The notes under the pieces were generated by a model. It worked only from the letters and a program-made list of their open reading frames with translations. It searched no databases and had not been told where the DNA came from. A stretch of DNA of 64,000 nucleotides, taken from the NCBI RefSeq assembly GCF_001553035.1, contig NZ_KQ959957.1:1-64000 (forward strand), in the 5' to 3' direction. Source of the DNA: Gemella haemolysans. GTDB taxonomy: Bacteria > Bacillota > Bacilli > Staphylococcales > Gemellaceae. The position numbers and the translations under genes were made by a program. Shown here one piece after another: positions 1 through 64,000 of the stretch; the stretch's first letter is position 1; each line of letters begins with the position of its first letter.

Positions 1-160
1 CTTTGTCAGAGTAATTAATTTTTTTTGCTTGTACTGTATTTTGCACTAGTGGTGTAGTTTCATATGCTTGGTGTTTTCCGTATTCGTATCCAGCAAATGC
101 AGATAGTCCGATTACTAATGAACCACAGGCACCAGTAATAATCATTTTTTTCTTGTTCAT
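1..160 (-). CDS. Partial exported or membrane-anchored protein, N-terminus only
   Basis: An ATG at 158-160 on the minus strand follows a good ribosome binding site (AAGGAG). The reading frame stays open to the window edge, giving 53 residues. They begin MNKKKMIITGACGSL, which is a short basic stretch followed by a hydrophobic segment of about 18 residues. This looks like a signal peptide or single membrane anchor. The following residues are polar (Gly-Tyr-Glu-Tyr-Gly-Lys-His-Gln). The family cannot be told from this fragment, and the rest of the gene lies outside the window. The gene is transcribed away from the sulfurtransferase gene at 415. Confidence 0.7.
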   Translation of the reverse strand, partial: MNKKKMIITGACGSLVIGLSAFAGYEYGKHQAYETTPLVQNTVQAKKINYSDK

Positions 161-414
161 ATCTATTTTCTCCTTAATAATTCAATTCAAAACAATTCCG
201 ATTTATTATATCATGATTATTCAATGTTGTAAATAGTTATGTTTACGATTTGTTTAAAAATATCATTTGTTAAATTTGTATATACTTAGGTGTGTATATA
301 CTTAGTTATTTTAAAAATGTAATAATTTTATGATATTTAGAATGCGAAATTATATTTTTAAATTAAAAGCTATGTTATAATGAATAATAATATAGTTAGA
401 AAGGAGAAAAAGTT

Positions 415-1260
415 ATGACACAATTTGATTTTAAAAAGTTGGTTGATGCTGAGTATTTATTAAATAATAGAACAAATAATAATATTGTTGTGATAGATGC
501 ACGTGGGGGAATGCTTGAAGAGGGTTCTTTAATGTATGATAAAGCAATAGTTGTTGATTGGACTGATATAAGTTTACTTGGAGAATTTGGTGGAGAAGAA
601 CTTGGGAAATTATTATCTAAAGAGAATTATCAACAAATTTTTTCTAAAGTAGGAATTACTGATGAATCTGAAGTACTAGTATATGGTTTTACTATGCCTG
701 AACAAGGATTTGGAGATGAAGCAAGAGTTCTATATACATTTAGTTATGCAGGATTTGATAATGTTAAGTTCATTGATGGCGGTTTTAAACAAGTTGAGAA
801 ACTAGGGTTTAATAAGAAATATGTACCAACTACTGACAGAATTGATGTTAGCGATGTAGTTCGTAGCGAAGCAACTCAAAATAAAAAAGCTATTTATACA
901 GACGAATTATTATCAAAAATAGGTAATACAGATATTCAAATTATAGATACTAGATTAGAAGTTGAATATAATGGTCGTGTAATTTATGGAGAGAATAAAG
1001 CAGGTCATATTCCTGGTGCAATTTCTCTACCGTTTAATTCGTTAGTTGATAGTAATGGATTTTTAAAATCTAGATCAGTATTAGAAAAATATGTAACTGG
1101 CAAAGGACTAGATAAAAATAAACTACAGGTTACTTATTGTACTACTGGAGTTCGTGCTTCGTACGTTGCGGTAATATTAGAAGAGTTAGGTTTTACAGTG
1201 CGAAACTATGAACCATCATTTGCAAGATACGCTAATGTTGGTGAAGTAGTATTAGATTAA
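415..1260 (+). CDS. Two-domain rhodanese-type sulfurtransferase
   Basis: Thiosulfate/3-mercaptopyruvate sulfurtransferase family: it moves sulfane sulfur onto a thiophilic acceptor through a cysteine persulfide, probably in the cytoplasm. The 281-residue length matches the tandem-rhodanese family. The N-terminal domain (about 1-140) is inactive, as is usual. The C-terminal domain carries the active loop CTTGVRAS with the catalytic Cys at residue 242, and the rhodanese signature AGHIPGAI lies upstream of it. A ribosome binding site (AAAGGAG) precedes the ATG, and a -10 element TATAAT lies at 376-381 without a convincing -35. A symporter gene starts 26 bp downstream and is probably cotranscribed. 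The preferred donor, thiosulfate or mercaptopyruvate, cannot be told from sequence alone. Confidence 0.88.
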   Translation: MTQFDFKKLVDAEYLLNNRTNNNIVVIDARGGMLEEGSLMYDKAIVVDWTDISLLGEFGGEELGKLLSKENYQQIFSKVGITDESEVLVYGFTMPEQGFGDEARVLYTFSYAGFDNVKFIDGGFKQVEKLGFNKKYVPTTDRIDVSDVVRSEATQNKKAIYTDELLSKIGNTDIQIIDTRLEVEYNGRVIYGENKAGHIPGAISLPFNSLVDSNGFLKSRSVLEKYVTGKGLDKNKLQVTYCTTGVRASYVAVILEELGFTVRNYEPSFARYANVGEVVLD

Positions 1261-1286
1261 AATAATAAGGAGTATTTATATAGAAA

Positions 1287-2657
1287 ATGACTGATATGAC
1301 GGGATATCTATTTTGGGGATTTTTAATAGTTTATGGAGTGGTAATGTTTTTATTATCACCAAAGAAGGTAACAGAAGCTGGATTCTTTAGAGGTGATGGC
1401 AACAGAGGTGAAAAACCTACTGAGATGATGCTTATGTTAAGTATTTTTATAAGTTGGATCTTTGCTAAATCTGTAACTAACGCTGCAAATTTAGGAGCCC
1501 AATATGGCTTTGTTGGTGGATTAGCTTATGCAACATATTGGCTTTGTATTCCTATTTGTGGTTTAGCAATTTATAGATTAAGAACAAAGTACCAAGCAAA
1601 AGGATTAGTAAGTTTCTTAACTTCTAATTATGGAAAAGCAGCTTCTGTTGCATTTTCAGCTGCGATACTTATTCGTTTATTTAATGAAGTATGGAGTAAT
1701 ACTTCTGTTGTAGGTGGATATTATGGAAAAGCAGGTAGTAAAGAGTTTATTATCTCTGCAATTCTATTTACTGCTATTACTTTAGGGTATACTGTACTAG
1801 GTGGGTTAAGAAGTTCAATCGTAACCGATGTTATCCAAGCCGTTATTTTTATATTTTTTGTTGGTTGGGTAGTTACTTTAATTTTACCGCAACATAACAT
1901 TAGTGATTTTGTAACATCAGGAAATTGGGCGATGAACGCAGGTGTAGATATGTTACTTGTAACAATTCTACAATTATTTAGTTATCCATTCCACGATCCA
2001 GTACTTACAGATAGAGGATTTATAGCTAGTGAAAAGACTATGCTACGTGCATTTTTCGTATCTGGTATACTAGGATTCTTCTCTATTCTAATCTTTAGTT
2101 TTATTGGAATTCATGCGAAATTAATTGGAATGGAAGTAAGTAGCAACGTTCCAGCAGCTTTAGGTAAAACTTTAGGTGTCGTAGGGTATTTTGCTATGAT
2201 AGTAGTAATGGTGTCGGCAGCAGGTTCTACACTTGACTCTACATTTGCAAGTTTAGGGAAGTTAACTGCTAAGGATTTACCAGAAATGTCTAATAGAGGA
2301 TTAAAAAATCCTAAGAAAGTAGCTATTTTATTTATGATCGCATTTGCTATTATAGGTAATCTTCCAATGATTATGGGAACAGATATTCTTAAAGCTACAA
2401 CGATTAGTGGAACAATGGTAATTGGACTAGCTCCGATTTTCTTACTACACGGTTTTGTTAAACCAACAAAATTAGGATTCCACTTGAGTTTTTGGATTGG
2501 AATTATTTTAGGAATACTATTAACTATTAATTTAATTCCTACAAGTTGGGCTATTGGTACAGGTAAGAATGCATTACTACTAGGAGTTAATTTATACGGA
2601 TTAATTTTATGTATTATTGGTTATGTAGTACCAGGAATGTTCGCAAAAAACAAATAA
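1287..2657 (+). CDS. Sodium:solute symporter (SSS) family transporter
   Basis: Integral membrane protein of 456 residues with about 12 hydrophobic segments. The assignment to the SSS family rests on the loop GYTVLGGLRSSIVTDVIQ, which matches the family hallmark (GG-x-x-x-x-x-x-TD-x-x-Q), and on the overall length and spacing. These proteins couple uptake of a small organic solute to sodium entry. The substrate is unknown; the neighbouring sulfurtransferase could point to a sulfur-containing solute, but that is only inference from context. It lies 26 bp after the sulfurtransferase stop. The ribosome binding site is AAGGAG at 1267-1272, somewhat far from the ATG. A strong hairpin terminator follows, which closes a two-gene operon. 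Confidence 0.8.
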   Translation: MTDMTGYLFWGFLIVYGVVMFLLSPKKVTEAGFFRGDGNRGEKPTEMMLMLSIFISWIFAKSVTNAANLGAQYGFVGGLAYATYWLCIPICGLAIYRLRTKYQAKGLVSFLTSNYGKAASVAFSAAILIRLFNEVWSNTSVVGGYYGKAGSKEFIISAILFTAITLGYTVLGGLRSSIVTDVIQAVIFIFFVGWVVTLILPQHNISDFVTSGNWAMNAGVDMLLVTILQLFSYPFHDPVLTDRGFIASEKTMLRAFFVSGILGFFSILIFSFIGIHAKLIGMEVSSNVPAALGKTLGVVGYFAMIVVMVSAAGSTLDSTFASLGKLTAKDLPEMSNRGLKNPKKVAILFMIAFAIIGNLPMIMGTDILKATTISGTMVIGLAPIFLLHGFVKPTKLGFHLSFWIGIILGILLTINLIPTSWAIGTGKNALLLGVNLYGLILCIIGYVVPGMFAKNK

Positions 2658-2667
2658 ATATAATATA

Positions 2668-2706
2668 ATAAAAGTAAAGATGGTAAGTCTTTACTTTTAT
2701 TTTTAA
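2668..2706 (+). terminator. Rho-independent terminator after the symporter gene
   Basis: A perfect 13-bp stem (ATAAAAGTAAAGA at 2668-2680 against 2688-2700) with a 7-nt loop runs into a T-rich tail. It ends the sulfurtransferase-symporter unit. Confidence 0.85.
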
Positions 2707-2721
2707 TTTGGAGAGAGTTGT

Positions 2722-3627
2722 ATGGAAAAAGGTAGAAATTGTTCATTAGAGTATATTCTTAGGAAGGATTGGACAAAGAAAAGTAAAAAATTAGAAGAGG
2801 AAGTAATCTATATAGTTGGAGGATTATATGGAAATAGATATGCTTTAGAAATTATCAATAAGATGGCACATGATGAAAATGCGAAGATAGTTTTTAATGG
2901 TGATATGCATTGGTTTGATATTGAAAAGGAAGATTTTTTAAAGATTGAAGAGTTATCTAAAGATAGTATAAAACTTTTAGGAAATGTTGAATTTGAATTA
3001 TTAAATAATACATTATCTTTAGGGTGTGGATGCAATTATCCTGAGGACGTTAGTGATGGGGTAGTAGAACGATCAAACATTATTCACAATATGATGAAAG
3101 AAAATATTAAAGGTGATCAAATACTTAATGATATAAAAGAACGTTCAAAAACCTTAGTTTTAGATTTTTTTGGTAAAAAGATTGCAATTACTCATGGCGA
3201 TGAGAAAAGTATGTCGGGTTGGGAATGTTCAAATGATAATTTAAAATTAGAATCTAGAAAGAAAGAGTTAGATAGTTGGTTTGAAGAAAACAATATTGAT
3301 ATACTAGCAACAACACACACATGCTTACCAGCAGTCTATGATAATGGTAGAAATATTGTTATTAATAATGGGGCAGCTGGAATGGCGAATGTTGAGGGAC
3401 AAACATATGGCTTAATTACTAGAATAGCTAAAAGTAGCAATAAAAAAGCGATATATTCAGAATTTAGAAATGGACTATATGTTGAATTGGTTAAAGTTAA
3501 TTTTGATATTGAGAAATTTAAGTTATGGTTTGAAGAAATATGGCCAGATGATTCTCCAGCGAGTATTTCTTATAAAAGTCGTATAATTAATGGAACGTCA
3601 CTAGAAATAGAAGATATTAATGTATAG
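2722..3627 (+). CDS. Calcineurin-like metallophosphatase family protein
   Basis: A 301-residue soluble protein that keeps the order of metallophosphatase metal-binding motifs: GGLYGN near residue 33 in place of DxHGN, then FNGDMHW, LLGNVE (in place of GNHD/E), ITHGD and ATTHT. The first aspartate of the usual DxH motif is missing, so metal binding may be altered. The substrate is unknown. The ATG follows GGAGAGAG. The gene is joined to the acetyltransferase gene, whose ribosome binding site overlaps its stop codon, so the two are probably translated from one mRNA. Confidence 0.7.
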   Translation: MEKGRNCSLEYILRKDWTKKSKKLEEEVIYIVGGLYGNRYALEIINKMAHDENAKIVFNGDMHWFDIEKEDFLKIEELSKDSIKLLGNVEFELLNNTLSLGCGCNYPEDVSDGVVERSNIIHNMMKENIKGDQILNDIKERSKTLVLDFFGKKIAITHGDEKSMSGWECSNDNLKLESRKKELDSWFEENNIDILATTHTCLPAVYDNGRNIVINNGAAGMANVEGQTYGLITRIAKSSNKKAIYSEFRNGLYVELVKVNFDIEKFKLWFEEIWPDDSPASISYKSRIINGTSLEIEDINV

Positions 3628-3635
3628 GAGGAAAA

Positions 3636-4187
3636 ATGATTAGAAAAGCAACGAAAGAAGATAACAAAGTAGTAGAAGGATTATTTGATTTTATTAAATC
3701 ATTAGAGATAGATATCTTAAAAGATTATTCAGAAGAGAAGGTTTTAAAGATTTTAGAATATGTATTCTCATCTGAATATGATAGATTTAGTTATAAAAAT
3801 TGTACAGTATATGAAACTGACGGTGTGATTAAAGGATTTTCTTTTACATATCATTATGATGAAGTCAATAAAATGAAGGATTTTTGGTATGGGGAAGCTG
3901 TAAGTAATTTTGATCTAAAGAAAGATTCTATAATTTTTGATTATGATGAAGTACTGATTGGAGAATTCTATTTAGACACATTATTTGTATTTTCTGATGC
4001 CAGAGGAGAAGGTATTGGCAATAAACTATTAACAGAATTTGTTAATAGTGAAGAAGCTAAGTTAAGTTTGAATGTTGCACAATCAAATAATAGAGCGAGA
4101 AAGTTATACGAAAGTTATGGATTTAAAAAAGAAGGTGAAATTTTTATAGGACATGAAAATTATAATCATTTAATAAAAAGAAAATAA
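3636..4187 (+). CDS. GNAT family N-acetyltransferase
   Basis: A 183-residue protein with the GNAT acetyl-CoA-binding motif A: the strand LDTLFVF followed by the pyrophosphate loop DARGEGIGNKLL, near residues 115-130. Motif B-like residues (NNRARKLYESYGFKKEGE) follow near 150-168. It is predicted to transfer an acetyl group from acetyl-CoA to a small molecule or protein amine; the substrate is not predictable. A strong ribosome binding site (AGGAGG) overlaps the stop of the preceding metallophosphatase, which shows a two-gene unit. Confidence 0.85.
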   Translation: MIRKATKEDNKVVEGLFDFIKSLEIDILKDYSEEKVLKILEYVFSSEYDRFSYKNCTVYETDGVIKGFSFTYHYDEVNKMKDFWYGEAVSNFDLKKDSIIFDYDEVLIGEFYLDTLFVFSDARGEGIGNKLLTEFVNSEEAKLSLNVAQSNNRARKLYESYGFKKEGEIFIGHENYNHLIKRK

Positions 4188-4238
4188 GTTGCTCAAATCG
4201 TATTTTCAGAAAATTTATTTTAATTTTAAAAATATAAA

Positions 4239-4268
4239 TTACCAAATTATTAAAATATGTGATATAAT
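4239..4268 (+). promoter_or_regulatory. Likely promoter of pepF
   Basis: The -35 element TTACCA (4239-4244) and -10 element TATAAT (4263-4268) are spaced 18 bp, 33 bp upstream of the pepF ATG. Confidence 0.6.
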
Positions 4269-4300
4269 TGAGAATATGTATAAATATAAGGAGAAAAAAT

Positions 4301-6103
4301 ATGGTTGAATTACTAAGAAAAGATCAAAAAGTTGAAAATACTTGGGACTTAGAATCAATGTTTAAGACAAATGATGATTTTTGGAACCAATTTAAAGAAG
4401 TAGAAAAACTTATTCCAGAAATAAAAAACTATAGAGGAAAAGTTAAAGAAGGCGCAAAAGGACTATTAGAAGTATTTAAAGCCGAAGAAGATATGTCTTT
4501 AAAAATGGAGCAATTAACTATTTATGCTTTTCTAAGAAAAGATCAGGATAGTACTGATGCTGAATACGGTGAATTATATGCTAAAACAATGAATTTAAGT
4601 TCTAAGTTTTATGCGGAATGGTCATTTTTAAAACCGGAACTACTTTCTATTGAAGAAGATGTATTATTGGGATATGTAGAAGAACTAGATGAACTGAAAG
4701 TTTATAAGTTTGAGTTAGAAAAACTAAATAAAAAACGTCCTCACACATTAGATGCAGAACAAGAAAAGATTATTGCGATGGCTGGTGAGGCACTAAATGC
4801 AAGTGATGAAACTTTTTCAGCGTTAAATAATGCTGATGTTGAATTTGAACAAGTAGAAGATAAAGATGGAAATAAACATACTCTAACTCATGGAACGTAT
4901 GGTACTTATATGGAGAGCACAGATAGAGTACTTAGAAAAAATACATTTCATGCCTTATATGATTATTTCAAAAAACATAATAATACGTTAGCATCTACAT
5001 TAGGTGGAAATTTAAAACGAAAAAAATATTATGCAGATGTGTATAAGTATTCATCAACAAGAAATAATGCATTATCTAATAACTTAATTCCAGAAGAAGT
5101 CTATGATAATTTAGTATCAGTAGTAAATGAAAAAATTCCTGCACTACAAAAATATTATAGTCTACATAAAAGAGCAAAAGGATTTGAAGATTTTAGATTA
5201 TACGATAGATCAGTATCAATGGTAAAAGGCGAACCATTAAAATTTACATTTGAAGAGGCTCGTGATATTGTGCTTGAAGCGGTAAAACCAATGGGTGAAG
5301 AATATGTGAATGATATGAGAAAAGCATTCACGGAACGTTGGATTGATGTTTATCCTAATAAAGGGAAACGATCTGGTGCGTATTCATGGGGTGGTTATAC
5401 TACAAAACCATTTGTTCTATTAAATTTTGATGGGACATTGAATGATGTATATACTTTGATTCATGAACTTGGTCACTCTATGCACTCTTACTATACTAGA
5501 AAACATCAGCCATATGTATATGGAGATTATTCAATCTTTGTTGCAGAGGTAGCATCGACTTGTAACGAAGCATTATTAACTGAGTACCTTTATAATAAAT
5601 TCGAAAAAGAAGGTAACAAAAATGGTATGTTGCGTGTTCTAAATGAAGCGTTAAGTGGTTTTGTAGCAACAGTATATCGCCAAACTCAATTTGCAGAATT
5701 TGAGCATAAAATTAACCAACATCTTCAAAGTGGGGGAGCAATTACAGCTGATTATTTAAATACTGAGTACTTTAACTTGGTTAAGAAATACTACGGGGAT
5801 GTCTTCACTTATGATGAAGATATAAAATATGAATGGTCTAGAGTACCGCACTTCTATTACAATTATTATGTTTATCAATATGCAACAGGATATTCAGCTG
5901 CCCAAGCTTTATCTAAATTAATCTTAGAAGATAGTAAAAATGCTAAAATTTATATTGATGAATTTCTTTCAAAAGGATGCTCTAATTATCCAATAGAAGT
6001 TCTAAAGAATGCTGGAGTAGATATGTCTAAACCGGCTGCTATAGAATTAGCACTTCAAGGTTTCGAAGAAAAAATAGAAAAATTTGAAAAATTATATTTT
6101 TAA
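4301..6103 (+). CDS. pepF: Oligoendopeptidase F (M3B metallopeptidase)
   Basis: Cytoplasmic zinc oligopeptidase that trims short peptides. It is 600 residues long, typical of the PepF family. The zinc motif HELGH is at residues 388-392 (His388, Glu389, His392), followed by the conserved acidic helix (FVAEVASTCNE) that supplies the third zinc ligand. The C-terminal region has the family's Tyr-rich substrate segment (FYYNYYVYQYATGYS). I place the start at ATG 4301 because it follows AAGGAG at the right distance and lies downstream of a good promoter. An in-frame TTG further upstream sits inside the -10 element. Confidence 0.93.
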   Translation: MVELLRKDQKVENTWDLESMFKTNDDFWNQFKEVEKLIPEIKNYRGKVKEGAKGLLEVFKAEEDMSLKMEQLTIYAFLRKDQDSTDAEYGELYAKTMNLSSKFYAEWSFLKPELLSIEEDVLLGYVEELDELKVYKFELEKLNKKRPHTLDAEQEKIIAMAGEALNASDETFSALNNADVEFEQVEDKDGNKHTLTHGTYGTYMESTDRVLRKNTFHALYDYFKKHNNTLASTLGGNLKRKKYYADVYKYSSTRNNALSNNLIPEEVYDNLVSVVNEKIPALQKYYSLHKRAKGFEDFRLYDRSVSMVKGEPLKFTFEEARDIVLEAVKPMGEEYVNDMRKAFTERWIDVYPNKGKRSGAYSWGGYTTKPFVLLNFDGTLNDVYTLIHELGHSMHSYYTRKHQPYVYGDYSIFVAEVASTCNEALLTEYLYNKFEKEGNKNGMLRVLNEALSGFVATVYRQTQFAEFEHKINQHLQSGGAITADYLNTEYFNLVKKYYGDVFTYDEDIKYEWSRVPHFYYNYYVYQYATGYSAAQALSKLILEDSKNAKIYIDEFLSKGCSNYPIEVLKNAGVDMSKPAAIELALQGFEEKIEKFEKLYF

Positions 6104-6123
6104 TAATTATTTAATAATTATAT

Positions 6124-6176
6124 AGAAACTCAAAAATCGGATTTAAATAAATCATGATTTTTGAGTTTCTTTTTTC
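6124..6176. terminator. Bidirectional terminator between pepF and the phosphoesterase gene
   Basis: A 15-bp perfect stem (AGAAACTCAAAAATC at 6124-6138 against 6156-6170) with a T-run on the plus side. It overlaps the last codons of the minus-strand gene. The core ACTCAAAAATC...GATTTTTGAGT resembles the ends of the 178-bp repeat family in this window. Confidence 0.8.
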
Positions 6177-6997
6177 AATATTGCTAAAACTAACTCTATT
6201 CTATTATTAATCCTAATAGGAAATGAACTGTTACCAAGACCTTGAGAAACAATTAAAGTTGAATTTTTTAGAACATAGTTTCCATTAGTATATTTTGGGA
6301 AGAAACCTTGACTAGGAGAGAAAATGCCACCTATAAATGGAATTCTCCATTGACCACCATGAGCATGACCTGAAAAAATAAGATCATATTTTATATCTGC
6401 GTAAATTGGAAATTTCTCAGGTCTATGTGATAAAAGTATATTAAAGTGATTTGGAGAGTAAAGTTCTTCTAGAGTTTTTATGAAGTTTGCTCTATGATTT
6501 AGCTTATCTTCATTTTTAAAGAAATTATAATCCTCAACTCCAACCAAATTAATACTTTCATTATTTTTTGTGATTAATAGATTGCTATTGTGCATATACG
6601 TAATATTAAGTTTTTTCATTCTATTTATAAGCTGCTCGTATTCTTTAGGAAGCCTTAATTCATGATTTCCAGAGACGAAATAACATGGAGCTATTATTGC
6701 TAATTGACTTAGAATGTTATAAGCAATATCCATGTCGTTATTATAGCTATCTAAAATATCTCCCGTAATAACAATCATATCCGGATTAAAATCCTTAATT
6801 TTTTTTATGAATGATAGATCACTATATCCAATCCTATCACAATGAACATCACTGACTTGTGCGATTTTAAAATTGTCAAAATTCTGAGGTAGTTTATCAA
6901 ACTTAAGAGTAGTTTTTCTTACTTTTAAGTTTTTACTTTGTCTTATTATTGAACTAGCTGCAATAATCGGAGCTAGCGCTAAAATTTTTCGATTCAT
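6152..6997 (-). CDS. Membrane-associated metallophosphoesterase, YkuE-like
   Basis: A 281-residue protein with all calcineurin-like metal motifs intact: QVSDVHCD (near 48-55), ITGDILD, SGNHE, LSHRPE and SGHAHGGQW. The final GHAHGGQ form is typical of the YkuE-type subfamily, which acts on cell-envelope lipid phosphates or related substrates. The N-terminus has a basic-hydrophobic stretch (residues 1-16) that could be a signal anchor. It is transcribed alone on the minus strand, convergent with pepF and sharing a terminator with it. The substrate is inferred only from subfamily resemblance. Confidence 0.85.
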   Translation of the reverse strand: MNRKILALAPIIAASSIIRQSKNLKVRKTTLKFDKLPQNFDNFKIAQVSDVHCDRIGYSDLSFIKKIKDFNPDMIVITGDILDSYNNDMDIAYNILSQLAIIAPCYFVSGNHELRLPKEYEQLINRMKKLNITYMHNSNLLITKNNESINLVGVEDYNFFKNEDKLNHRANFIKTLEELYSPNHFNILLSHRPEKFPIYADIKYDLIFSGHAHGGQWRIPFIGGIFSPSQGFFPKYTNGNYVLKNSTLIVSQGLGNSSFPIRINNRIELVLAILKKETQKS

Positions 6998-7119
6998 TAC
7001 ATCTCACCTTTAAAATATTTTAGTAATAAACATAATAGTATTTTAAAATATTATACCATAAAGCTTAAAGTATGTTAAAATATATAATGATAATTAATGC
7101 GAAATTAGAGGATAAATAT

Positions 7120-10100
7120 ATGATAAAAATTGAGAAGATTGATAAAATAGCCGCTTCTAGAAAGCATTCTTATTCAGCCCCGCAATGGCAAGCAATAGCC
7201 ATTACCGGTGCTGATGTTCTTGTTGCGGCAGCTGCTGGAAGTGGTAAAACTGAAGTGCTTTCTGAGAGAATTGCAAGGAAGGTAGCTTCTAATAGATGGG
7301 ATATAGATCGTTTACTAGTACTGACATTCACGACAGCTGCGGCAAAGAATATGATTGTAAGAATTGAGAATAAAATCAGTGAACGATTACTATCTACTAA
7401 TAAGGAAGAAGACTTAATCTATTTAAGAAAACAAAGAATGTTAATGAATGATGCTTATATTAGTACTATTGATAGCTTTTGTTTAAATGTATTAAAGAAA
7501 TTTTATTATCTTGTTGAAGAAAAGATTGATAATGAAATTAAATATTTATCACCTAATTTTAGTATTCTTTCGAATAGTAGAGGATTATTAAATGAAACAG
7601 TAGGAAATGTTCTTGAACAATTAGTACAGGAAGACTCTAATACGACTGACCTATTATTTACAGTATTTGGCTCTAAACAGAATATTAGCTCTTATATTAT
7701 TGATTTATACTATAAATTATTAAATATTCCAAATTTCCAAAATTATCTAGATGAAGATTTTACAAAACTAAACGATTTAGTAACTAACAATTTTGAAATT
7801 GAAGATAATAGTATAATAGATAAGTTTAATAAAGTTAGTGAGTTAACACAAAAAGAAAGTATAGATATTGCGATAGATTTCTGCAAGTATGTACAACAGT
7901 ATTTAATAGATAGTAAGAAGGAAAGCTCACTAGATATATTGTCTCTTGTAAATTTAGATGAAACAAAAAAAGAAAAGCTTGCAAGGTATGTAGATGAAGT
8001 TTCTATAAAGAGTAATCAAGAACAACTTGAAGAGATAAAAGAGCTTATAAGTAAGCTTAATACACAGTTTGAGATTGAAGATAATATTTATGATACTGGG
8101 CTATTAAGTGGAGTCCATGAGGTTCTTGTTGATTATTTAAATTATTTTAAAGTTTTAGAAAAAATGAATTTATTGGCTAAGTCGATTACAAGTTTATTGA
8201 AGAAACTGCACAATGATTTCATTAAAATAAAACGTGAGAATAACTTTTTAGACTTTTCTGATTTAAATCATCTTGCTATAAAGGCTTTAACTAGAGAAGA
8301 GAATGGGGAAATTGTTCCTAGTGAAGCGGCTCAGTATTATAAAAATTATTTCTTAGAAATATATGTTGATGAGTATCAAGATAATAATAACCTTCAAGAG
8401 TATATCTTAAATCTTATTAAAGGAGAAGGAGTGCATTTCTTTAGGGTAGGTGATGTGAAACAAGCAATCTACGGCTTTAGAGGATCAAATCCTGATTTAT
8501 TCGAACAGAAATATAATAGTTATAGAAAACTAGAAATTGATAATTATTCAGAAAAACAAGAATATTCTTTTGAAGATGAATCTGAAGGAATCTGTATAGT
8601 TTTAAAAGAAAACTTTAGAAGTGATGTTAATATATTAAAATCTAGTAATTATATTTTTAATAGACTTATGGGGAATAAAAATGCTGGGGTAAGTTATGGA
8701 GAAGATAGTGCATTATATTATCCAAAAGCAAAAGAAAAGAATAGTTCTGAAATTATTCCAACTAGGTTAATTAATGGTAAGATGAATTATTTTACAGGTG
8801 AACTTTTAGAAGATAAAAAATCTTATAGAGAACAATCTATAGAAAATATTGCCTACGAAATATTATTAGGTATAAAAAATGGTAAAAAGTATAGTGACTA
8901 TGCTATTTTAGTTAGAAATAGTACAAAAATGTCTAGTTTTAAAGAAGTTTTTGCTAAATACAATATACCGTTATTCTTTAAAGAAAAGGTTGGATTTACT
9001 GAATCTAATGCATTTAATATTTTGTATAATATACTTAGATTTTTAGATAATACGAATAGAGATGCTAGTTTACTTGCAATTTTACATACTGAGGTATTTG
9101 ATTACAGTAATGATGAATTATTAAAATTATCCATAACAAAAGGAAAAAATCTTTTTGAAAAATTACAAAATAGTGAAAAGGAAAAAGATTATAATACTGT
9201 AAATTTATTAAAAAAATGGTTGAATTTTAGTTTGAACAATTCACTTCCAAATCTATTAGAATGTATAGCTATTGATACAGATTTTAAAAATTATTTAGTA
9301 ACAATTGATACAAATGATGAAGAATTGGATTATTATGAAAACTTTATAGATATCGTTAATGATTATCAAAATATAGATAATAAATTAAGTGGCTTGGCAA
9401 ATCAATTAAAAATTATAAAAAATGATGAGGTATTTGAAACAAAAAAACGCACACCAAATGATAGTGTAACTTTATCTACAATTCATATTTCAAAAGGATT
9501 AGAATATAAGATAGTTTTTGTGGCCGATTTAGATACTTCATTTAGTAAAAGAGGTTATACAGGTGAAGTATTATTCACAGAAATCTTTGGTTTAACTATC
9601 AATGCAGAAGAGTTAGGTCAAAAGTTTGGATTAACTTCTAGTAATATAGAAAAATTAGATCAGTTGTATAAATTTAATAGTATTTTAATAAAATTGCGTG
9701 AAAGAGAAGAAGAAGTACGTAATTTATATGTAGCGTTAACTCGTGCTGAAAATTCGCTACACCTTGTAAGTCCAAATGGAATACAATTAAATAACGAGAA
9801 TGCTAAAGATAAACCGTTATACCAAGCTCTAATAGAGGACGATAATTTTGAGAAAATCTTAAGTAATCTACTGAGTGATTATGGAGAAGAGTTTATTTTT
9901 GAAAATGAAAAGGATGCTTTGTTTAAAGATTACGAAAGTGAGCCTCTTGTAAAAGATGTAGAAGATAGTTCGGGATTTGATTTGCAAGAATTTTATAAGC
10001 AATTTGAAAGTATGCAACAGGATGAATCAAGCAAACAAAGTGATAATCACACGATCGAAGTAGAAAATAAAGTATTTCCTGCTAAAACATCATATAGTGC

Positions 10101-10767
10101 CTTGAAAAAAATTAATACTAAAGATTACGAGTGGAATCATAAAAAAGAAAAACGAGGATACTTAGAATTAACCACATTAAAAAAATCAACATCTACTAGT
10201 AAGGCGATCTTAAGGGGGAATATCATTCATAAACTTTTTGAAAAGATAGTTAATGATACTAGAGCAGGAGTAGAGATTTCGGATGTAGTGAGTTACATCG
10301 ATAGCTTAAAGAAAACAGATAATTTACTACAGAATATAAAAGAACATAGAATACTATCTCAAGAAGAATTTGATAATATAAATAATAAAGATGATATAGA
10401 AAAGATTACTAATTTTATTAATAGTGAGTTAATAAAAGTAGTAGCTAAAAGTGAATTTTGCCAAACGGAGATAGCATTCACAACTGCTAAGAAGGCAAAA
10501 GAATTATATGATGATAGTGAAAGTGATATAGATGTTATACTGCAAGGGGTTGTCGATTTATTTATTAAAATTTCTGATGAGGAAGCAATTATCGTAGATT
10601 ATAAAACGGATCACGTAACTAGTAGGAATGGAGAAGAAATTTTACGAGATAGACACAGGGAACAACTTAGAATTTATAAAGAAGCGGTAGCGGAATATTA
10701 TAAATTAAATAATATTAGAACTTTTGTATATTCTTATGTTCTTTCAAGTTTAATTGAAATAGAGTAA
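7120..10767 (+). CDS. addA: ATP-dependent helicase/nuclease subunit A (AddA/RexA)
   Basis: UvrD-type helicase plus nuclease subunit of the AddAB double-strand-break repair enzyme. The 1,215 residues include a Q-motif and the Walker A loop AAAGSGKTE near the N-terminus, the Walker B-like box VDEYQD, motif III GDVKQAIYGFRG, motif V STIHISKGLEYK, motif VI RNLYVALTRAE, and the C-terminal RecB-family nuclease motif IVDYKTD. I start at ATG 7120, with AGAGGA upstream, because the likely -10 element TATAAT (7083-7088) lies downstream of the alternative start near 7072. Normally addB lies directly upstream of addA in Bacilli. Here the upstream neighbour is an unrelated gene on the opposite strand, so addB is absent from this locus. 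Confidence 0.93.
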   Translation: MIKIEKIDKIAASRKHSYSAPQWQAIAITGADVLVAAAAGSGKTEVLSERIARKVASNRWDIDRLLVLTFTTAAAKNMIVRIENKISERLLSTNKEEDLIYLRKQRMLMNDAYISTIDSFCLNVLKKFYYLVEEKIDNEIKYLSPNFSILSNSRGLLNETVGNVLEQLVQEDSNTTDLLFTVFGSKQNISSYIIDLYYKLLNIPNFQNYLDEDFTKLNDLVTNNFEIEDNSIIDKFNKVSELTQKESIDIAIDFCKYVQQYLIDSKKESSLDILSLVNLDETKKEKLARYVDEVSIKSNQEQLEEIKELISKLNTQFEIEDNIYDTGLLSGVHEVLVDYLNYFKVLEKMNLLAKSITSLLKKLHNDFIKIKRENNFLDFSDLNHLAIKALTREENGEIVPSEAAQYYKNYFLEIYVDEYQDNNNLQEYILNLIKGEGVHFFRVGDVKQAIYGFRGSNPDLFEQKYNSYRKLEIDNYSEKQEYSFEDESEGICIVLKENFRSDVNILKSSNYIFNRLMGNKNAGVSYGEDSALYYPKAKEKNSSEIIPTRLINGKMNYFTGELLEDKKSYREQSIENIAYEILLGIKNGKKYSDYAILVRNSTKMSSFKEVFAKYNIPLFFKEKVGFTESNAFNILYNILRFLDNTNRDASLLAILHTEVFDYSNDELLKLSITKGKNLFEKLQNSEKEKDYNTVNLLKKWLNFSLNNSLPNLLECIAIDTDFKNYLVTIDTNDEELDYYENFIDIVNDYQNIDNKLSGLANQLKIIKNDEVFETKKRTPNDSVTLSTIHISKGLEYKIVFVADLDTSFSKRGYTGEVLFTEIFGLTINAEELGQKFGLTSSNIEKLDQLYKFNSILIKLREREEEVRNLYVALTRAENSLHLVSPNGIQLNNENAKDKPLYQALIEDDNFEKILSNLLSDYGEEFIFENEKDALFKDYESEPLVKDVEDSSGFDLQEFYKQFESMQQDESSKQSDNHTIEVENKVFPAKTSYSALKKINTKDYEWNHKKEKRGYLELTTLKKSTSTSKAILRGNIIHKLFEKIVNDTRAGVEISDVVSYIDSLKKTDNLLQNIKEHRILSQEEFDNINNKDDIEKITNFINSELIKVVAKSEFCQTEIAFTTAKKAKELYDDSESDIDVILQGVVDLFIKISDEEAIIVDYKTDHVTSRNGEEILRDRHREQLRIYKEAVAEYYKLNNIRTFVYSYVLSSLIEIE

Positions 10768-10803
10768 CTTAAAACAATAGTACAATTATGAAATTTTATC
10801 ACG

Positions 10804-10832
10804 TTGTTAGTAGAGTCTAATTGTGGTATAAT
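10804..10832 (+). promoter_or_regulatory. Promoter of the NagB-like/isochorismate-synthase-like operon
   Basis: TTGTTA (10804-10809), a 17-bp spacer, then TATAAT (10827-10832) preceded by TGG as an extended -10. The position supports translation from the GTG at 10867. Confidence 0.7.
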
Positions 10833-10866
10833 AAAAAATGATTTATTAAACTATGGAGGTGAAATT

Positions 10867-11682
10867 GTGAAATATATAGTTTGTAATAGTGAAACAGCTG
10901 TTTTAAATAGAATGTATGATGAATTTGAAAAAAATTTAGAAGATGGTGCAGTTATCTGCTTACCAGAAAATATTATTAATACTCAATTTACAAATAGAAT
11001 GATAGATGATAATAAAATGGGGAAATATCGTTATAAACATGTAATAATGTTAGGTCAACGTGAGTTTGCTGATATTGATATTGAAGAAAAATTTGGACTA
11101 TATAGATATGCTAGATATGAGCTATTTAAGAAATTAGATGTCGAAACTAAGAATATCTATTATCCTCAAACATTGAATAGCAATGATTGTGAAGAGGACT
11201 TAAATACGTATAAAGAAGTATTATCTGACAATCCGATAGATGTTGCAGTAGTTTTCCTAGGATCTGATGGAGGAATACTTGACTATCGTTTTGCAGATGA
11301 AGTAAACAAAAATCTTCACATTGTGGAATTTTCGAATGAGGAAAAATCACAACTTCAGGATGCTGGAATGGAAATTGATGGCAATAAATTAATTAGTATT
11401 GGTTATGAAAATCTAATGGCAGCTAGAAATTTATTTGTAGTTGTATTAGGAAGTGATAAGAGAAAATATATTGAGGAATTATTCGAAAATGAAGATTCTG
11501 ATAAAAAAACTATTTTATCGATATTAAATGACCATAAGAATTTATTTATTTTTACTGATAAAGAAGCTAGTTATAAGTCTGAAGAAGAGGTAAATAGACT
11601 TATTAAACAAAGACAAAAAAGATTAGAAATTAAAGAACGTGAAGAAAAATTACAAAATGAGGAGAAAAAAAAGGATAGGTAA
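10867..11682 (+). CDS. Divergent glucosamine-6-phosphate deaminase-like protein, probably not an active deaminase
   Basis: A 271-residue protein that can be aligned by eye along the NagB/6-phosphogluconolactonase fold. Segments that match in order are the N-terminal strand-helix (YIVCNSETAVLNRMYDEF), YRYARYELFKKLDVETKNIY, VVFLGSDGGILDY (NagB has GIGEDGH), and ISIGYENLMAARNLFVVVLGS (NagB has the TMGIGT...AK region). The phosphate-binding loop GSTP and the LDEY motif are replaced (ICLPENII, LGQREF). The last 30 residues are highly charged. It may be a non-catalytic sugar-phosphate-binding or regulatory protein. The start is GTG 10867 behind a strong GGAGGTG. It is followed after 5 nt by an equally divergent chorismate-enzyme-like gene. 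Confidence 0.55.
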   Translation: MKYIVCNSETAVLNRMYDEFEKNLEDGAVICLPENIINTQFTNRMIDDNKMGKYRYKHVIMLGQREFADIDIEEKFGLYRYARYELFKKLDVETKNIYYPQTLNSNDCEEDLNTYKEVLSDNPIDVAVVFLGSDGGILDYRFADEVNKNLHIVEFSNEEKSQLQDAGMEIDGNKLISIGYENLMAARNLFVVVLGSDKRKYIEELFENEDSDKKTILSILNDHKNLFIFTDKEASYKSEEEVNRLIKQRQKRLEIKEREEKLQNEEKKKDR

Positions 11683-11687
11683 CAAGT

Positions 11688-13016
11688 ATGAATGATTATC
11701 AGAAAATTATAGATTATGATTTTAGTGATACAGTTCTTGATGATAAGCTTGTTGTAAAATTCAAATTGAAGAAAACTTTTACTGAAGCTCAATTTATCAG
11801 TCTTTTCACTCCAAAAAAAGGTGAGAGATTTATTATAAGAACCCCTGATACTAAATCTTCTATAATTGGAATAGGTTATGAAGCAACATGGTTATTAGAC
11901 TCTAATGATTTTTTAACAAGTTTTGATAATAGTAGTGTTCTATCTGGGTTTGAAGAGTTAAGAGCACAGGTAAGTGTTTTAGAGATAGATGAACATGATT
12001 GTGAATACTTTGGTATTTACGGTGGAATTTCTGACGGTAATAATAAAAATAGCCAAGAGTGGGTAGACTTTAGTGATACTTCTTTTGTTGTACCAGGTAT
12101 ACTCGCAGTTTTTAAAGGTGATGATGTTTATATTACATTGTTCTTTAATATGAAAGAGGAAAAAGAGTTTTCTGAGTTATGGGCGGAGAGAATTTCATTT
12201 TTAAACAAACTTGATGATGAAAATGAAATATCTAGTGAGCCACAGATTAATGTCGTTAGAGAAATTTATCCAGAGCTTTGGCAAGAAAATATTAGGAAAG
12301 CTCTTCTTCAAATAGAAAAAGAAGAATTAAAACGAATAGTTTTATCAAGAAAAAATTTAATATTATTAGAAAATAATACTTCATTAGGGGCAATAACTAA
12401 ATATCTTTTGAGCAAAAATAGATATTTTATTGCGTTTGAATCGAAGAAAAGTTTATTTATAACAACTAATCCACTTATTTCCTTAGATTATACTGAAAAT
12501 GATTTGAAAGCACATCTTTATTTGAAGAAAGAAAATTTATTTAATAATGATTATTCAATTATGTTTGATGAAAAAGAAATAATTCAAGAATATAAAGAGG
12601 ATTTTGAAACACATTATGAGACTGAGTTTAATGTATATGATGATAAAACACTAATGGGGAAAAAATTAGATGTATTCTCTGTTTTAAATTCTAAAGTTGA
12701 GGATTCTCAAAAGGCGATAAAAGCTCTTAGTCTTTTATATCCTATGCCAATAATAAAAGGATATCCAGAAAGTGTAGCGAAGAAGTTTTTTGATGAAAAT
12801 TATAATGTGGGTTATGGTTTTTGGTATTCTCCTTTCGGGTATATTACTAGTGATTTAGATGCTAAGTTCTATACATGCGGTAATATGATGGTAGCTCAAA
12901 ATAATATGATTACATTATTTACAAGTATATTATTATCAAAAGATGAGAAATACGATGAGGTAATAGAAAAATCTAATAAGATAGTGAGTTCTAGCCTAAA
13001 ACTATTTGATCATTAG
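11688..13016 (+). CDS. Isochorismate-synthase-like (chorismate-binding fold) protein with decayed active site
   Basis: A 442-residue protein resembling MenF-type isochorismate synthases in order and length. It has YFGIYGGISD...WVDFSDTSFVVP in the N-terminal half, LQIEKEELKRIVLSRKN (family form: IxxGxxxKVVLAR), KALSLLYPMPIIKGYP (family form: LHPTPAVGGxP), and GYGFWYSPFGYI (family form: RGxYAGPxGW). Three signatures are missing: the LAGT segment, the EH metal-ligand pair after it, and the GAGIV strand near the C-terminus. The general-base lysine of KVVLAR also reads Arg. I therefore doubt that it makes isochorismate. It lies 5 nt after the NagB-like gene and just before an EamA transporter, with no other menaquinone gene in view. 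Confidence 0.6.
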   Translation: MNDYQKIIDYDFSDTVLDDKLVVKFKLKKTFTEAQFISLFTPKKGERFIIRTPDTKSSIIGIGYEATWLLDSNDFLTSFDNSSVLSGFEELRAQVSVLEIDEHDCEYFGIYGGISDGNNKNSQEWVDFSDTSFVVPGILAVFKGDDVYITLFFNMKEEKEFSELWAERISFLNKLDDENEISSEPQINVVREIYPELWQENIRKALLQIEKEELKRIVLSRKNLILLENNTSLGAITKYLLSKNRYFIAFESKKSLFITTNPLISLDYTENDLKAHLYLKKENLFNNDYSIMFDEKEIIQEYKEDFETHYETEFNVYDDKTLMGKKLDVFSVLNSKVEDSQKAIKALSLLYPMPIIKGYPESVAKKFFDENYNVGYGFWYSPFGYITSDLDAKFYTCGNMMVAQNNMITLFTSILLSKDEKYDEVIEKSNKIVSSSLKLFDH

Positions 13017-13026
13017 GAGAGTAATT

Positions 13027-13914
13027 ATGGGACAAAGTACGATGAAAAAAGGTATAGTCTTTACTTTACTTGGGGCTACATGTTGGGGATTATCAGGAGT
13101 ATTAGGGGAATATTTACTAAATATATCAAAAATAGACCCTGTTTGGATAATAGCCAATAGATTATTTTTCTCTGGAATCGTAATGGTAGCTATGTTATTC
13201 CTTAAAGATAAAAATAACTTAGTAAGAGTATTTTCAGATAAGAAAGATATTTTAAAACTACTAAATTTCTCATTTTTTGGTCTGTTAATCTGTCAGGGGA
13301 CATTTTTCTTAACAATTAAGTATACTAATGCTGGCATGGCAACGGTTATACAGTATATTGGTCCAGTAATAATAATGTTATATTATTGTGTCATAGGTAG
13401 AAGATGGCCCCTTCCAAGAGAAGTTATTGCAATAGTAGTTTCACTATTTGGAACGGTGTTAATAGCAACCCATTTTGATTTTAGTAAACTGAATATTTCT
13501 ACATTAGGATTATTCTGGGGAGTACTTTCTGCATTTGGTCTTGCTAGTTATAATATTTTTTCAATAAGTTTAACTACAAAATACGGTGTAATGCCTATAA
13601 TGGCTTGGGGATTATTATTTTCTGGTATCATAGTATACTTCTTAACAGGTAGTTATTATATTCCGGATAATTTTAAATTGATTGATTTAATATGTATGTC
13701 AGGAGTAATTTTAGTTGGTACAATTTTATCATTTTCTACATATCTAGAAGGTGTTAGGTTAATCGGTGCAGTCACGGGAAGTATTATCGGATGCTTTGAA
13801 CCGATTGCTGCCATAATGTTCTCGTTTCTGTTGCTAGGGACAACATTTGGAACGATAGATTTAATTGGTGCAGGTTTTATCCTATCAGCGGTAATTGTAC
13901 TAAGTAAGAGATAA
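13027..13914 (+). CDS. DMT-superfamily transporter with two EamA domains
   Basis: A 295-residue membrane protein with about ten hydrophobic segments arranged as two repeats of five, the hallmark of EamA transporters. The first repeat starts GATCWGLSGVLGEYLL, and the second starts near residue 150 (LFWGVLSAFGLASYNIFS). The likely role is export or exchange of an amino acid or other metabolite; the substrate is unknown. The start is ATG 13027 behind AGGAG (13015-13019). That site overlaps the stop codon of the isochorismate-synthase-like gene, so it is probably the third gene of that operon. Confidence 0.85.
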   Translation: MGQSTMKKGIVFTLLGATCWGLSGVLGEYLLNISKIDPVWIIANRLFFSGIVMVAMLFLKDKNNLVRVFSDKKDILKLLNFSFFGLLICQGTFFLTIKYTNAGMATVIQYIGPVIIMLYYCVIGRRWPLPREVIAIVVSLFGTVLIATHFDFSKLNISTLGLFWGVLSAFGLASYNIFSISLTTKYGVMPIMAWGLLFSGIIVYFLTGSYYIPDNFKLIDLICMSGVILVGTILSFSTYLEGVRLIGAVTGSIIGCFEPIAAIMFSFLLLGTTFGTIDLIGAGFILSAVIVLSKR

Positions 13915-13949
13915 ATAAAAAATAAGAGTTTAAGATATTTGATGAACCG

Positions 13950-14006
13950 AACGGGGGTAACTTTTAAAATCGATTTTGAAAATAATGATTTTAAGTTACT
14001 CTCGTT
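13950..14006 (+). promoter_or_regulatory. Long hairpin in the EamA-rho intergenic region
   Basis: The arms AACGGGGGTAACTT (13950-13963) and 13993-14006 pair over 14 positions, two of them G-U, with an inner helix AAAATC/GATTTT. No clear T-run follows, so this may be a weak terminator or part of the rho leader rather than a standard terminator. I see no other element in the 212-bp gap. Confidence 0.5.
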
Positions 14007-14126
14007 TAAAGTTGTATGTTTAGATAAAAAATTATGATAATAATATACCTAAGGACAGTTTCAATTAGATAATTTTTTGTTTAAATATTTTAAGAGGATT
14101 TCGGTATCTGCAGAGAAAGGATAAAA

Positions 14127-15395
14127 ATGAGTAACGTAAAATTTGATGAAATGTATAAAAGCATGAATACTAAAGAACTTACTGCTTTAGCAAAAGAACT
14201 TAGTGTTCCAAGGTATTATACATTAAATAAAAAAGAATTAGTTTTAGCAATATTAGAAAAACAATCTTTAAGTGAAGAACATTATTATGCTTCTGGAATT
14301 TTAGATGATATTCATCCAGAAAATGGTTTTGGCTTTTTAAGAACGGTTGATTATAAAAAAGGTGAGACGGATATTTATATTTCTGCTTCTCAAATTCGCC
14401 GTTTCGAGTTAAAAAAAGGTGACGAAGTCTTTGGGAAGGTTCGTAAACCTCGTGAAGGTGAAAGATTTGCAGGTATTCTTCAAGTTGATAAAGTTAATGA
14501 TGTTGATGCAGAAGTTGCAAAAGGTAGAGCGCATTTCCAAGCTTTAACACCGATTTATCCGAATCAAAAAATTGTTTTAGAGACTACTAAGGAAAAACTT
14601 TCTACAAGATTTGTTGATTTGGTAGCACCGATTGGATTTGGTCAACGTGGATTAATAGTAGCGCCACCTAAAGTTGGGAAAACAACATTGTTAAAAGATA
14701 TAGCAAATTCCATCAGAAAAAATTATCCTGATAAGAAGTTAATTATTCTTTTAATTGATGAAAGACCTGAGGAGGTTACTGATATGGAAAGATCAGTAAA
14801 AGGAGCGGATGTTGTAAGCTCAACATTTGATGAGACTTCTGAAAATCATATTAAAGTAGCTGAATTGGTAATTGAGCACGCTAAACGTCGTGTAGAACTT
14901 GGTCAAGATGTAATTATACTTATGGATAGTATAACGAGACTGGCACGTGCATATAATATTGTAGAACCAAGTAGTGGAAAAGTTTTAAGTGGAGGAGTAG
15001 ATCCATCGAGCCTTCACAAGCCAAAAGCATTCTTTGGAGCAGCGAGAAATGTTGAAGGTGGAGGGAGTTTAACTATAATCGCAACTGCCTTGATTAATAC
15101 TGGTTCGAGAATGGATGATCTAATATTCGAAGAGTTTAAAGGAACTGGGAATATGGAAATTGTCTTATCACCGGAATTAGCTTCAAGAAGAGTTTATCCA
15201 GCTATTGATTTCTTGAAGAGTTCTACAAGAAAAGAAGATTTAATACTAACAGAAGATGAAGTGAAAATCTTATGGCAAACACGTAGGAAGCTTGAAGATG
15301 TTAGTGAACCAACTATCGGTGTATTGAATCATCTTAGAAAACATGAAAGTAATGAGGACTACATTGCTGAAATGAAAAAATTCATAAGAGATTAA
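14127..15395 (+). CDS. rho: Transcription termination factor Rho
   Basis: Hexameric RNA-dependent ATPase that ends transcription at Rho-dependent sites. The 422 residues comprise an N-terminal helical Rho-N domain (about 1-50), the cold-shock-like primary RNA site with GFGFLR at 67-72, the Walker A loop [10 protein letters not shown] with Lys185, the Q-loop/R-loop region ([21 protein letters not shown]), and the Walker B region [15 protein letters not shown]. Length and motifs are standard. A long leader (about 210 bp) with a large hairpin precedes it. In many bacteria rho is autoregulated through its leader, but nothing here proves that. Confidence 0.96.
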
Positions 15396-15416
15396 TGTAT
15401 AAAACTACATGATTAT

Positions 15417-15445
15417 TAGACAGGGTATGTTCTCTATGGTATAAT
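15417..15445 (+). promoter_or_regulatory. Promoter of the DedA-family gene
   Basis: TAGACA (15417-15422), a 17-bp spacer, and TATAAT (15440-15445) with a TG extension. Confidence 0.6.
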
Positions 15446-15477
15446 CATTAGAACATATTTATTTTAGGAGGATTACA

Positions 15478-16122
15478 TTGGAAACAATTAAATTTTTAAT
15501 TGATTTTGTATTGCATATTGACAAGCATCTTGGTGAATTAATGATTCAACACGGTCCATGGTGGATGTATGGGATAATTTTCTTAATTATCTTTATCGAA
15601 ACTGGTGTTGTATTCATGCCGTTTTTACCAGGTGACTCATTATTATTTGCTAGTGGAGCATTATGGGCAGCAACAGGGAATAACATCTTTTTATTATTAT
15701 TCTTATGTATAAGTGCTGCAGTAATCGGTGATAATTGTAACTATTTTATTGGAAGAAACTTCTCTGATTATTTAAAGAGTAAGGTGTGGTTTAAAAAATT
15801 TGTGTCTGATGAGAACATAAAGGATGCTGAGAACTTTGTAGCAAAACATGGAGGGAAATCTATTTTCTTAGCGAGATTTTTCCCGATTATCCGTACGATT
15901 GTTCCATTTATCGTAGGAGCTGGTAAAATGAAATACTCTAAATTTAGAGTGATAGATTTCTTTGGAGGACTTTGTTGGTGTACATTATTTATATCAATAG
16001 GGTACTTCTTCGGAAATATTTCATTTGTTAAGAAAAACTTCTCAGTAGTAGTAATTGGTATTGTTTTAATTAGTTTAATTCCTTTAATTATTGGGGCAAT
16101 TAAATCTAGAAAAAAAGCATAA
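15478..16122 (+). CDS. DedA/SNARE-associated family membrane protein
   Basis: A 214-residue inner-membrane protein of the DedA family, members of which flip undecaprenyl phosphate or phosphatidylethanolamine and support envelope homeostasis. Family features are the proline/glycine loop FMPFLPGDSLLF near 46-57, GDNCNYFIGR, and the re-entrant motif FLARFFPIIRTIVPFIVGAGKM near 141-162. There are four to five hydrophobic segments and a basic C-terminus. It starts with TTG at 15478, chosen because AGGAGG sits 6-7 nt upstream and no ATG is available at that distance. It has its own promoter and a strong terminator. Confidence 0.9.
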   Translation: METIKFLIDFVLHIDKHLGELMIQHGPWWMYGIIFLIIFIETGVVFMPFLPGDSLLFASGALWAATGNNIFLLLFLCISAAVIGDNCNYFIGRNFSDYLKSKVWFKKFVSDENIKDAENFVAKHGGKSIFLARFFPIIRTIVPFIVGAGKMKYSKFRVIDFFGGLCWCTLFISIGYFFGNISFVKKNFSVVVIGIVLISLIPLIIGAIKSRKKA

Positions 16123-16140
16123 AATAATAGGGTGTATGAT

Positions 16141-16182
16141 AATTAGTGTGGATGAGAAAAATCCATACTAATTATTTTTTTA
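16141..16182 (+). terminator. Rho-independent terminator after the DedA gene
   Basis: A 13-bp stem with one G-U pair (AATTAGTGTGGAT at 16141-16153 against 16161-16173), a 7-nt loop and a T-rich tail. Confidence 0.85.
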
Positions 16183-16239
16183 TTAATTAAGAAAGTAGTT
16201 ACAAAAGAAATATTTGTACATTTTGTTATACAAAAAAGT

Positions 16240-16417
16240 AAGGGAGTGACTCAAAAATCGTGATTTCGGAGAAATCGATTTTGTCGAGTCACCCCCGCAC
16301 AGTTTATTAGATATCTAAAAAGCTTTTCTAAAGCGCATTTAGATATCAATAAACCACTGCGTCTATGAGTTTTCATATACATTTTGTTAAAATTTAGGAC
16401 TTTTGAGTCAGCCCCTT
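16240..16417 (+). repeat. 178-bp MITE-like repeat, copy A
   Basis: A non-coding element with near-matching inverted ends (AAGGGAGTGACTCAAAA on the left; the complement of the right end is AAGGGGCTGACTCAAAA). Inside are two further palindromic blocks: one built on AAAATCG/CGATTTT near the left end, and one around TTAGATATC in the middle. Copy B at 24049-24226 is the same length, inverted, and differs at about ten positions by eye. No target duplication is evident. It sits between the DedA terminator and a helicase fragment. Confidence 0.8.
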
Positions 16418-16497
16418 GCCAGTATGAAGATAACTAAATATAAAAAATAAAACAATCTATCAAATTTGATAGGGAGATAAATTCAAAGTTAAATTAA

Positions 16498-16751
16498 TTA
16501 TATAAGGGACTTGAATTAAAAAATGTATTTATAATGAATATAGATGAGAATTATCCTTATTTGTATAAAGCAAACTATAAAAAGTTAGATAAAAATGTAT
16601 TGTTAGAAATAAATGTAGAAGAAGAAAGACGATTGCTTTATGTAGCAATGACAAGAGCAGAAGAAAGATTGTATATATAGGGCATAAGGATAGTAAGTTT
16701 ATAAAAGAATTAAAAGAAATAGAAAGTATTTTGACAGAGTGTAAAGAGTGA
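16498..16751 (+). pseudogene. C-terminal remnant of a UvrD/PcrA-type helicase
   Basis: Translation from 16501 reads YKGLELKNVFIMNIDENYPY, a decayed helicase motif V. Further on, VEEERRLLYVAMTRAEERLY is a clear motif VI. The frame then hits TAG at 16678-16680. A shift of one base continues as GHKDSKFIKELKEIESILTE to a TGA at 16749-16751. No upstream helicase domain exists, because the frame is blocked at 16495. This is a broken fragment of a superfamily 1 helicase, unrelated in position to addA, and it marks a rearranged patch next to repeat copy A. Confidence 0.8.
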
Positions 16752-16894
16752 TGTTTTAACAAATATTTTAAAAAATTAAATAAAAGACTTGTATTTTTTA
16801 TTTTTTTATCTTACAATAAATCTAATAATTTATTTCTAATATCAAAAAAAATGTTAAAATTTCTAAAAAATAACAGAAAGAAGGTTCTATTATT

Positions 16895-17056
16895 ATGAAA
16901 AAGAAATTATTTTTTGTTTTATTATCAGGTAGTATGTTTTTAAATTTTAATATAGCTGATGCAAAAGGAAGTACAGAAGTTACTACTTATTCCCAGTATA
17001 CTACTATTGCGAATGATGGTGGTGGTTCACCATTGGAACCAACTATTAATTGGTAA
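16895..17056 (+). CDS. Small secreted peptide, possible bacteriocin precursor
   Basis: A 53-codon frame starting at ATG 16895, with an AAAGAAGG ribosome binding site about 11 nt upstream. The N-terminus MKKKLFFVLLSGSMFLNFN followed by Ile-Ala-Asp-Ala is a good Sec signal peptide, with likely cleavage after ADA near residue 23. The mature part would be about 30 residues, polar and Thr/Gly-rich, with a GGG stretch and the C-terminus PLEPTINW. It contains no cysteine, YGNGV box or double-glycine leader, so it fits no bacteriocin class I know. The next gene, 16 bp downstream, looks like a bacteriocin immunity protein, and that is the reason for the suggestion. Confidence 0.55.
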   Translation: MKKKLFFVLLSGSMFLNFNIADAKGSTEVTTYSQYTTIANDGGGSPLEPTINW

Positions 17057-17072
17057 TTATTAGGAATTTTAT

Positions 17073-17363
17073 ATGTTTAATTATTCTCCTAAAGAAGAAG
17101 AAATTTTAATTGATTTATATAATTTGATATTAGATAAAGAGGTTGGAATAAAAGAGAGAGAATTGTATAAGAAAGCTATTTTGTTAATTGAAAAAGAAAA
17201 TGAATATTATGAAGCAGTTTTATTTCAATTAGCACCTGCTTTAGCTTATTTAGCACGACAAAAAAGTATTTCTAGTAATGGTGGTATTTTTATGACTAAA
17301 ATTAGTAGATTTACTAATAATTCTATAGGATTTTATTTATTTGATTCTATATTAAAAAAATAA
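17073..17363 (+). CDS. Enterocin A-type bacteriocin immunity-like protein
   Basis: A 96-residue, mostly helical soluble protein with the size and pattern of the EntA immunity family: a helical start (SPKEEEILIDLYNLILD), a central helix (ELYKKAILLIEKENEY) and a hydrophobic helix (EAVLFQLAPALAYLARQKS) before a short tail. These proteins protect cells from a pediocin-like bacteriocin by binding its membrane receptor complex. No export signal is present, as expected for a cytoplasmic immunity factor. It follows the 53-residue secreted peptide by 16 bp and is probably cotranscribed with it. Orphan immunity genes without a matching bacteriocin are common, so the pairing is not proven. Confidence 0.55.
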   Translation: MFNYSPKEEEILIDLYNLILDKEVGIKERELYKKAILLIEKENEYYEAVLFQLAPALAYLARQKSISSNGGIFMTKISRFTNNSIGFYLFDSILKK

Positions 17364-17364
17364 T

Positions 17365-17531
17365 TTGTAAAATCAAAGAAAACAGTGTAAAATATGTATA
17401 TAAAGCAATTAGTTAGTATGTTGCATAGAGTAAAGACCTAAGGACTCCATTCATTAGGTTTTTTAGAGTCTCCAAAATTTAGGACTGATGAGAAGGGTCA
17501 TGAGCTTAAAGCTCATGATTCCTTTTTTTAT
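17365..17531 (+). ncRNA. Candidate small RNA or attenuator leader with two hairpin terminators
   Basis: A promoter-like pair TTGTAA (17365-17370)/TAAAAT (17388-17393) with a 17-bp spacer would start RNA near 17400. Two terminator-like hairpins follow. The first is ACCTAA...TTAGGT with a T-run (17436-17464). The second is stronger, about 13 bp with one bulge, at 17494-17524 followed by seven Ts. The segment has no reading frame. It may be an independent RNA, or merely the double terminator of the immunity gene and a leader for the oxidoreductase gene at 17600. Confidence 0.4.
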
Positions 17532-17599
17532 GCAGAAAAGTTGCTAGTGTAAGTTTATAAAGATATAATTAAAGGATACATAGTAATTTGGAGGAAAAC

Positions 17600-18559
17600 A
17601 TGAAATTAGGAATTATTGGTTCTGGAATGATAGTGAAAGATTTCTTATCTTTTGCTCATGAACTTCCAGAAATTAAATTAGAAGCTATAGCAGCTAGAAA
17701 TATTGAAAATTTAAAAGAATTACAAAACAAATATAATATTAAAGAAATATATACTGATATTGATCTTTGTCTTGAAAATAAAGAAGTAGATACAATTTAT
17801 GTTGCAGTTCCAAATAATTTACATTATACAGTTGCTAAGAAGGCTCTAGAAGCTGGTAAAAATGTTATTTGTGAGAAACCTTTTACATTAAAGTATGACG
17901 AAGCTGTAGAATTGTTTAAAATAGCTGAAGACAAAGGATTAATTTTAATTGAAGCAATAACAAATCAATATCAAAAAAATTATCTTGATATAAAAGATAA
18001 TATTGATAACATAGGAGAAATACGACTTGTTGAGTGTAATTTTTCTCAACTTTCTTCAAGATACGAAGCATTTAAAAATGGAGTAATAGCTCCAGTTTTT
18101 GATAAGAGCAAAGGTGGAGGAGTACTTGGTGATTTAAATATCTATAATATTCATTTTGTCGTTGGATTGTTTGGTAAACCTGGTAAAGTACATTATGTAC
18201 CTAATATAGTGAATGATGTTGATACTTCTGGTATTCTTTTATTAGAATATGATAGCTTTAAAGTAGTATGTATAGCAGCTAAAGATACGTTTAATAATAG
18301 TTATGTAAATATTCAAGGTGATCAAGGTATAATTAAAGTTATTGGTCCTACCAATGAAGTTCCTAATTACAGTATTAAAACAAAAGATAACTTTATAGAT
18401 GAAAATAAAAATATTCATTCACACAGAATGTTTGCTGAGTTTAAAAAGTTCGTTGAAGTTATAAATAATAAAGATTTTAAATTCATGAATAATCAAAAAG
18501 AACATACTTTAAATGTTATGTATATTTATGAAAAAGCGAAAAAATTTATAGAAAATTAA
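17600..18559 (+). CDS. Gfo/Idh/MocA family NAD(P)-dependent oxidoreductase
   Basis: A 319-residue enzyme with an N-terminal Rossmann fold (KLGIIGSGMI), the family signature EKPFTLKYDEA near residue 95, and a C-terminal alpha/beta substrate domain containing GGGVLGDLNIYNIHF. The lysine of EKP is the usual catalytic residue. Family members oxidise or reduce sugars, inositols or related carbonyl compounds; the substrate here is unknown. I use ATG 17600, which follows TTGGAGG. It heads a three-gene run with the GST-like and YjbR-like genes (gaps of 15 and 7 bp). Confidence 0.88.
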   Translation: MKLGIIGSGMIVKDFLSFAHELPEIKLEAIAARNIENLKELQNKYNIKEIYTDIDLCLENKEVDTIYVAVPNNLHYTVAKKALEAGKNVICEKPFTLKYDEAVELFKIAEDKGLILIEAITNQYQKNYLDIKDNIDNIGEIRLVECNFSQLSSRYEAFKNGVIAPVFDKSKGGGVLGDLNIYNIHFVVGLFGKPGKVHYVPNIVNDVDTSGILLLEYDSFKVVCIAAKDTFNNSYVNIQGDQGIIKVIGPTNEVPNYSIKTKDNFIDENKNIHSHRMFAEFKKFVEVINNKDFKFMNNQKEHTLNVMYIYEKAKKFIEN

Positions 18560-18574
18560 AAAGGAGAAAATCAC

Positions 18575-19444
18575 ATGAAAAAATTTTTTAGTAAACCATT
18601 TGGAACAGAGGAACAACCTATAGAGGAAGGAAGATACAGACTATTTTGGACTGCGGTGTGTCCGTATGCACATAGAGCAGTTATAGCAAGAGAGATACTA
18701 GGATTAGATGATGCGATTAGTTTAGGAACATTGGATTATCGTCGTGGAGAAGAAGGATGGCAATTTAGCTTAGATAAAGATGGTCTAGATCCAGTTTTAA
18801 AACAATCAAAAATTAAAGATGTGTACTTAAATAGTGATTCAGATTATGAAGGACCATATTCAGTACCAGTGCTTGTTGATGTAACTACAGGAAAAGTAGT
18901 TAGAAAAGAATCTGCTGAGTTACTTCATGAATTTGCGACAGTATTTAGTAAACTACATAAGAAAGACGGAATAGATTTATATCCTGAACATCTTGCGGGT
19001 CAAATCGATGAGTGGAATGAAAAATTAGCTGTAGCTTTAAATGATGGTGTATATGGAATGGGATTTGCTGAAAGTCAAGAAAAATATGATGAGGCATTCG
19101 AAAGATTCTTTAATATGATGGATGTAGTAGAGGATCGTTTATCAAATCAAAGATACTTTTATGGTAATACAATAACAGAAACAGATATTCGTTTCTATAC
19201 TACTATGATTCGCTTTGATGTCGTTTATTATGGATTATATTCTGCGAATAAAAAGAGAATTGAGGAATATCCTAACATTTTCAACTACTTAAAAGATTTA
19301 TATCAAACACCAGGATTCGGATCTACAACAGACTTTGAAGCAATTAAGGTTGGGTATTACGTATCAGCAGGTAAAACTATTGTACCAAAAGGACCAGAAG
19401 TAGATAAGTGGAATCAAAGTCACGATAGAGCTAGATTCGAATAA
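18575..19444 (+). CDS. Xi-class glutathione S-transferase-like protein (glutathionyl-hydroquinone reductase family)
   Basis: A 289-residue protein with a thioredoxin-like N-terminal domain carrying WTAVCPYAHR. Its Cys29 corresponds to the catalytic cysteine of the xi-class CPWAHR motif. The C-terminal domain is helical, with the conserved N-capping region (ETDIRFYTTMIRFDVVYYG). The family reduces glutathionyl-hydroquinones. Whether this organism makes glutathione is not known from the window, so another thiol may serve. AAGGAG precedes the ATG. It is the middle gene of the 17600-20102 operon. Confidence 0.85.
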   Translation: MKKFFSKPFGTEEQPIEEGRYRLFWTAVCPYAHRAVIAREILGLDDAISLGTLDYRRGEEGWQFSLDKDGLDPVLKQSKIKDVYLNSDSDYEGPYSVPVLVDVTTGKVVRKESAELLHEFATVFSKLHKKDGIDLYPEHLAGQIDEWNEKLAVALNDGVYGMGFAESQEKYDEAFERFFNMMDVVEDRLSNQRYFYGNTITETDIRFYTTMIRFDVVYYGLYSANKKRIEEYPNIFNYLKDLYQTPGFGSTTDFEAIKVGYYVSAGKTIVPKGPEVDKWNQSHDRARFE

Positions 19445-19451
19445 AAGTTTT

Positions 19452-20102
19452 ATGAAAATAATTGATGTAGAAGAATATAACTTCAAAAAAGAAAAACTTT
19501 TACAGTATGGATTTAAGGAAGAAGCGGAAAAACTAATATATAGAAAAGAAATTTTAGACAGTAGTTTTTTAATAGAAATAGTATTTGTTAATAGTCAACT
19601 TTTGATAGAAGTTTATGATTTAGAATTTGATGAGATTTATTCGTTGTATAGTGTAGATAGTGCTGTAGGTGAAACGGTACAAAATATCAGAGAACATGTA
19701 GAGAAACTACTAAGTTCAATATTAGGATTAGCTGATGAATCAGGAAAAATAAGTTCAGAAATCATCGACTATTGTAATAATAAATACGGTGAAAATCATG
19801 TTAGTCCTTTTAAAAAATATCCCGATATATTGGCGTTTGTAAATGAAAAAAATAAATGGTATGCCTTGTTTCTGGATGTAGACTATAGTAAATTGAATAA
19901 AAATACCGATATTACAACTAAAGTGAAAATTTTAAATGTAAAATATCCTACGGATAACATTTTAGATATTATCGATAATAAAAATATTTTCCCAGCATAC
20001 CATATGAATAAAAAGCATTGGATTAGTATAGTGTTAGATAAAAATATCAAATTGGAGACAATAAAAGAATTAATTGATATAAGCTATTCTTTAGTTAAAT
20101 AA
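19452..20102 (+). CDS. MmcQ/YjbR family protein
   Basis: A 216-residue soluble protein. The C-terminal half has the MmcQ/YjbR hallmark, a strand-helix region reading FPAYHMNKKHWISIVLD followed by a helix near the end (ETIKELIDISYSLV). The fold belongs to the double-wing DNA-binding-like family of unknown biochemical role. The N-terminal half (about 1-90) is less familiar and may be a lineage-specific extension. It follows the GST-like gene by 7 bp with only a weak ribosome binding site, which suggests coupled translation. Confidence 0.75.
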   Translation: MKIIDVEEYNFKKEKLLQYGFKEEAEKLIYRKEILDSSFLIEIVFVNSQLLIEVYDLEFDEIYSLYSVDSAVGETVQNIREHVEKLLSSILGLADESGKISSEIIDYCNNKYGENHVSPFKKYPDILAFVNEKNKWYALFLDVDYSKLNKNTDITTKVKILNVKYPTDNILDIIDNKNIFPAYHMNKKHWISIVLDKNIKLETIKELIDISYSLVK

Positions 20103-20108
20103 AAAAAC

Positions 20109-20163
20109 AGGAACAACTAAAAATCAATTTGTAAAAATTATGATTTAGAGTTGTTCCTTTTTC
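20109..20163. terminator. Bidirectional terminator
   Basis: The stem AGGAACAACT (20109-20118) pairs with 20149-20158 and has an inner AATCA/TGATT helix. It is flanked by A- and T-runs and serves the convergent operons on both sides. Confidence 0.8.
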
Positions 20164-20526
20164 TATTTATTGTATGCAATTATCAAGAATATTATTTGGA
20201 AAATGATAGAAATAATAAAGAAAAATCCAATATAAATCCCTAACGCACCAGCTATGATATACAATATAATATTTATAATTATTAAATAATTTTTCGTGAA
20301 TTTTATTAATGAGATAACAATATTAAAAATAACAGCTATTAAGAGCATAAAGTAGTGAGGTATTAGAAATGCAAGTAGCAAACCTAAACCAGCACTAGCA
20401 CTAGGACTGTCAGAATTATTAATTTTTGATATTATATAAGCAAAGTATATTACTGTTAGTACAATGTAAAATATTGACGAAAGTAGTGATAATCTTATAG
20501 CGAGTTTTCTTGTTATCTAAAGCCAT
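20163..20526 (-). pseudogene. Membrane protein gene with a probable one-base frameshift near its start
   Basis: The frame ending at TAG 20163-20165 encodes four hydrophobic segments and is open back to the stop codon of the response regulator gene, with no normal start codon upstream. In the other frame, an ATG at 20524-20526 with AAGGA upstream reads MALDNKK and continues out of frame from a GAAAAC tract. Removing one A there would join both parts into a 121-residue four-segment protein. I infer an early frameshift, real or from sequencing. It is the last gene of the ABC/two-component operon and overlaps the response regulator gene by a few bases. Confidence 0.6.
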
Positions 20527-21116
20527 CCTTCTTCAGTAGATTTTTTTACAGCTTCTGTTCTGTTTTTACAGTTTAATTTAGTTAGGATGTTAGAAATGTA
20601 GTTTCTGATAGTTCCTTCCGATAAAAACAGTTCATTAGCAATCTCTTTATTTGGTAATCCTTCTTTAATTTTTAAAAGAATAATTTTTTCTTGATTTGTT
20701 AATGGATTGTGACTATTAAAGATGTTCTCCATTAGTTCTGGCGAGTATTCTTTGTGTCCTGCTAAGACGTTATTAATAGTTTTCATAAGCTCATCGATTG
20801 AACGATCTTTTAAGACGTAGGCATCTACGTTATTTTTTATAGCACGTTCGAAATACCCCATTCGTTTAAATGTTGTCACAATAATAACTTTGCAATGTAT
20901 ATTATTACTACGAATGTATTCTAGTACGTCTAGTCCTGTTGCTTCAGGCATTTCTACATCAAGTATGGCTACATCTATATCATTAGTAGAAATTAAATTT
21001 ATTGCTTCTTTTCCATCTTTAGCTTGAAGTACACTCTCAACGCTATCTTCCATTGATAATAATGTTGACATTGCATCTCGTAACATACTTTGATCTTCAG
21101 CGATAAGTAATTTCAT
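20517..21116 (-). CDS. NarL/LuxR-type response regulator
   Basis: A 199-residue DNA-binding response regulator. The receiver domain (about 1-118) has the acidic pocket (AEDQ), the phosphoacceptor Asp53 in [12 protein letters not shown], and the conserved Lys near 103 (VLKDRS). The C-terminal LuxR-type helix-turn-helix has [20 protein letters not shown] followed by [14 protein letters not shown]. It pairs with the histidine kinase 15 nt upstream and resembles DesR/YvfU/LiaR regulators. Its likely target is the inverted-repeat site ahead of its own operon (24007-24035). A strong AGGAGG precedes the start. Confidence 0.93.
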
Positions 21117-21131
21117 ATTGTCCTCCTGTTG

Positions 21132-22220
21132 TTATTTATTGATTGTTACTTCGATAGTTGTGGGAGATTTTTTTGATATTATGTTTATTACTCCATTAAC
21201 TAGTTTAATTCTTTCTCTTATAGATGAAAGTTCCGTTCCGTTAATATTTTCAAAACCATTACCGTTATCAGAGATAATAACAGTGTAGTTGTTATTAGAT
21301 TCATTTATTTCAATATTGCATTTATTAGCATTACTATGTTTAATGACATTATTCGTTAATTCTTTTAGTACCATTGTAATAGTCCATTCAACAAGCTGAG
21401 ATGGTAGCGTAGTTATATTATTCTCGATACCTAATGAAATATCAGCCATTGTCATAATATCAGAAATGACTTTTAATTCTTCATTAATACTTCTATATTT
21501 AAGCTTATTAATTATAGATCGCGTTTCTGTCATAGAAGAACTACTGATTTCACTGATTTCTTTAAGTTCTTTTCTGGCTGCTTCAATATTATTTTTTTCT
21601 AAATATTTTTCAGCTAGTTCTGCTTTTAATTTTAGCATAACAAAGGTATGGCCGATACTATCATGTAAGTCGCGTCCGATTCTATTTCTTTCATTCTCAG
21701 CAAGAAGCAGATTAATATGTTCATTGTGTTTTAAACGTTCATTCTTTAATTTAGATCTTTCATAAGCATATTTTTGGAAAAAATAAGTTATAACACACAT
21801 AGAAGAAAAAATAAATAGGATTATTCTATCTCCAATATTTATTTTTGGATTAGCAATTATATACAATGTTAGACAATTTATAGTTATGAAAAAACTAATT
21901 GTCCTATAAGTAAAATATTTATCTTGAAAATGCCAAACGAGCAAATTACTCAGATAAAAACTAAATAGAATATTAGTTGGATGTAAAACAATGGTCATGT
22001 AACTGATATAAGCAATTAAATAAAACCATTCTGTAAAAACAAGAATTTTATTTTTTGTATATAACATTCCTATATATGAAGCAATGGCGAGAATAGTTAA
22101 GGGTAATATATATTTAGGATAACTTCCATCGATAACATATACAAATGCGAATATAAAAAATACCAATGATAAATAAAATCCATAATTTCCCTTTAATAAA
22201 TTTAGTAATTTTTTATACAT
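21132..22220 (-). CDS. DesK-type sensor histidine kinase
   Basis: A 362-residue membrane kinase. The N-terminal 145 residues hold about five hydrophobic segments and no large extracellular domain, so it probably senses membrane state or the partner transporter. The HisKA_3 phosphoacceptor motif ERNRIGRDLHDSIGHTF has the phosphoacceptor His at about residue 186. The HATPase domain shows the N-box-like KELTNNVIKHSNANK and the G-box DNGNGF. I place the start at 22220, where AAGGAGG sits at the right distance, rather than at an in-frame start 63 bp upstream. The order ATPase-permease-kinase-regulator is like B. subtilis YvfRSTU. Confidence 0.92.
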   Translation of the reverse strand: MYKKLLNLLKGNYGFYLSLVFFIFAFVYVIDGSYPKYILPLTILAIASYIGMLYTKNKILVFTEWFYLIAYISYMTIVLHPTNILFSFYLSNLLVWHFQDKYFTYRTISFFITINCLTLYIIANPKINIGDRIILFIFSSMCVITYFFQKYAYERSKLKNERLKHNEHINLLLAENERNRIGRDLHDSIGHTFVMLKLKAELAEKYLEKNNIEAARKELKEISEISSSSMTETRSIINKLKYRSINEELKVISDIMTMADISLGIENNITTLPSQLVEWTITMVLKELTNNVIKHSNANKCNIEINESNNNYTVIISDNGNGFENINGTELSSIRERIKLVNGVINIISKKSPTTIEVTINK

Positions 22221-22250
22221 TTCAGCCTCCTTATTCTTTAATAATACCAC

Positions 22251-22295
22251 AATAATATAAGAGTGTGAATAATTTATCCTCACTCTTATATTATT
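22251..22295 (-). promoter_or_regulatory. Perfect 15-bp intercistronic hairpin
   Basis: AATAATATAAGAGTG (22251-22265) pairs exactly with 22281-22295, between the permease stop and the kinase start. There is no T-run in the minus direction, so it is more likely an mRNA-stabilising or partial-attenuation element than a full terminator. A run of ATT triplets lies beside it (22288-22307). Confidence 0.55.
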
Positions 22296-22302
22296 ATTAT
22301 TA

Positions 22303-23043
22303 TTATTTTGATTCTCTTCTGTTTTTTATTACCAATGTAGCAATTATACATACAATTGAGTAGGCTAGAAGTATAGCTAGAGCTTTATAAGAGAAAATAT
22401 CTTCTTTAATATATTTATTAACGAACTCTAATAGATAGTAGGTTGGTGTCAGTTTAGATATATTTTGTAACCATTCTGGGAAAAGATAAACAGGCCACCA
22501 AAGTCCTCCTAACATAGCAAGTCCTAGGTATAATATATTAGCAAGTAACGAAAGTTTTTCTTCTGATTTAATAAGGGATAGAAGTAATCCCATACCTAAA
22601 AATGTAATACTACCGATAAGCATAAGAACAGCTGACATAAACCATTCACGAGCTGTCATATTAACGCCCCTAAAGATATGACCAACAGCGAACACAACAA
22701 CTATTGATATAATAAATGTAATTATTAGACGAATAAAACGAGCAAGGTAATATTCAGATATTTTTACTGGGGAATTATTTAATATGTGTAGATAGTTATT
22801 TTTCTCATCTTCTTTTATAGAAATAGGAAGAGAAAATAAAGCGAAGCTTATACTACTAAATGCAGTCATTGAAATAAGCATATCTTTTACTACACGTACC
22901 TTTGTTTCGGGATTATCGAATTGCTGCATTCCAGAAAATAGTATAAAGAAGATAACTGGAAAACCTAATCCCATAATAAAATTAGTTAAGTTTCTTTTTA
23001 TGAATATAAATTCTATTTTTAGTAAGTTAGCAAGATTTTTCAT
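22303..23043 (-). CDS. ABC-2 type transporter permease
   Basis: A 246-residue protein with six hydrophobic segments and the ABC-2 pattern: a long first loop after segment 1, the paired segment GSITFLGMGLLLSLIKSEEKLSLLANILYLGLAM... and a conserved WPVYLFPEWLQNISKLTPTY region before the last helix. It forms an exporter with the ATPase gene, whose stop codon overlaps its ATG (TAATG). Exporters tied to DesK/LuxR two-component systems often remove lipids or antimicrobial peptides, but the substrate is unknown. Confidence 0.88.
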   Translation of the reverse strand: MKNLANLLKIEFIFIKRNLTNFIMGLGFPVIFFILFSGMQQFDNPETKVRVVKDMLISMTAFSSISFALFSLPISIKEDEKNNYLHILNNSPVKISEYYLARFIRLIITFIISIVVVFAVGHIFRGVNMTAREWFMSAVLMLIGSITFLGMGLLLSLIKSEEKLSLLANILYLGLAMLGGLWWPVYLFPEWLQNISKLTPTYYLLEFVNKYIKEDIFSYKALAILLAYSIVCIIATLVIKNRRESK

Positions 23044-23942
23044 TATTTATCTCCTTGTTTATCTTTTGTAGTTACAAAAATACTATCTAATAATGTTCTG
23101 TTTTGAATTTCAATTTCTTTAAATGTGCAACCAGCTTGTTGTAAGATATACCATACTTCATCTGGTTTTTTTGTTAAGAAATTAATATTATCTGTTTTTA
23201 TTTCTAAATTATTTATAATATCATTATCTTTCAATAAATCTAGATATTTTATAGGTAGTGTGAAGTATTTTTCTATTTCTTCAGCACGCATAGCATGTGG
23301 AGTAGTATCGCGAACTAGTTTTCCTTTATTTAGAACTAAGATTCTATCTGCGGTATGTTCCACTTCTTCAATATAATGTGAAGAATAAATAATAGTTAGA
23401 CCTTTATTTTTTAAGTTATTCACAATTTCCCAAAATCTGATACGTGTTGATGTATCCATTCCAGCTGTTGGTTCATCTAAGAAAATTAATTTTGGTCGGC
23501 CTATTAATGTAATAATAAAAGATAATAATCTTTTTTGCCCTCCAGATAATTTTGAAGCGAAATTATCTTTTTGAGAATTATCAAATCGTAGTAGTGCATC
23601 GATTTCTTCATTTGTTAATGGATTCTTATACAATTTCTGTATAAAATCGAGTAGTTCTTTTACTTTTAGTTTTTCAGGAACAACATTTTCCTGAGGAAGT
23701 ATGTTAAGAAATTCTTTTAGTTTTTGGTTGCCTGGATTTAGAGAATTAATTTTTATTGAACCTGAGTTGATAAATTTATTTCCTAATAGACAGTTCATTA
23801 GGGTAGTCTTACCAGCTCCATTTGGTCCGATTAAAGCAATACATTCACCAGAATTCACTTCAAAAGAAATATCATTTAAGATGTTTTTCCCTTTAATTGT
23901 TTTTGTTATATTTTTTACTTTTATAATATTATTTAATGACAT
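23043..23942 (-). CDS. ABC transporter ATP-binding protein (ABC-2/DrrA-like)
   Basis: A 299-residue ATPase with Walker A GPNGAGKTT (near 39-47), Q-loop PQENVV, signature LSGGQKRLLSF, Walker B LIFLDEPTAGMD and switch His in YSSHYIEE. A C-terminal extension of about 80 residues follows, as in drug/lipid exporter ATPases. It is the first gene of the operon, with AGGAGAGGTG upstream, and overlaps the permease gene by one base. A promoter and candidate operator lie just upstream. Confidence 0.93.
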   Translation of the reverse strand: MSLNNIIKVKNITKTIKGKNILNDISFEVNSGECIALIGPNGAGKTTLMNCLLGNKFINSGSIKINSLNPGNQKLKEFLNILPQENVVPEKLKVKELLDFIQKLYKNPLTNEEIDALLRFDNSQKDNFASKLSGGQKRLLSFIITLIGRPKLIFLDEPTAGMDTSTRIRFWEIVNNLKNKGLTIIYSSHYIEEVEHTADRILVLNKGKLVRDTTPHAMRAEEIEKYFTLPIKYLDLLKDNDIINNLEIKTDNINFLTKKPDEVWYILQQAGCTFKEIEIQNRTLLDSIFVTTKDKQGDK

Positions 23943-23969
23943 TTAGATCACCTCTCCTTTGATAATTAA

Positions 23970-24035
23970 ATTATATCAAAGTAGGAGAGTGTCTTTTAGT
24001 AGGTAATGTCATAAAGTAATATGACAAATGTCATA
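23970..24035 (-). promoter_or_regulatory. Promoter with three half-site operator for the ABC/two-component operon
   Basis: On the minus strand, the -10 TATAAT (23970-23975) lies 17 bp from a poor -35 (TAAAAG, 23993-23998). Just upstream of the -35 are three 7-bp half-sites in alternating orientation: TGTCATA (24007-24013), TATGACA (24020-24026) and TGTCATA (24029-24035). A weak -35 with an adjoining inverted repeat is the layout of an activator-dependent promoter. The operon's own LuxR-type regulator is the obvious candidate to bind here. Confidence 0.6.
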
Positions 24036-24048
24036 AAAAAATAGACTT

Positions 24049-24226
24049 AAGGGATTGATCCAAAAGTCCTAAATTTTAACAAAGTGTATATGATAACTCA
24101 TAGACGCAGTGGTTTATTGATATCTAAATTCGCTTTATAAAAGCTTTTTAGATATCTAATAAACTGTGCGGGGATGACTCGACAAAATCGATTTCTTCGA
24201 AATCACGATTTTTGAGTCACTCCCTT
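24049..24226 (-). repeat. 178-bp MITE-like repeat, copy B
   Basis: Inverted copy of the element at 16240-16417, equal in length and nearly identical. It lies between the regulatory region of the ABC/two-component operon and the end of an oppositely placed NAD-binding protein gene. Its palindromes could act as a terminator for the latter. Confidence 0.8.
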
Positions 24227-24243
24227 TAAGTCGGTGTATATAG

Positions 24244-24843
24244 TTATTTCATGTCTTTTATTTCAATAATAGTTGAATCAGTATTGTTGAGAATAAATTT
24301 AACTACTGACTTTGCTACTTTTTCAACTGGAAGAGGATAAATATTTTTGAAAAATGGTATACCTAATTTTGAAAAAAATTTAATCGGTAATATATTGAAA
24401 TAAGAGGTAAGTCTATCTTTACCATACATAAGACCTGGACGTACTATTAGATAATCTAGTTTTGAATCTTTTACTAATATTTCTCCAGCAAGTTTGCTTT
24501 CAAAATATTGTTTGAAGCCACCGTTTGCAGAAAAGTAGACGAGTTTATTGATGTTGTACTTTTGACATAATTTAATTGTCTGTGCTACACTTTCTGTGTT
24601 TAGCTTTGAATATAGATTTTTATTTTTAATTGTTCCGATTAAATGAATGGTAATATCGTAGCTTTCTTTAATCATTATATTGTCAAGGTCAAAAATATCT
24701 CCCTGTATCCATGTTGCTTCATTTTTAGAAATAGAGTGATTTTGGGTTCTAGATAAGTAACTAACTTTTACTTTGTTTTCTGTGAATTCTTTAATTAATG
24801 CTTGTCCTACAAAGCCATTACCGCCGATTAGTAGTATGTTCAT
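24244..24843 (-). CDS. NAD(P)-binding Rossmann-fold protein (atypical SDR, NmrA/epimerase-like)
   Basis: A 199-residue protein starting MNILLIGGNGFVGQALI, the glycine-rich dinucleotide loop GGNGFVG of atypical short-chain dehydrogenases. VYFSANGG near residue 105 and the LDYLIVRPGLMYG strand are typical of NAD-dependent epimerase/NmrA-like proteins. The canonical YxxxK pair is not evident: a Tyr lies in KQYFESKLAGE, in a shifted form. It is shorter than full epimerases (about 300 residues) and may be a redox sensor or quinone/sugar-related reductase. It ends beside repeat copy B. Confidence 0.75.
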   Translation of the reverse strand: MNILLIGGNGFVGQALIKEFTENKVKVSYLSRTQNHSISKNEATWIQGDIFDLDNIMIKESYDITIHLIGTIKNKNLYSKLNTESVAQTIKLCQKYNINKLVYFSANGGFKQYFESKLAGEILVKDSKLDYLIVRPGLMYGKDRLTSYFNILPIKFFSKLGIPFFKNIYPLPVEKVAKSVVKFILNNTDSTIIEIKDMK

Positions 24844-24910
24844 ATGTACCTCTTATTGAATAATTATTTGTTTTAAATATTAACATAACTTGATTCTCAA
24901 GTAAATTTAT

Positions 24911-24939
24911 TTAAACTAATGAATAAAAGATGATATAAT
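24911..24939 (+). promoter_or_regulatory. Promoter of the patatin-msrB operon
   Basis: TTAAAC (24911-24916), a 17-bp spacer, and TATAAT (24934-24939). Confidence 0.55.
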
Positions 24940-24968
24940 AATATCAATTTAAAAAGGAGTGTGATTGA

Positions 24969-25823
24969 ATGAAAGTAGGTTTAGTATTAGAAGGTGGAGC
25001 AATGAGAGGGCTATTTACAGCCGGTGTCCTTGATGTGTTCTTAGAAAATAATATAGATGTTACAGATATCGTTGGAGTTTCTGCAGGAACACTATTTGGA
25101 GTGAATTATGTTTCTAAGCAACCTAAAAGAGCACTTCGTTACAATGTTAATTATATAAATGATAAAAGATATATGAGTTTAAAAAGTTGGATAAAAACTG
25201 GAAACTTGATTAATAAGGATTTTACATACTATAAAGTTCCTTTTCAACTTGACGTATTTGATAATAAAACGTTTAAAGAATCAAAGACTAGTTTTTATGC
25301 GACAGTAACTAATATTGAAAATGGGGAAGTGGAGTTTATAAAGATAACTGACCCTTATAAACAGATGGAAACTTTAAGAGCCACTTCTGCATTACCATTT
25401 ATTTCAGAAATAATAGAAGTAGGTGGAAAAAAGTATCTAGATGGAGGAATAGCAAATAGTATCCCGATAGACTTCTTTGAAAAACAAAATTACGATAAAA
25501 TAATTGTTATATTAACAAGACCTATCACATATAGAAAGAAAAAATCAACAAGTATACAATTTAAGTTGTTTTACAAGAAGTATCCGCATCTAATTGAAAA
25601 GTTAGAGAATAGATATAAGAATTATAATGAGACGGTTGAAAGGATACTTGAGTTAGAAAGGCAAGGGAAAGTATTTGTCATAAGGCCAAGTGAAGATATT
25701 AATGTAAAGAGACTTGAGAAAGATATCGAAAAACTAAACCACATGTATAATTTAGGGATAAAAGATGGAAAACATATTATAGAAAATTTAAAAGAATATA
25801 TAAATTATAAAGGAGAACAATAA
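24969..25823 (+). CDS. Patatin-like phospholipase family protein
   Basis: A 284-residue predicted lipid acyl hydrolase using a Ser-Asp dyad. It has the oxyanion loop GGAMRG (9-14), the nucleophile elbow GVSAG with Ser38, and the DGG motif ([10 protein letters not shown], near 158-167) with the catalytic Asp. No signal peptide is visible, so it acts in the cytoplasm or at the inner membrane face. It is close to the YjjU/RssA-type bacterial patatins. The msrB gene follows after 1 bp. Confidence 0.88.
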
Positions 25824-25824
25824 A

Positions 25825-26295
25825 ATGAGTGAAGAAATTAAAATTAATCCAGAAGAATTCGAAAAAAAATCAAAAGATGAATTAAAAAAAGAATTATCTG
25901 ATTTAGAATATGCAGTTACTATGGAAAGTGCAACAGAGAGTCCATATACTGGACAGTATTGGGATAGTTTTGAAGAAGGTATATATGTAGATATAACAAC
26001 AGGTGAACCACTATTTTCTTCGAAAGATAAATTCAAATCTCATTGTGGATGGCCGAGTTTTTCTAAACCAATAGAAAGGGAAGTTACTAAATATTACAAA
26101 GATAATTCACATTATGTGGAAAGAATAGAAGTAAGGAGTAGGGTAGGAGACGCACACTTAGGCCATGTATTTCCTGATGGTCCTACTGAGTTGGGTGGAC
26201 TTAGATACTGTATTAATAGTGCATCTATAAGATTTATTAAGAAAGAAGATTTAGAAAAAGAAGGATATGCAGACTTATTAAGTTTATTCAAATAG
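25825..26295 (+). CDS. msrB: Peptide-methionine (R)-S-oxide reductase
   Basis: Repairs methionine-R-sulfoxide in proteins. The 156 residues include [37 protein letters not shown] and the catalytic strand RYCINSAS with Cys129. Cys74 in HCGWPSF may act as resolving residue. The zinc-binding CxxC pairs of many MsrB proteins are missing (the first is replaced by DITTGEP), so this is the zinc-free form. It is not fused to MsrA. It is translationally coupled to the patatin gene. Confidence 0.92.
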
Positions 26296-26304
26296 TATTT
26301 TTAG

Positions 26305-26346
26305 AATAGGTAATTGATAGAAAATATCGATTACCTATTTATTTTA
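26305..26346 (+). terminator. Rho-independent terminator after msrB
   Basis: A 15-bp stem with one G-U pair (AATAGGTAATTGATA at 26305-26319 against 26325-26339), loop GAAAA, and a short T-rich tail. Confidence 0.75.
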
Positions 26347-26464
26347 TCGTAAAATAATACTGTTTTTTGATATATTCATAATGATAACAGCTACATAATT
26401 TTTACTCAGTTAAATAACAGTAATATAATGGATAAAAAATATCCTTGAATCAAGAAACATTAAA

Positions 26465-26478
26465 TTATTGCGTTTTCA
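26465..26478 (-). promoter_or_regulatory. Possible CcpA (cre) site upstream of pflB
   Basis: The minus strand reads TGAAAACGCAATAA, which fits 12 of 14 positions of the cre consensus TGWAARCGYTWNCW. It lies about 190 bp before the pflB promoter. The rest of the 360-bp pflB upstream region is very AT-rich, with a short palindrome GGATA-N5-TATCC at 26430-26444 and one TTCACAA half-site near 26576 that could belong to a redox regulator. I see no gene there. Confidence 0.35.
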
Positions 26479-26645
26479 TTGCTGTTACTGTAAACTTTTC
26501 ATTTTTAAAATTTTAATTTTCATAAAATTTTTAAATAAATTATCAAGAATGAAAACACCTGTACTAATACTGTAGTTCACAAAATATACACAAATAGAGT
26601 GTAAAAATTATTGTTTTAATTATGAGTTCTTTGTAAACTATGAGT

Positions 26646-26674
26646 GTAACAAATAATTAATAATTTTATATAAT
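26646..26674 (+). promoter_or_regulatory. Likely pflB promoter
   Basis: TATAAT (26669-26674) lies 17 bp from GTAACA (26646-26651). The -35 is weak, in keeping with activator control. Confidence 0.5.
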
Positions 26675-26705
26675 ATAAAAAATAAAAATTAAGGAGTGAC
26701 TTAAT

Positions 26706-28946
26706 ATGACAACAGTTGCAGAAAAAAAAGCATTCGTTGGTGGAAAATGGCAAACAGAGGTAGATTTAGTAGACTTTATTACATCTAACTACACTGAGTA
26801 TAGAGGGGACTCATCTTTCCTTGCTGGACCAACTGAAGCAACTACTAAATTAGTAGAAAAATTCAATGATTTAATGCGCCAAGAGCGTTTAGCTGGTGGA
26901 ACATTAGACATGGATACTAGTATTCCTTCAACTATCCTTTCTCACGGACCTGGATATATTGAAAAAGATTTAGAACAAGTTGTTGGGTTGCAAACTGATA
27001 AACCACTTAAACGTGCGTTAATGACATTCGGTGGTATTAACATGGCTGTTAACAGCTGTAAAGCATATGGATACGAAGTAGACGAAGAAGTTATTAAAAT
27101 CTTCACTGACTATCGTAAAACTCACAACCAAGGTGTATTCGATGCATATACTCCAGAGATGCGTTTAGTAAGAAAATCTGGTGTTATTACAGGACTTCCA
27201 GATGCTTATGGACGCGGGCGTATTATCGGGGACTACCGTCGTGTTGCTTTATACGGAGTAGATCAACTTATCGCTTGGAAAAAAGATGATTTAGCTAAAA
27301 TCGGTGCTGACGGAGTTATGACTGAACACGTTATCCGTGACCGTGAAGAAGTTAGCGAACAAATTCGTGCTTTAGGTGAATTAAAAGAAATGGCTAAAAT
27401 CTACGGATTTGATATTTCTGAACCAGCTACAAACGCTAAAGAAGCAGTACAATGGTTATACTTCGGTTACTTAGCAGCTATCAAACAACAAAACGGTGCT
27501 GCGATGTCTATCGGTAACATTGCTACTTTCTTAGATATCTATATCGAAAGAGATTTACAAGATGGAACAATTAACGAGTCTCAAGCTCAAGAATTAATTG
27601 ACCACTTAGTATTAAAATTACGTTGCGTTAAATTCGCTCGTACTCCAGACTACAACCAATTATTCTCAGGAGACCCAATCTGGGCAACATTAATCGTAGG
27701 GGAAATGTTAGATGCTGAAAGATCATTAGTAACTAAAACTGACTTCCGTTTCATCCATACATTAGATAACATGGGTAACTCTCCAGAGCCAAACTTAACA
27801 ATTCTTTGGTCAACTAAATTACCAACAGGATTCAAAGAATACTGCTCTGAATCTTCAATTAACCACAGTGCTATCCAATATGAAAGTGATGAATTACTTG
27901 CAGACTTCTTAGGAACTTGTGATAAATCTATCGCATGTTGTGTATCTGGTATGACTACTGGTAAAGATATGCAATTCTTCGGAGCTCGTGCTAACTTAGC
28001 TAAAGCATTACTTTACACAATCAATGGTGGACGTGATGAGTTATCTGGTCAGCAAGTTGGACCGAAAACTGAATCTCTACGTGGTGTATTAAACTACGAT
28101 GAAGTTTGGGCTAAATTTGATGTGTTTATGGAATGGTTATGTAAACTATACATCAATACATTAAACGTAATTCACTACATGCACGATAAATACTCTTACG
28201 AAAGCTTAGAAATGGCATTACACGATACTAAAGTTAGAAGATTCATGGCTACAGGTATCGCTGGATTCTCAGTAGCAGTAGACAGTTTATCAGCAATTAA
28301 ATACGCTAAAGTTACTCCAATTGAAGATGAAAATGGATTAGCTGTAGACTACAAAGTTGAAGGTGAATTCCCAACATTCGGTAACAACGATGACCGTGCA
28401 GACGAAATCGCTGTTGAATTACTAAAAACATTCATGACTAAACTTAAAAAACACCCAACTTACCGTGCAGATGAAACTACAACTTCTATCTTAACTATTA
28501 CATCAAACGTAGTATACGGTAAGAAAACTGGTAACACTCCAGACGGACGTCGTGCAGGAGAACCATTCTCTCCAGGTGCTAACCCAATGAACGGACGTGA
28601 CCAAAGTGGAGCTCTAGCTTGCTTAAGCTCAGTAGCTAAATTACCATATGAATACAGCCGTGACGGAATCAGCTTAACTGCTGCATTCACACCAAGCTCA
28701 TTAGGTAAAACTAAACAAGATCAAATTAAAAACTTAACAGCAATGATGGATGGATACTTCAAAAAAGGTGGTTATCACTTAAATACTAACGTATTCAATA
28801 AAGAAACATTACTTAAAGTTATTGAATCTCCAGAAGATTATCCAAACTTCACAATTCGTGTATCAGGATACGCAGTACGTTTAATCAGCTTAACTCCAGA
28901 GCAACAACGTGATGTATTAAGCCGTACAATGCACCAATTCATGTAA
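26706..28946 (+). CDS. pflB: Formate acetyltransferase (pyruvate formate-lyase)
   Basis: Cleaves pyruvate with CoA to acetyl-CoA and formate during anaerobic fermentation, using a glycyl radical. The 746 residues have the catalytic cysteine pair Cys411-Cys412 in [14 protein letters not shown] and the radical Gly721 in RVSGYAVRL near the C-terminus. Codon use is strongly biased to C-ending codons, like the ribosomal genes here, which fits very high expression. AAGGAG precedes the ATG, and a strong terminator separates it from pflA, so the activase is made from a separate, weaker unit. Confidence 0.97.
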
Positions 28947-28965
28947 TTAAGCAAATAATTAAAAG

Positions 28966-28996
28966 AAGGTGGAGGCGAAAGGCCTCCACTTTTTAG
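28966..28996 (+). terminator. Rho-independent terminator of pflB
   Basis: GC-rich 11-bp stem (AAGGTGGAGGC at 28966-28976 against 28982-28992) with a GAAAG loop and T-run. Confidence 0.88.
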
Positions 28997-29064
28997 ATTA
29001 ATATAATTATATTTTCAGAATACGATATTAATAACTATAGAATAGCAAAAGGAGGAAATTGCAT

Positions 29065-29862
29065 ATGGAAATGGAAAAAGTAGAAGGAATAGCTATAGAA
29101 GAAAAAAAAGAATTGACAGCGAATGTACATTCAGTTGAATCATTTGGTAATGTCGATGGACCAGGGATTAGATATGTAGTATTCTTTCAAGGTTGCATGC
29201 TGAGATGCAAATATTGCCATAATCCAGATACATGGAAAATGCATAATCCAGATGCTAAAGTTATGACAGTAGATCAATTAACGAAAGAAATAGTGAAGTA
29301 TCGTGAATTTTTTGAAGCAAGTGATGGTGGAGGAGTTACAGTAAGTGGTGGAGAATCGCTACTGCAAATTGATTTCATTCTAGAGCTTTTTAGAAAATTA
29401 AAGGAATTAGGAATCAATACTTGCGTTGATACTTGTGGTGGTTTTTATGTTAATGCACCAAGTATGAATAAAAAAGTACTAGAATTAATCTCATTAACTG
29501 ATTTATTCTTAGTCGATATAAAACATATAGACGATGAGCAACACTTGCGTTTAACAAAACGAACAAATAAAAATATTATTCAATTTACTAACTTTTTAAG
29601 TGATAATGGTGCAAAAATGTGGATAAGACATGTACTTGTACCGAAATGGACTGATGATGATTATTATCTACAAAAACTTCGTGAGTATATCGATACATTA
29701 AATGGTGTAGAGCGTGTTGAAGTCCTACCTTATCATGATATGGCGAAATTCAAATATAAAGAATTAGGAATAGAATATGAATTGAATGATATTAATCCGC
29801 CGACAAAAGATCGTATAAAAAATGCTATCGAAATCTTAGGTGCAAGATATGATATAAGTTAA
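29065..29862 (+). CDS. pflA: Pyruvate formate-lyase activating enzyme (radical SAM)
   Basis: Uses a [4Fe-4S] cluster and S-adenosylmethionine to install the glycyl radical on PflB. The 265 residues have the cluster motif GCMLRCKYCHNP with Cys44, Cys48 and Cys51, then the SAM-binding GGE segment (VTVSGGESLLQ) and the family region LVDIKHID. ATG 29065 is preferred over a TTG 6 nt earlier because it lies about 10 nt after AGGAGG. It is downstream of the pflB terminator. Confidence 0.95.
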   Translation: MEMEKVEGIAIEEKKELTANVHSVESFGNVDGPGIRYVVFFQGCMLRCKYCHNPDTWKMHNPDAKVMTVDQLTKEIVKYREFFEASDGGGVTVSGGESLLQIDFILELFRKLKELGINTCVDTCGGFYVNAPSMNKKVLELISLTDLFLVDIKHIDDEQHLRLTKRTNKNIIQFTNFLSDNGAKMWIRHVLVPKWTDDDYYLQKLREYIDTLNGVERVEVLPYHDMAKFKYKELGIEYELNDINPPTKDRIKNAIEILGARYDIS

Positions 29863-29872
29863 ATAATTAAAA

Positions 29873-29927
29873 GTGGGTAATTAGAAGTCGTATCGTTTAG
29901 AAATGACTTTTGAATTACTCATTTTTT
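29873..29927 (+). terminator. Terminator of pflA
   Basis: A large stem, GTGGGTAATTAGAAGTC (29873-29889) against 29905-29922 with small bulges, followed by TTTTTT. Confidence 0.75.
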
Positions 29928-29936
29928 ATAAAAAAT

Positions 29937-29966
29937 ATGACTATAAGTACGAGTTCTTATAGTCAT
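29937..29966 (-). terminator. Terminator of prsA
   Basis: A perfect 11-bp stem, ATGACTATAAG (29937-29947) against 29956-29966, with a T-run on the minus strand. Confidence 0.8.
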
Positions 29967-29982
29967 ATTTGTATTGCTGTTA

Positions 29983-30921
29983 TTATTGAGCTGCAGCAGT
30001 ACCTTCTAGCATAGATTTAATATATGCTTCAACATCACTGTTGCTTGATTTTACATTGTACTCTTCAAATAATTTTTTAAGAGCTTTACTAACGATTGTA
30101 GTATCTTTCTTAACAGCTTCTTCAGCAGCTTTTTCAGCTAATGCTGGTTTTAATTCATCGAATGATGAATCTTTTTCATCTAATACTTTAATGATGTGGT
30201 ATCCAAATGAAGTTTTTACAACATCAGAAGTTTTGTCTTTACTTAATGCATAAGCTGCATCTTTAAATTCTTTAACAAATGAGTTATCTTCTTTAGAAGA
30301 CCAACCTAAATCTCCACCGTTTGAAGCATTTGCAGTATCATTTGAGTTTTCTTTTGCTAGAGTTGCGAAATCCCCACCATCTTTAAGTTTTTTAAGAACG
30401 TCTTCTGCTTTTTTCTTAGCTTCTTCGTCACTTAATCCGTTTGGATTTGATTCACTTTTAACACTTACAAGTATGTGTGCTAGGTGATATTGGTGTTTAT
30501 TTTTTTCGTAGCTTTCTTTAAGTTTATCATCATTTGTACCAGCGTAATCGTTGATTAATAATGTTTGAGCAGCTTTAACTTTTAATCCATCTTTATATTT
30601 ATCAAGTGTAAATCCTTGCTGTTTTAAAAGTTGTTCGAATTTATCTTTACCACCGTATTGTTCTTGAGCTTTTTGAAGTTGCTCATCGATTGATTTTTGA
30701 TCGATTTTATTTTTATATTTGTCTAAAAGTACTTTTTGAATCATCATACTTGTAGCTGTTTTAGAAAGTTGGCTAGCACCAATGCTTTCTACGATATCTT
30801 TTTCAGTTACGTCTCCTGCTTTACTAGAGATATATTTTGTTCCCCCAGTAGAGCACCCTGCTAAACCTATAACAGAAATACTTAATGCTATAGGTAAAAT
30901 AGCTTTTTTAAACTTTTTCAT
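29983..30921 (-). CDS. prsA: Foldase lipoprotein PrsA (parvulin-type peptidyl-prolyl isomerase)
   Basis: Membrane-anchored extracellular foldase that helps secreted proteins fold. The 312 residues start with a lipoprotein signal whose lipobox ends LAGC, lipidated on Cys23. A SurA-like helical region with RDKYKNKIDQ-type charged helices follows. The parvulin domain runs from about residue 145 (HLAHILVS) through GGDLGW to SFGYHIIKV near 245. A likely -10 (TATAAT, minus strand, 30942-30947) lies in the short gap after cls, and AGGAGG precedes the start. It is probably transcribed on its own. Confidence 0.94.
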   Translation of the reverse strand: MKKFKKAILPIALSISVIGLAGCSTGGTKYISSKAGDVTEKDIVESIGASQLSKTATSMMIQKVLLDKYKNKIDQKSIDEQLQKAQEQYGGKDKFEQLLKQQGFTLDKYKDGLKVKAAQTLLINDYAGTNDDKLKESYEKNKHQYHLAHILVSVKSESNPNGLSDEEAKKKAEDVLKKLKDGGDFATLAKENSNDTANASNGGDLGWSSKEDNSFVKEFKDAAYALSKDKTSDVVKTSFGYHIIKVLDEKDSSFDELKPALAEKAAEEAVKKDTTIVSKALKKLFEEYNVKSSNSDVEAYIKSMLEGTAAAQ

Positions 30922-30986
30922 TAAAATTTGTCCTCCTATGTATTATACATATGTATTAATATATCATATTTTTTAATATAAAACAA

Positions 30987-32504
30987 CTAAAGAATCGGTG
31001 ATATCAGTCTTGCGAACGCTTCTTTAATTTTTATTAGTAAACTTCTTTGTTGATACTTAGAAAATGATATCAGGGTAGATTTTTCTATATCATTTAAGAA
31101 TATGTTTCTAAACTCTTTTGTGGTTTTATCGTCATACATAAATGCATTTAGTTCAAAGTTAAGTTTGAAACTTCTATAATCGAAGTTTGCACTACCTAGA
31201 CTAGATACTTCATCGTCGATAATAATCATTTTAGTATGAATAAATCCATTTTCGTAGATATAAGTTTTCGCACCTAATTCTGCAAGCTCACCAATAAATG
31301 AGTATGTAGCCCAATAAACGAAAATGTGGTCAGGTTTATTAGGTACCATAATTCTAACATCAATTCCAGATAATATTGCCATCTTTAATGCATCCATAAC
31401 ACTCTCATCGGGAATGAAGTAGGGTGATTGGATATAGATATATTTTTTTGCTTTTGAAATCATATATAGATAACTATATTTAATTTTTTGAAGCTTATTA
31501 TCAGGACCACTAGAAACTAACTGAATAGGTAGATAGTTATCCACTGCTGTAGCAACGTGCTCAGCTGTTAATTTAAGTTGATCGGTTTTTTTAGTTGTCT
31601 GTGAATTCCAATCATCTATAAAACGATATTCTAAAGCACCTACCGCTTCTCCTTCGATTCTAAGGTGAGTATCTCGCCAATAACCAAATTTCTTATCTAA
31701 GCCTAAGTATTCATCACCAACATTGAATCCACCCGTATAACCGATATTACCATCGATTGTAACTATTTTGCGGTGGTTTCTATAGTTCATACGGAAATTA
31801 ATAAGTGGAAACTTAGATTTGAAGAATCTTTTTATTTTAGCATTGTTTTTAGTTAGTTGCCTCAATGAAGAAATACTCAGTTTTCTTGAACCAATATCAT
31901 CATAAAGAATGTATACATCGACACCTTCTAAAAGTTTTTGTTCTAAGAGACTGAAAAGCTGTTTTCCAATACCATCCTTCTTTAAAATATAATACTGTAT
32001 ATGTATATAACTTTTGGCATTTCTTATGTCCTCAAAAAGTAATCTAAATTTTTCTTTTCCATCTGTAATAATTTTTATTTTATTGTTTTTAGACAAGAAC
32101 GATTTATCAGTTTCAAAATTTAGTTCGATTAAATTCCTATGTTTATGAATTACATGTTCATTTATTGTAATTTCATAAGGGACAGTTCTTTTTAATAAGT
32201 TTTGTTGATATCTTACTTTTTCATCGTCTGAACAAGGGAAGATTTTCTCTCTATATATAGGTCTACCGAATATTAAGTATAAAATAAAACCTAGATAGGG
32301 TATTAAAAATAATACTAAAATCCAAGCCCAAGATGATGTTGTTGTCTGATATTCTAAAAATACTATTGAGAATGCCAATAAAGTATTAATAATTAAGAAA
32401 ATTGTTAGCACAATATCAAAATTTATATCATTAAAAATAGACGTTATATAATAAAAAATACTAGAAATATTAATATTTGATAATTGTAAATTTATATGAT
32501 TCAT
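30987..32504 (-). CDS. cls: Cardiolipin synthase
   Basis: Makes cardiolipin from two phosphatidylglycerol molecules. The 505-residue length, two N-terminal hydrophobic segments and two phospholipase D HKD motifs are standard: the first near residue 245 (NHRKIVTIDG...GGFNVGDEY), the second near 430 (HTKMIIIDDEVSSLGSANFD). The N-terminal membrane segment includes TTSSWAWILVLFLIPYLGF, typical of Bacilli Cls. Transcribed on the minus strand with AGGAGTG upstream; prsA follows 65 bp downstream. Confidence 0.94.
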   Translation of the reverse strand: MNHINLQLSNINISSIFYYITSIFNDINFDIVLTIFLIINTLLAFSIVFLEYQTTTSSWAWILVLFLIPYLGFILYLIFGRPIYREKIFPCSDDEKVRYQQNLLKRTVPYEITINEHVIHKHRNLIELNFETDKSFLSKNNKIKIITDGKEKFRLLFEDIRNAKSYIHIQYYILKKDGIGKQLFSLLEQKLLEGVDVYILYDDIGSRKLSISSLRQLTKNNAKIKRFFKSKFPLINFRMNYRNHRKIVTIDGNIGYTGGFNVGDEYLGLDKKFGYWRDTHLRIEGEAVGALEYRFIDDWNSQTTKKTDQLKLTAEHVATAVDNYLPIQLVSSGPDNKLQKIKYSYLYMISKAKKYIYIQSPYFIPDESVMDALKMAILSGIDVRIMVPNKPDHIFVYWATYSFIGELAELGAKTYIYENGFIHTKMIIIDDEVSSLGSANFDYRSFKLNFELNAFMYDDKTTKEFRNIFLNDIEKSTLISFSKYQQRSLLIKIKEAFARLISPIL

Positions 32505-32690
32505 AATATAACACTCCTAACTTAATAGTACCTTAAAACATAATAAATGTCTATTAATAATATTTACATAATTGGTAGACTTTCTGAAACGTTTAGAATT
32601 AAATTAGCACTAAAATAAAAAATAGATTATTTTTGGTCATATATTAAACTCTAAACGCATAAAATAATTTATTAATTTTTGTGTTATGAG

Positions 32691-32718
32691 TTGAATTTTT
32701 ATGAATTTATATTATAAT
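32691..32718 (+). promoter_or_regulatory. Promoter of the SE1561-rlmCD region
   Basis: TTGAAT (32691-32696), a 16-bp spacer, TATAAT (32713-32718). The rest of the 240-bp gap to cls is AT-rich with no feature I recognise. Confidence 0.65.
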
Positions 32719-32746
32719 GGAATAGAGAACAAAAAAGGAGAATGTT

Positions 32747-32902
32747 ATGCCTAATAATATTTTAGAAGAATTAAAAACAAAATTTGAAGATTTTGCAAGC
32801 GAGTTAGAAAATATTGAACCTGAAAAAGTTGATTTAACTCAAATTGACAGATTAATTGCATTAGTAGAAGAATTAGATAACGAAATTAAAACTATAAAAT
32901 AA
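32747..32902 (+). CDS. SE1561-family small protein
   Basis: A 51-residue acidic, probably helical protein preceded by AAAAAGGAG. The region FEDFASELENIEPEKVD, then LTQIDRLIALVEELD, matches what I know of the SE1561 family of Bacilli (IEP..., IDRLI...), small conserved proteins of unknown function. It precedes an rRNA methyltransferase gene and is separated from it by a hairpin, so most transcripts may end after this gene. Its promoter is well formed. Confidence 0.7.
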   Translation: MPNNILEELKTKFEDFASELENIEPEKVDLTQIDRLIALVEELDNEIKTIK

Positions 32903-32913
32903 TAGTAGAATTG

Positions 32914-32959
32914 GATAAGCTGAAGTGGGAGTGTTTTGCTTTTACTCAGCTTATCTTTA
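32914..32959 (+). terminator. Hairpin, probable terminator or attenuator between SE1561 and rlmCD
   Basis: GATAAGCTGA (32914-32923) pairs exactly with TCAGCTTATC (32946-32955), followed by TTTAT. The short T-run suggests partial read-through into the methyltransferase gene. Confidence 0.55.
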
Positions 32960-32973
32960 TGAATGAGGACACG

Positions 32974-34329
32974 ATGAAAAATAAAAACAAAAAAAGATTA
33001 AACGTCTTACTTACAATAAAAAAAATTGGTATTAATGGTGAGGGGATAGGATATTATAAAAAGAAAATTACTTTTGTAAAAGGTGCTTTACCTGATGAGG
33101 TGATTGTTTGTGAAATAGTTGAGGAAACGCCAAAATACATTATTGGGAAACTTGTTAAAGTAAAAGAACCAAGTCCACACAGAGTTGAAATTAAACGAGA
33201 GTATGCTGAAAGTGGAGCATACGGTTTAGCTCATGTTAGCTATGAAAAACAATTAGAATATAAACGCACAATTTTATTAGATGCATTTGATAAGTATTAT
33301 AGACTACCAAAACCTGATAAATTAGTTTTAAAAACATTAGCGAGTCCCGTAACAGAGGGGTATCGTAATAAAAACCAATTTCCACTAGCTGTTAGAAATG
33401 GACGAGTTATTGCTGGTCTATATAAAGAAGGTTCTAATGATTTAGTTGAAATTAATGAAGATTTAGCATTACATGAGAATGGTAATAAAATAACAAACTT
33501 AGCTAAGAAATTACTAGGAAAATATAAAGTAGAGATTTCTACAAACAAAAAGAATTACGGTGTTAAATATATTGCTACAAGAACTTCATTCTATAATGGA
33601 GATGTTCAAGTAACATTTGTAGCGAATACTGATAAGATTAAAAATATGGATAAGGTCGTTAATGAACTTAAACGTGAAAGAATTGTTAAAAGTATCATAC
33701 TAAATATCACTAATGATAAAGATCACCTGGTAATGGGAACAGAAAGTGTTACATTATATGGTTCAGACTATATTATTGAAAAAATAGGGGATATAAAATA
33801 TGAACTTTCAGCTAAATCTTTCTTCCAATTAAATCCGCCGGCAACTAAAAAACTTTATGATAAAGTAGTAGAATTCGCTGCACTGAAAGAAACAGATGTT
33901 GTATTAGATGCGTTTTGTGGAGTTGGAACAATTGGACAATATGTTAGCCGTAACTGTAAAGAAGTATATGGTGTAGATATTATTCCAGCTGCGATTGAAG
34001 ATGCTAATGACAATGTGAAACTAAACAACTTAACAAACTGTACTTATGTTGCAGGAGATGCTAATAAAATAGTTCCACGTTGGAAGAAAAAAGGAATCAA
34101 CTTCGATGTTGCAATAGTAGACCCACCACGTGTAGGTCTTGGACCGCTAGCTAAGAACTTATTAGCTGTTGATGCTAAGAAGATTGTCTATGTAAGTTGT
34201 AATCCATCTACATTAGCACGTGACTTAAAAGTTTTAACAAGAAAATATAAAATTAGACGTATTCAACCAGTAGACATGTTCCCAGGAACAGCAGCGGTTG
34301 AAGCAGTAGTAGAATTAGTTAGAAAATAA
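32974..34329 (+). CDS. rlmCD: 23S rRNA (uracil-5-)-methyltransferase, RlmCD-like (RumA family)
   Basis: TrmA/RumA-family methyltransferase that makes 5-methyluridine in 23S rRNA. The 451 residues comprise an N-terminal TRAM domain (about 10-65), the SAM-binding motif VLDAFCGVGTIGQYV, VDPPRVGLG, and the catalytic motif VYVSCNPSTLARDL with the nucleophilic Cys. The Gram-positive single-enzyme type (RlmCD) modifies two sites, which is assumed here and not shown. ATG 32974 lies outside the upstream hairpin and has GAGGA close by; an earlier in-frame start would lie inside the hairpin. Confidence 0.88.
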   Translation: MKNKNKKRLNVLLTIKKIGINGEGIGYYKKKITFVKGALPDEVIVCEIVEETPKYIIGKLVKVKEPSPHRVEIKREYAESGAYGLAHVSYEKQLEYKRTILLDAFDKYYRLPKPDKLVLKTLASPVTEGYRNKNQFPLAVRNGRVIAGLYKEGSNDLVEINEDLALHENGNKITNLAKKLLGKYKVEISTNKKNYGVKYIATRTSFYNGDVQVTFVANTDKIKNMDKVVNELKRERIVKSIILNITNDKDHLVMGTESVTLYGSDYIIEKIGDIKYELSAKSFFQLNPPATKKLYDKVVEFAALKETDVVLDAFCGVGTIGQYVSRNCKEVYGVDIIPAAIEDANDNVKLNNLTNCTYVAGDANKIVPRWKKKGINFDVAIVDPPRVGLGPLAKNLLAVDAKKIVYVSCNPSTLARDLKVLTRKYKIRRIQPVDMFPGTAAVEAVVELVRK

Positions 34330-34347
34330 TTTCTAGGGGAAATTAAA

Positions 34348-34938
34348 ATGGATAGTTTTGAACAATTGAAACAAGAAATAATGGCTGATAGTGATAATAA
34401 GAAATATACTGATGAAGGAATAGAACCGTTATTTTCTACGCCAAGCACAGCTAAAATATTAATCATAGGTCAAGCTCCTGGTATTAAAGCTCAAGAAAGT
34501 AAGATTTTCTTCAATGATAAAAGTGGGGTTAAACTTCGTGAGTGGATGGGAATAGATGATGAAATATTTTATAAATCTGGTTTAATAGGTGTAGTTCCAA
34601 TGGATTTCTATTATCCAGGTAAAGGTAAGAGTGGGGATTTACCACCTCGAAAAAACTTTGCCCAAAAATGGCATTCAAAAGTTTTAGAACTCATGCCTAA
34701 TCTAGAGCTTATTGTTCTCGTGGGAAAATATGCACAAGATTATTACTTGGGAAATGATAAAAAACAGAATCTAACGGAAACTGTATATAATTATAAACAG
34801 TACTTGCCACGCTATTTTCCAATTGTTCACCCTTCACCATTGAATTTCCGTTGGCATAATAAAAATCCATGGTTTATTGAAGAAGTAGTGCCAGAATTAC
34901 AAAAAAGGGTGAAGGAAATACTAGAAAGACAACTTTGA
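34348..34938 (+). CDS. Uracil-DNA glycosylase superfamily protein
   Basis: A 196-residue protein of the UDG fold: motif 1 IIGQAPGIKAQ near residues 40-50, the conserved loop FYYPGKGKSGDLPPRK, the strand LIVLVGKYAQDYYL, and motif 2 VHPSPLNFRWH (form HPSPxN). This pattern fits the group that includes family 4/5 and related uracil-DNA glycosylase-like proteins, but no iron-sulfur cysteines are visible. It is predicted to remove uracil or another damaged base. It follows rlmCD by 18 bp. Confidence 0.85.
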   Translation: MDSFEQLKQEIMADSDNKKYTDEGIEPLFSTPSTAKILIIGQAPGIKAQESKIFFNDKSGVKLREWMGIDDEIFYKSGLIGVVPMDFYYPGKGKSGDLPPRKNFAQKWHSKVLELMPNLELIVLVGKYAQDYYLGNDKKQNLTETVYNYKQYLPRYFPIVHPSPLNFRWHNKNPWFIEEVVPELQKRVKEILERQL

Positions 34939-34954
34939 AAAGAGTTGTTTTTTT
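34929..34954 (+). terminator. Short terminator after the UDG-like gene
   Basis: ACAACT (34929-34934) pairs with AGTTGT (34943-34948), followed by seven Ts. It overlaps the last codons. The remaining 160 bp before the surface protein gene hold a likely -10 TATAAT at 35069-35074. Confidence 0.6.
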
Positions 34955-35115
34955 AGTTACTGCAGAATTTTAGTTACCAAATATGTAACATTTGGGGAAA
35001 TATTTAATGATATTAGTACAAAATAATACAATTTTGTAATCTTTCTAAATGAATACTTCTTTTTATTATATAATAATCTTAAAAAATACTATTATTATTA
35101 TCTAGGAGAAAATGT

Positions 35116-37818
35116 ATGGAGAAAAAACAATATTATTCTATAAGAAAGCATAAAAAAGGTGCGGTGTCAGTATTACTTTTCACAGCTTTATTTGCAGTTG
35201 TGGGTGCTGGTAGTGAAGTTAGTGCTGCTGATAGTAATACTTCAGCTGCAGATATAAGCGGTGGAGCAACAAATCCACATGTCAGTCACAAGGAAAAAGA
35301 AGATGAACAGCCATTAATAAGTGATAAAACAAAAAAAATAGTAACAGATAAAGCTTATAATGAGTCAGGAAAATTATTAAAAAACTTATGGAATGAGAAT
35401 AAGGATAAGGTTAAGGATGATGATAAGAAAAATCTATTGGCTAGAAAAGTAGGTGGTTCTGCTTTAAAAGCAGGGGCTGGAGCAGCGATAACTGTAGCTA
35501 CTGAGGCAGTAAAGGAGAAAATAATATCTGATTCAGATTCTAGTTCAGAAAAGTTTGTAAAAGGTGTTGCAGTAGACCTTGAAAGAGATATGGCTATAAA
35601 GGCGATTACTGAAGGAAAAAAAATTAATAAGGATATGGTTATAGCTAATGTCATTAATAATAGTTCTAAGGTATTAAAGGATGAAGTCTGGAAGCATTTT
35701 GATAAAATAGGTAATGTTGAGGGAAGAAAAATATTTTTGACTGAAAAAGAGATAAATAATATTCCTAAGTATAAAAAACAATTCGAAGGATTAGATATTT
35801 TAAGGAATGGAATAAATTCAGGTTTAGAAATAGGAAAAGGATTAGGAGCACTTAATCCAGTTACTGCAAGTGCACAGAAAGCTTATGCTGATATTAATGT
35901 ATCTTTAGGAAAAACTGCGATTACAGCTATTGATCGCGGATTTGACTACATGTTTGATATGGTTAATAAATCAAGAATTGAAGCTCAAAATAATAATAGG
36001 GATTTAATAATTGATGATCAAGAAAAATCTAAGTTAGAAATAGAAAATGAAAAAGTATTTTCTAAGAAACCAATAAAAGCTTGGGAGCATGGCTCTAAGG
36101 AAGGTCTAGTTTTTGAAATTGAAAAAGAACTGGGTGATTTTAAAGAAGCTCAAGTTAATGGAGTTCCATTAGATTCATCTAATTATAATCTAAGTAAGGG
36201 AAGTACAATTGTAAATCTTAAACCAGAATACCTTGATAAATTACATGAAGGTAGATATACTTTGGGTGCAATCTTTAAGAAAAATGGTGGAGATGACTAT
36301 GTAACTACTACTTTTGATATCAAGAGAAAAGGTGATACTAATAAAATATCTGAAAAAGATGGAATATATATAGTACAAGATTTAAAAGATTTAACAGAAA
36401 ACAACAAAACTGATATTACAGATACAGAAGTTAAAAATGAAGTGAGTCTAGTTATTGATACTTCTTTAAGTATGATTAATGTCTTAGATCAAGTAAAAGA
36501 GATGGCTAAGAAAACTGTAGAGAGTATACTGAAAAATTCAAATACAAAGATTAATCTTGTTGGTTTTTCAGGTGGTGCGGGTCTTGTTGTAGAATCGACT
36601 AATGATAAACAAAAGTTATTTGAGGGTATTGATAGCTTAATTCCATTTATTGGTACTAATTTCTATTCTGCGTTAGAAGTGGCTAATGAGAGTTTTATAA
36701 CTAATGCACCAAATAAATCAATAATATTCATGACAGATGGAATTCCAGGTGCTGGTAAACAAGAAGATGATGACAACTTATTTAATGAGAAAGAACATGG
36801 AGAATCAGCACGATATGCTAATGCAGCAGTACATTTGAAAGAAAGCTTTAAAGGTAAGTACGATATATATCCAATTGGTTTCATAAATTTTGGAGAAGAA
36901 TATAAAAAAGAAAAAGAATTCGTCAAGCGTCTTCTAGAGAAGTTAGCGACTAAAAAAGTATATATGTCAGATAATATAGATGAATTAAATAAAGTGTTTG
37001 AGAATGTATCGAAAGATGTGATTAAAAAATTTGATTTCGAATTAGGACATAAATTAATTGCTAAAACTCCAGAAAAATTAGTATATAAACTTACTGAAAC
37101 AGTACTTAATCCTAATGAAAGTGATTTAACAAAAATTCAGACAGAGTTAAAATTATTGAATCAAGGTAAGGTTATTGCTCCAACTTCAGTTCAAACAATA
37201 GATGTAATATCTAAACAAGGTAGAGCTGTATTTGAGTGGTTAATTGAACTTAACAGAAAAGACTTTAAAGAAACTGATAAACTTAATTTTGAAGTTATTA
37301 CTAGTACTTCTGAGAAATTAAAAGCAGCTAAGAAAGCATATTTTAATATAGATAATAAAGTCACTAAGTATGAAGTAGACAGAAGTAAGATAGAAGAAAT
37401 TATTAAAGATGAGATTGAAAAAGGCAAAGTTAACGTTAGGGAAATTTTATTAAAAGAATTAGAGAATGTAGTAAAATCTGAACCTACTGAAAGTAAAAAA
37501 GGTGAGTCATTAATTCAACCAGAAAATCCAAAATATGAGATTCCAACTGATAAGAATATTGAAGAACATAAAGTGGGTACAATAGCTAAAGAAAATACAC
37601 ATAAAGAGAATCTGCCACCTAAAGAAAATACAGTAACTTTTAAATCTAATGAAAAAGAAAATGTGAAAGCACCTGTATTATTAGATTCAAAAGAAAATAA
37701 AGTTATTGCAAAAGAAACTAAAACATTACCTAATACAGGTACACCATCACAGTCTACTACAATAATCGGATTAATTAGTGCAGCAGTTGCATTAAGATTA
37801 AGAAAAAAAGCTGAATAA
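35116..37818 (+). CDS. YSIRK-signal, LPXTG-anchored surface protein with a von Willebrand factor A domain
   Basis: A 900-residue cell-wall protein. The YSIRK motif (7-11) and a signal peptide ending near residue 39 direct septal secretion. The LPNTG sorting signal (871-875), hydrophobic tail and RLRKKAE end direct sortase anchoring. A VWA domain begins near 443 and has the metal-ion-dependent adhesion motif DTSLS at 448-452. Residues 45-330 are charged and helical and match no family I recognise; residues 790-865 are a Lys/Glu/Pro-rich wall spanner. It is probably an adhesin binding a host or matrix ligand. Monocistronic with its own promoter and terminator. Confidence 0.88.
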   Translation: MEKKQYYSIRKHKKGAVSVLLFTALFAVVGAGSEVSAADSNTSAADISGGATNPHVSHKEKEDEQPLISDKTKKIVTDKAYNESGKLLKNLWNENKDKVKDDDKKNLLARKVGGSALKAGAGAAITVATEAVKEKIISDSDSSSEKFVKGVAVDLERDMAIKAITEGKKINKDMVIANVINNSSKVLKDEVWKHFDKIGNVEGRKIFLTEKEINNIPKYKKQFEGLDILRNGINSGLEIGKGLGALNPVTASAQKAYADINVSLGKTAITAIDRGFDYMFDMVNKSRIEAQNNNRDLIIDDQEKSKLEIENEKVFSKKPIKAWEHGSKEGLVFEIEKELGDFKEAQVNGVPLDSSNYNLSKGSTIVNLKPEYLDKLHEGRYTLGAIFKKNGGDDYVTTTFDIKRKGDTNKISEKDGIYIVQDLKDLTENNKTDITDTEVKNEVSLVIDTSLSMINVLDQVKEMAKKTVESILKNSNTKINLVGFSGGAGLVVESTNDKQKLFEGIDSLIPFIGTNFYSALEVANESFITNAPNKSIIFMTDGIPGAGKQEDDDNLFNEKEHGESARYANAAVHLKESFKGKYDIYPIGFINFGEEYKKEKEFVKRLLEKLATKKVYMSDNIDELNKVFENVSKDVIKKFDFELGHKLIAKTPEKLVYKLTETVLNPNESDLTKIQTELKLLNQGKVIAPTSVQTIDVISKQGRAVFEWLIELNRKDFKETDKLNFEVITSTSEKLKAAKKAYFNIDNKVTKYEVDRSKIEEIIKDEIEKGKVNVREILLKELENVVKSEPTESKKGESLIQPENPKYEIPTDKNIEEHKVGTIAKENTHKENLPPKENTVTFKSNEKENVKAPVLLDSKENKVIAKETKTLPNTGTPSQSTTIIGLISAAVALRLRKKAE

Positions 37819-37823
37819 TACGT

Positions 37824-37857
37824 AAAAAGAGAACTCGGCGTAGTTCTCTTTTTATAT
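37824..37857. terminator. Bidirectional terminator
   Basis: AAAAAGAGAACT (37824-37835) pairs with 37842-37853. It is shared by the surface protein gene and the convergent lid-domain gene, whose stop codon it overlaps. Confidence 0.82.
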
Positions 37858-38133
37858 ATCTATTATTTCAAATCTAGTTTGCTCACCGTAATATATAAGC
37901 AGTGAAGCTAGTATTGATTTCAATTGTTCTAAATTATCTGTTTTTAAGTTAATTTCTGCCTTACCAGAGATTACATTAAAAGCAGCACCGCTTTTTACAG
38001 AGATTATCTCTATATTTTTATATTTTGCAGTTTTTCTAACAAATTCACCAGTGATAACTGTTGTATCTATGGCTTCATGAGGTTCAGCTCCGTGTCCACC
38101 TTTACCAAAAATATTAACTAAATATGTATGCAT
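37852..38133 (-). CDS. Stand-alone M20 peptidase lid/dimerisation domain protein
   Basis: A 93-residue protein whose whole length matches the lid domain normally inserted inside M20 amidohydrolases. The first strand and loop FGKGGHGAEPHEAID has His14 in the GGHGA motif. Then come a helix (TVITGEFVRKT), strands IEIISVKSGAAFNVISGKAE and INLKT, and a second helix (LEQLKSILASLLIYYG). It has no catalytic domain. The ATG lies 2 bp after the stop of the upstream M20 gene and 12 nt after AAGGAGG, so it is in position to be well translated. It is either a remnant of a lost paralogue or a functional partner of the neighbour, which lacks this motif. Confidence 0.65.
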   Translation of the reverse strand: MHTYLVNIFGKGGHGAEPHEAIDTTVITGEFVRKTAKYKNIEIISVKSGAAFNVISGKAEINLKTDNLEQLKSILASLLIYYGEQTRFEIIDI

Positions 38134-38135
38134 AT

Positions 38136-39293
38136 CTATTGTTCCTCCTTAAGATTTTTTATTACATTAGCGGAATCAAATGCTAGTGTTAGGAATATTG
38201 AAGCTGTTTGTTTCATAACTTCTTCTTCAAAATCAAAATTTGGATGATGGTGTGGATACTTAGCGAATGTAGAATTACCGGCACCAATTAGGAAAAAAGC
38301 ACCAGGTACTTCTTCAACGTAATAAGCAAAATCTTCACCGATCATTAACGGTTCAATTTCCACTTGTTTAATTTCAGGAAGAATCTTAGAAGTTGCTTTT
38401 TGTATTTCTACTGTTCCTTTATTATGATTAATAAGAGGTGGATAGCCACCGTAATATATAAACTCTATATTAGTTTCAGAATACTCATTTTCTAGAGCTT
38501 TGCATAGGTTTTGAAGTTTAGCCAGTACCATTTTATGAAGTTCTTTATTGAAATGTCTAATAGTTCCAGTGATACTTGCTTCTTTAACAGAACTTTCAAG
38601 TTTTCCCAAAGTGATAACTAGTGTTTCTCTTGGCTTAGAAAATCGTGAAACTATTTGTTGAGTCATACTAACAAATTCAGCAGCAATAATATTTGCATTT
38701 TCCTTAGTGTTGATTATTACTTCGAATCTATCGGCAGCCGCACACAGCTCACTATAACTATATCCTAATGTTCCGAGTGGAAGTGGTGTCCAAAGATGAG
38801 CTCCAAATATTGCATCAACACCTTGTAAGCAACCAGCATCTATCATAGGTTTTGCTCCACCTGGAGCTTGTTCTTCACCGTATTGGAAAACTGCAACAAC
38901 ATCGTGTGGAAGATTTTCTTGATGATCCATTAGAACCTTACACGTTGCAAGTAATGCTGTAGTGTGTCCATCATGTCCACAAGCATGCATTGCATTAGGA
39001 ATAGTAGATTTGTAAGGAGTATCCTTTGCATCATTAATAGGTAGAGCGTCAAAGTCTGCTCGAAAAGCGATTGTTTTTGAAGAATCTTGTCCTTTAATTC
39101 TTGCAACTACACCATTTAACCCGACGTTTGTTTTAATATCAGTAATACCAATTTTTTCTAAATATTCTTTAATGAATCTCGCTGTATTTATTTCATTAAA
39201 TGAAACTTCAGGATGCATATGCATATATCGACGAAGTTCAATCATTTCTGGATAAAATTTTTCAAGTTCATTTTGTATAATTTGTTCAATCAT
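38136..39293 (-). CDS. M20D family amidohydrolase/metallopeptidase with an altered lid
   Basis: A 385-residue zinc hydrolase of the M20D group (N-acyl amino acid or peptide amidohydrolases). Metal-binding and catalytic residues are present: Cys105 and His107 in HACGHDGH, Glu140-Glu141 in YGEEQAPGG, His166 in GAHLW, GEDFAYY, and the C-terminal HHHPNF. The lid starts normally (AAADRFEVII, from residue 185), but the usual GKGGHGAxPHxxID loop is replaced by NTKENAN (195-201). In this family the lid His normally reaches into the partner subunit's active site. The missing motif is encoded by the next gene. A -10 TATAAT lies on the minus strand at 39331-39336. Confidence 0.85.
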   Translation of the reverse strand: MIEQIIQNELEKFYPEMIELRRYMHMHPEVSFNEINTARFIKEYLEKIGITDIKTNVGLNGVVARIKGQDSSKTIAFRADFDALPINDAKDTPYKSTIPNAMHACGHDGHTTALLATCKVLMDHQENLPHDVVAVFQYGEEQAPGGAKPMIDAGCLQGVDAIFGAHLWTPLPLGTLGYSYSELCAAADRFEVIINTKENANIIAAEFVSMTQQIVSRFSKPRETLVITLGKLESSVKEASITGTIRHFNKELHKMVLAKLQNLCKALENEYSETNIEFIYYGGYPPLINHNKGTVEIQKATSKILPEIKQVEIEPLMIGEDFAYYVEEVPGAFFLIGAGNSTFAKYPHHHPNFDFEEEVMKQTASIFLTLAFDSANVIKNLKEEQ

Positions 39294-39377
39294 AAAAACC
39301 TCCAGATTACTTTTTTTAATTATAAATACAATTATAGCATAAATATTTTAATAAATAGAGAATTATTAAAGAAAATG

Positions 39378-39469
39378 TTTTCAATTGTTTTTTATTTTTG
39401 ATATAATATGGGTAAATAGACACTAGTAAAACTCAATTCGGGGGTGGGAGCATGGATACATTAGATTAA
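39378..39469 (+). promoter_or_regulatory. Promoter and five-codon leader peptide of the ABC-F gene
   Basis: TTTTCA (39378-39383) and TATAAT (39402-39407) form the promoter. A very strong ribosome binding site (GGGGGTGGGAG) precedes ATG 39452, which opens a tiny frame MDTLD ending at TAA 39467-39469. The ABC-F start lies 31 nt further on with its own AAAAAGGAG. Short translated leaders of this kind control several antibiotic-resistance ABC-F genes by ribosome stalling. Confidence 0.5.
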
Positions 39470-39500
39470 TAGAGAGATTTTGTTAAAAAGGAGTTAATGT

Positions 39501-40856
39501 ATGCAAATATTAAACATTAAAAATATAGAGTTTGAAAAACAAGGGAAGATATTATTTAAATTAGACAAATTGAGTATAAATACTGGTGATGTTATTGGTT
39601 TAATAGGGAAAAATGGTTCAGGGAAGACAACCCTGTTAAAATATATTGATGATTTAGTTAAAGACAAGAATAATACTTCATCAGAGTTTTTAGAATTTGG
39701 AGAAAATTCTCTTCTTAAAAAAAGTGGAGGAGAAGTTGTTGTAAACAAGATTAGAGGTAGTTTATTGTCGAATGTGGAGCTATATTTACTAGATGAACCA
39801 TCGACTTACTTAGATTATAATAATGCTAATAAAATAGCTAATCTTATAAAAAGAACTCCAGCGACTTTTTGTATAGCAAGTCATGATAGAAATTTTCTAA
39901 ATAATGTTTGTACTAAGTTATGGATAATTGAAAATAATACTGTGAGAGAATTTAATGGGAATTATCATGAGTACAAGTTTCAAGAAGAAATTGAAACTAC
40001 TGAGTATGAAGCTGAACTACAAAAGTACAATAAAGAGACTAAGAAGATAAAGAAAAGCATCCAAGAGATGAAGGAGGAACAGGGGAAAAAATCTGGGAAG
40101 CCAAAGAATATGAGTGGATCAGATTATAGAATTATAAGTGTAAAAAATAAAATTTCAAAAAACGAAAAGAGATTACAGAAAAAAATATCAAGACAAGAAG
40201 ATAAGTTGCAGGCTAATATTAAACCTAAGCCGTTAAAAGATAAGTATGATATTGAATTCTTAGAGATATTTAAGGAAACTCATAACAAGAGTTTTTGTAT
40301 TGATGCGAAAAGCTGTGAAATAGATGATAAAATTCTTTGGAAATCACCTGGTTTTACTTTTGCTAGTGGAGATAAGATTTTAATTAAAGGAAAAAATGGT
40401 TCTGGGAAAACTACTTTTCTAAAATATGTAAAAAAGTCTATTCCTTGTTCTTTGCAAGTAGCGTATTTTGAACAAAATAACTTCGATATTTTTAAAGAAG
40501 AAAAAACATTGTTTGAATTTGTGAAAGAATCTACTACACTAGATGATATAGAACTTAGAAATATACTAGCTTTACTAAATTTTAGAGGTGATGATATCAA
40601 TAAGAAGACTTCAGTTTTAAGTAAAGGGGAGAAAGTTAAACTTTATTTCGTAAGTTTACTTTTTAGAAAAACAGATGTACTGTTATTAGATGAGATAACT
40701 AACTTCTTAGATGTTGTTGCGATAGAAGCGATAGAGAAGATATTAAAGAAATATCCTGGTATACTAATTATGGTAAGTCATGATATGGAATTTATCGATA
40801 ATGTTGCAACTAAGGTTATTAACATCACGAATAAAGAAGTTTTAAAATTTGAGTAA
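39501..40856 (+). CDS. ABC-F family ATPase, antibiotic-resistance-type layout
   Basis: A soluble 451-residue protein with two ATPase domains and no membrane segment. Domain 1 has Walker A GKNGSGKTT (35-43) and signature KSGGEVV, Walker B LYLLDEPSTYLD. Domain 2 has GKNGSGKTT near 296, LSKGEKVKL and LLLDEITNFLD. The charged linker (about 165-255) contains KPKNMSGSDYR, like the linkers of Vga/Lsa/Msr proteins that enter the ribosomal exit site and displace antibiotics. Domain 1 is unusually short between Walker A and the signature. Resistance is inferred and not shown; a housekeeping ribosome role is possible. Confidence 0.8.
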   Translation: MQILNIKNIEFEKQGKILFKLDKLSINTGDVIGLIGKNGSGKTTLLKYIDDLVKDKNNTSSEFLEFGENSLLKKSGGEVVVNKIRGSLLSNVELYLLDEPSTYLDYNNANKIANLIKRTPATFCIASHDRNFLNNVCTKLWIIENNTVREFNGNYHEYKFQEEIETTEYEAELQKYNKETKKIKKSIQEMKEEQGKKSGKPKNMSGSDYRIISVKNKISKNEKRLQKKISRQEDKLQANIKPKPLKDKYDIEFLEIFKETHNKSFCIDAKSCEIDDKILWKSPGFTFASGDKILIKGKNGSGKTTFLKYVKKSIPCSLQVAYFEQNNFDIFKEEKTLFEFVKESTTLDDIELRNILALLNFRGDDINKKTSVLSKGEKVKLYFVSLLFRKTDVLLLDEITNFLDVVAIEAIEKILKKYPGILIMVSHDMEFIDNVATKVINITNKEVLKFE

Positions 40857-40891
40857 ATTAGAAGTTAATAATACATTTAGGAGAAAAAATT

Positions 40892-40987
40892 ATGATAAAA
40901 ATTGTTATAGCTGCATTCTTAATATTAGGTTTTGTCTCGGCTGCAGTTGCAAGTGCAAGATGGAAAGAAAAGGATAAGGATGAATAA
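40892..40987 (+). CDS. Small single-pass membrane peptide (31 residues)
   Basis: ATG 40892 follows AGGAGAAAAAA at good spacing. The product has about 22 hydrophobic residues (MIKIVIAAFLILGFVSAAVA) followed by a charged tail (SARWKEKDKDE). It is 35 bp downstream of the ABC-F gene and probably in the same transcript. The function is unknown; a small membrane regulator or toxin-like peptide is possible. Confidence 0.5.
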   Translation: MIKIVIAAFLILGFVSAAVASARWKEKDKDE

Positions 40988-41058
40988 ATTTAGTAAATAA
41001 GCCGTTGATTAGTTACTAATTAGAATAGTTATTGACAGGACTAATTCAAAAGTACAAA

Positions 41059-41143
41059 GCAAAGGACATAAATAATCGCCTAAGTCCTTAACAATCGCCT
41101 AAAAGTATGCTATAATTAGGCGAAATAAAAAGGAGATAGGCGA
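41059..41143 (+). promoter_or_regulatory. fic promoter with a palindromic operator, copy 1
   Basis: TTAACA (41088-41093), 17 bp, TATAAT (41111-41116). Four copies of one box surround it: TCGCCTAA at 41076-41083 and 41095-41102, the inverted TTAGGCGA at 41116-41123, and ATAGGCGA at 41136-41143, which ends at the fic ATG. Boxes 2 and 3 form a palindrome enclosing the -10. This looks like a repressor operator, probably autoregulatory. A second copy of the module lies after fic at 42265-42336. Confidence 0.65.
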
Positions 41144-42187
41144 ATGAGAATATTTAATTATGAAAATTTAGAAAGTAATAAGTGGGATAGTGAGATCATA
41201 AATCTTCTTTCACAAATTCATGAACATAGGGGAAAACAAGAACTTTTTTTGACACGTAAACCTGCTGTTTTAGATAAATTAGTAGAGATTGCTAAAATTC
41301 AAAGTGTAGAGGATTCTAATAGAATAGAAGGAATTGTTACTACAGCAGTTAGAATAAAAGAGTTGGTGAATCAAAAAACAACTCCTAGAAATAGGGATGA
41401 GGAAGAAATTCTTGGGTATAGAGATGTATTAAATATAATTCATGAAAGTTATGAGTATATTCCAATTAACAGTAATTATATTTTGCAACTTCATAGACAT
41501 TTATATAAGTATAGTGAAAAAGGAATCGGTGGTCGATACAAAAACACACAAAATTCTATTATAGAAAAAGATATAAATGGTAATGTTATTGAAAAGTTTA
41601 AGCCTTTATCCCCATATGAAACTCCAGGTGCAATTGAGCAAATCTGCGATGAATTGAACAGGGCTTTTGATAAGAATGAAGTAAATTCATTACTTTTAAT
41701 TCCAATTTTTATCCATGATTTTCTTTGTATTCATCCTTTCAATGATGGAAATGGAAGGATGAGTCGTTTATTAACAACTCTTTTACTTTATAGACAAGGA
41801 TATGTAATTGGGAAATATATTAGTTTAGAAAGTAAGATAGAAAAAAGTAAAGACAGTTATTATGTTGCTTTAGAAAAAAGTGGGATAGGTTGGCATGAAA
41901 ACAGAGAAGATTCTGTACCATTTATAAAATATATTCTCAGAACGATATTAGCTGCGTATATTGATTTTGAAGAGAGAGTTGATTATGTAGATGAAAAGGT
42001 TCCTACAATTGAGCTTGTGAGAAATGCAGTTGATAGTAAATTAGGTAAATTTACTAAAAGCGATATGATGGAATTAGTTCCAAGTGTAGGTAAAGCTACA
42101 ATTGAAAATATGCTTAAGCAATTGACTGAGGAAGGATACATTGAAAGACATGGTAGAGGAAGAGCAACTTTCTATGTGAAGAAGTAA
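41144..42187 (+). CDS. Fic family protein with N-terminal inhibitory motif
   Basis: Fic proteins transfer AMP or another nucleotide moiety to target proteins. The 347 residues contain the complete active motif HPFNDGNGR at 197-205, with catalytic His197. The N-terminal helix has the class II inhibitory motif SNRIEG (58-63; Ser58, Glu62, Gly63), whose Glu blocks ATP binding until relieved. A Fic-N region precedes it, and a C-terminal winged-helix-like segment (about 280-347) could bind DNA, perhaps the boxes in its own promoter. No antitoxin gene is adjacent. It is likely a self-controlled AMPylating regulator; the target is unknown. Confidence 0.9.
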   Translation: MRIFNYENLESNKWDSEIINLLSQIHEHRGKQELFLTRKPAVLDKLVEIAKIQSVEDSNRIEGIVTTAVRIKELVNQKTTPRNRDEEEILGYRDVLNIIHESYEYIPINSNYILQLHRHLYKYSEKGIGGRYKNTQNSIIEKDINGNVIEKFKPLSPYETPGAIEQICDELNRAFDKNEVNSLLLIPIFIHDFLCIHPFNDGNGRMSRLLTTLLLYRQGYVIGKYISLESKIEKSKDSYYVALEKSGIGWHENREDSVPFIKYILRTILAAYIDFEERVDYVDEKVPTIELVRNAVDSKLGKFTKSDMMELVPSVGKATIENMLKQLTEEGYIERHGRGRATFYVKK

Positions 42188-42264
42188 TAACTCCTTAAAA
42201 TAGTGATAACTTGAGGGAAAATACTAAAATTAAAGGATGAGGATTTGCCTAAGCGGTTAAAAAA

Positions 42265-42336
42265 GCAAAGAATATAAGTAATCACCTAAATTTCTAATAA
42301 TCACCTAAAAGTACGCTATAATTAGGTGAAACATAA
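42265..42336 (+). repeat. Second copy of the fic promoter module, not followed by a gene
   Basis: Direct repeat of 41059-41130 with identical spacing: boxes TCACCTAA at 42282-42289 and 42301-42308, TATAAT at 42317-42322, inverted TTAGGTGA at 42322-42329. In every box G is replaced by A (or C by T on the inverted arm), so the palindrome is kept intact. The -35 is poor (CTAATA). No reading frame follows before the pyr promoter. Confidence 0.7.
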
Positions 42337-42390
42337 AGAATTTAATTCAAAACTTTAAAATAAAAAAAATTTATAATAGAACGTATAAAT

Positions 42391-42504
42391 ACGCTTATTG
42401 ATGTCAACTATCTTTTATAAAGGCTTTTAAGATTCATAACAGATTTTGCTGGCGTGACTCTAAAAATTGTTTTCTCCGAAATTACGATTTTTGAGTCACT
42501 CCTT
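42391..42504 (-). repeat. Degenerate partial copy C of the 178-bp repeat
   Basis: Related to about two thirds of copy B, in the same orientation. The right end, with CGATTTTTGAGTCACTCC, is well kept, the central TTTATAAA-type palindrome is decayed, and the left end is lost. It lies just upstream of the pyr operon promoter. Confidence 0.65.
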
Positions 42505-42577
42505 ATTTTTATTTGAACTGGAATTTACTATAGGAATTTACAGGGATATTTGTTAGCTCTAATAATCCATTATGCAT

Positions 42578-42606
42578 TTGACAAATCTCTTATTATGGTA
42601 TATAAT
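42578..42606 (+). promoter_or_regulatory. Consensus promoter of the pyr operon
   Basis: TTGACA (42578-42583), exactly 17 bp, TATAAT (42601-42606): a perfect vegetative sigma-factor promoter, as expected where control is by attenuation. Confidence 0.9.
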
Positions 42607-42635
42607 ATTGATAATTTGAATAACACATCTTTAAT

Positions 42636-42725
42636 GTGATCCAGAGAGGTCAGCAAAGATTTATTAATTGGAAAACCAAGTTTATTTATGCTGTCCTGCT
42701 CAATAGAGTAGGCTATTTTTTTGAG
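42636..42725 (+). promoter_or_regulatory. pyrR: PyrR-dependent attenuator in the pyrR leader
   Basis: The PyrR-binding loop GATCCAGAGAGGTC lies at 42638-42651, and a downstream terminator CCTGCTC/GAGTAGG (42695-42701 and 42706-42712) is followed by seven Ts. UMP-bound PyrR holds the first stem and lets the terminator form. Confidence 0.88.
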
Positions 42726-42732
42726 GTGAAGT

Positions 42733-43257
42733 ATGAAAAAACGAATTCTTTTCGACGAAACAATGATTTCAAGAATGATTACTAGAATTGCTAATGAAAT
42801 TATCGAACAAAATAAATTAGATGATATAGTTTTAGTAGGTATTCAAACTAGAGGGATTCATATCGCCAAAAGATTGAAACAAAAAATCAAAGAAATTGAA
42901 AATACTAATATTCCAGTAGAAACACTTGATATAAAATTTTATCGTGATGATTTAGAAAAAATAAGTGAAGAACCTGAAATAAAAGTTTCACGTTTTAAAC
43001 TTGATTTGACAAACAAAGTTGTAATTATTGTAGATGATGTTCTTTATACAGGAAGAACCGTAAGAGCAGCGATAGATGCTATTATGGATGCTAGCCGTCC
43101 AAAAGCAATTCGTCTTGCGATTCTTGTAGACAGAGGACATAGAGAGCTGCCAATTAGAGCAGATCATATTGGAAAAAATATTCCTACTTCAAGAAAAGAA
43201 AATGTAAAAGTTCATTTAAATGAAGTAGATGATGTTGAAGAAATATTATTAATTTAA
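42733..43257 (+). CDS. pyrR: Bifunctional pyr operon attenuator/uracil phosphoribosyltransferase
   Basis: RNA-binding regulator that lowers pyr expression when UMP is high; it also has weak UPRT activity. The 174 residues contain the PRPP-binding motif VVIIVDDVLYTGRTVRAA (near 96-113) and the family's basic RNA-binding patch, including VDRGHRELPIRADHIGKN. It is the first gene of the operon, with attenuators before and after it. TGAGGTGAAG precedes the ATG. Confidence 0.96.
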   Translation: MKKRILFDETMISRMITRIANEIIEQNKLDDIVLVGIQTRGIHIAKRLKQKIKEIENTNIPVETLDIKFYRDDLEKISEEPEIKVSRFKLDLTNKVVIIVDDVLYTGRTVRAAIDAIMDASRPKAIRLAILVDRGHRELPIRADHIGKNIPTSRKENVKVHLNEVDDVEEILLI

Positions 43258-43274
43258 ATATAAAATCTTTTTAA

Positions 43275-43430
43275 GGTAGTCCAGAGAGGCTAACAAGGGA
43301 TTGAATTTAAAGTTTATACTTTATTTGAGTATAGCTATATTTAGGTATAACTATGCCCAGATAATAACTTGAATTTAATAGTTGATGAACAGTCATACCT
43401 TGTAGCCAGCTGGATACAAGGTATTTTTTT
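43275..43430 (+). promoter_or_regulatory. Second PyrR-dependent attenuator, between pyrR and pyrB
   Basis: The PyrR loop TAGTCCAGAGAGGCTAACAA is at 43277-43296. The terminator ATACCTTGTA/TACAAGGTAT (43395-43404 and 43415-43424) is followed by a T-run. It sits in the 194-bp gap before pyrB, the place where B. subtilis has pyrP between two attenuators. Confidence 0.88.
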
Positions 43431-43451
43431 ATACAAAATGGAGGAAGTACT

Positions 43452-44333
43452 ATGAGAAATATAGTAAAAATGTCGGATTTAACAAATGAAGAAGTTTATC
43501 AACTGATAGAAAGAGCTTTAGAGTTGAAAAATGGTAAGCAAGTAGAGCCAAGAGAAGACTTATATGTAGCGAACTTATTCTTTGAAAACTCAACTAGAAC
43601 GAAACATAGTTTTGAGGTAGCTGAGCACAAACATAGATTAAATGTTATAAACTTCGAGGCTGCAACATCATCAGTAAATAAAGGCGAAACATTATACGAT
43701 ACTTGTAAAACGTTAGAAATGTTAGGGTGCAACATGTTGGTTATTAGACATGGCCAAGACGCGTACTACAATGAACTGACTAACTTAAATATTCCGATTT
43801 TAAGCGGAGGAGATGGTAGTGGAGAACACCCAAGTCAATGTTTGCTTGATTTAATGACAATGTACGAGAAGTTCGGAACGTTTGAAAATCTTAATGTAAT
43901 CATTGCAGGAGATATTAAAAATTCTCGAGTAGCAAGAAGTAATTACAATATGCTCACGAGATTAGGAGCAAGAGTAAGATTTGTTTGTCCAGATATTTTC
44001 AAAGACGAGACACTTGGAGAAGTAGTAGACTTTGATAAAGTAGTTGGAGAAGTTGATGTTTGTATGTTGCTAAGAGTTCAACATGAAAGACATGATTCTA
44101 AGATGGGACTAAGTAAAGATGAATACCATAATAACTTTGGATTAACTAAAGAGCGCTATGAAAGATTAAAAGAATCTGCAATAGTGATGCATCCAGCACC
44201 TGTTAATAGAGATATGGAAATAGCTTCGAAACTAGTGGAAGCACCTAAATCAGTAATCTTTGAACAGATGAAAAACGGAATGTTCATGAGACAGGCAATG
44301 ATAGAAAAAATAATTAAAGATAATAACTTATAA
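43452..44333 (+). CDS. pyrB: Aspartate carbamoyltransferase, catalytic chain
   Basis: Condenses carbamoyl phosphate with aspartate to carbamoyl aspartate. The 293 residues have the carbamoyl-phosphate loop [12 protein letters not shown] (near 48-59), the HPSQCLLD segment with its active-site His, and [10 protein letters not shown] near the end. There is no pyrI regulatory gene, as usual in Gram-positive bacteria. AGGAAG precedes the ATG, and pyrC follows after 13 bp. Confidence 0.95.
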
Positions 44334-44346
44334 AGAGGAGAAGCAT

Positions 44347-45627
44347 ATGTTACTTTTAAAAAACGGTAAAATTTTAGAAAATGGTGTATTGGTAGAAAGA
44401 GATATTTTAGTTGAAGATAAAAAAATCGTAAAAATCTCTGAGAACATCGAAGAAAGTGGAGCTAAGGTACTAGACTTAGAAGGGAAATTTATTTCACCAG
44501 GATTTATAGATGTTCACGTACACTGGAGAGAACCAGGATTTGAATACAAAGAAAACATTTATCATGCTTCAAGAGCAGCAGCTCGTGGTGGATTTACTAC
44601 AGCAATGCCAATGCCAAATTTAAATCCAGTACCAGATAACTATGAGAACCTAAAATTACAACTAGATATTATCGAACGTGATTCAGTAATTAGAGCTATA
44701 CCATTTGGAGCTATAACAAAAGGTGAAGAAGGAAAAGAATATGCTGATTTTGAAGAATTAGCTGAGCATGTGTTTGCCTTTAGTGATGACGGTAGAGGAG
44801 TACAGGATGCTAACATGATGTATGAATCAATGATGGTTGCTGCTAAATTAAATAAAGCAATCGTAGCTCACTGTGAAGATAACTCATTAATCCGCGGTGG
44901 ATGTATGCACTGTGGACGTAGAAGTCGTGAATTAGACTTGCCAGGAATTCCTTCTGTATGTGAAAGTGTTCAGATTGCACGTGATGTTCTTTTAGCCGAA
45001 GCAGCAGGATGTCATTATCACGTTTGTCACGTATCTACTAAAGAATCAGTTAGGGTAGTAAGAGAAGCGAAGGCAGCAGGAATTAAAGTAACTTGTGAAG
45101 TGTGTCCTCACCACCTAATAAGTGATGAAATGGATATCCCAGAAGATAACGGAATGTGGAAGATGAATCCACCGCTAAGAGCACGTGAAGATAGAAATGC
45201 ACTTATCGCAGGTTTATTAGATGGAACAATTGATGTAATAGCAACAGACCACGCTCCACATGCTACTCATGAGAAAGACTTATCGATGAGAAAAGCTGCA
45301 TTTGGAATTGTTGGAAGTGAAACAGCATTCAGCCAACTTTATACGAAGTTTGTAAAAACAGGAGTATTCTCACTAGACTTACTAGTTAAATTGATGACTG
45401 AAAAAGTCGCAGATACTTTCGATTTACCATATGGACGTTTAGAAGAAGGTGGTTTTGCAGATTTAGTAGTAATTGACTTAGAAAAATCACTGAAAATTGA
45501 TCCAGAAAAATTCTTATCTAAAGGTAGAAATACACCGTACGTAGGAGAAGAAATTTATGGAATACCAGTATTAACACTATGTGAAGGTCAAGTTGCATAC
45601 AAAGATAGTGAAGTATTTGAAGTTTAA
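44347..45627 (+). CDS. pyrC: Dihydroorotase
   Basis: Cyclises carbamoyl aspartate to dihydroorotate. A 426-residue class I enzyme: metal ligands in DVHVHWREPG (near 59-68), HCEDNSL and HVCHVSTKES, and the catalytic Asp in ATDHAPH near 305. The length fits the Bacillus type. AGAGGAGAAG precedes the start, 13 bp after pyrB. Confidence 0.95.
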   Translation: MLLLKNGKILENGVLVERDILVEDKKIVKISENIEESGAKVLDLEGKFISPGFIDVHVHWREPGFEYKENIYHASRAAARGGFTTAMPMPNLNPVPDNYENLKLQLDIIERDSVIRAIPFGAITKGEEGKEYADFEELAEHVFAFSDDGRGVQDANMMYESMMVAAKLNKAIVAHCEDNSLIRGGCMHCGRRSRELDLPGIPSVCESVQIARDVLLAEAAGCHYHVCHVSTKESVRVVREAKAAGIKVTCEVCPHHLISDEMDIPEDNGMWKMNPPLRAREDRNALIAGLLDGTIDVIATDHAPHATHEKDLSMRKAAFGIVGSETAFSQLYTKFVKTGVFSLDLLVKLMTEKVADTFDLPYGRLEEGGFADLVVIDLEKSLKIDPEKFLSKGRNTPYVGEEIYGIPVLTLCEGQVAYKDSEVFEV

Positions 45628-45658
45628 AAAATAAAAAACTTAGAAAGAGAGAACAAAG

Positions 45659-46747
45659 ATGTACAGTTACGATAGACAACTAATTTTAGAAGATGGAACA
45701 GTATATAAAGGATATGGATTCGGTGCTAACAAAGCACTAGCAGGAGAGGTAGTATTTAACACAGGTATGACGGGTTATCAAGAAACACTTTCTGATCCAT
45801 CATACAATGGACAAATAGTAACATTCACTTATCCATTAATCGGAAACTACGGAATCAACAGAGATGACTTTGAAACAATTAATCCTAGTATTAAAGGACT
45901 TATCGTTAGGGAAGTTTGTAAAAAACCTTCTAACTTTAGAACAGAATACAGTTTAGATGAGGTATTAAAAGAGCTTAACATTCCAGGGATTTCAGGAATT
46001 GATACACGTAGTTTAACAAGAAAAATAAGAGAACACGGTACAATCAAAGGAATAATTACTGACCTTTGCATGGATCCGGAAGAACAATTAGAAAATCTTA
46101 GAAAAACTGACTTACCAACGAACCAAATTGAACAAGTTTCAACTCAAAAAGCTTTCTTATCTTCAGGAAATGGATATAGAGTAGTACTAGTAGACTTCGG
46201 TATGAAATCAGGAATACTTAGAGAATTAAATGAACGTAATTGTGATATCGTTGTAGTTCCTCATAATGTAACAGCTGCAGAAATTTTCAGACTTAATCCA
46301 GATGGAATTATGTTAAGTAATGGACCTGGAGATCCAGAAGATGTACCAGAAACAATTGAGATGCTTAAAGAAGTTATGCCGAAAATACCAGTTTTTGGAA
46401 TTTGTATGGGACACCAACTTATTGCATTAGCATCAGGAGCGAAAACATACAAACTTAAATTTGGTCACCGTGGAGCTAACCACCCAGTTAAAAACTTAAT
46501 AACTGGAAAAGTTGATATTACTTCACAAAACCATGGTTTCAGTGTTGATATCGAATCATTAAAAGATACAGATTTAGAGCTTACACACTTATCAGTAAAT
46601 GATAAAACATGTGAAGGGGTACGTCACAAAAAATACCCAGTATTTTCAGTACAATATCACCCAGAAGCATCACCAGGACCACACGATCCTAACTACTTAT
46701 TCGATCAGTTTATAGATTATATGAGAGAATTTAAAGAAAACAAATAG
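45659..46747 (+). CDS. carA: Carbamoyl-phosphate synthase small (glutaminase) subunit
   Basis: Releases ammonia from glutamine for CarB. The 362 residues have an N-terminal CPSase small-subunit domain with SDPSYNGQIVTFTYP, and a class I glutaminase domain with nucleophile Cys in FGICMGHQL (near 244) and the His-Glu pair in QYHPEASPGPHD. Its place inside the pyr operon makes it the pyrimidine-specific enzyme (PyrAA). Confidence 0.96.
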   Translation: MYSYDRQLILEDGTVYKGYGFGANKALAGEVVFNTGMTGYQETLSDPSYNGQIVTFTYPLIGNYGINRDDFETINPSIKGLIVREVCKKPSNFRTEYSLDEVLKELNIPGISGIDTRSLTRKIREHGTIKGIITDLCMDPEEQLENLRKTDLPTNQIEQVSTQKAFLSSGNGYRVVLVDFGMKSGILRELNERNCDIVVVPHNVTAAEIFRLNPDGIMLSNGPGDPEDVPETIEMLKEVMPKIPVFGICMGHQLIALASGAKTYKLKFGHRGANHPVKNLITGKVDITSQNHGFSVDIESLKDTDLELTHLSVNDKTCEGVRHKKYPVFSVQYHPEASPGPHDPNYLFDQFIDYMREFKENK

Positions 46748-46799
46748 GAAATAACCTGAGAAATTATAGAGTATCGATGCAAAATTAAGGAGAATAAAA

Positions 46800-49700
46800 A
46801 TGCCAAAACGTAATGATATAAAAACAATACTAGTAATAGGATCTGGACCAATTACAATAGGTCAAGCAGCAGAGTTTGACTATGCTGGGACTCAAGCGTG
46901 TCTGTCTTTAAGAGAAGAAGGGTATGAAGTTATCTTAGTTAACTCTAACCCAGCGACAATAATGACTGATAAAGAAATTGCAGATAAAGTTTATATGGAA
47001 CCCTTAACTCTTGAGTTTGTAAGTAAAATTATCAGAAAAGAAAGACCTGATGCATTACTTCCAACATTAGGAGGACAAGTGGGGCTTAACCTTGCGGTAG
47101 AGCTGCACAAAAGTGGAATCTTAGATAAATACGGAGTTGAATTACTAGGAACGAAATTAAGTTCAATCGAACAAGCAGAGGATAGAGAATTATTCCGTAA
47201 CTTAATGAATGAACTAAACGAACCAGTTCCAGAATCAGCAATTATTACAAATTTAGACGAAGCTAGGGATTTCGTTGCTGAAATAGGTTATCCAGTAATC
47301 GTTCGTCCTGCCTTCACTATGGGAGGAACAGGTGGTGGTATCTGTTACGATGAGAAAGATTTAGAAGAAATCGTAAGTAGTGGATTACACTATTCACCAG
47401 TTACTCAATGTTTATTAGAAAAATCTATCGCAGGATTTAAAGAAATTGAATACGAAGTAATGCGTGACTCTAATGATACAGCGATTGTTGTATGTAACAT
47501 GGAAAACATTGACCCTGTTGGGATTCACACGGGAGACTCAGTAGTAGTAGCACCTTCTCAAACATTAACAGATAGAGAATATCACATGCTACGTAATGTA
47601 TCATTAAAAATTATTAGAGCTTTAAAAATTGAAGGTGGATGTAACGTACAACTTGCACTTGATCCAAATTCATTCAAATACTATATTATCGAAGTTAACC
47701 CAAGGGTATCACGTTCATCAGCTTTAGCATCAAAAGCTACAGGATATCCGATTGCGAAAATTGCAGCGAAAATTGCTGTAGGATTAACTCTTGATGAAAT
47801 TATAAACCCAGTTACACAAAACTCATATGCTTGTTTCGAACCAACGCTTGACTATGTAGTAAGTAAAATTCCACGTTTCCCATTTGATAAATTTGAAAAT
47901 GCAGATAGAAAACTAGGAACGCAAATGAAAGCCACTGGTGAAGTAATGGCGATGGGTAGAACTTATGAAGAAAGTTTACTAAAAGCTATCCGTTCATTAG
48001 AATATGGAGTACACCATCTAGGACTACCTAATGGAGATGATTTCACATTAGAAGAAATTATTGACAAGATTAAACAAGCTGGAGATGAAAGATTATTCTT
48101 TATTGGAGAAGCTTTAAGACGCGGACAAAGCACAAAAGATATTCACGATATTACAAAAATTGACATGTTCTTCCTAGAGAAAATGCAAAATATCATTGAT
48201 ATCGAACATGAGTTAAAAGACAATGTTGGAAATGTAGATTTACTAGAATATGCTAAAAAATATGGATTCTCGGATAAGGTAATTGCCCACAGATGGGGAA
48301 TGACAGAAGATGATATCTATAACCTTCGTCAAGAAAATAAAATAACTCCAGTATTCAAAATGGTTGATACATGTGCAGCTGAGTTCGTTTCAGAAACACC
48401 ATACTTCTACTCAAGTTATGAACAAGAGGAAGAATCAATCGTTAGCGATAAGAAAAAAATTGTTGTACTAGGATCTGGTCCTATTAGAATCGGACAAGGT
48501 GTAGAGTTCGACTATGCTACGGTTCATGCAGTAATGGCGATTAAAGATGCAGGTTATGAGGCAATCATTGTTAATAACAACCCAGAAACAGTTTCTACAG
48601 ACTTTACAATCTCTGATAAACTGTACTTCGAACCATTAACTGAAGAAGATGTGATGGCGATAATTAATCATGAAAATCCATTAGGAGTTGTAGTGCAATT
48701 CGGTGGACAAACAGCGATTAACCTAGCAGCTAAATTAGAAAAACATGGTGTGAAAATTCTAGGTACTGCTTTAGAAGAAATCGATAACGCAGAAGATAGA
48801 GATAAATTTGAAGAATTATTACATAAACTAGACATTCCACAACCACTTGGAAAAACTGCATTTGATGTAGAAACAGCAGTTAAAAATGCAGAAGAAATTG
48901 GATACCCTGTATTAGTAAGACCATCATACGTACTAGGTGGACGAGCTATGGAAATAGTATATGAGGAATCTGAATTACGTCGTTATATGAAGACAGCTGT
49001 AAAACTTACACCAGAACACCCAGTATTAACTGACAGATATTTAGTAGGTCGTGAGATAGAAGTAGATGCTATCAGTGATGGAGAAACAGTAATTATTCCA
49101 GGTATTATGGAGCATATCGAAAGAGCAGGGGTTCACTCAGGTGACTCAATAGCAGTATATCCACCTCAAACACTGACAGAAGGTGAAAAAGCTAAGTTAA
49201 TAGAATATACAATTAAATTAGCAAAAGGATTAAATATAGTTGGATTATTAAATATTCAATATGTAATAAGTAAAGGTGAAGTATTCGTACTAGAAGTTAA
49301 TCCACGAAGCTCAAGAACTGTACCATTCTTAAGTAAAATCACAGGAGTTCCAATGGCGAAACTTGCTGCTGGAGCTATCATTGGAGAAACTCTAAAATCT
49401 AAAGGATATGAAACAGGATTATTACCAGAAGCACAGAATGTGTACACTAAAGTACCGGTATTTAGTTTCCAAAAACTAAAAGATGTCGATACTACTCTTG
49501 GACCTGAGATGAAATCAACTGGAGAAGTAATGGGAAGTGATAGAACTCTAGAAAAATCACTTTACAAAGGACTTCTTGCAGCAGGAATCAAGGTAAGTGA
49601 TCAAGGAAATATCTTATTCACAATTAGTGATGATGATAAAGAAGAAGCATTAAATATAGCAAAACGATTCTTCGACTTAGGATACAACTTATTAGCTACA

Positions 49701-49976
49701 GAAGGAACAGCTAAGTACCTAGATGAACACGGATTAAGAGTTACTCCAGTAGGAAAAATTAATCAAAGTGATTACAGTGTACTTGATGCTATATATAATG
49801 GAGATGTGGATGTAGTAGTAAATACTACTTCAAAAGATAAAGATGTAACAAAAGACGGATTCAAGATTCGCCGTGTAGCGAGTGAACAAGAGGTTGTATG
49901 TTTAACATCATTAGATACAGCAGATGCGCTACTAAAAGTACTAGAATCAATCTCATTTGATATATTACCACTATAA
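46800..49976 (+). CDS. carB: Carbamoyl-phosphate synthase large subunit
   Basis: Makes carbamoyl phosphate from bicarbonate, ATP and ammonia. The 1,058 residues are two homologous halves, each with a preATP-grasp and ATP-grasp domain: [17 protein letters not shown] and [11 protein letters not shown] in the first, [16 protein letters not shown] and [14 protein letters not shown] in the second. A C-terminal MGS-like allosteric domain begins near 930. Standard length. A 52-bp gap with AAGGAG precedes it. Confidence 0.97.
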
Positions 49977-49986
49977 AAAAAATGAT

Positions 49987-50014
49987 GAAGAAGGGGAAAT
50001 TTTTTCCCTTCTTC
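49987..50014 (+). promoter_or_regulatory. Intercistronic hairpin between carB and pyrK
   Basis: GAAGAAGGG (49987-49995) pairs with CCCTTCTTC (50006-50014), extended inward by AAA/TTT with one bulge. No T-run follows, so it probably shapes mRNA stability or partial termination within the operon. Confidence 0.55.
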
Positions 50015-50033
50015 TTACAGAAGGAGCATTTGG

Positions 50034-50798
50034 ATGGATACTTATTTAGCAACAGTAATCAGTAATGAACAAGTAGCAGATAAAATATTTAGAATCGAAC
50101 TACAAGGAGATGTAGTTAAAGAAATGAATACACCAGGACAATTCGTAAATATTAAAGTAAGTAACAGCTATGAGTTTTTATTAAGAAGACCAATTTCAAT
50201 TTGTGAAATTAATAAAGAAAAAAATACATTTGTGATGGTCTACAGAGCAGATGGAGCAGGTACTAAAAAGATCTCAGAATTAGAAGCAGGTAATTTAGTA
50301 GACGTATTAGGACCATTAGGAAAAGGATATGATGTTTATACGCTAGAAGAAGGGCAAACTGCATTGCTAGTAGGTGGAGGAATTGGAGTTCCACCATTAT
50401 ATGAATTAGCAAAGCAATTTAGAAAACAAGGGGTAAACACTGTACATATTTTAGGTTTTAATAATGTGAAAGATGTGTTTTATGAAGAAAAATTTGCAGA
50501 GCTTGGTACAACTTATGTTGCTACAGCTGATGGAAGTTATGGAGAAAAAGGTTTTGTTACTGATGTTATAAAAAATTATGAAGTTGACTATGATAAGTAT
50601 TATAGTTGTGGTCCATTTGCTATGTTAAAAGCATTAACTAAGATGGATGAAGAAAAGATGGGCTATATTTCTTTAGAAGAAAGAATGGCTTGTGGAGTAG
50701 GTGCATGCTATGCATGTGTTTGTGAAAAAATCGATGGTTCAATCTCACGTGTATGTTATGATGGACCTGTATACGATTCGAAAGAAATAGCATTATAG
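50034..50798 (+). CDS. pyrK: Dihydroorotate dehydrogenase B, electron transfer subunit
   Basis: FAD- and [2Fe-2S]-containing partner that passes electrons from PyrD to NAD+. The 254 residues have the flavin-binding RRPISICEI region near 55, the NAD-binding [13 protein letters not shown] segment, and the cluster cysteines in [13 protein letters not shown] plus [17 protein letters not shown] precedes the start, and pyrD follows after 9 bp. Confidence 0.95.
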
Positions 50799-51722
<924 letters not shown>

Positions 51723-51736
51723 AAAGGAGAAATATT

Positions 51737-52435
51737 ATGAATAAAGATGTAATAATAGCGTTAGATTTTCCAACTTTGGAAGATACATTAAGTTTTTTAG
51801 AAAAGTTTGGTGAAGAAAAATTATTTGTAAAAGTAGGGATGGAATTATACCTACAAAATGGACCTGTTGTTATTGAAAAAATTAAAGAATTAGGACATAA
51901 GATATTCTTAGATCTTAAGTTACATGATATTCCTAATACAGTTTATGGTGCGACAAAAGGATTAGCAAAATTCAAAGTTGATATTCTTACAGTACATGCT
52001 GCAGGAGGTTATGAAATGCTAAAAGCAGCAAAAAGAGGAATGGTTGAAGGTGGTAGTGTAGATACTAATGTAATAGCGATAACACAATTAACTTCGACAT
52101 CAGAAGAAGCGATGAAAGAAGAGCAGTTAATATCTGTATCTCTAGAAGAGAGTGTAATTAATTATGCTAAACTAGCTAAAAAAGCAGGACTTGATGGAGT
52201 AGTTTCATCAGTTTGGGAAGCAAGATTAATTAGAGAAAACTGTGGAGATGATTTCTTAAAAGTAACTCCAGGAATAAGATTAGAAACAGATGAAGTAGGA
52301 GATCAAAAACGTGTAGCGACTCCAGCTGTTGCTAATGAAGAAGGAAGTACACATATCGTGGTTGGACGTTCTATAACTAAATCAGAAAATCCACTTGAAG
52401 TTTATAAACTTATTAAAAATCAATTCGTAAAATAA
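51737..52435 (+). CDS. pyrF: Orotidine-5'-phosphate decarboxylase
   Basis: Last step to UMP. The 232-residue TIM barrel carries the catalytic segment FLDLKLHDIPNTV (near 57-69, with the Asp-Lys-Asp network), ALDFPTLEDTL at the N-terminus, and TPGIRLETDEVGDQKRV with the phosphate-binding VVGRSITKS at the end. AAAAGGAG precedes it. Confidence 0.96.
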   Translation: MNKDVIIALDFPTLEDTLSFLEKFGEEKLFVKVGMELYLQNGPVVIEKIKELGHKIFLDLKLHDIPNTVYGATKGLAKFKVDILTVHAAGGYEMLKAAKRGMVEGGSVDTNVIAITQLTSTSEEAMKEEQLISVSLEESVINYAKLAKKAGLDGVVSSVWEARLIRENCGDDFLKVTPGIRLETDEVGDQKRVATPAVANEEGSTHIVVGRSITKSENPLEVYKLIKNQFVK

Positions 52436-52469
52436 TATTAGATATACAGCTAACATAAAGGAGAAGAAC

Positions 52470-53084
52470 ATGGCATTAGAAAGAAAAATAGCAAAACACT
52501 TATTAGATATTGAAGCAGTGGCATTAAGACCAAATGATTATTTCACTTGGACATCTGGAATTAAATCACCGATTTACTGTGATAACAGAATTACAATGTC
52601 ATATCCTGCGATTCGTCGTGAAATAGCAGCTGGTATGAGTGAAGTAATTAAAGCTAAATTCCCAGAAGTAGAAGTAGTTGCAGGTACAGCTACAGCAGGT
52701 ATTCCACATGCTGCATGGGTAAGTGAAGTATTAGATTTACCTATGATTTACGTTAGGGACTCAGCTAAAAAACACGGTAAAACAAATCAAATCGAAGGTA
52801 GATTACTAGAAGGACAAAAAGTTGTTATTATTGAAGATTTAATCTCAACTGGATTATCTTCATTAAAAGTAGCCAAAGCTTTAGAAGAAGCTGGGGCAGT
52901 AGTCTTAGGAGTAGTAGCAATATTTAGTTATGAACTTAAGAAAGCACAAGATGCCTTTGCAGCAGATAAAGTAGAGTACCATACTTTAACTAACTATAAC
53001 TACTTAATCGAAGAAGCTGTAGTAAGTGATTATATCAAACAAGAAGATGTAGAAAAACTTCTTGAGTGGAGAAATAATTTATAA
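52470..53084 (+). CDS. pyrE: Orotate phosphoribosyltransferase
   Basis: Joins orotate to PRPP giving OMP. The 204 residues have SGIKSPIYCDNR near 28, the conserved loop VRDSAKKHGKTNQIEG, and the PRPP motif VVIIEDLISTGLSSLKVA near 112-129. Final gene of the pyr operon, 34 bp after pyrF, followed by a terminator. Confidence 0.95.
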   Translation: MALERKIAKHLLDIEAVALRPNDYFTWTSGIKSPIYCDNRITMSYPAIRREIAAGMSEVIKAKFPEVEVVAGTATAGIPHAAWVSEVLDLPMIYVRDSAKKHGKTNQIEGRLLEGQKVVIIEDLISTGLSSLKVAKALEEAGAVVLGVVAIFSYELKKAQDAFAADKVEYHTLTNYNYLIEEAVVSDYIKQEDVEKLLEWRNNL

Positions 53085-53135
53085 TAAAAGTTCTTTATCG
53101 GATTGAGATTAGTTTCAAGGAAATAAAGTAATATT

Positions 53136-53178
53136 AAAGATGTAGCTTAGAGGAAAGTTTTAAGATACATCTTTTTAT
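53136..53178 (+). terminator. Terminator of the pyr operon
   Basis: AAAGATGTA (53136-53144) pairs with TACATCTTT (53166-53174), followed by a T-rich stretch. Confidence 0.75.
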
Positions 53179-53193
53179 ATTATCATTTTTAAT

Positions 53194-53226
53194 TTGATAG
53201 CGATTATCAATGGCTTGTGGTATAAT
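53194..53226 (+). promoter_or_regulatory. Fur-like box and extended -10 promoter of the DUF1858-DUF438 operon
   Basis: TTGATAGCGATTATCAA (53194-53210) is an inverted repeat. Its core (53195-53209) fits 12 of the 14 specified positions of the 7-1-7 Fur box TGATAATnATTATCA, with the same symmetry. The -10 TATAAT (53221-53226) has a TG extension and no good -35, and the box covers the -35 region, as expected for a repressor. Confidence 0.55.
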
Positions 53227-53261
53227 TGTATTAATAATATAAGGTAGTGAGGGAATGAGAA

Positions 53262-53495
53262 ATGGATAATATTATTGATGTGAGTATACCAGTTGCACAA
53301 GTTGTTGATAAACACCCAGAAGTATTGGATATTTTAGTAGATTTAGGATTTAAACCTTTGGCTAATCCGATTATGAGAAATACTGTAGGTAGAAAGACTT
53401 CACTTAGAATGGGTTCGAAGCTAGCAGGAATTAAACTTGAAACAATTATTGCTACATTAGAAGCTAATGGATATGAAGTAGTAGGATTAGACTAA
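53262..53495 (+). CDS. DUF1858 domain protein
   Basis: A 77-residue protein matching DUF1858: VSIPVAQVVDKHPEVLDILVDLGFK, then NPIMRNTVGRKTSLRMGSKLAGI. Such domains often accompany hemerythrin/DUF438 or nitrite-related redox proteins, sometimes fused to them. Its stop overlaps the next ATG by one base (TAATG), so the two are coupled and probably form one complex. Confidence 0.85.
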   Translation: MDNIIDVSIPVAQVVDKHPEVLDILVDLGFKPLANPIMRNTVGRKTSLRMGSKLAGIKLETIIATLEANGYEVVGLD

Positions 53496-54829
53496 TGGCT
53501 ACAAAGAGAATTGAAGTTTTACGCGACATACTATTACGACTTCATAAAGGTGAATCTGCAGAATCTGTTCAAGATGAATTCAATGAGCATTTTTCTGGAG
53601 TATCTGCTATTGAGATCTCTTTAATGGAGCATGAGCTTATGAATTCAGATTCTGGCGTAACTTTTGAAGATGTTATGAAGTTATGTAATGTACATGCTAA
53701 TTTGTTTAAAGGTGCGATAAAAACTGTAGAAGTTGAAGATAGTGAGCATCCAGGACATCCAGTTCAAGTGTTTAAACAAGAAAATTTAGCTTTAAGAGCT
53801 GCAATAATAAGAGTTCGACGAATTCTAGAAAATTATGCTAAGCTCGATGAAGGAGAAACAAAAGAAGCCGTACTAAAAGGATTGCTTCGTCAGTTGCAAT
53901 TATTAGGACAGTTTGATATTCATTATAAACGAAAAGAAGAACTGATGTTTCCAATAATGGAAAAATATGGACATGATGCACCACCTAAGGTTATGTGGGG
54001 TGTTGATGATGAAATAAGAGATTTGTTTAAACTTGCTAAAGAAGAAGCGGAAAAACTACCTAATGCAGAGATAACTGTCGTCAAAGAAAAGTTTGAAGTT
54101 TTTGTTAAAGAATTTGAGGAAATGATCTTTAAGGAAGAGTCGATTCTTCTGATGATATTATTAGAAACATTTACTCAAGACGATTGGTTGAGTATAGCTA
54201 AGGACAGTGATGCTTACGGTTATGCAATAATTCGACCTCAAGAAGAGTGGATTCCTCATAGAGAAGATTTTGAAACTCAGAATAGTGACAATAGTGAGGT
54301 AATGGAAGTAAAAGAAGGGGAATTAACGAAAGTAATTCAAACTCCTGAAGGAGAGTTCACTATTACCTATAAACCAAAAGAAGTTAAAGAAGAAACTTTA
54401 AATAGAGATACAGCTCAGAAAATTGGAAATGGGTATCTATCATTAAATCAAATTGATTTGATATTAAATCATCTGCCAATGGAAATTACCTTTGTGAATA
54501 AAGAAGAAATCTTCCAATATTATAATAATCATTGTTCAGAAGAAGAGATGATTTTTAAACGTACGCCAGGACAAGTAGGTAGAAATGTAGAACTATGTCA
54601 TCCACCGAAGTATCTAGAGAAAGTTAAAACTATAATGAAAAACTTGCGAGAAAGAAAAAAAGACAAGTATGAAATGTGGTTTAAATCAGAATCAAAAGGG
54701 AAGTTTGTTCATGTCACTTATGCTGGGGTTTATGACGAAAACGGTGAATTTCAAGGAGTATTAGAATATGTTCAGGATATAGCTCCTTATAGAGAAATAG
54801 ATAGTGATTATTATAGGGGAATAGAATAA
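53495..54829 (+). CDS. DUF438 protein with hemerythrin HHE and PAS domains
   Basis: A 444-residue cytoplasmic protein. Residues 1-70 form DUF438 (LRDILLRLHKGESAESVQDE, MEHELMNSDSG). Residues 85-240 form a hemerythrin-like bundle with candidate di-iron ligands in HPGHP, HYKRKEE and FKEESILLMILLE. Residues 310-430 form a PAS-type domain (MEITFVNKEEIFQYYN...VQDIAPYR). The layout suggests sensing or handling of oxygen, nitric oxide or iron. The Fur-like box upstream and the DUF1858 partner support an iron- or redox-linked role. It shares a terminator with the convergent ABC operon. Confidence 0.88.
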   Translation: MATKRIEVLRDILLRLHKGESAESVQDEFNEHFSGVSAIEISLMEHELMNSDSGVTFEDVMKLCNVHANLFKGAIKTVEVEDSEHPGHPVQVFKQENLALRAAIIRVRRILENYAKLDEGETKEAVLKGLLRQLQLLGQFDIHYKRKEELMFPIMEKYGHDAPPKVMWGVDDEIRDLFKLAKEEAEKLPNAEITVVKEKFEVFVKEFEEMIFKEESILLMILLETFTQDDWLSIAKDSDAYGYAIIRPQEEWIPHREDFETQNSDNSEVMEVKEGELTKVIQTPEGEFTITYKPKEVKEETLNRDTAQKIGNGYLSLNQIDLILNHLPMEITFVNKEEIFQYYNNHCSEEEMIFKRTPGQVGRNVELCHPPKYLEKVKTIMKNLRERKKDKYEMWFKSESKGKFVHVTYAGVYDENGEFQGVLEYVQDIAPYREIDSDYYRGIE

Positions 54830-54840
54830 AATATAAAAAC

Positions 54841-54880
54841 GTGAGTGACTCAAAATCGATTTTCGAGTCACTCACTCTGT
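54841..54880. terminator. Bidirectional hairpin related to the 178-bp repeat ends
   Basis: GTGAGTGACTC (54841-54851) pairs with GAGTCACTCAC (54865-54875) around a palindromic AAAATCGATTTT. The minus strand has a T-run after it, so it mainly ends the ABC operon. Its core matches the end of repeat copies A-C. Confidence 0.7.
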
Positions 54881-56482
54881 TTATGAATATATTTTATCGA
54901 ATACATTTTTTCTTAATTTTCTTGTTGCAAAAACTAACAGTATGATTAATACTAAAGAGTATACTATTCCTACTATATGTGCTGATGATGGCAGCATAGC
55001 AATTAAGAAGAATGTTACGACATTAAGTAGTACTAATAATAAAATAGCTCCGAAAGCTAAAATAGTTAATAGGACTTGATTTATCGAACTACGATTAGCT
55101 AAATCTGTGATAGTGTTCCAGTTTAGATATAATTTTTTATAGTCGCTTGTATAACTATAGAAAGAAAAGACAATACTTGAAATAATATAAGATATTATTG
55201 TTACAACTGCTAATAAGATTGGTGTCTTAGTTATAACTAACATCACAATCAGAGCAAGTAATCCAAAACCAAGTTGTAAACAAGTGGCGATTGCTAATTT
55301 GATTTTTAGGTATTTTTTGAAATCAAAAGGAAGAGATTTTAAAAAATAGTAATCTTGTTTTTCTAGTGATATTGCTATACTTGTAAAATTCATTGGATTA
55401 GAATTAATGTACAATGCTAACGTGAATCCTATAGTCATAGCTACTGGGTAGAATATAGGTGGTAGTGTAATACCTCCGTGCTTTCTAATTTCTATAATTG
55501 GGATTACAAATATACCAAGTGTAACTATAAGATTAGTAAATACAGTTGACGAAATTGTACTGTTTAACAATAGTTTTACATTTCTCTTAATTAGTTTAGA
55601 AAATAGTGTAGTTGATGTACTATTAGTATTTTCCTTGATTTTTACAGCTTTAGAACTAGATGTGTATGTATTACCAGATATTCTATATAAGTCTTTCATA
55701 TATTTTCTTATTACAAATATATATGTAGTAAAGAAAGAAATAAGTGCTAAGATAATAGCTACTATTAAGTAAGTATAAGTCTTAGAAATATCTAATACGA
55801 GTATATTTAAAAATAAATCTCCTGAATAATCAGAATCAAAACTTTTAAAAGTATGAGCAAAATTAAATATGTATCCTGTGAAGAATATCAACACAATTAA
55901 TATTGTAGCTGCATTAACTTTCCCTTTATTCTTCTTGAAATTTGGGATATAAGTAATAAATGAAAGTAGTGTCATAATAGAACATATTAAAGTAATCATA
56001 AATGCAAAACTATATACTAATACGAAGAAAAATTTTTGAATTGAAAACTCTGCATTTAATCCAATAATCAAGTTTATAACTATTAAAGGAGTAAAATTAC
56101 TGATAACCTGTGAAAGTAGAGTGAACAATTTACTAAAAAATATTTCAGATCCTGTAACAGGTAAGTGAATAATCGCTAATGTATCATCACTTTCGTAAAA
56201 CATATTGATAAAATTATTTAAAATCTGAATAAACACTAATAATAAAATAAAGAAAAGTATATTTCGATATCCCGGTCCAGAAAAGTTAAAACCACGAGAA
56301 AATATTGAAAATAAAAATAAAATATGTAAGAAATTGAAAAAATTAAGCATTAAAACATTTCTAAAAAGATTATGTCTTATATCGCTCTTTCCACTGAATT
56401 TTTTTCTGTATTTTATTCTTTGAGGTGAAAAACTATAAAGAAGATTCGTTAAGAATAATTCTTTAATTACATTGAATCTCAT
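54881..56482 (-). CDS. ABC-2-type transporter permease, large form
   Basis: A 533-residue membrane protein with about 12 hydrophobic segments in two blocks (roughly 45-275 and 330-530) separated by a polar Ser/Thr/Asn-rich loop near 285-300. The layout suggests a fused duplicate of a six-segment permease half. I recognise no substrate motif. It starts 2 bp after the ATPase stop, so both are one operon. The likely role is export of a lipid, peptide or antimicrobial. Confidence 0.75.
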   Translation of the reverse strand: MRFNVIKELFLTNLLYSFSPQRIKYRKKFSGKSDIRHNLFRNVLMLNFFNFLHILFLFSIFSRGFNFSGPGYRNILFFILLLVFIQILNNFINMFYESDDTLAIIHLPVTGSEIFFSKLFTLLSQVISNFTPLIVINLIIGLNAEFSIQKFFFVLVYSFAFMITLICSIMTLLSFITYIPNFKKNKGKVNAATILIVLIFFTGYIFNFAHTFKSFDSDYSGDLFLNILVLDISKTYTYLIVAIILALISFFTTYIFVIRKYMKDLYRISGNTYTSSSKAVKIKENTNSTSTTLFSKLIKRNVKLLLNSTISSTVFTNLIVTLGIFVIPIIEIRKHGGITLPPIFYPVAMTIGFTLALYINSNPMNFTSIAISLEKQDYYFLKSLPFDFKKYLKIKLAIATCLQLGFGLLALIVMLVITKTPILLAVVTIISYIISSIVFSFYSYTSDYKKLYLNWNTITDLANRSSINQVLLTILAFGAILLLVLLNVVTFFLIAMLPSSAHIVGIVYSLVLIILLVFATRKLRKNVFDKIYS

Positions 56483-56484
56483 AT

Positions 56485-57228
56485 TTAATCACCACCTAAA
56501 ATATTTGAATTTGAATTTTTTACTATATTAAGATAAATTTCTTCTAAATTATCTCCCTCAAATTGTTCTTTAAGCTCGTTAAGTGTACCGATAAAAACTA
56601 GTTTTCCTTTGCTGAGGATGCCTATTCTATCGCATAGATGTTCAGCGACCTCCAAGACATGGGTAGAGAATAGAACACTATTGCCTTTAGTGGCATGTTC
56701 TTTCATTAAGTTTTTCAAGTCAAATGCAGCTTGTGGATCTAATCCTGTCATCGGTTCATCCATAATCCAAAACTTAGGTTCTGATAATAATGCTCCAATA
56801 ACAAATACTTTTTGTCTCATACCATGAGAGAAGGAACTAATTTCTTGGTGTTCAACTCCTGTCATATTAAATAATTTGCAGTACCTATTAAGAATATCAT
56901 CTCTTGTTTTATTATCAATTTCATATATGCTAGCGACTAATGACCAATATTCAAAGGCCGATAATGTAAGAAACATATCAGGTGAATCAGGTACATAGCC
57001 AATTTGCTTTTTACACGCTAATCTATTATTTTTTAAAAGTAGATTATTGAAATAAATCTCTCCCGAAGTAGGCTCTAATATACTAACTAGGGATTTGATT
57101 GTAGTTGACTTACCAGCTCCATTATGCCCAATAAGTCCGAATATTTCCCCATCATTTATAGTAAAACTTAAATCATCAACAGCGCACTTTGTATCAAATT
57201 TAACAGTAAGATTTTTAATTTCTATCAT
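56485..57228 (-). CDS. ABC transporter ATP-binding protein
   Basis: A 247-residue ATPase: Walker A GHNGAGKSTT (near 34-43), Q-loop YVPDSPDMF, signature FSHGMRQKVF (a variant of LSGGQ seen in ABC-2 ATPases), Walker B FWIMDEPMTGLD and switch His in FSTHVLEVAE. GGAGGG precedes the ATG. It is divergent from the str operon across a 411-bp gap. Confidence 0.92.
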   Translation of the reverse strand: MIEIKNLTVKFDTKCAVDDLSFTINDGEIFGLIGHNGAGKSTTIKSLVSILEPTSGEIYFNNLLLKNNRLACKKQIGYVPDSPDMFLTLSAFEYWSLVASIYEIDNKTRDDILNRYCKLFNMTGVEHQEISSFSHGMRQKVFVIGALLSEPKFWIMDEPMTGLDPQAAFDLKNLMKEHATKGNSVLFSTHVLEVAEHLCDRIGILSKGKLVFIGTLNELKEQFEGDNLEEIYLNIVKNSNSNILGGD

Positions 57229-57260
57229 AAATTATCCCTCCAATCTGTATCTATAGTTAT

Positions 57261-57289
57261 ATTATACTTGTAATCGTTTTAATCAGCAA
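57261..57289 (-). promoter_or_regulatory. Promoter of the ABC-2 operon
   Basis: On the minus strand, TTGCTG (57284-57289), 17 bp, TATAAT (57261-57266). Confidence 0.65.
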
Positions 57290-57340
57290 GAGTATAATTT
57301 AATTATTTCTATAATAAATAATAAATTTTAAAGTTGTAAA

Positions 57341-57425
57341 TGAAACGCCTGGAATAGTTTATTAAAAATACTAACGTGATACACCTGGAAGTGTTTATTT
57401 ATAAGTTGAAAATGATACACCTGGT
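57341..57425 (+). repeat. Three 36-bp-spaced copies of a TGATACACCTGG motif upstream of the str operon
   Basis: Copies start at 57341 (TGAAACGCCTGGA), 57377 (TGATACACCTGGA) and 57413 (TGATACACCTGGT), exactly 36 bp apart, and the last two are followed by GTG-containing half-symmetry. They lie 66-150 bp upstream of the rpsL -35. A fourth copy is in the rpsL leader at 57584. I know of no named element with this sequence. Confidence 0.7.
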
Positions 57426-57490
57426 TAAGTGTGAAAATAGAATGTGATAATAGCAAGTTAAAAAAGATATAAAAAAATTTTAAAAAAGTA

Positions 57491-57519
57491 TTGACAAGAA
57501 AAAATAAAAGTGGTATTAT
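57491..57519 (+). promoter_or_regulatory. Strong promoter of the str operon
   Basis: TTGACA (57491-57496), 17 bp, TATTAT (57514-57519) with a TGG extension. Confidence 0.85.
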
Positions 57520-57528
57520 TTAGTACGT

Positions 57529-57608
57529 GAGTGTTACGGCACTCTGTGTAAAGCCACTATGGCTTATAAAAAATTTAAAAACGTGATACACCTGGATAGG
57601 TGATTCAC
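57529..57608 (+). promoter_or_regulatory. rpsL leader with three hairpins
   Basis: GAGTG/CACTC (57529-57544), AAGCCA/TGGCTT (57551-57565), and GTGATACACCT (57583-57593) against AGGTGATTCAC (57598-57608), the last with two mismatches. The third hairpin contains motif copy four and ends 13 bp before the ribosome binding site. It could bind a ribosomal protein or translation factor for feedback control. Confidence 0.5.
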
Positions 57609-57639
57609 AAAGTATCGAGGAAAGGAGGAAATCAGTAAA

Positions 57640-58059
57640 ATGCCAACTATTAACCAATTAGTTCGTAAACCTCGTAAATCAAAAGTATCGAAATCAGATT
57701 CACCAGCACTTAACAAAGGTTACAACTCTCAAAGAAAGAAAGAAACTAACATTTCTTCACCACAAAAACGTGGAGTTTGTACTCGTGTTGGGACTATGAC
57801 ACCTAAAAAACCTAACTCAGCTTTACGTAAATATGCACGTGTTCGTTTATCAAACCAAATCGAAGTAACAGCATATATCCCAGGTATCGGACACAACCTA
57901 CAAGAACACAGTGTTGTACTTATTCGTGGAGGACGTGTAAAAGACTTACCAGGGGTACGTTACCACATCATCCGTGGAGCTTTAGATACTGCAGGAGTTA
58001 ACGACCGTAAACAAGGACGTTCACTATACGGTGCTAAAAGACCAAAAGAGAAAAAATAA
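57640..58059 (+). CDS. rpsL: 30S ribosomal protein S12
   Basis: Decoding-centre protein. The 139 residues contain [19 protein letters not shown] (near 49-67, the streptomycin-resistance region with the Lys of KPNS) and the second loop [14 protein letters not shown]. Both sites look wild-type. Highly biased codons. AGGAGG precedes the ATG; rpsG follows. Confidence 0.97.
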
Positions 58060-58092
58060 TAAAAGATAAAATTTGATAAAAAGAATTCGTGA

Positions 58093-58578
<486 letters not shown>

Positions 58579-58593
58579 TTATAGGGTGAATAT

Positions 58594-58619
58594 CAAGCTA
58601 TTTTATAGCTTGAGTTTTT
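58594..58619 (+). promoter_or_regulatory. Hairpin between rpsG and fusA, possible attenuator
   Basis: CAAGCTAT (58594-58601) pairs with ATAGCTTG (58605-58612), with an outer GTGAA/TTCAC stem and TTTTT at 58615-58619. It could partly end transcription and set the S7:EF-G ratio. Confidence 0.5.
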
Positions 58620-58679
58620 CACTATAAAAGACAAATTACTAAAATCATTTAAAAATTTATGAAAGGAGAAAATTGACTC

Positions 58680-60755
58680 ATGACTAGAGCATTTTCTTTA
58701 AAAGATACTCGTAATATCGGTATCATGGCTCACATCGACGCAGGTAAAACTACTGCTACTGAGCGTATTCTGTTCTACACTGGGAAAATCCACAAAATCG
58801 GAGATACTCACGATGGTAACTCTCAAATGGACTGGATGGAACAAGAACAAGAACGTGGTATCACTATTACATCTGCTGCAACAACTGCTCAATGGAAAAA
58901 CCACCGTATCAACATCATCGATACACCGGGACACGTAGACTTCACAGTTGAGGTTGAACGTTCACTTCGTGTACTTGATGGATCAGTAGCAGTATTAGAT
59001 GCACAATCAGGTGTTGAACCACAAACAGAAACAGTTTGGCGTCAAGCTACAACTTATGGAGTTCCTCGTATCGTATTCGTTAACAAAATGGATAAAACAG
59101 GAGCTGACTTCTTATATTCTGTAGGAACAATCCACGACAGATTACAAGCTAATGCACACCCAATTCAACTTCCAATCGGAGCTGAAGATTTATTCGAAGG
59201 TGTAATTGACCTTGTTGAAATGAAAGCTATTTACAACGAAGGTAGCGTAGGGGAAAATCTTGTTGTTAAAGAAATCCCAGCTGAATACCAAGATCAAGCT
59301 GAAGAATACCGTGAAAAACTAATCGAAGCTGTTGCAGAATTCGATGAAGACTTCATGGAAAAATACTTAGGTGGAGAAGAAATTACAATTGACGAGCTTA
59401 AAGCTGCAATTCGTAAAGCTACATTATCTGTAGAATTCTTCCCAGTAGTATGTGGATCAGCATTCAAATATAAAGGTGTACAACCAATGCTAGATGCAGT
59501 AGTAGAATACTTACCATCTCCATTAGACGTACCTGCTATTAAAGGGGTTAACCCAGATACTGATGAAGAAGTAGAAAGACACTCTTCAGACGAAGAGCCA
59601 TTCTCAGCCCTAGCTTTCAAAGTTATGACTGACCCATTCGTAGGGAAACTTACTTTCTTCCGTGTGTACTCAGGTATTTTATCATCTGGTTCATACGTTA
59701 AAAACTCAACTAAAGGTAAACGTGAACGTGTAGGACGTATCCTACAAATGCACGCTAACACTCGTAACGAAATCGCTGAAGTATACGCTGGTGATATCGC
59801 TGCAGCTGTTGGTCTTAAAGATACTACAACTGGGGACACATTATGTGACGAGAAAAACGAAGTTATTCTTGAATCAATGGAATTCCCAGAACCAGTTATC
59901 CAACTTTCAGTTGAACCAAAATCAAAAGCTGACCAAGATAAAATGTCTACAGCTTTACAAAAATTACAAGAAGAAGACCCAACATTCCGTGCTGGAACTG
60001 ACGAAGAAACTGGACAAGTTATCATCGCAGGTATGGGTGAGCTTCACTTAGACATCATCGTTGACCGTATGCGTCGTGAATTCAAAGTTGAATGTACAGT
60101 AGGTGCTCCAATGGTATCTTACCGTGAAACATTCAAACAAGCTGCACAAGTACAAGGTAAATTCACTCGTCAATCTGGTGGACGTGGACAATACGGGGAC
60201 GTATGGATTGAGTTCACTCCAAATGAGCCAGGTGCAGGATTTGAATTTGAAAATGCTATCGTTGGTGGGGTAGTTCCACGTGAATACATCCCAGCAGTAG
60301 AAGCAGGATTAAAAGACTCTATGGCAAATGGGGTATTAGCTGGATACGAATTAATCGACGTTAAAGCTAAATTATTCGATGGATCATACCACGATGTCGA
60401 TTCATCTGAAATGGCGTTCAAAGTTGCTGCATCATTAGCTCTTAAAGAAGCTGCTAAAAAATGTAACCCAGTAATCTTAGAACCAATCATGAAAGTTGAA
60501 GTTGTAATGCCTGAAGAATACTTAGGAGATATCATGGGAGACATCACTTCACGTCGTGGACGTGTTGAAGGTATGGAAGCTCGTGGTAACGCACAAGTAG
60601 TAAGTGCTTCAGTACCATTATCTGAAATGTTCGGATATGCAACTTCTCTACGTTCTTCAACTCAAGGACGTGGTACTTACTCAATGGTATTTGACCACTA
60701 CGAAGAAGTACCTAAATCAATTTCTGAAGAAATTATCAAAAAAAATAAAGGATAA
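58680..60755 (+). CDS. fusA: Elongation factor G
   Basis: Ribosomal translocase GTPase. The 691 residues have G1 AHIDAGKTT (near 17-25), switch [13 protein letters not shown]3 DTPGHVDF, G4 NKMDKTGAD, and the domain IV and V regions ([25 protein letters not shown]). Strong codon bias. AAAGGAG precedes the ATG. The gap to tuf (122 bp) holds no convincing promoter. Confidence 0.97.
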
Positions 60756-60877
60756 TAAAAATTATTCTTTATAGTTGCAATTTTCGTTGTAACATTATAA
60801 AATATAGTTATCATAGAATGCTATGTGACTAATTTAAAAAAATAAAATTTTATTAACTTGAAGGAGACATTTTTAAA

Positions 60878-62065
60878 ATGGCAAAAGAAAAATTTGACCG
60901 TAGTAAAACACATGCTAACATTGGAACAATTGGTCACGTTGACCACGGTAAAACTACTTTAACAGCAGCTATCGCTACTGTATTAGCAAAAACTTATGGT
61001 GGAGAAGCTAAAGACTACGCTTCAATCGATAACGCACCAGAAGAAAGAGAACGTGGTATCACAATCAACACTTCTCACATCGAGTACGAAACTCCAAACC
61101 GTCACTACGCACACGTAGACTGCCCAGGACACGCTGACTATGTTAAAAACATGATCACTGGTGCTGCTCAAATGGACGGAGCTATCTTAGTAATCGCTGC
61201 TACAGATGGACCAATGGCTCAAACTCGTGAGCACATCCTATTATCTCGTAACGTTGGAGTACCAAAAATCGTTGTATTCTTAAACAAATGTGATATGGTT
61301 GATGACGAAGAGTTATTAGAATTAGTTGAAATGGAAGTTCGTGAACTATTATCTGAATACGGATTCGACGGAGATGAACTACCAGTAATCAAAGGTTCTG
61401 CTCTTAAAGCTCTTGAAGGAGACGCTGATGCAGAAAAAGCTATCATCGAATTAATGGAAACAGTTGACGAGTACATCCCAACTCCAGAACGTGATAACGC
61501 TAAACCATTCATGATGCCAGTTGAGGACGTATTCTCAATCACAGGTCGTGGTACAGTTGCTACTGGACGTGTTGAACGTGGACAAGTTAAAGTTGGAGAC
61601 GTAGTAGAAATCGTTGGATTAACTGAAGAACCAGCTTCAACTACTGTAACAGGTGTTGAAATGTTCCGTAAATTATTAGATTACGCTGAAGCAGGAGATA
61701 ACATCGGTGCATTATTACGTGGTGTTGCTCGTGAAGACATCGAACGTGGACAAGTTTTAGCAGCTCCTAAAACAATCACTCCACACACTCAATTCGTAGC
61801 TGACGTGTACGTATTATCTAAAGAAGAAGGTGGACGTCACACTCCATTCTTCACAAACTACCGTCCTCAATTCTACTTCCGTACTACTGACGTAACTGGT
61901 GTAGTTACTTTACCAGAAGGTACTGAAATGGTAATGCCTGGGGATAACGTATCAATCAACGTAGAACTTATTTCTCCAATCGCGATCGAAGAAGGAACTC
62001 GTTTCTCAATTCGTGAAGGTGGACGTACTGTAGGTTCAGGTGTTGTAACTTCAATCGTTAAATAA
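60878..62065 (+). CDS. tuf: Elongation factor Tu
   Basis: Delivers aminoacyl-tRNA to the ribosome. The 395 residues have [10 protein letters not shown] (G1), [13 protein letters not shown] (switch I), DCPGHADY (G3), NKCDMVDD (G4) and the domain III segment [24 protein letters not shown]. Heavily biased codons; AAGGAG precedes the ATG. Followed by a strong terminator. Confidence 0.98.
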
Positions 62066-62084
62066 TAATTGAATTTAAACATAT

Positions 62085-62117
62085 AAAGCAAGGTGAAATT
62101 CACCTTGCTTTTTTTAT
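62085..62117 (+). terminator. Terminator of the str operon
   Basis: AAAGCAAGGTG (62085-62095) pairs with 62101-62111, followed by a long T-run. Confidence 0.9.
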
Positions 62118-62266
62118 ATACTTAATATTGATTTACATAATGTTCATATTCAATTATAGATATTTGATAGTTTTAGTACATTATATGTATTAATATTGTA
62201 TTTTTATTGTAAAATCATTATTTTTTGTAATTTTATTAGAAAATACGTACTATTTTTAGTAAATCC

Positions 62267-62430
62267 TTGCAGAAAATCTGTAAGAGGTGTATAATATGTT
62301 TAAAGGTAGTATAGGGGAAATAATATAATAAATTCAAATAATTTATATATTATTAAAATAAAATCTGATTACTCTAGGGATATTGAGTAATAGTAAAAAG
62401 TCGAAGTTAAGAAATTAACTTCGATTTTTT
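62267..62430 (+). ncRNA. Candidate small RNA between tuf and the HrtB-like gene
   Basis: The promoter TTGCAG (62267-62272), 17 bp, TATAAT (62290-62295) would start RNA near 62302. A hairpin ATTACTC/GAGTAAT (62368-62374 and 62385-62391) and an excellent terminator follow: TCGAAGTTAA, loop GAAA, TTAACTTCGA, then six Ts (62401-62430). No credible reading frame is inside; a 10-codon ATG frame begins at the -10 and would not be on the transcript. The product would be about 130 nt. I do not recognise a known RNA family. Confidence 0.55.
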
Positions 62431-62570
62431 CTTTTAAATTCATGAAGATTGTCTATTTGTTAACAGCTTGAAGACATTTAAATAGCTCAAAAAGAATATT
62501 CTAGTTATCATAATTGATAGTATAAAAAGCTGTTTGAGGAGCTAATAGATAACAAGTATAGTTTAATAAC

Positions 62571-62599
62571 TTGACTTTACAAGTTTTATTCTATATGCT
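62571..62599 (+). promoter_or_regulatory. Promoter of the HrtB-like ABC transporter operon
   Basis: TTGACT (62571-62576), 17 bp, TATGCT (62594-62599). The stretch 62431-62570 also holds a bulged inverted repeat (AGCTCAAA near 62486 and TTTGAGGAGCT near 62533), possibly an operator. I see nothing else there. Confidence 0.5.
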
Positions 62600-62656
62600 T
62601 AGTGTAATGCAATTTATTGTTTATGAACAAAAATTTTATATTTTAAGGGGAAAAAA

Positions 62657-63733
62657 ATGTTTTTAGCTATTAATGAAATAAAAGATGCTAAGCTCAGGTA
62701 TAGTCTTATTGTAGGATTACTTACACTAGTTTCTTATTTAATGTTTTTCTTATCTGGATTAGCTTTTGGATTGATAGATCAGAATAGATCTTATATTGAT
62801 CATTGGAGGGCGGATACGGTATTACTTTCTTCAGAAGCAAATAAAACTATTGGTTTATCTAATCTAAAATTATCAGATAAAAAATCTTTATCTGCAGATA
62901 ATGTTGAACCTTTTAGTCAAATGGTTACAGTTTCTAAAACTGAGAAGAGTTCAAATGAGGATGTTAAACAAAAAGTTAGTATTTTTGGTGTGAATAATGG
63001 GAGCTTTTTAATTCCACCAGTAATACAAGGAAGAATTTTTGAATCTAAAAATGAAGTTGTTATTGAAAAAAGTTTGTCTGAAAAAGAAGGATATTCTATA
63101 GGAGATACTATTAAAACTGCAAACTCAGATATTGATTTAAAAATAGTGGGTTACACAGAAAAATCTAGATTTAATGTAGCCCCAGTCATATATATGAATA
63201 TTAATGATTTTCAAATTTTAAAATATGGTGTAAGTAAAACTACTGATAATCCTATGATTAATGCTTTCGTAGTAAAAGGAGAATTAAAGGATTACGACAG
63301 TTCTATTTTCCAAAAAGTTAGTATAGCTGATTTTATTAATGAATTACCTGGTTATAGTGCTCAGATTTTAACGTTTGGACTAATGATAGGATTCTTAATA
63401 GTGATTTCTGCTATTATTATAGGTATTTTCATGTATGTACTTACTATTCAGAAAACACCTATTTTTGGTATAATGAAAGCCCAAGGAATCTCGAATGGAA
63501 TTATTGGAATTTCTGTTTTATCGCAAACATTCTTACTTTCATTAGCTGGAAGTATACTAGGTTTGGTTGGAACATGGGGAACATTACTTGTCCTGCCATC
63601 AGCAGTACCATTTTTAGGAAATGGACTTTATTACAGTATTATATTCGTTAGTTTGATTATTTTTTCTTTAGTAGGAACATTATTCTCTGTATTAGCTATT
63701 AGAAAAATTGATCCATTAAAAGCAATAGGATAG
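62657..63733 (+). CDS. FtsX/MacB-type ABC transporter permease, HrtB-like
   Basis: A 358-residue permease with four membrane segments: one at residues 17-40, an extracellular domain of about 190 residues (45-230), then three segments at about 235-265, 280-305 and 325-350. The N-terminus FLAINEIKDAKLRYSLI with QNRSYIDHW and the end RKIDPLKAIG are typical of permeases related to the heme exporter HrtB. The order permease then ATPase is as in Lactococcus hrtBA. Heme export is inferred; other small-molecule export is possible. A GGGG-containing ribosome binding site precedes the ATG. Confidence 0.8.
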   Translation: MFLAINEIKDAKLRYSLIVGLLTLVSYLMFFLSGLAFGLIDQNRSYIDHWRADTVLLSSEANKTIGLSNLKLSDKKSLSADNVEPFSQMVTVSKTEKSSNEDVKQKVSIFGVNNGSFLIPPVIQGRIFESKNEVVIEKSLSEKEGYSIGDTIKTANSDIDLKIVGYTEKSRFNVAPVIYMNINDFQILKYGVSKTTDNPMINAFVVKGELKDYDSSIFQKVSIADFINELPGYSAQILTFGLMIGFLIVISAIIIGIFMYVLTIQKTPIFGIMKAQGISNGIIGISVLSQTFLLSLAGSILGLVGTWGTLLVLPSAVPFLGNGLYYSIIFVSLIIFSLVGTLFSVLAIRKIDPLKAIG

Positions 63734-63740
63734 GTGTCAT

Positions 63741-64000
63741 ATGAATGTATTAGAATTTATAAATGTAACTAAATCATATCAGGATGGAAATAAAGAAATA
63801 GAAGCTCTGAAAGAAACTAATTTTAAAATAGAAGAAGGTAAATTTATTGCGATTATCGGTCCATCTGGTTCAGGTAAATCAACTTTCTTAACTTTAGCTG
63901 GAGGTTTACAAACTCCGTCTAAAGGTCAAATAATTATTAATGGAAAAGATTATACTAATTTGTCTGAGAAAGAAAGGTCAAAGTTACGATTTAACGATAT
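63741..64000 (+). CDS. ABC transporter ATP-binding protein, HrtA/LolD-like, cut by the window end
   Basis: The first 86 residues of an ATPase: MNVLEFINVTKSYQDGNKE, Walker A GPSGSGKST near 36-44, and the start of the helical subdomain (NGKDYTNLSEKERSKLRFND) typical of MacB/LolD/HrtA ATPases. It follows the permease stop by 7 bp, with AGGTG overlapping that stop. It completes the exporter with the preceding gene; the rest is outside the window. Confidence 0.88.
   Translation, partial: MNVLEFINVTKSYQDGNKEIEALKETNFKIEEGKFIAIIGPSGSGKSTFLTLAGGLQTPSKGQIIINGKDYTNLSEKERSKLRFND

Follow-up and report, generated by a model that had tools for sequence, protein, structure and literature searches.

We propose that two adjacent genes of Gemella haemolysans encode the unlike subunits of a single M20 amidohydrolase, an obligate heterodimer with one active site that was formerly a homodimer. 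We place the probability of this reading at about 0.85; binding, a 1:1 stoichiometry, and activity are inferred, with neither biochemical data nor a model of the complex in hand. Both genes are on the reverse strand of the window, which is the whole 64,000-nucleotide stretch of DNA that was analyzed (contig NZ_KQ959957.1, positions 1–64,000). The large-subunit gene (38136–39293) encodes a 385-amino-acid M20D amidohydrolase whose metal-binding catalytic domain is intact and whose lid fold lacks the trans-acting loops, and the small-subunit gene (37852–38133) encodes a 93-amino-acid stand-alone M20 lid. An earlier reading made without database searches (hereafter, the sequence-only reading) had suggested that the lid is supplied in trans. 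This suggestion is supported, with physical binding and activity remaining inferences: the short gene is intact beside the altered enzyme in nine of nine genomes, and to this we add a reciprocal loss of lid residues.

The gene pair and its conservation

The small gene is located 2 bp downstream of the large gene and in a different reading frame. Its ribosome binding site (AAGGAGG; 38144–38150, reverse strand) is contained in the 3'-terminal part of the large gene, and an AGGAGG, GGGGG, or AGGAG sequence is present at the corresponding place upstream of the small gene in all nine Gemella genomes. The two-gene unit ends with a terminator-like hairpin (37824–37853, reverse strand), which consists of a perfect 12-bp inverted repeat and a run of T; other Gemella genomes have differing hairpin-like sequences 3' of the small gene, as judged by eye. 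Across the genus, the two genes are either separated by 1–2 bp or overlap slightly, and no separate control is visible. On re-examination, the coordinates, the 385-residue open reading frame (ORF), the NTKENAN segment at residues 195–201, the 2-bp gap, and the AAGGAGG site given in the sequence-only reading were all borne out, as was the presence of FGKGGHGAEPHEAID at the start of the 93-residue ORF.

The pair is adjacent in all nine Gemella genomes examined. Among 157 genomes of the order, the stand-alone small gene was found in the nine Gemella genomes but not in the remaining 148; further lid matches listed in these genomes are located inside frames of approximately 390 codons. Both genes are absent from six genomes of a sister genus within the family, where ordinary M20 proteins or fragments are all that was found. 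The named matches in a scan of genome contigs are from Gemella haemolysans, G. sanguinis, G. cuniculi, and G. bergeri.

In all nine Gemella species, the small gene has 93 codons, with no stops and no indels. Its product has 30 residues that are invariant in the nine species (including G10–P18, D23, S48–G49, F52–N53, and I55–S56), so that the motifs GKGGHGAEP...ID and FN.IS are unchanged throughout. Pairwise dN/dS estimates (Nei–Gojobori method) for the small gene are approximately 0.12–0.26 for close species pairs and mostly 0.13–0.35 for distant pairs, which are partly saturated; those for the large gene are about 0.04–0.18. The small ORF is thus well beyond what chance would produce, with 93 codons retained in nine species under purifying selection. 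These are two of the checks that the sequence-only reading had put forward: a short gene frameshifted or absent beside the altered enzyme was encountered in none of the nine genomes, and the dN/dS values of close pairs indicate purifying selection. In one genome, a run of A near the start of the large gene (G002:C6; L010, 343 onwards) differs by one base (A6 vs. A7) and shifts the first codons; the large gene is otherwise intact, as is the small gene, and the difference may be a sequencing error.

The flanking genes on both sides of the pair vary between Gemella species, and the pair remains together. In seven of the eight other Gemella genomes, the next gene after the pair is uracil-DNA-glycosylase-like. 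Only in the genome studied here is the pair directly followed by a gene whose LPXTG-anchored product has a YSIRK signal and a region resembling von Willebrand A (35116–37818 of the window). Elsewhere in the window (41144–42187), a gene for a Fic-motif protein (HPFNDGNGRMSRLL) is situated between an ABC-F gene and pyrR; no such protein was observed in the vicinity of the pair in the eight other Gemella genomes.

The proposed large subunit

The large protein meets the cut-offs of both the M20D amidohydrolase model TIGR01891 (258.1 bits; cut-off of 153.75) and PF01546 (E-value of 9.9e-40; 137.1 bits; cut-off of 24.6). Its metal-site residues H103, C105, E140, E141, H166, and H349 (in the HxCGHD, EE, H, and HH motifs) are invariant in 39 sequences, in agreement with the earlier claim that the enzyme keeps its metal ligands. 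All 32 ordinary M20D enzymes have the lid histidine of the GxGGHG motif, which is missing from all eight large proteins, the neighboring small gene carrying one instead. The large protein therefore does not meet the M20D criterion of a lid histidine on the same chain.

In an AlphaFold2 model of the large chain (mean pLDDT of 93.6), residues 188–281 (38451–38732, reverse strand) retain the fold of an M20 lid, with secondary structure elements in the usual order (beta 188–196, alpha 200–218, beta 225–234, beta 238–247, alpha 250–270, and beta 274–281). The model matches the solved structures 4EWT, 1XMB, 1YSJ, and 6SLF with Z-scores of 40.6–47.8. Because of this predicted fold and these structural matches, we regard the lid of the large chain as present but lacking its trans-acting loops. 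The sequence-only reading was right that the histidine loop is gone from the enzyme, but the lid domain itself is kept in the model, and the alignment reveals a loss wider than had been noticed, in that the (A)FNVI loop is missing as well. In comparison with ordinary M20D enzymes, the lost loops map to residues 195–201 (NTKENAN in place of GxGGHGAxPHxxID; 38691–38711, reverse strand) and to residues 233–240 (the site of G-(A)FNVIP; 38574–38597, reverse strand). The cis lid arginine R246 of the GTIRHF segment (codon at 38556–38558, reverse strand) is kept, and is invariant in 39 of 39 full-length sequences. Judging from the model, the lid of the large chain could in principle still form a dimer surface.

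The proposed small subunit

The small protein passes only the threshold of PF07687, the M20 dimerization (lid) domain (24.8 bits; cut-off of 21). Members of this family are expected to interrupt an M20 catalytic domain of their own chain, a criterion that the free-standing 93-residue ORF does not meet in any of the nine species, and neither the ORF nor its AlphaFold2 model contains a catalytic domain. The model (pLDDT of 95.5) has the same order of secondary structure elements as the lid of the large chain and covers entire M20 lids (6SLF with a Z-score of 13.9 and an rmsd of 1.5 over 93 residues; 4EWT with a Z-score of 13.1). Both the PF07687 match and the full lid fold of the model agree with the earlier description of the downstream gene as encoding a complete lid and nothing else. 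The GKGGHGAEPHEAID loop (38065–38106, reverse strand), in which G10–P18, I22, and D23 are invariant in the nine species, carries the putative trans histidine H14, and the AFNVI segment carries the putative trans asparagine N53 (codon at 37975–37977, reverse strand), also invariant in the nine species.

Reciprocal loss of lid residues

Among the widespread M20 enzymes, arguments about what the lid residues do across the dimer have drawn on mutants and on hinge motions. In CPG2, Arg288 of one monomer's lid contacts His229 and Asn275 of the lid of the other monomer (PMC6271292). In DapE, the oxyanion hole is formed by His194 of the opposite chain (PMC10815964), and the enzyme without its dimerization domains is inactive, with its metal site intact (PMC4012986). 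A point against the proposed heterodimer comes from PepD, an M20 relative in which mutation of the lid histidine had little effect; in PepD, however, the three residues are on the same monomer (PMC6271292).

In structural alignments, the aligned ranges that begin at residue 1 of the small model start at residue 216 of CPG2, 181 of DapE, and 249 of beta-alanine synthase. Provided that the first 14 residues are aligned without gaps, H14 corresponds to residues 229, 194, and 262, respectively, of which CPG2 229 and DapE 194 are the published trans histidines. The asparagine and the arginine are 13 residues apart in ordinary M20D enzymes, as they are in CPG2 (275 to 288); the equivalence of R246 with CPG2 Arg288 rests on this spacing and not on a residue-level structural alignment. 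From the H14 mapping and the Asn-to-Arg spacing, we therefore assign the trans residues to the small protein and the cis residue to the large one.

In an alignment that combined lids from eight large proteins, nine small proteins, and 32 ordinary M20D enzymes, we defined as conserved those lid positions that are at least 85 per cent conserved in the ordinary enzymes (n = 16). Of the 16 positions, ten are retained solely in the small protein and the other six solely in the large one; no position is kept by both, and none is missing from both. The ten comprise the GxGGHG..PH...D loop together with the Asn and Ile of the (A)FNVI loop; the six consist of the lid-entrance D, four residues (Q, R, P, and V) near the end of helix 1, and the arginine of the GT(I/V)R motif. 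The small protein has accordingly lost cis features of the lid, namely the arginine and, where helix 1 ends, the Q/R/P segment. The 16 positions fall in about five blocks and do not represent 16 independent events, and the lid-entrance D falls at the extreme edge of the small protein. As far as can be read from the alignment, the partition parallels the published chemistry, with the trans His and Asn held by the small protein and the cis Arg by the large one, and it is because the residues are divided along the lines of known M20 chemistry that we give the partition weight.

The proposed heterodimer and its alternatives

In the proposed enzyme, the large chain would contribute the di-metal catalytic domain, and its lid would provide the cis arginine and a dimer surface. 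The small chain, being a lid only, would pair lid-to-lid with the large chain, and its H14 and N53 would reach the active site of the large chain, taking the role of the partner subunit in M20 homodimers. A homodimer with two active sites would thus have become a heterodimer with one: after loss of the second catalytic domain, the trans loops of the large chain and the cis features of the small chain would have been left without a target and been lost, each lid retaining only the face still in use. That this happened within a single genus, with a shared-site homodimer turned into an obligate heterodimer, one subunit reduced to a trans-donating domain, and each lid shedding residues that no longer had a target, we consider very probable, the order of evolutionary events being inferred, as is the dependence of activity on the small chain. 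Judged by subfamily, the substrate would be an N-acyl amino acid or a small peptide; it has not been established.

The homology of the small gene is confined to the central quarter of an M20 enzyme, and its immediate neighbor is another M20 gene, as would be expected of a functionless leftover of a deleted tandem paralog. Such a leftover would not be expected to keep 93 codons free of stops and indels in nine species with a dN/dS of about 0.2, nor a ribosome binding site in nine of nine genomes, an invariant catalytic motif, a complete predicted fold, and a hairpin after the gene. We reject the dead-fragment reading on the basis of conservation and dN/dS, and regard it as scarcely credible. 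Nearly as implausible is that the lid pairs with a different M20 enzyme in the cell, or with a second copy of itself, rather than the neighboring large chain. The genome does encode further M20_dimer proteins, but the M20 paralog that was examined (L002) retains its own lid histidine (GRAAHV), whereas the adjacent large enzyme is missing exactly what the small protein has, and the large and small genes are never apart in nine genomes.

Unlikely, though less easily set aside, is that the small lid is a regulator, which switches the large enzyme on or off through its level or its binding, rather than a constant subunit. Separate translation permits unequal amounts of the two proteins, and enzyme-activating dead paralogs are known in trypanosomatids (PMC5201418, PMC3663545). 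The tight two-gene unit, in which the gap is 1–2 bp or replaced by a short overlap and separate control is not visible, speaks against regulation of this kind, as do the metal-site residues of the large chain, all of which are intact.

Comparison with known systems

The M20D homodimers 4EWT, YxeP (1YSJ), Arabidopsis IAA-amino acid hydrolase (1XMB), and CsAga (6SLF) share with the Gemella large chain the catalytic domain, the metal-site residues, the lid fold, and the cis arginine, but have all lid residues on one self-pairing chain, whereas in Gemella the trans loops are encoded by a second gene. In CPG2, DapE, and beta-alanine synthase, His and Asn come from one lid and Arg from the other, which is the mechanism proposed for the Gemella pair; unlike that pair, these enzymes are homodimers with two active sites and no separate lid gene.

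The dipeptidases PepV and Sapep have one active site, as proposed for the Gemella pair. The PepV lid is a double lid that resembles the lid pair of CPG2, and PepV would be the fused counterpart of the Gemella split. In these dipeptidases, Asn, His, and Arg are all in the lid region of a monomer (PMC6271292). They are single chains of a different subfamily, whereas the Gemella lid halves are encoded by two genes that are out of frame with each other.

Among other enzymes, the nearest idea is that of the trypanosomatid prozymes of AdoMetDC and deoxyhypusine synthase, in which a homologous noncatalytic partner, comparable to the small lid, is required for activity (PMC5201418, PMC3663545). Prozymes are catalytically dead paralogs, whereas the Gemella partner is trimmed to one donating domain and does not meet the prozyme criterion.

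Distribution and origin

No stand-alone lids were found outside Gemella at the thresholds used in the 157 genomes of the order, samples of 399 genomes of the class and 398 genomes of the phylum, and the scan of genome contigs; an independent, more diverged lid split elsewhere is not excluded. In a PF07687 sample of 41 genomes, the approximately 150 best matches listed are in full-length frames, except for two short ones. One short frame is from a gene broken by masked bases. The other, an apparent free lid (L182; G537:C1:1306500–1312000), is a fragment of a decayed AbgB-like (aminobenzoyl-glutamate-utilization-like) M20 pseudogene and has no catalytic partner. The eleven best class-level matches fetched from outside the genus all keep the histidine loop. 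In the open-access papers, to which the literature search was limited, we found neither a stand-alone M20 lid nor a heterodimeric M20 enzyme.

In a full-length phylogeny, the large proteins are located on a long stem (1.09) beside an M20D clade of the same order (94/83). The lid phylogeny, reconstructed from 55 columns, has too few positions to tell whether the large gene or a different M20 gene gave rise to the small lid.

With the proposed division of the lid's cis and trans duties between two genes, each can be mutated, titrated, or swapped independently. The pair would be a clean natural example of a homodimer that became a heterodimer through complementary loss, in which the reciprocal deletions are still readable. 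Annotators would also have an explanation for a small protein of opportunistic oral bacteria that has lacked one.
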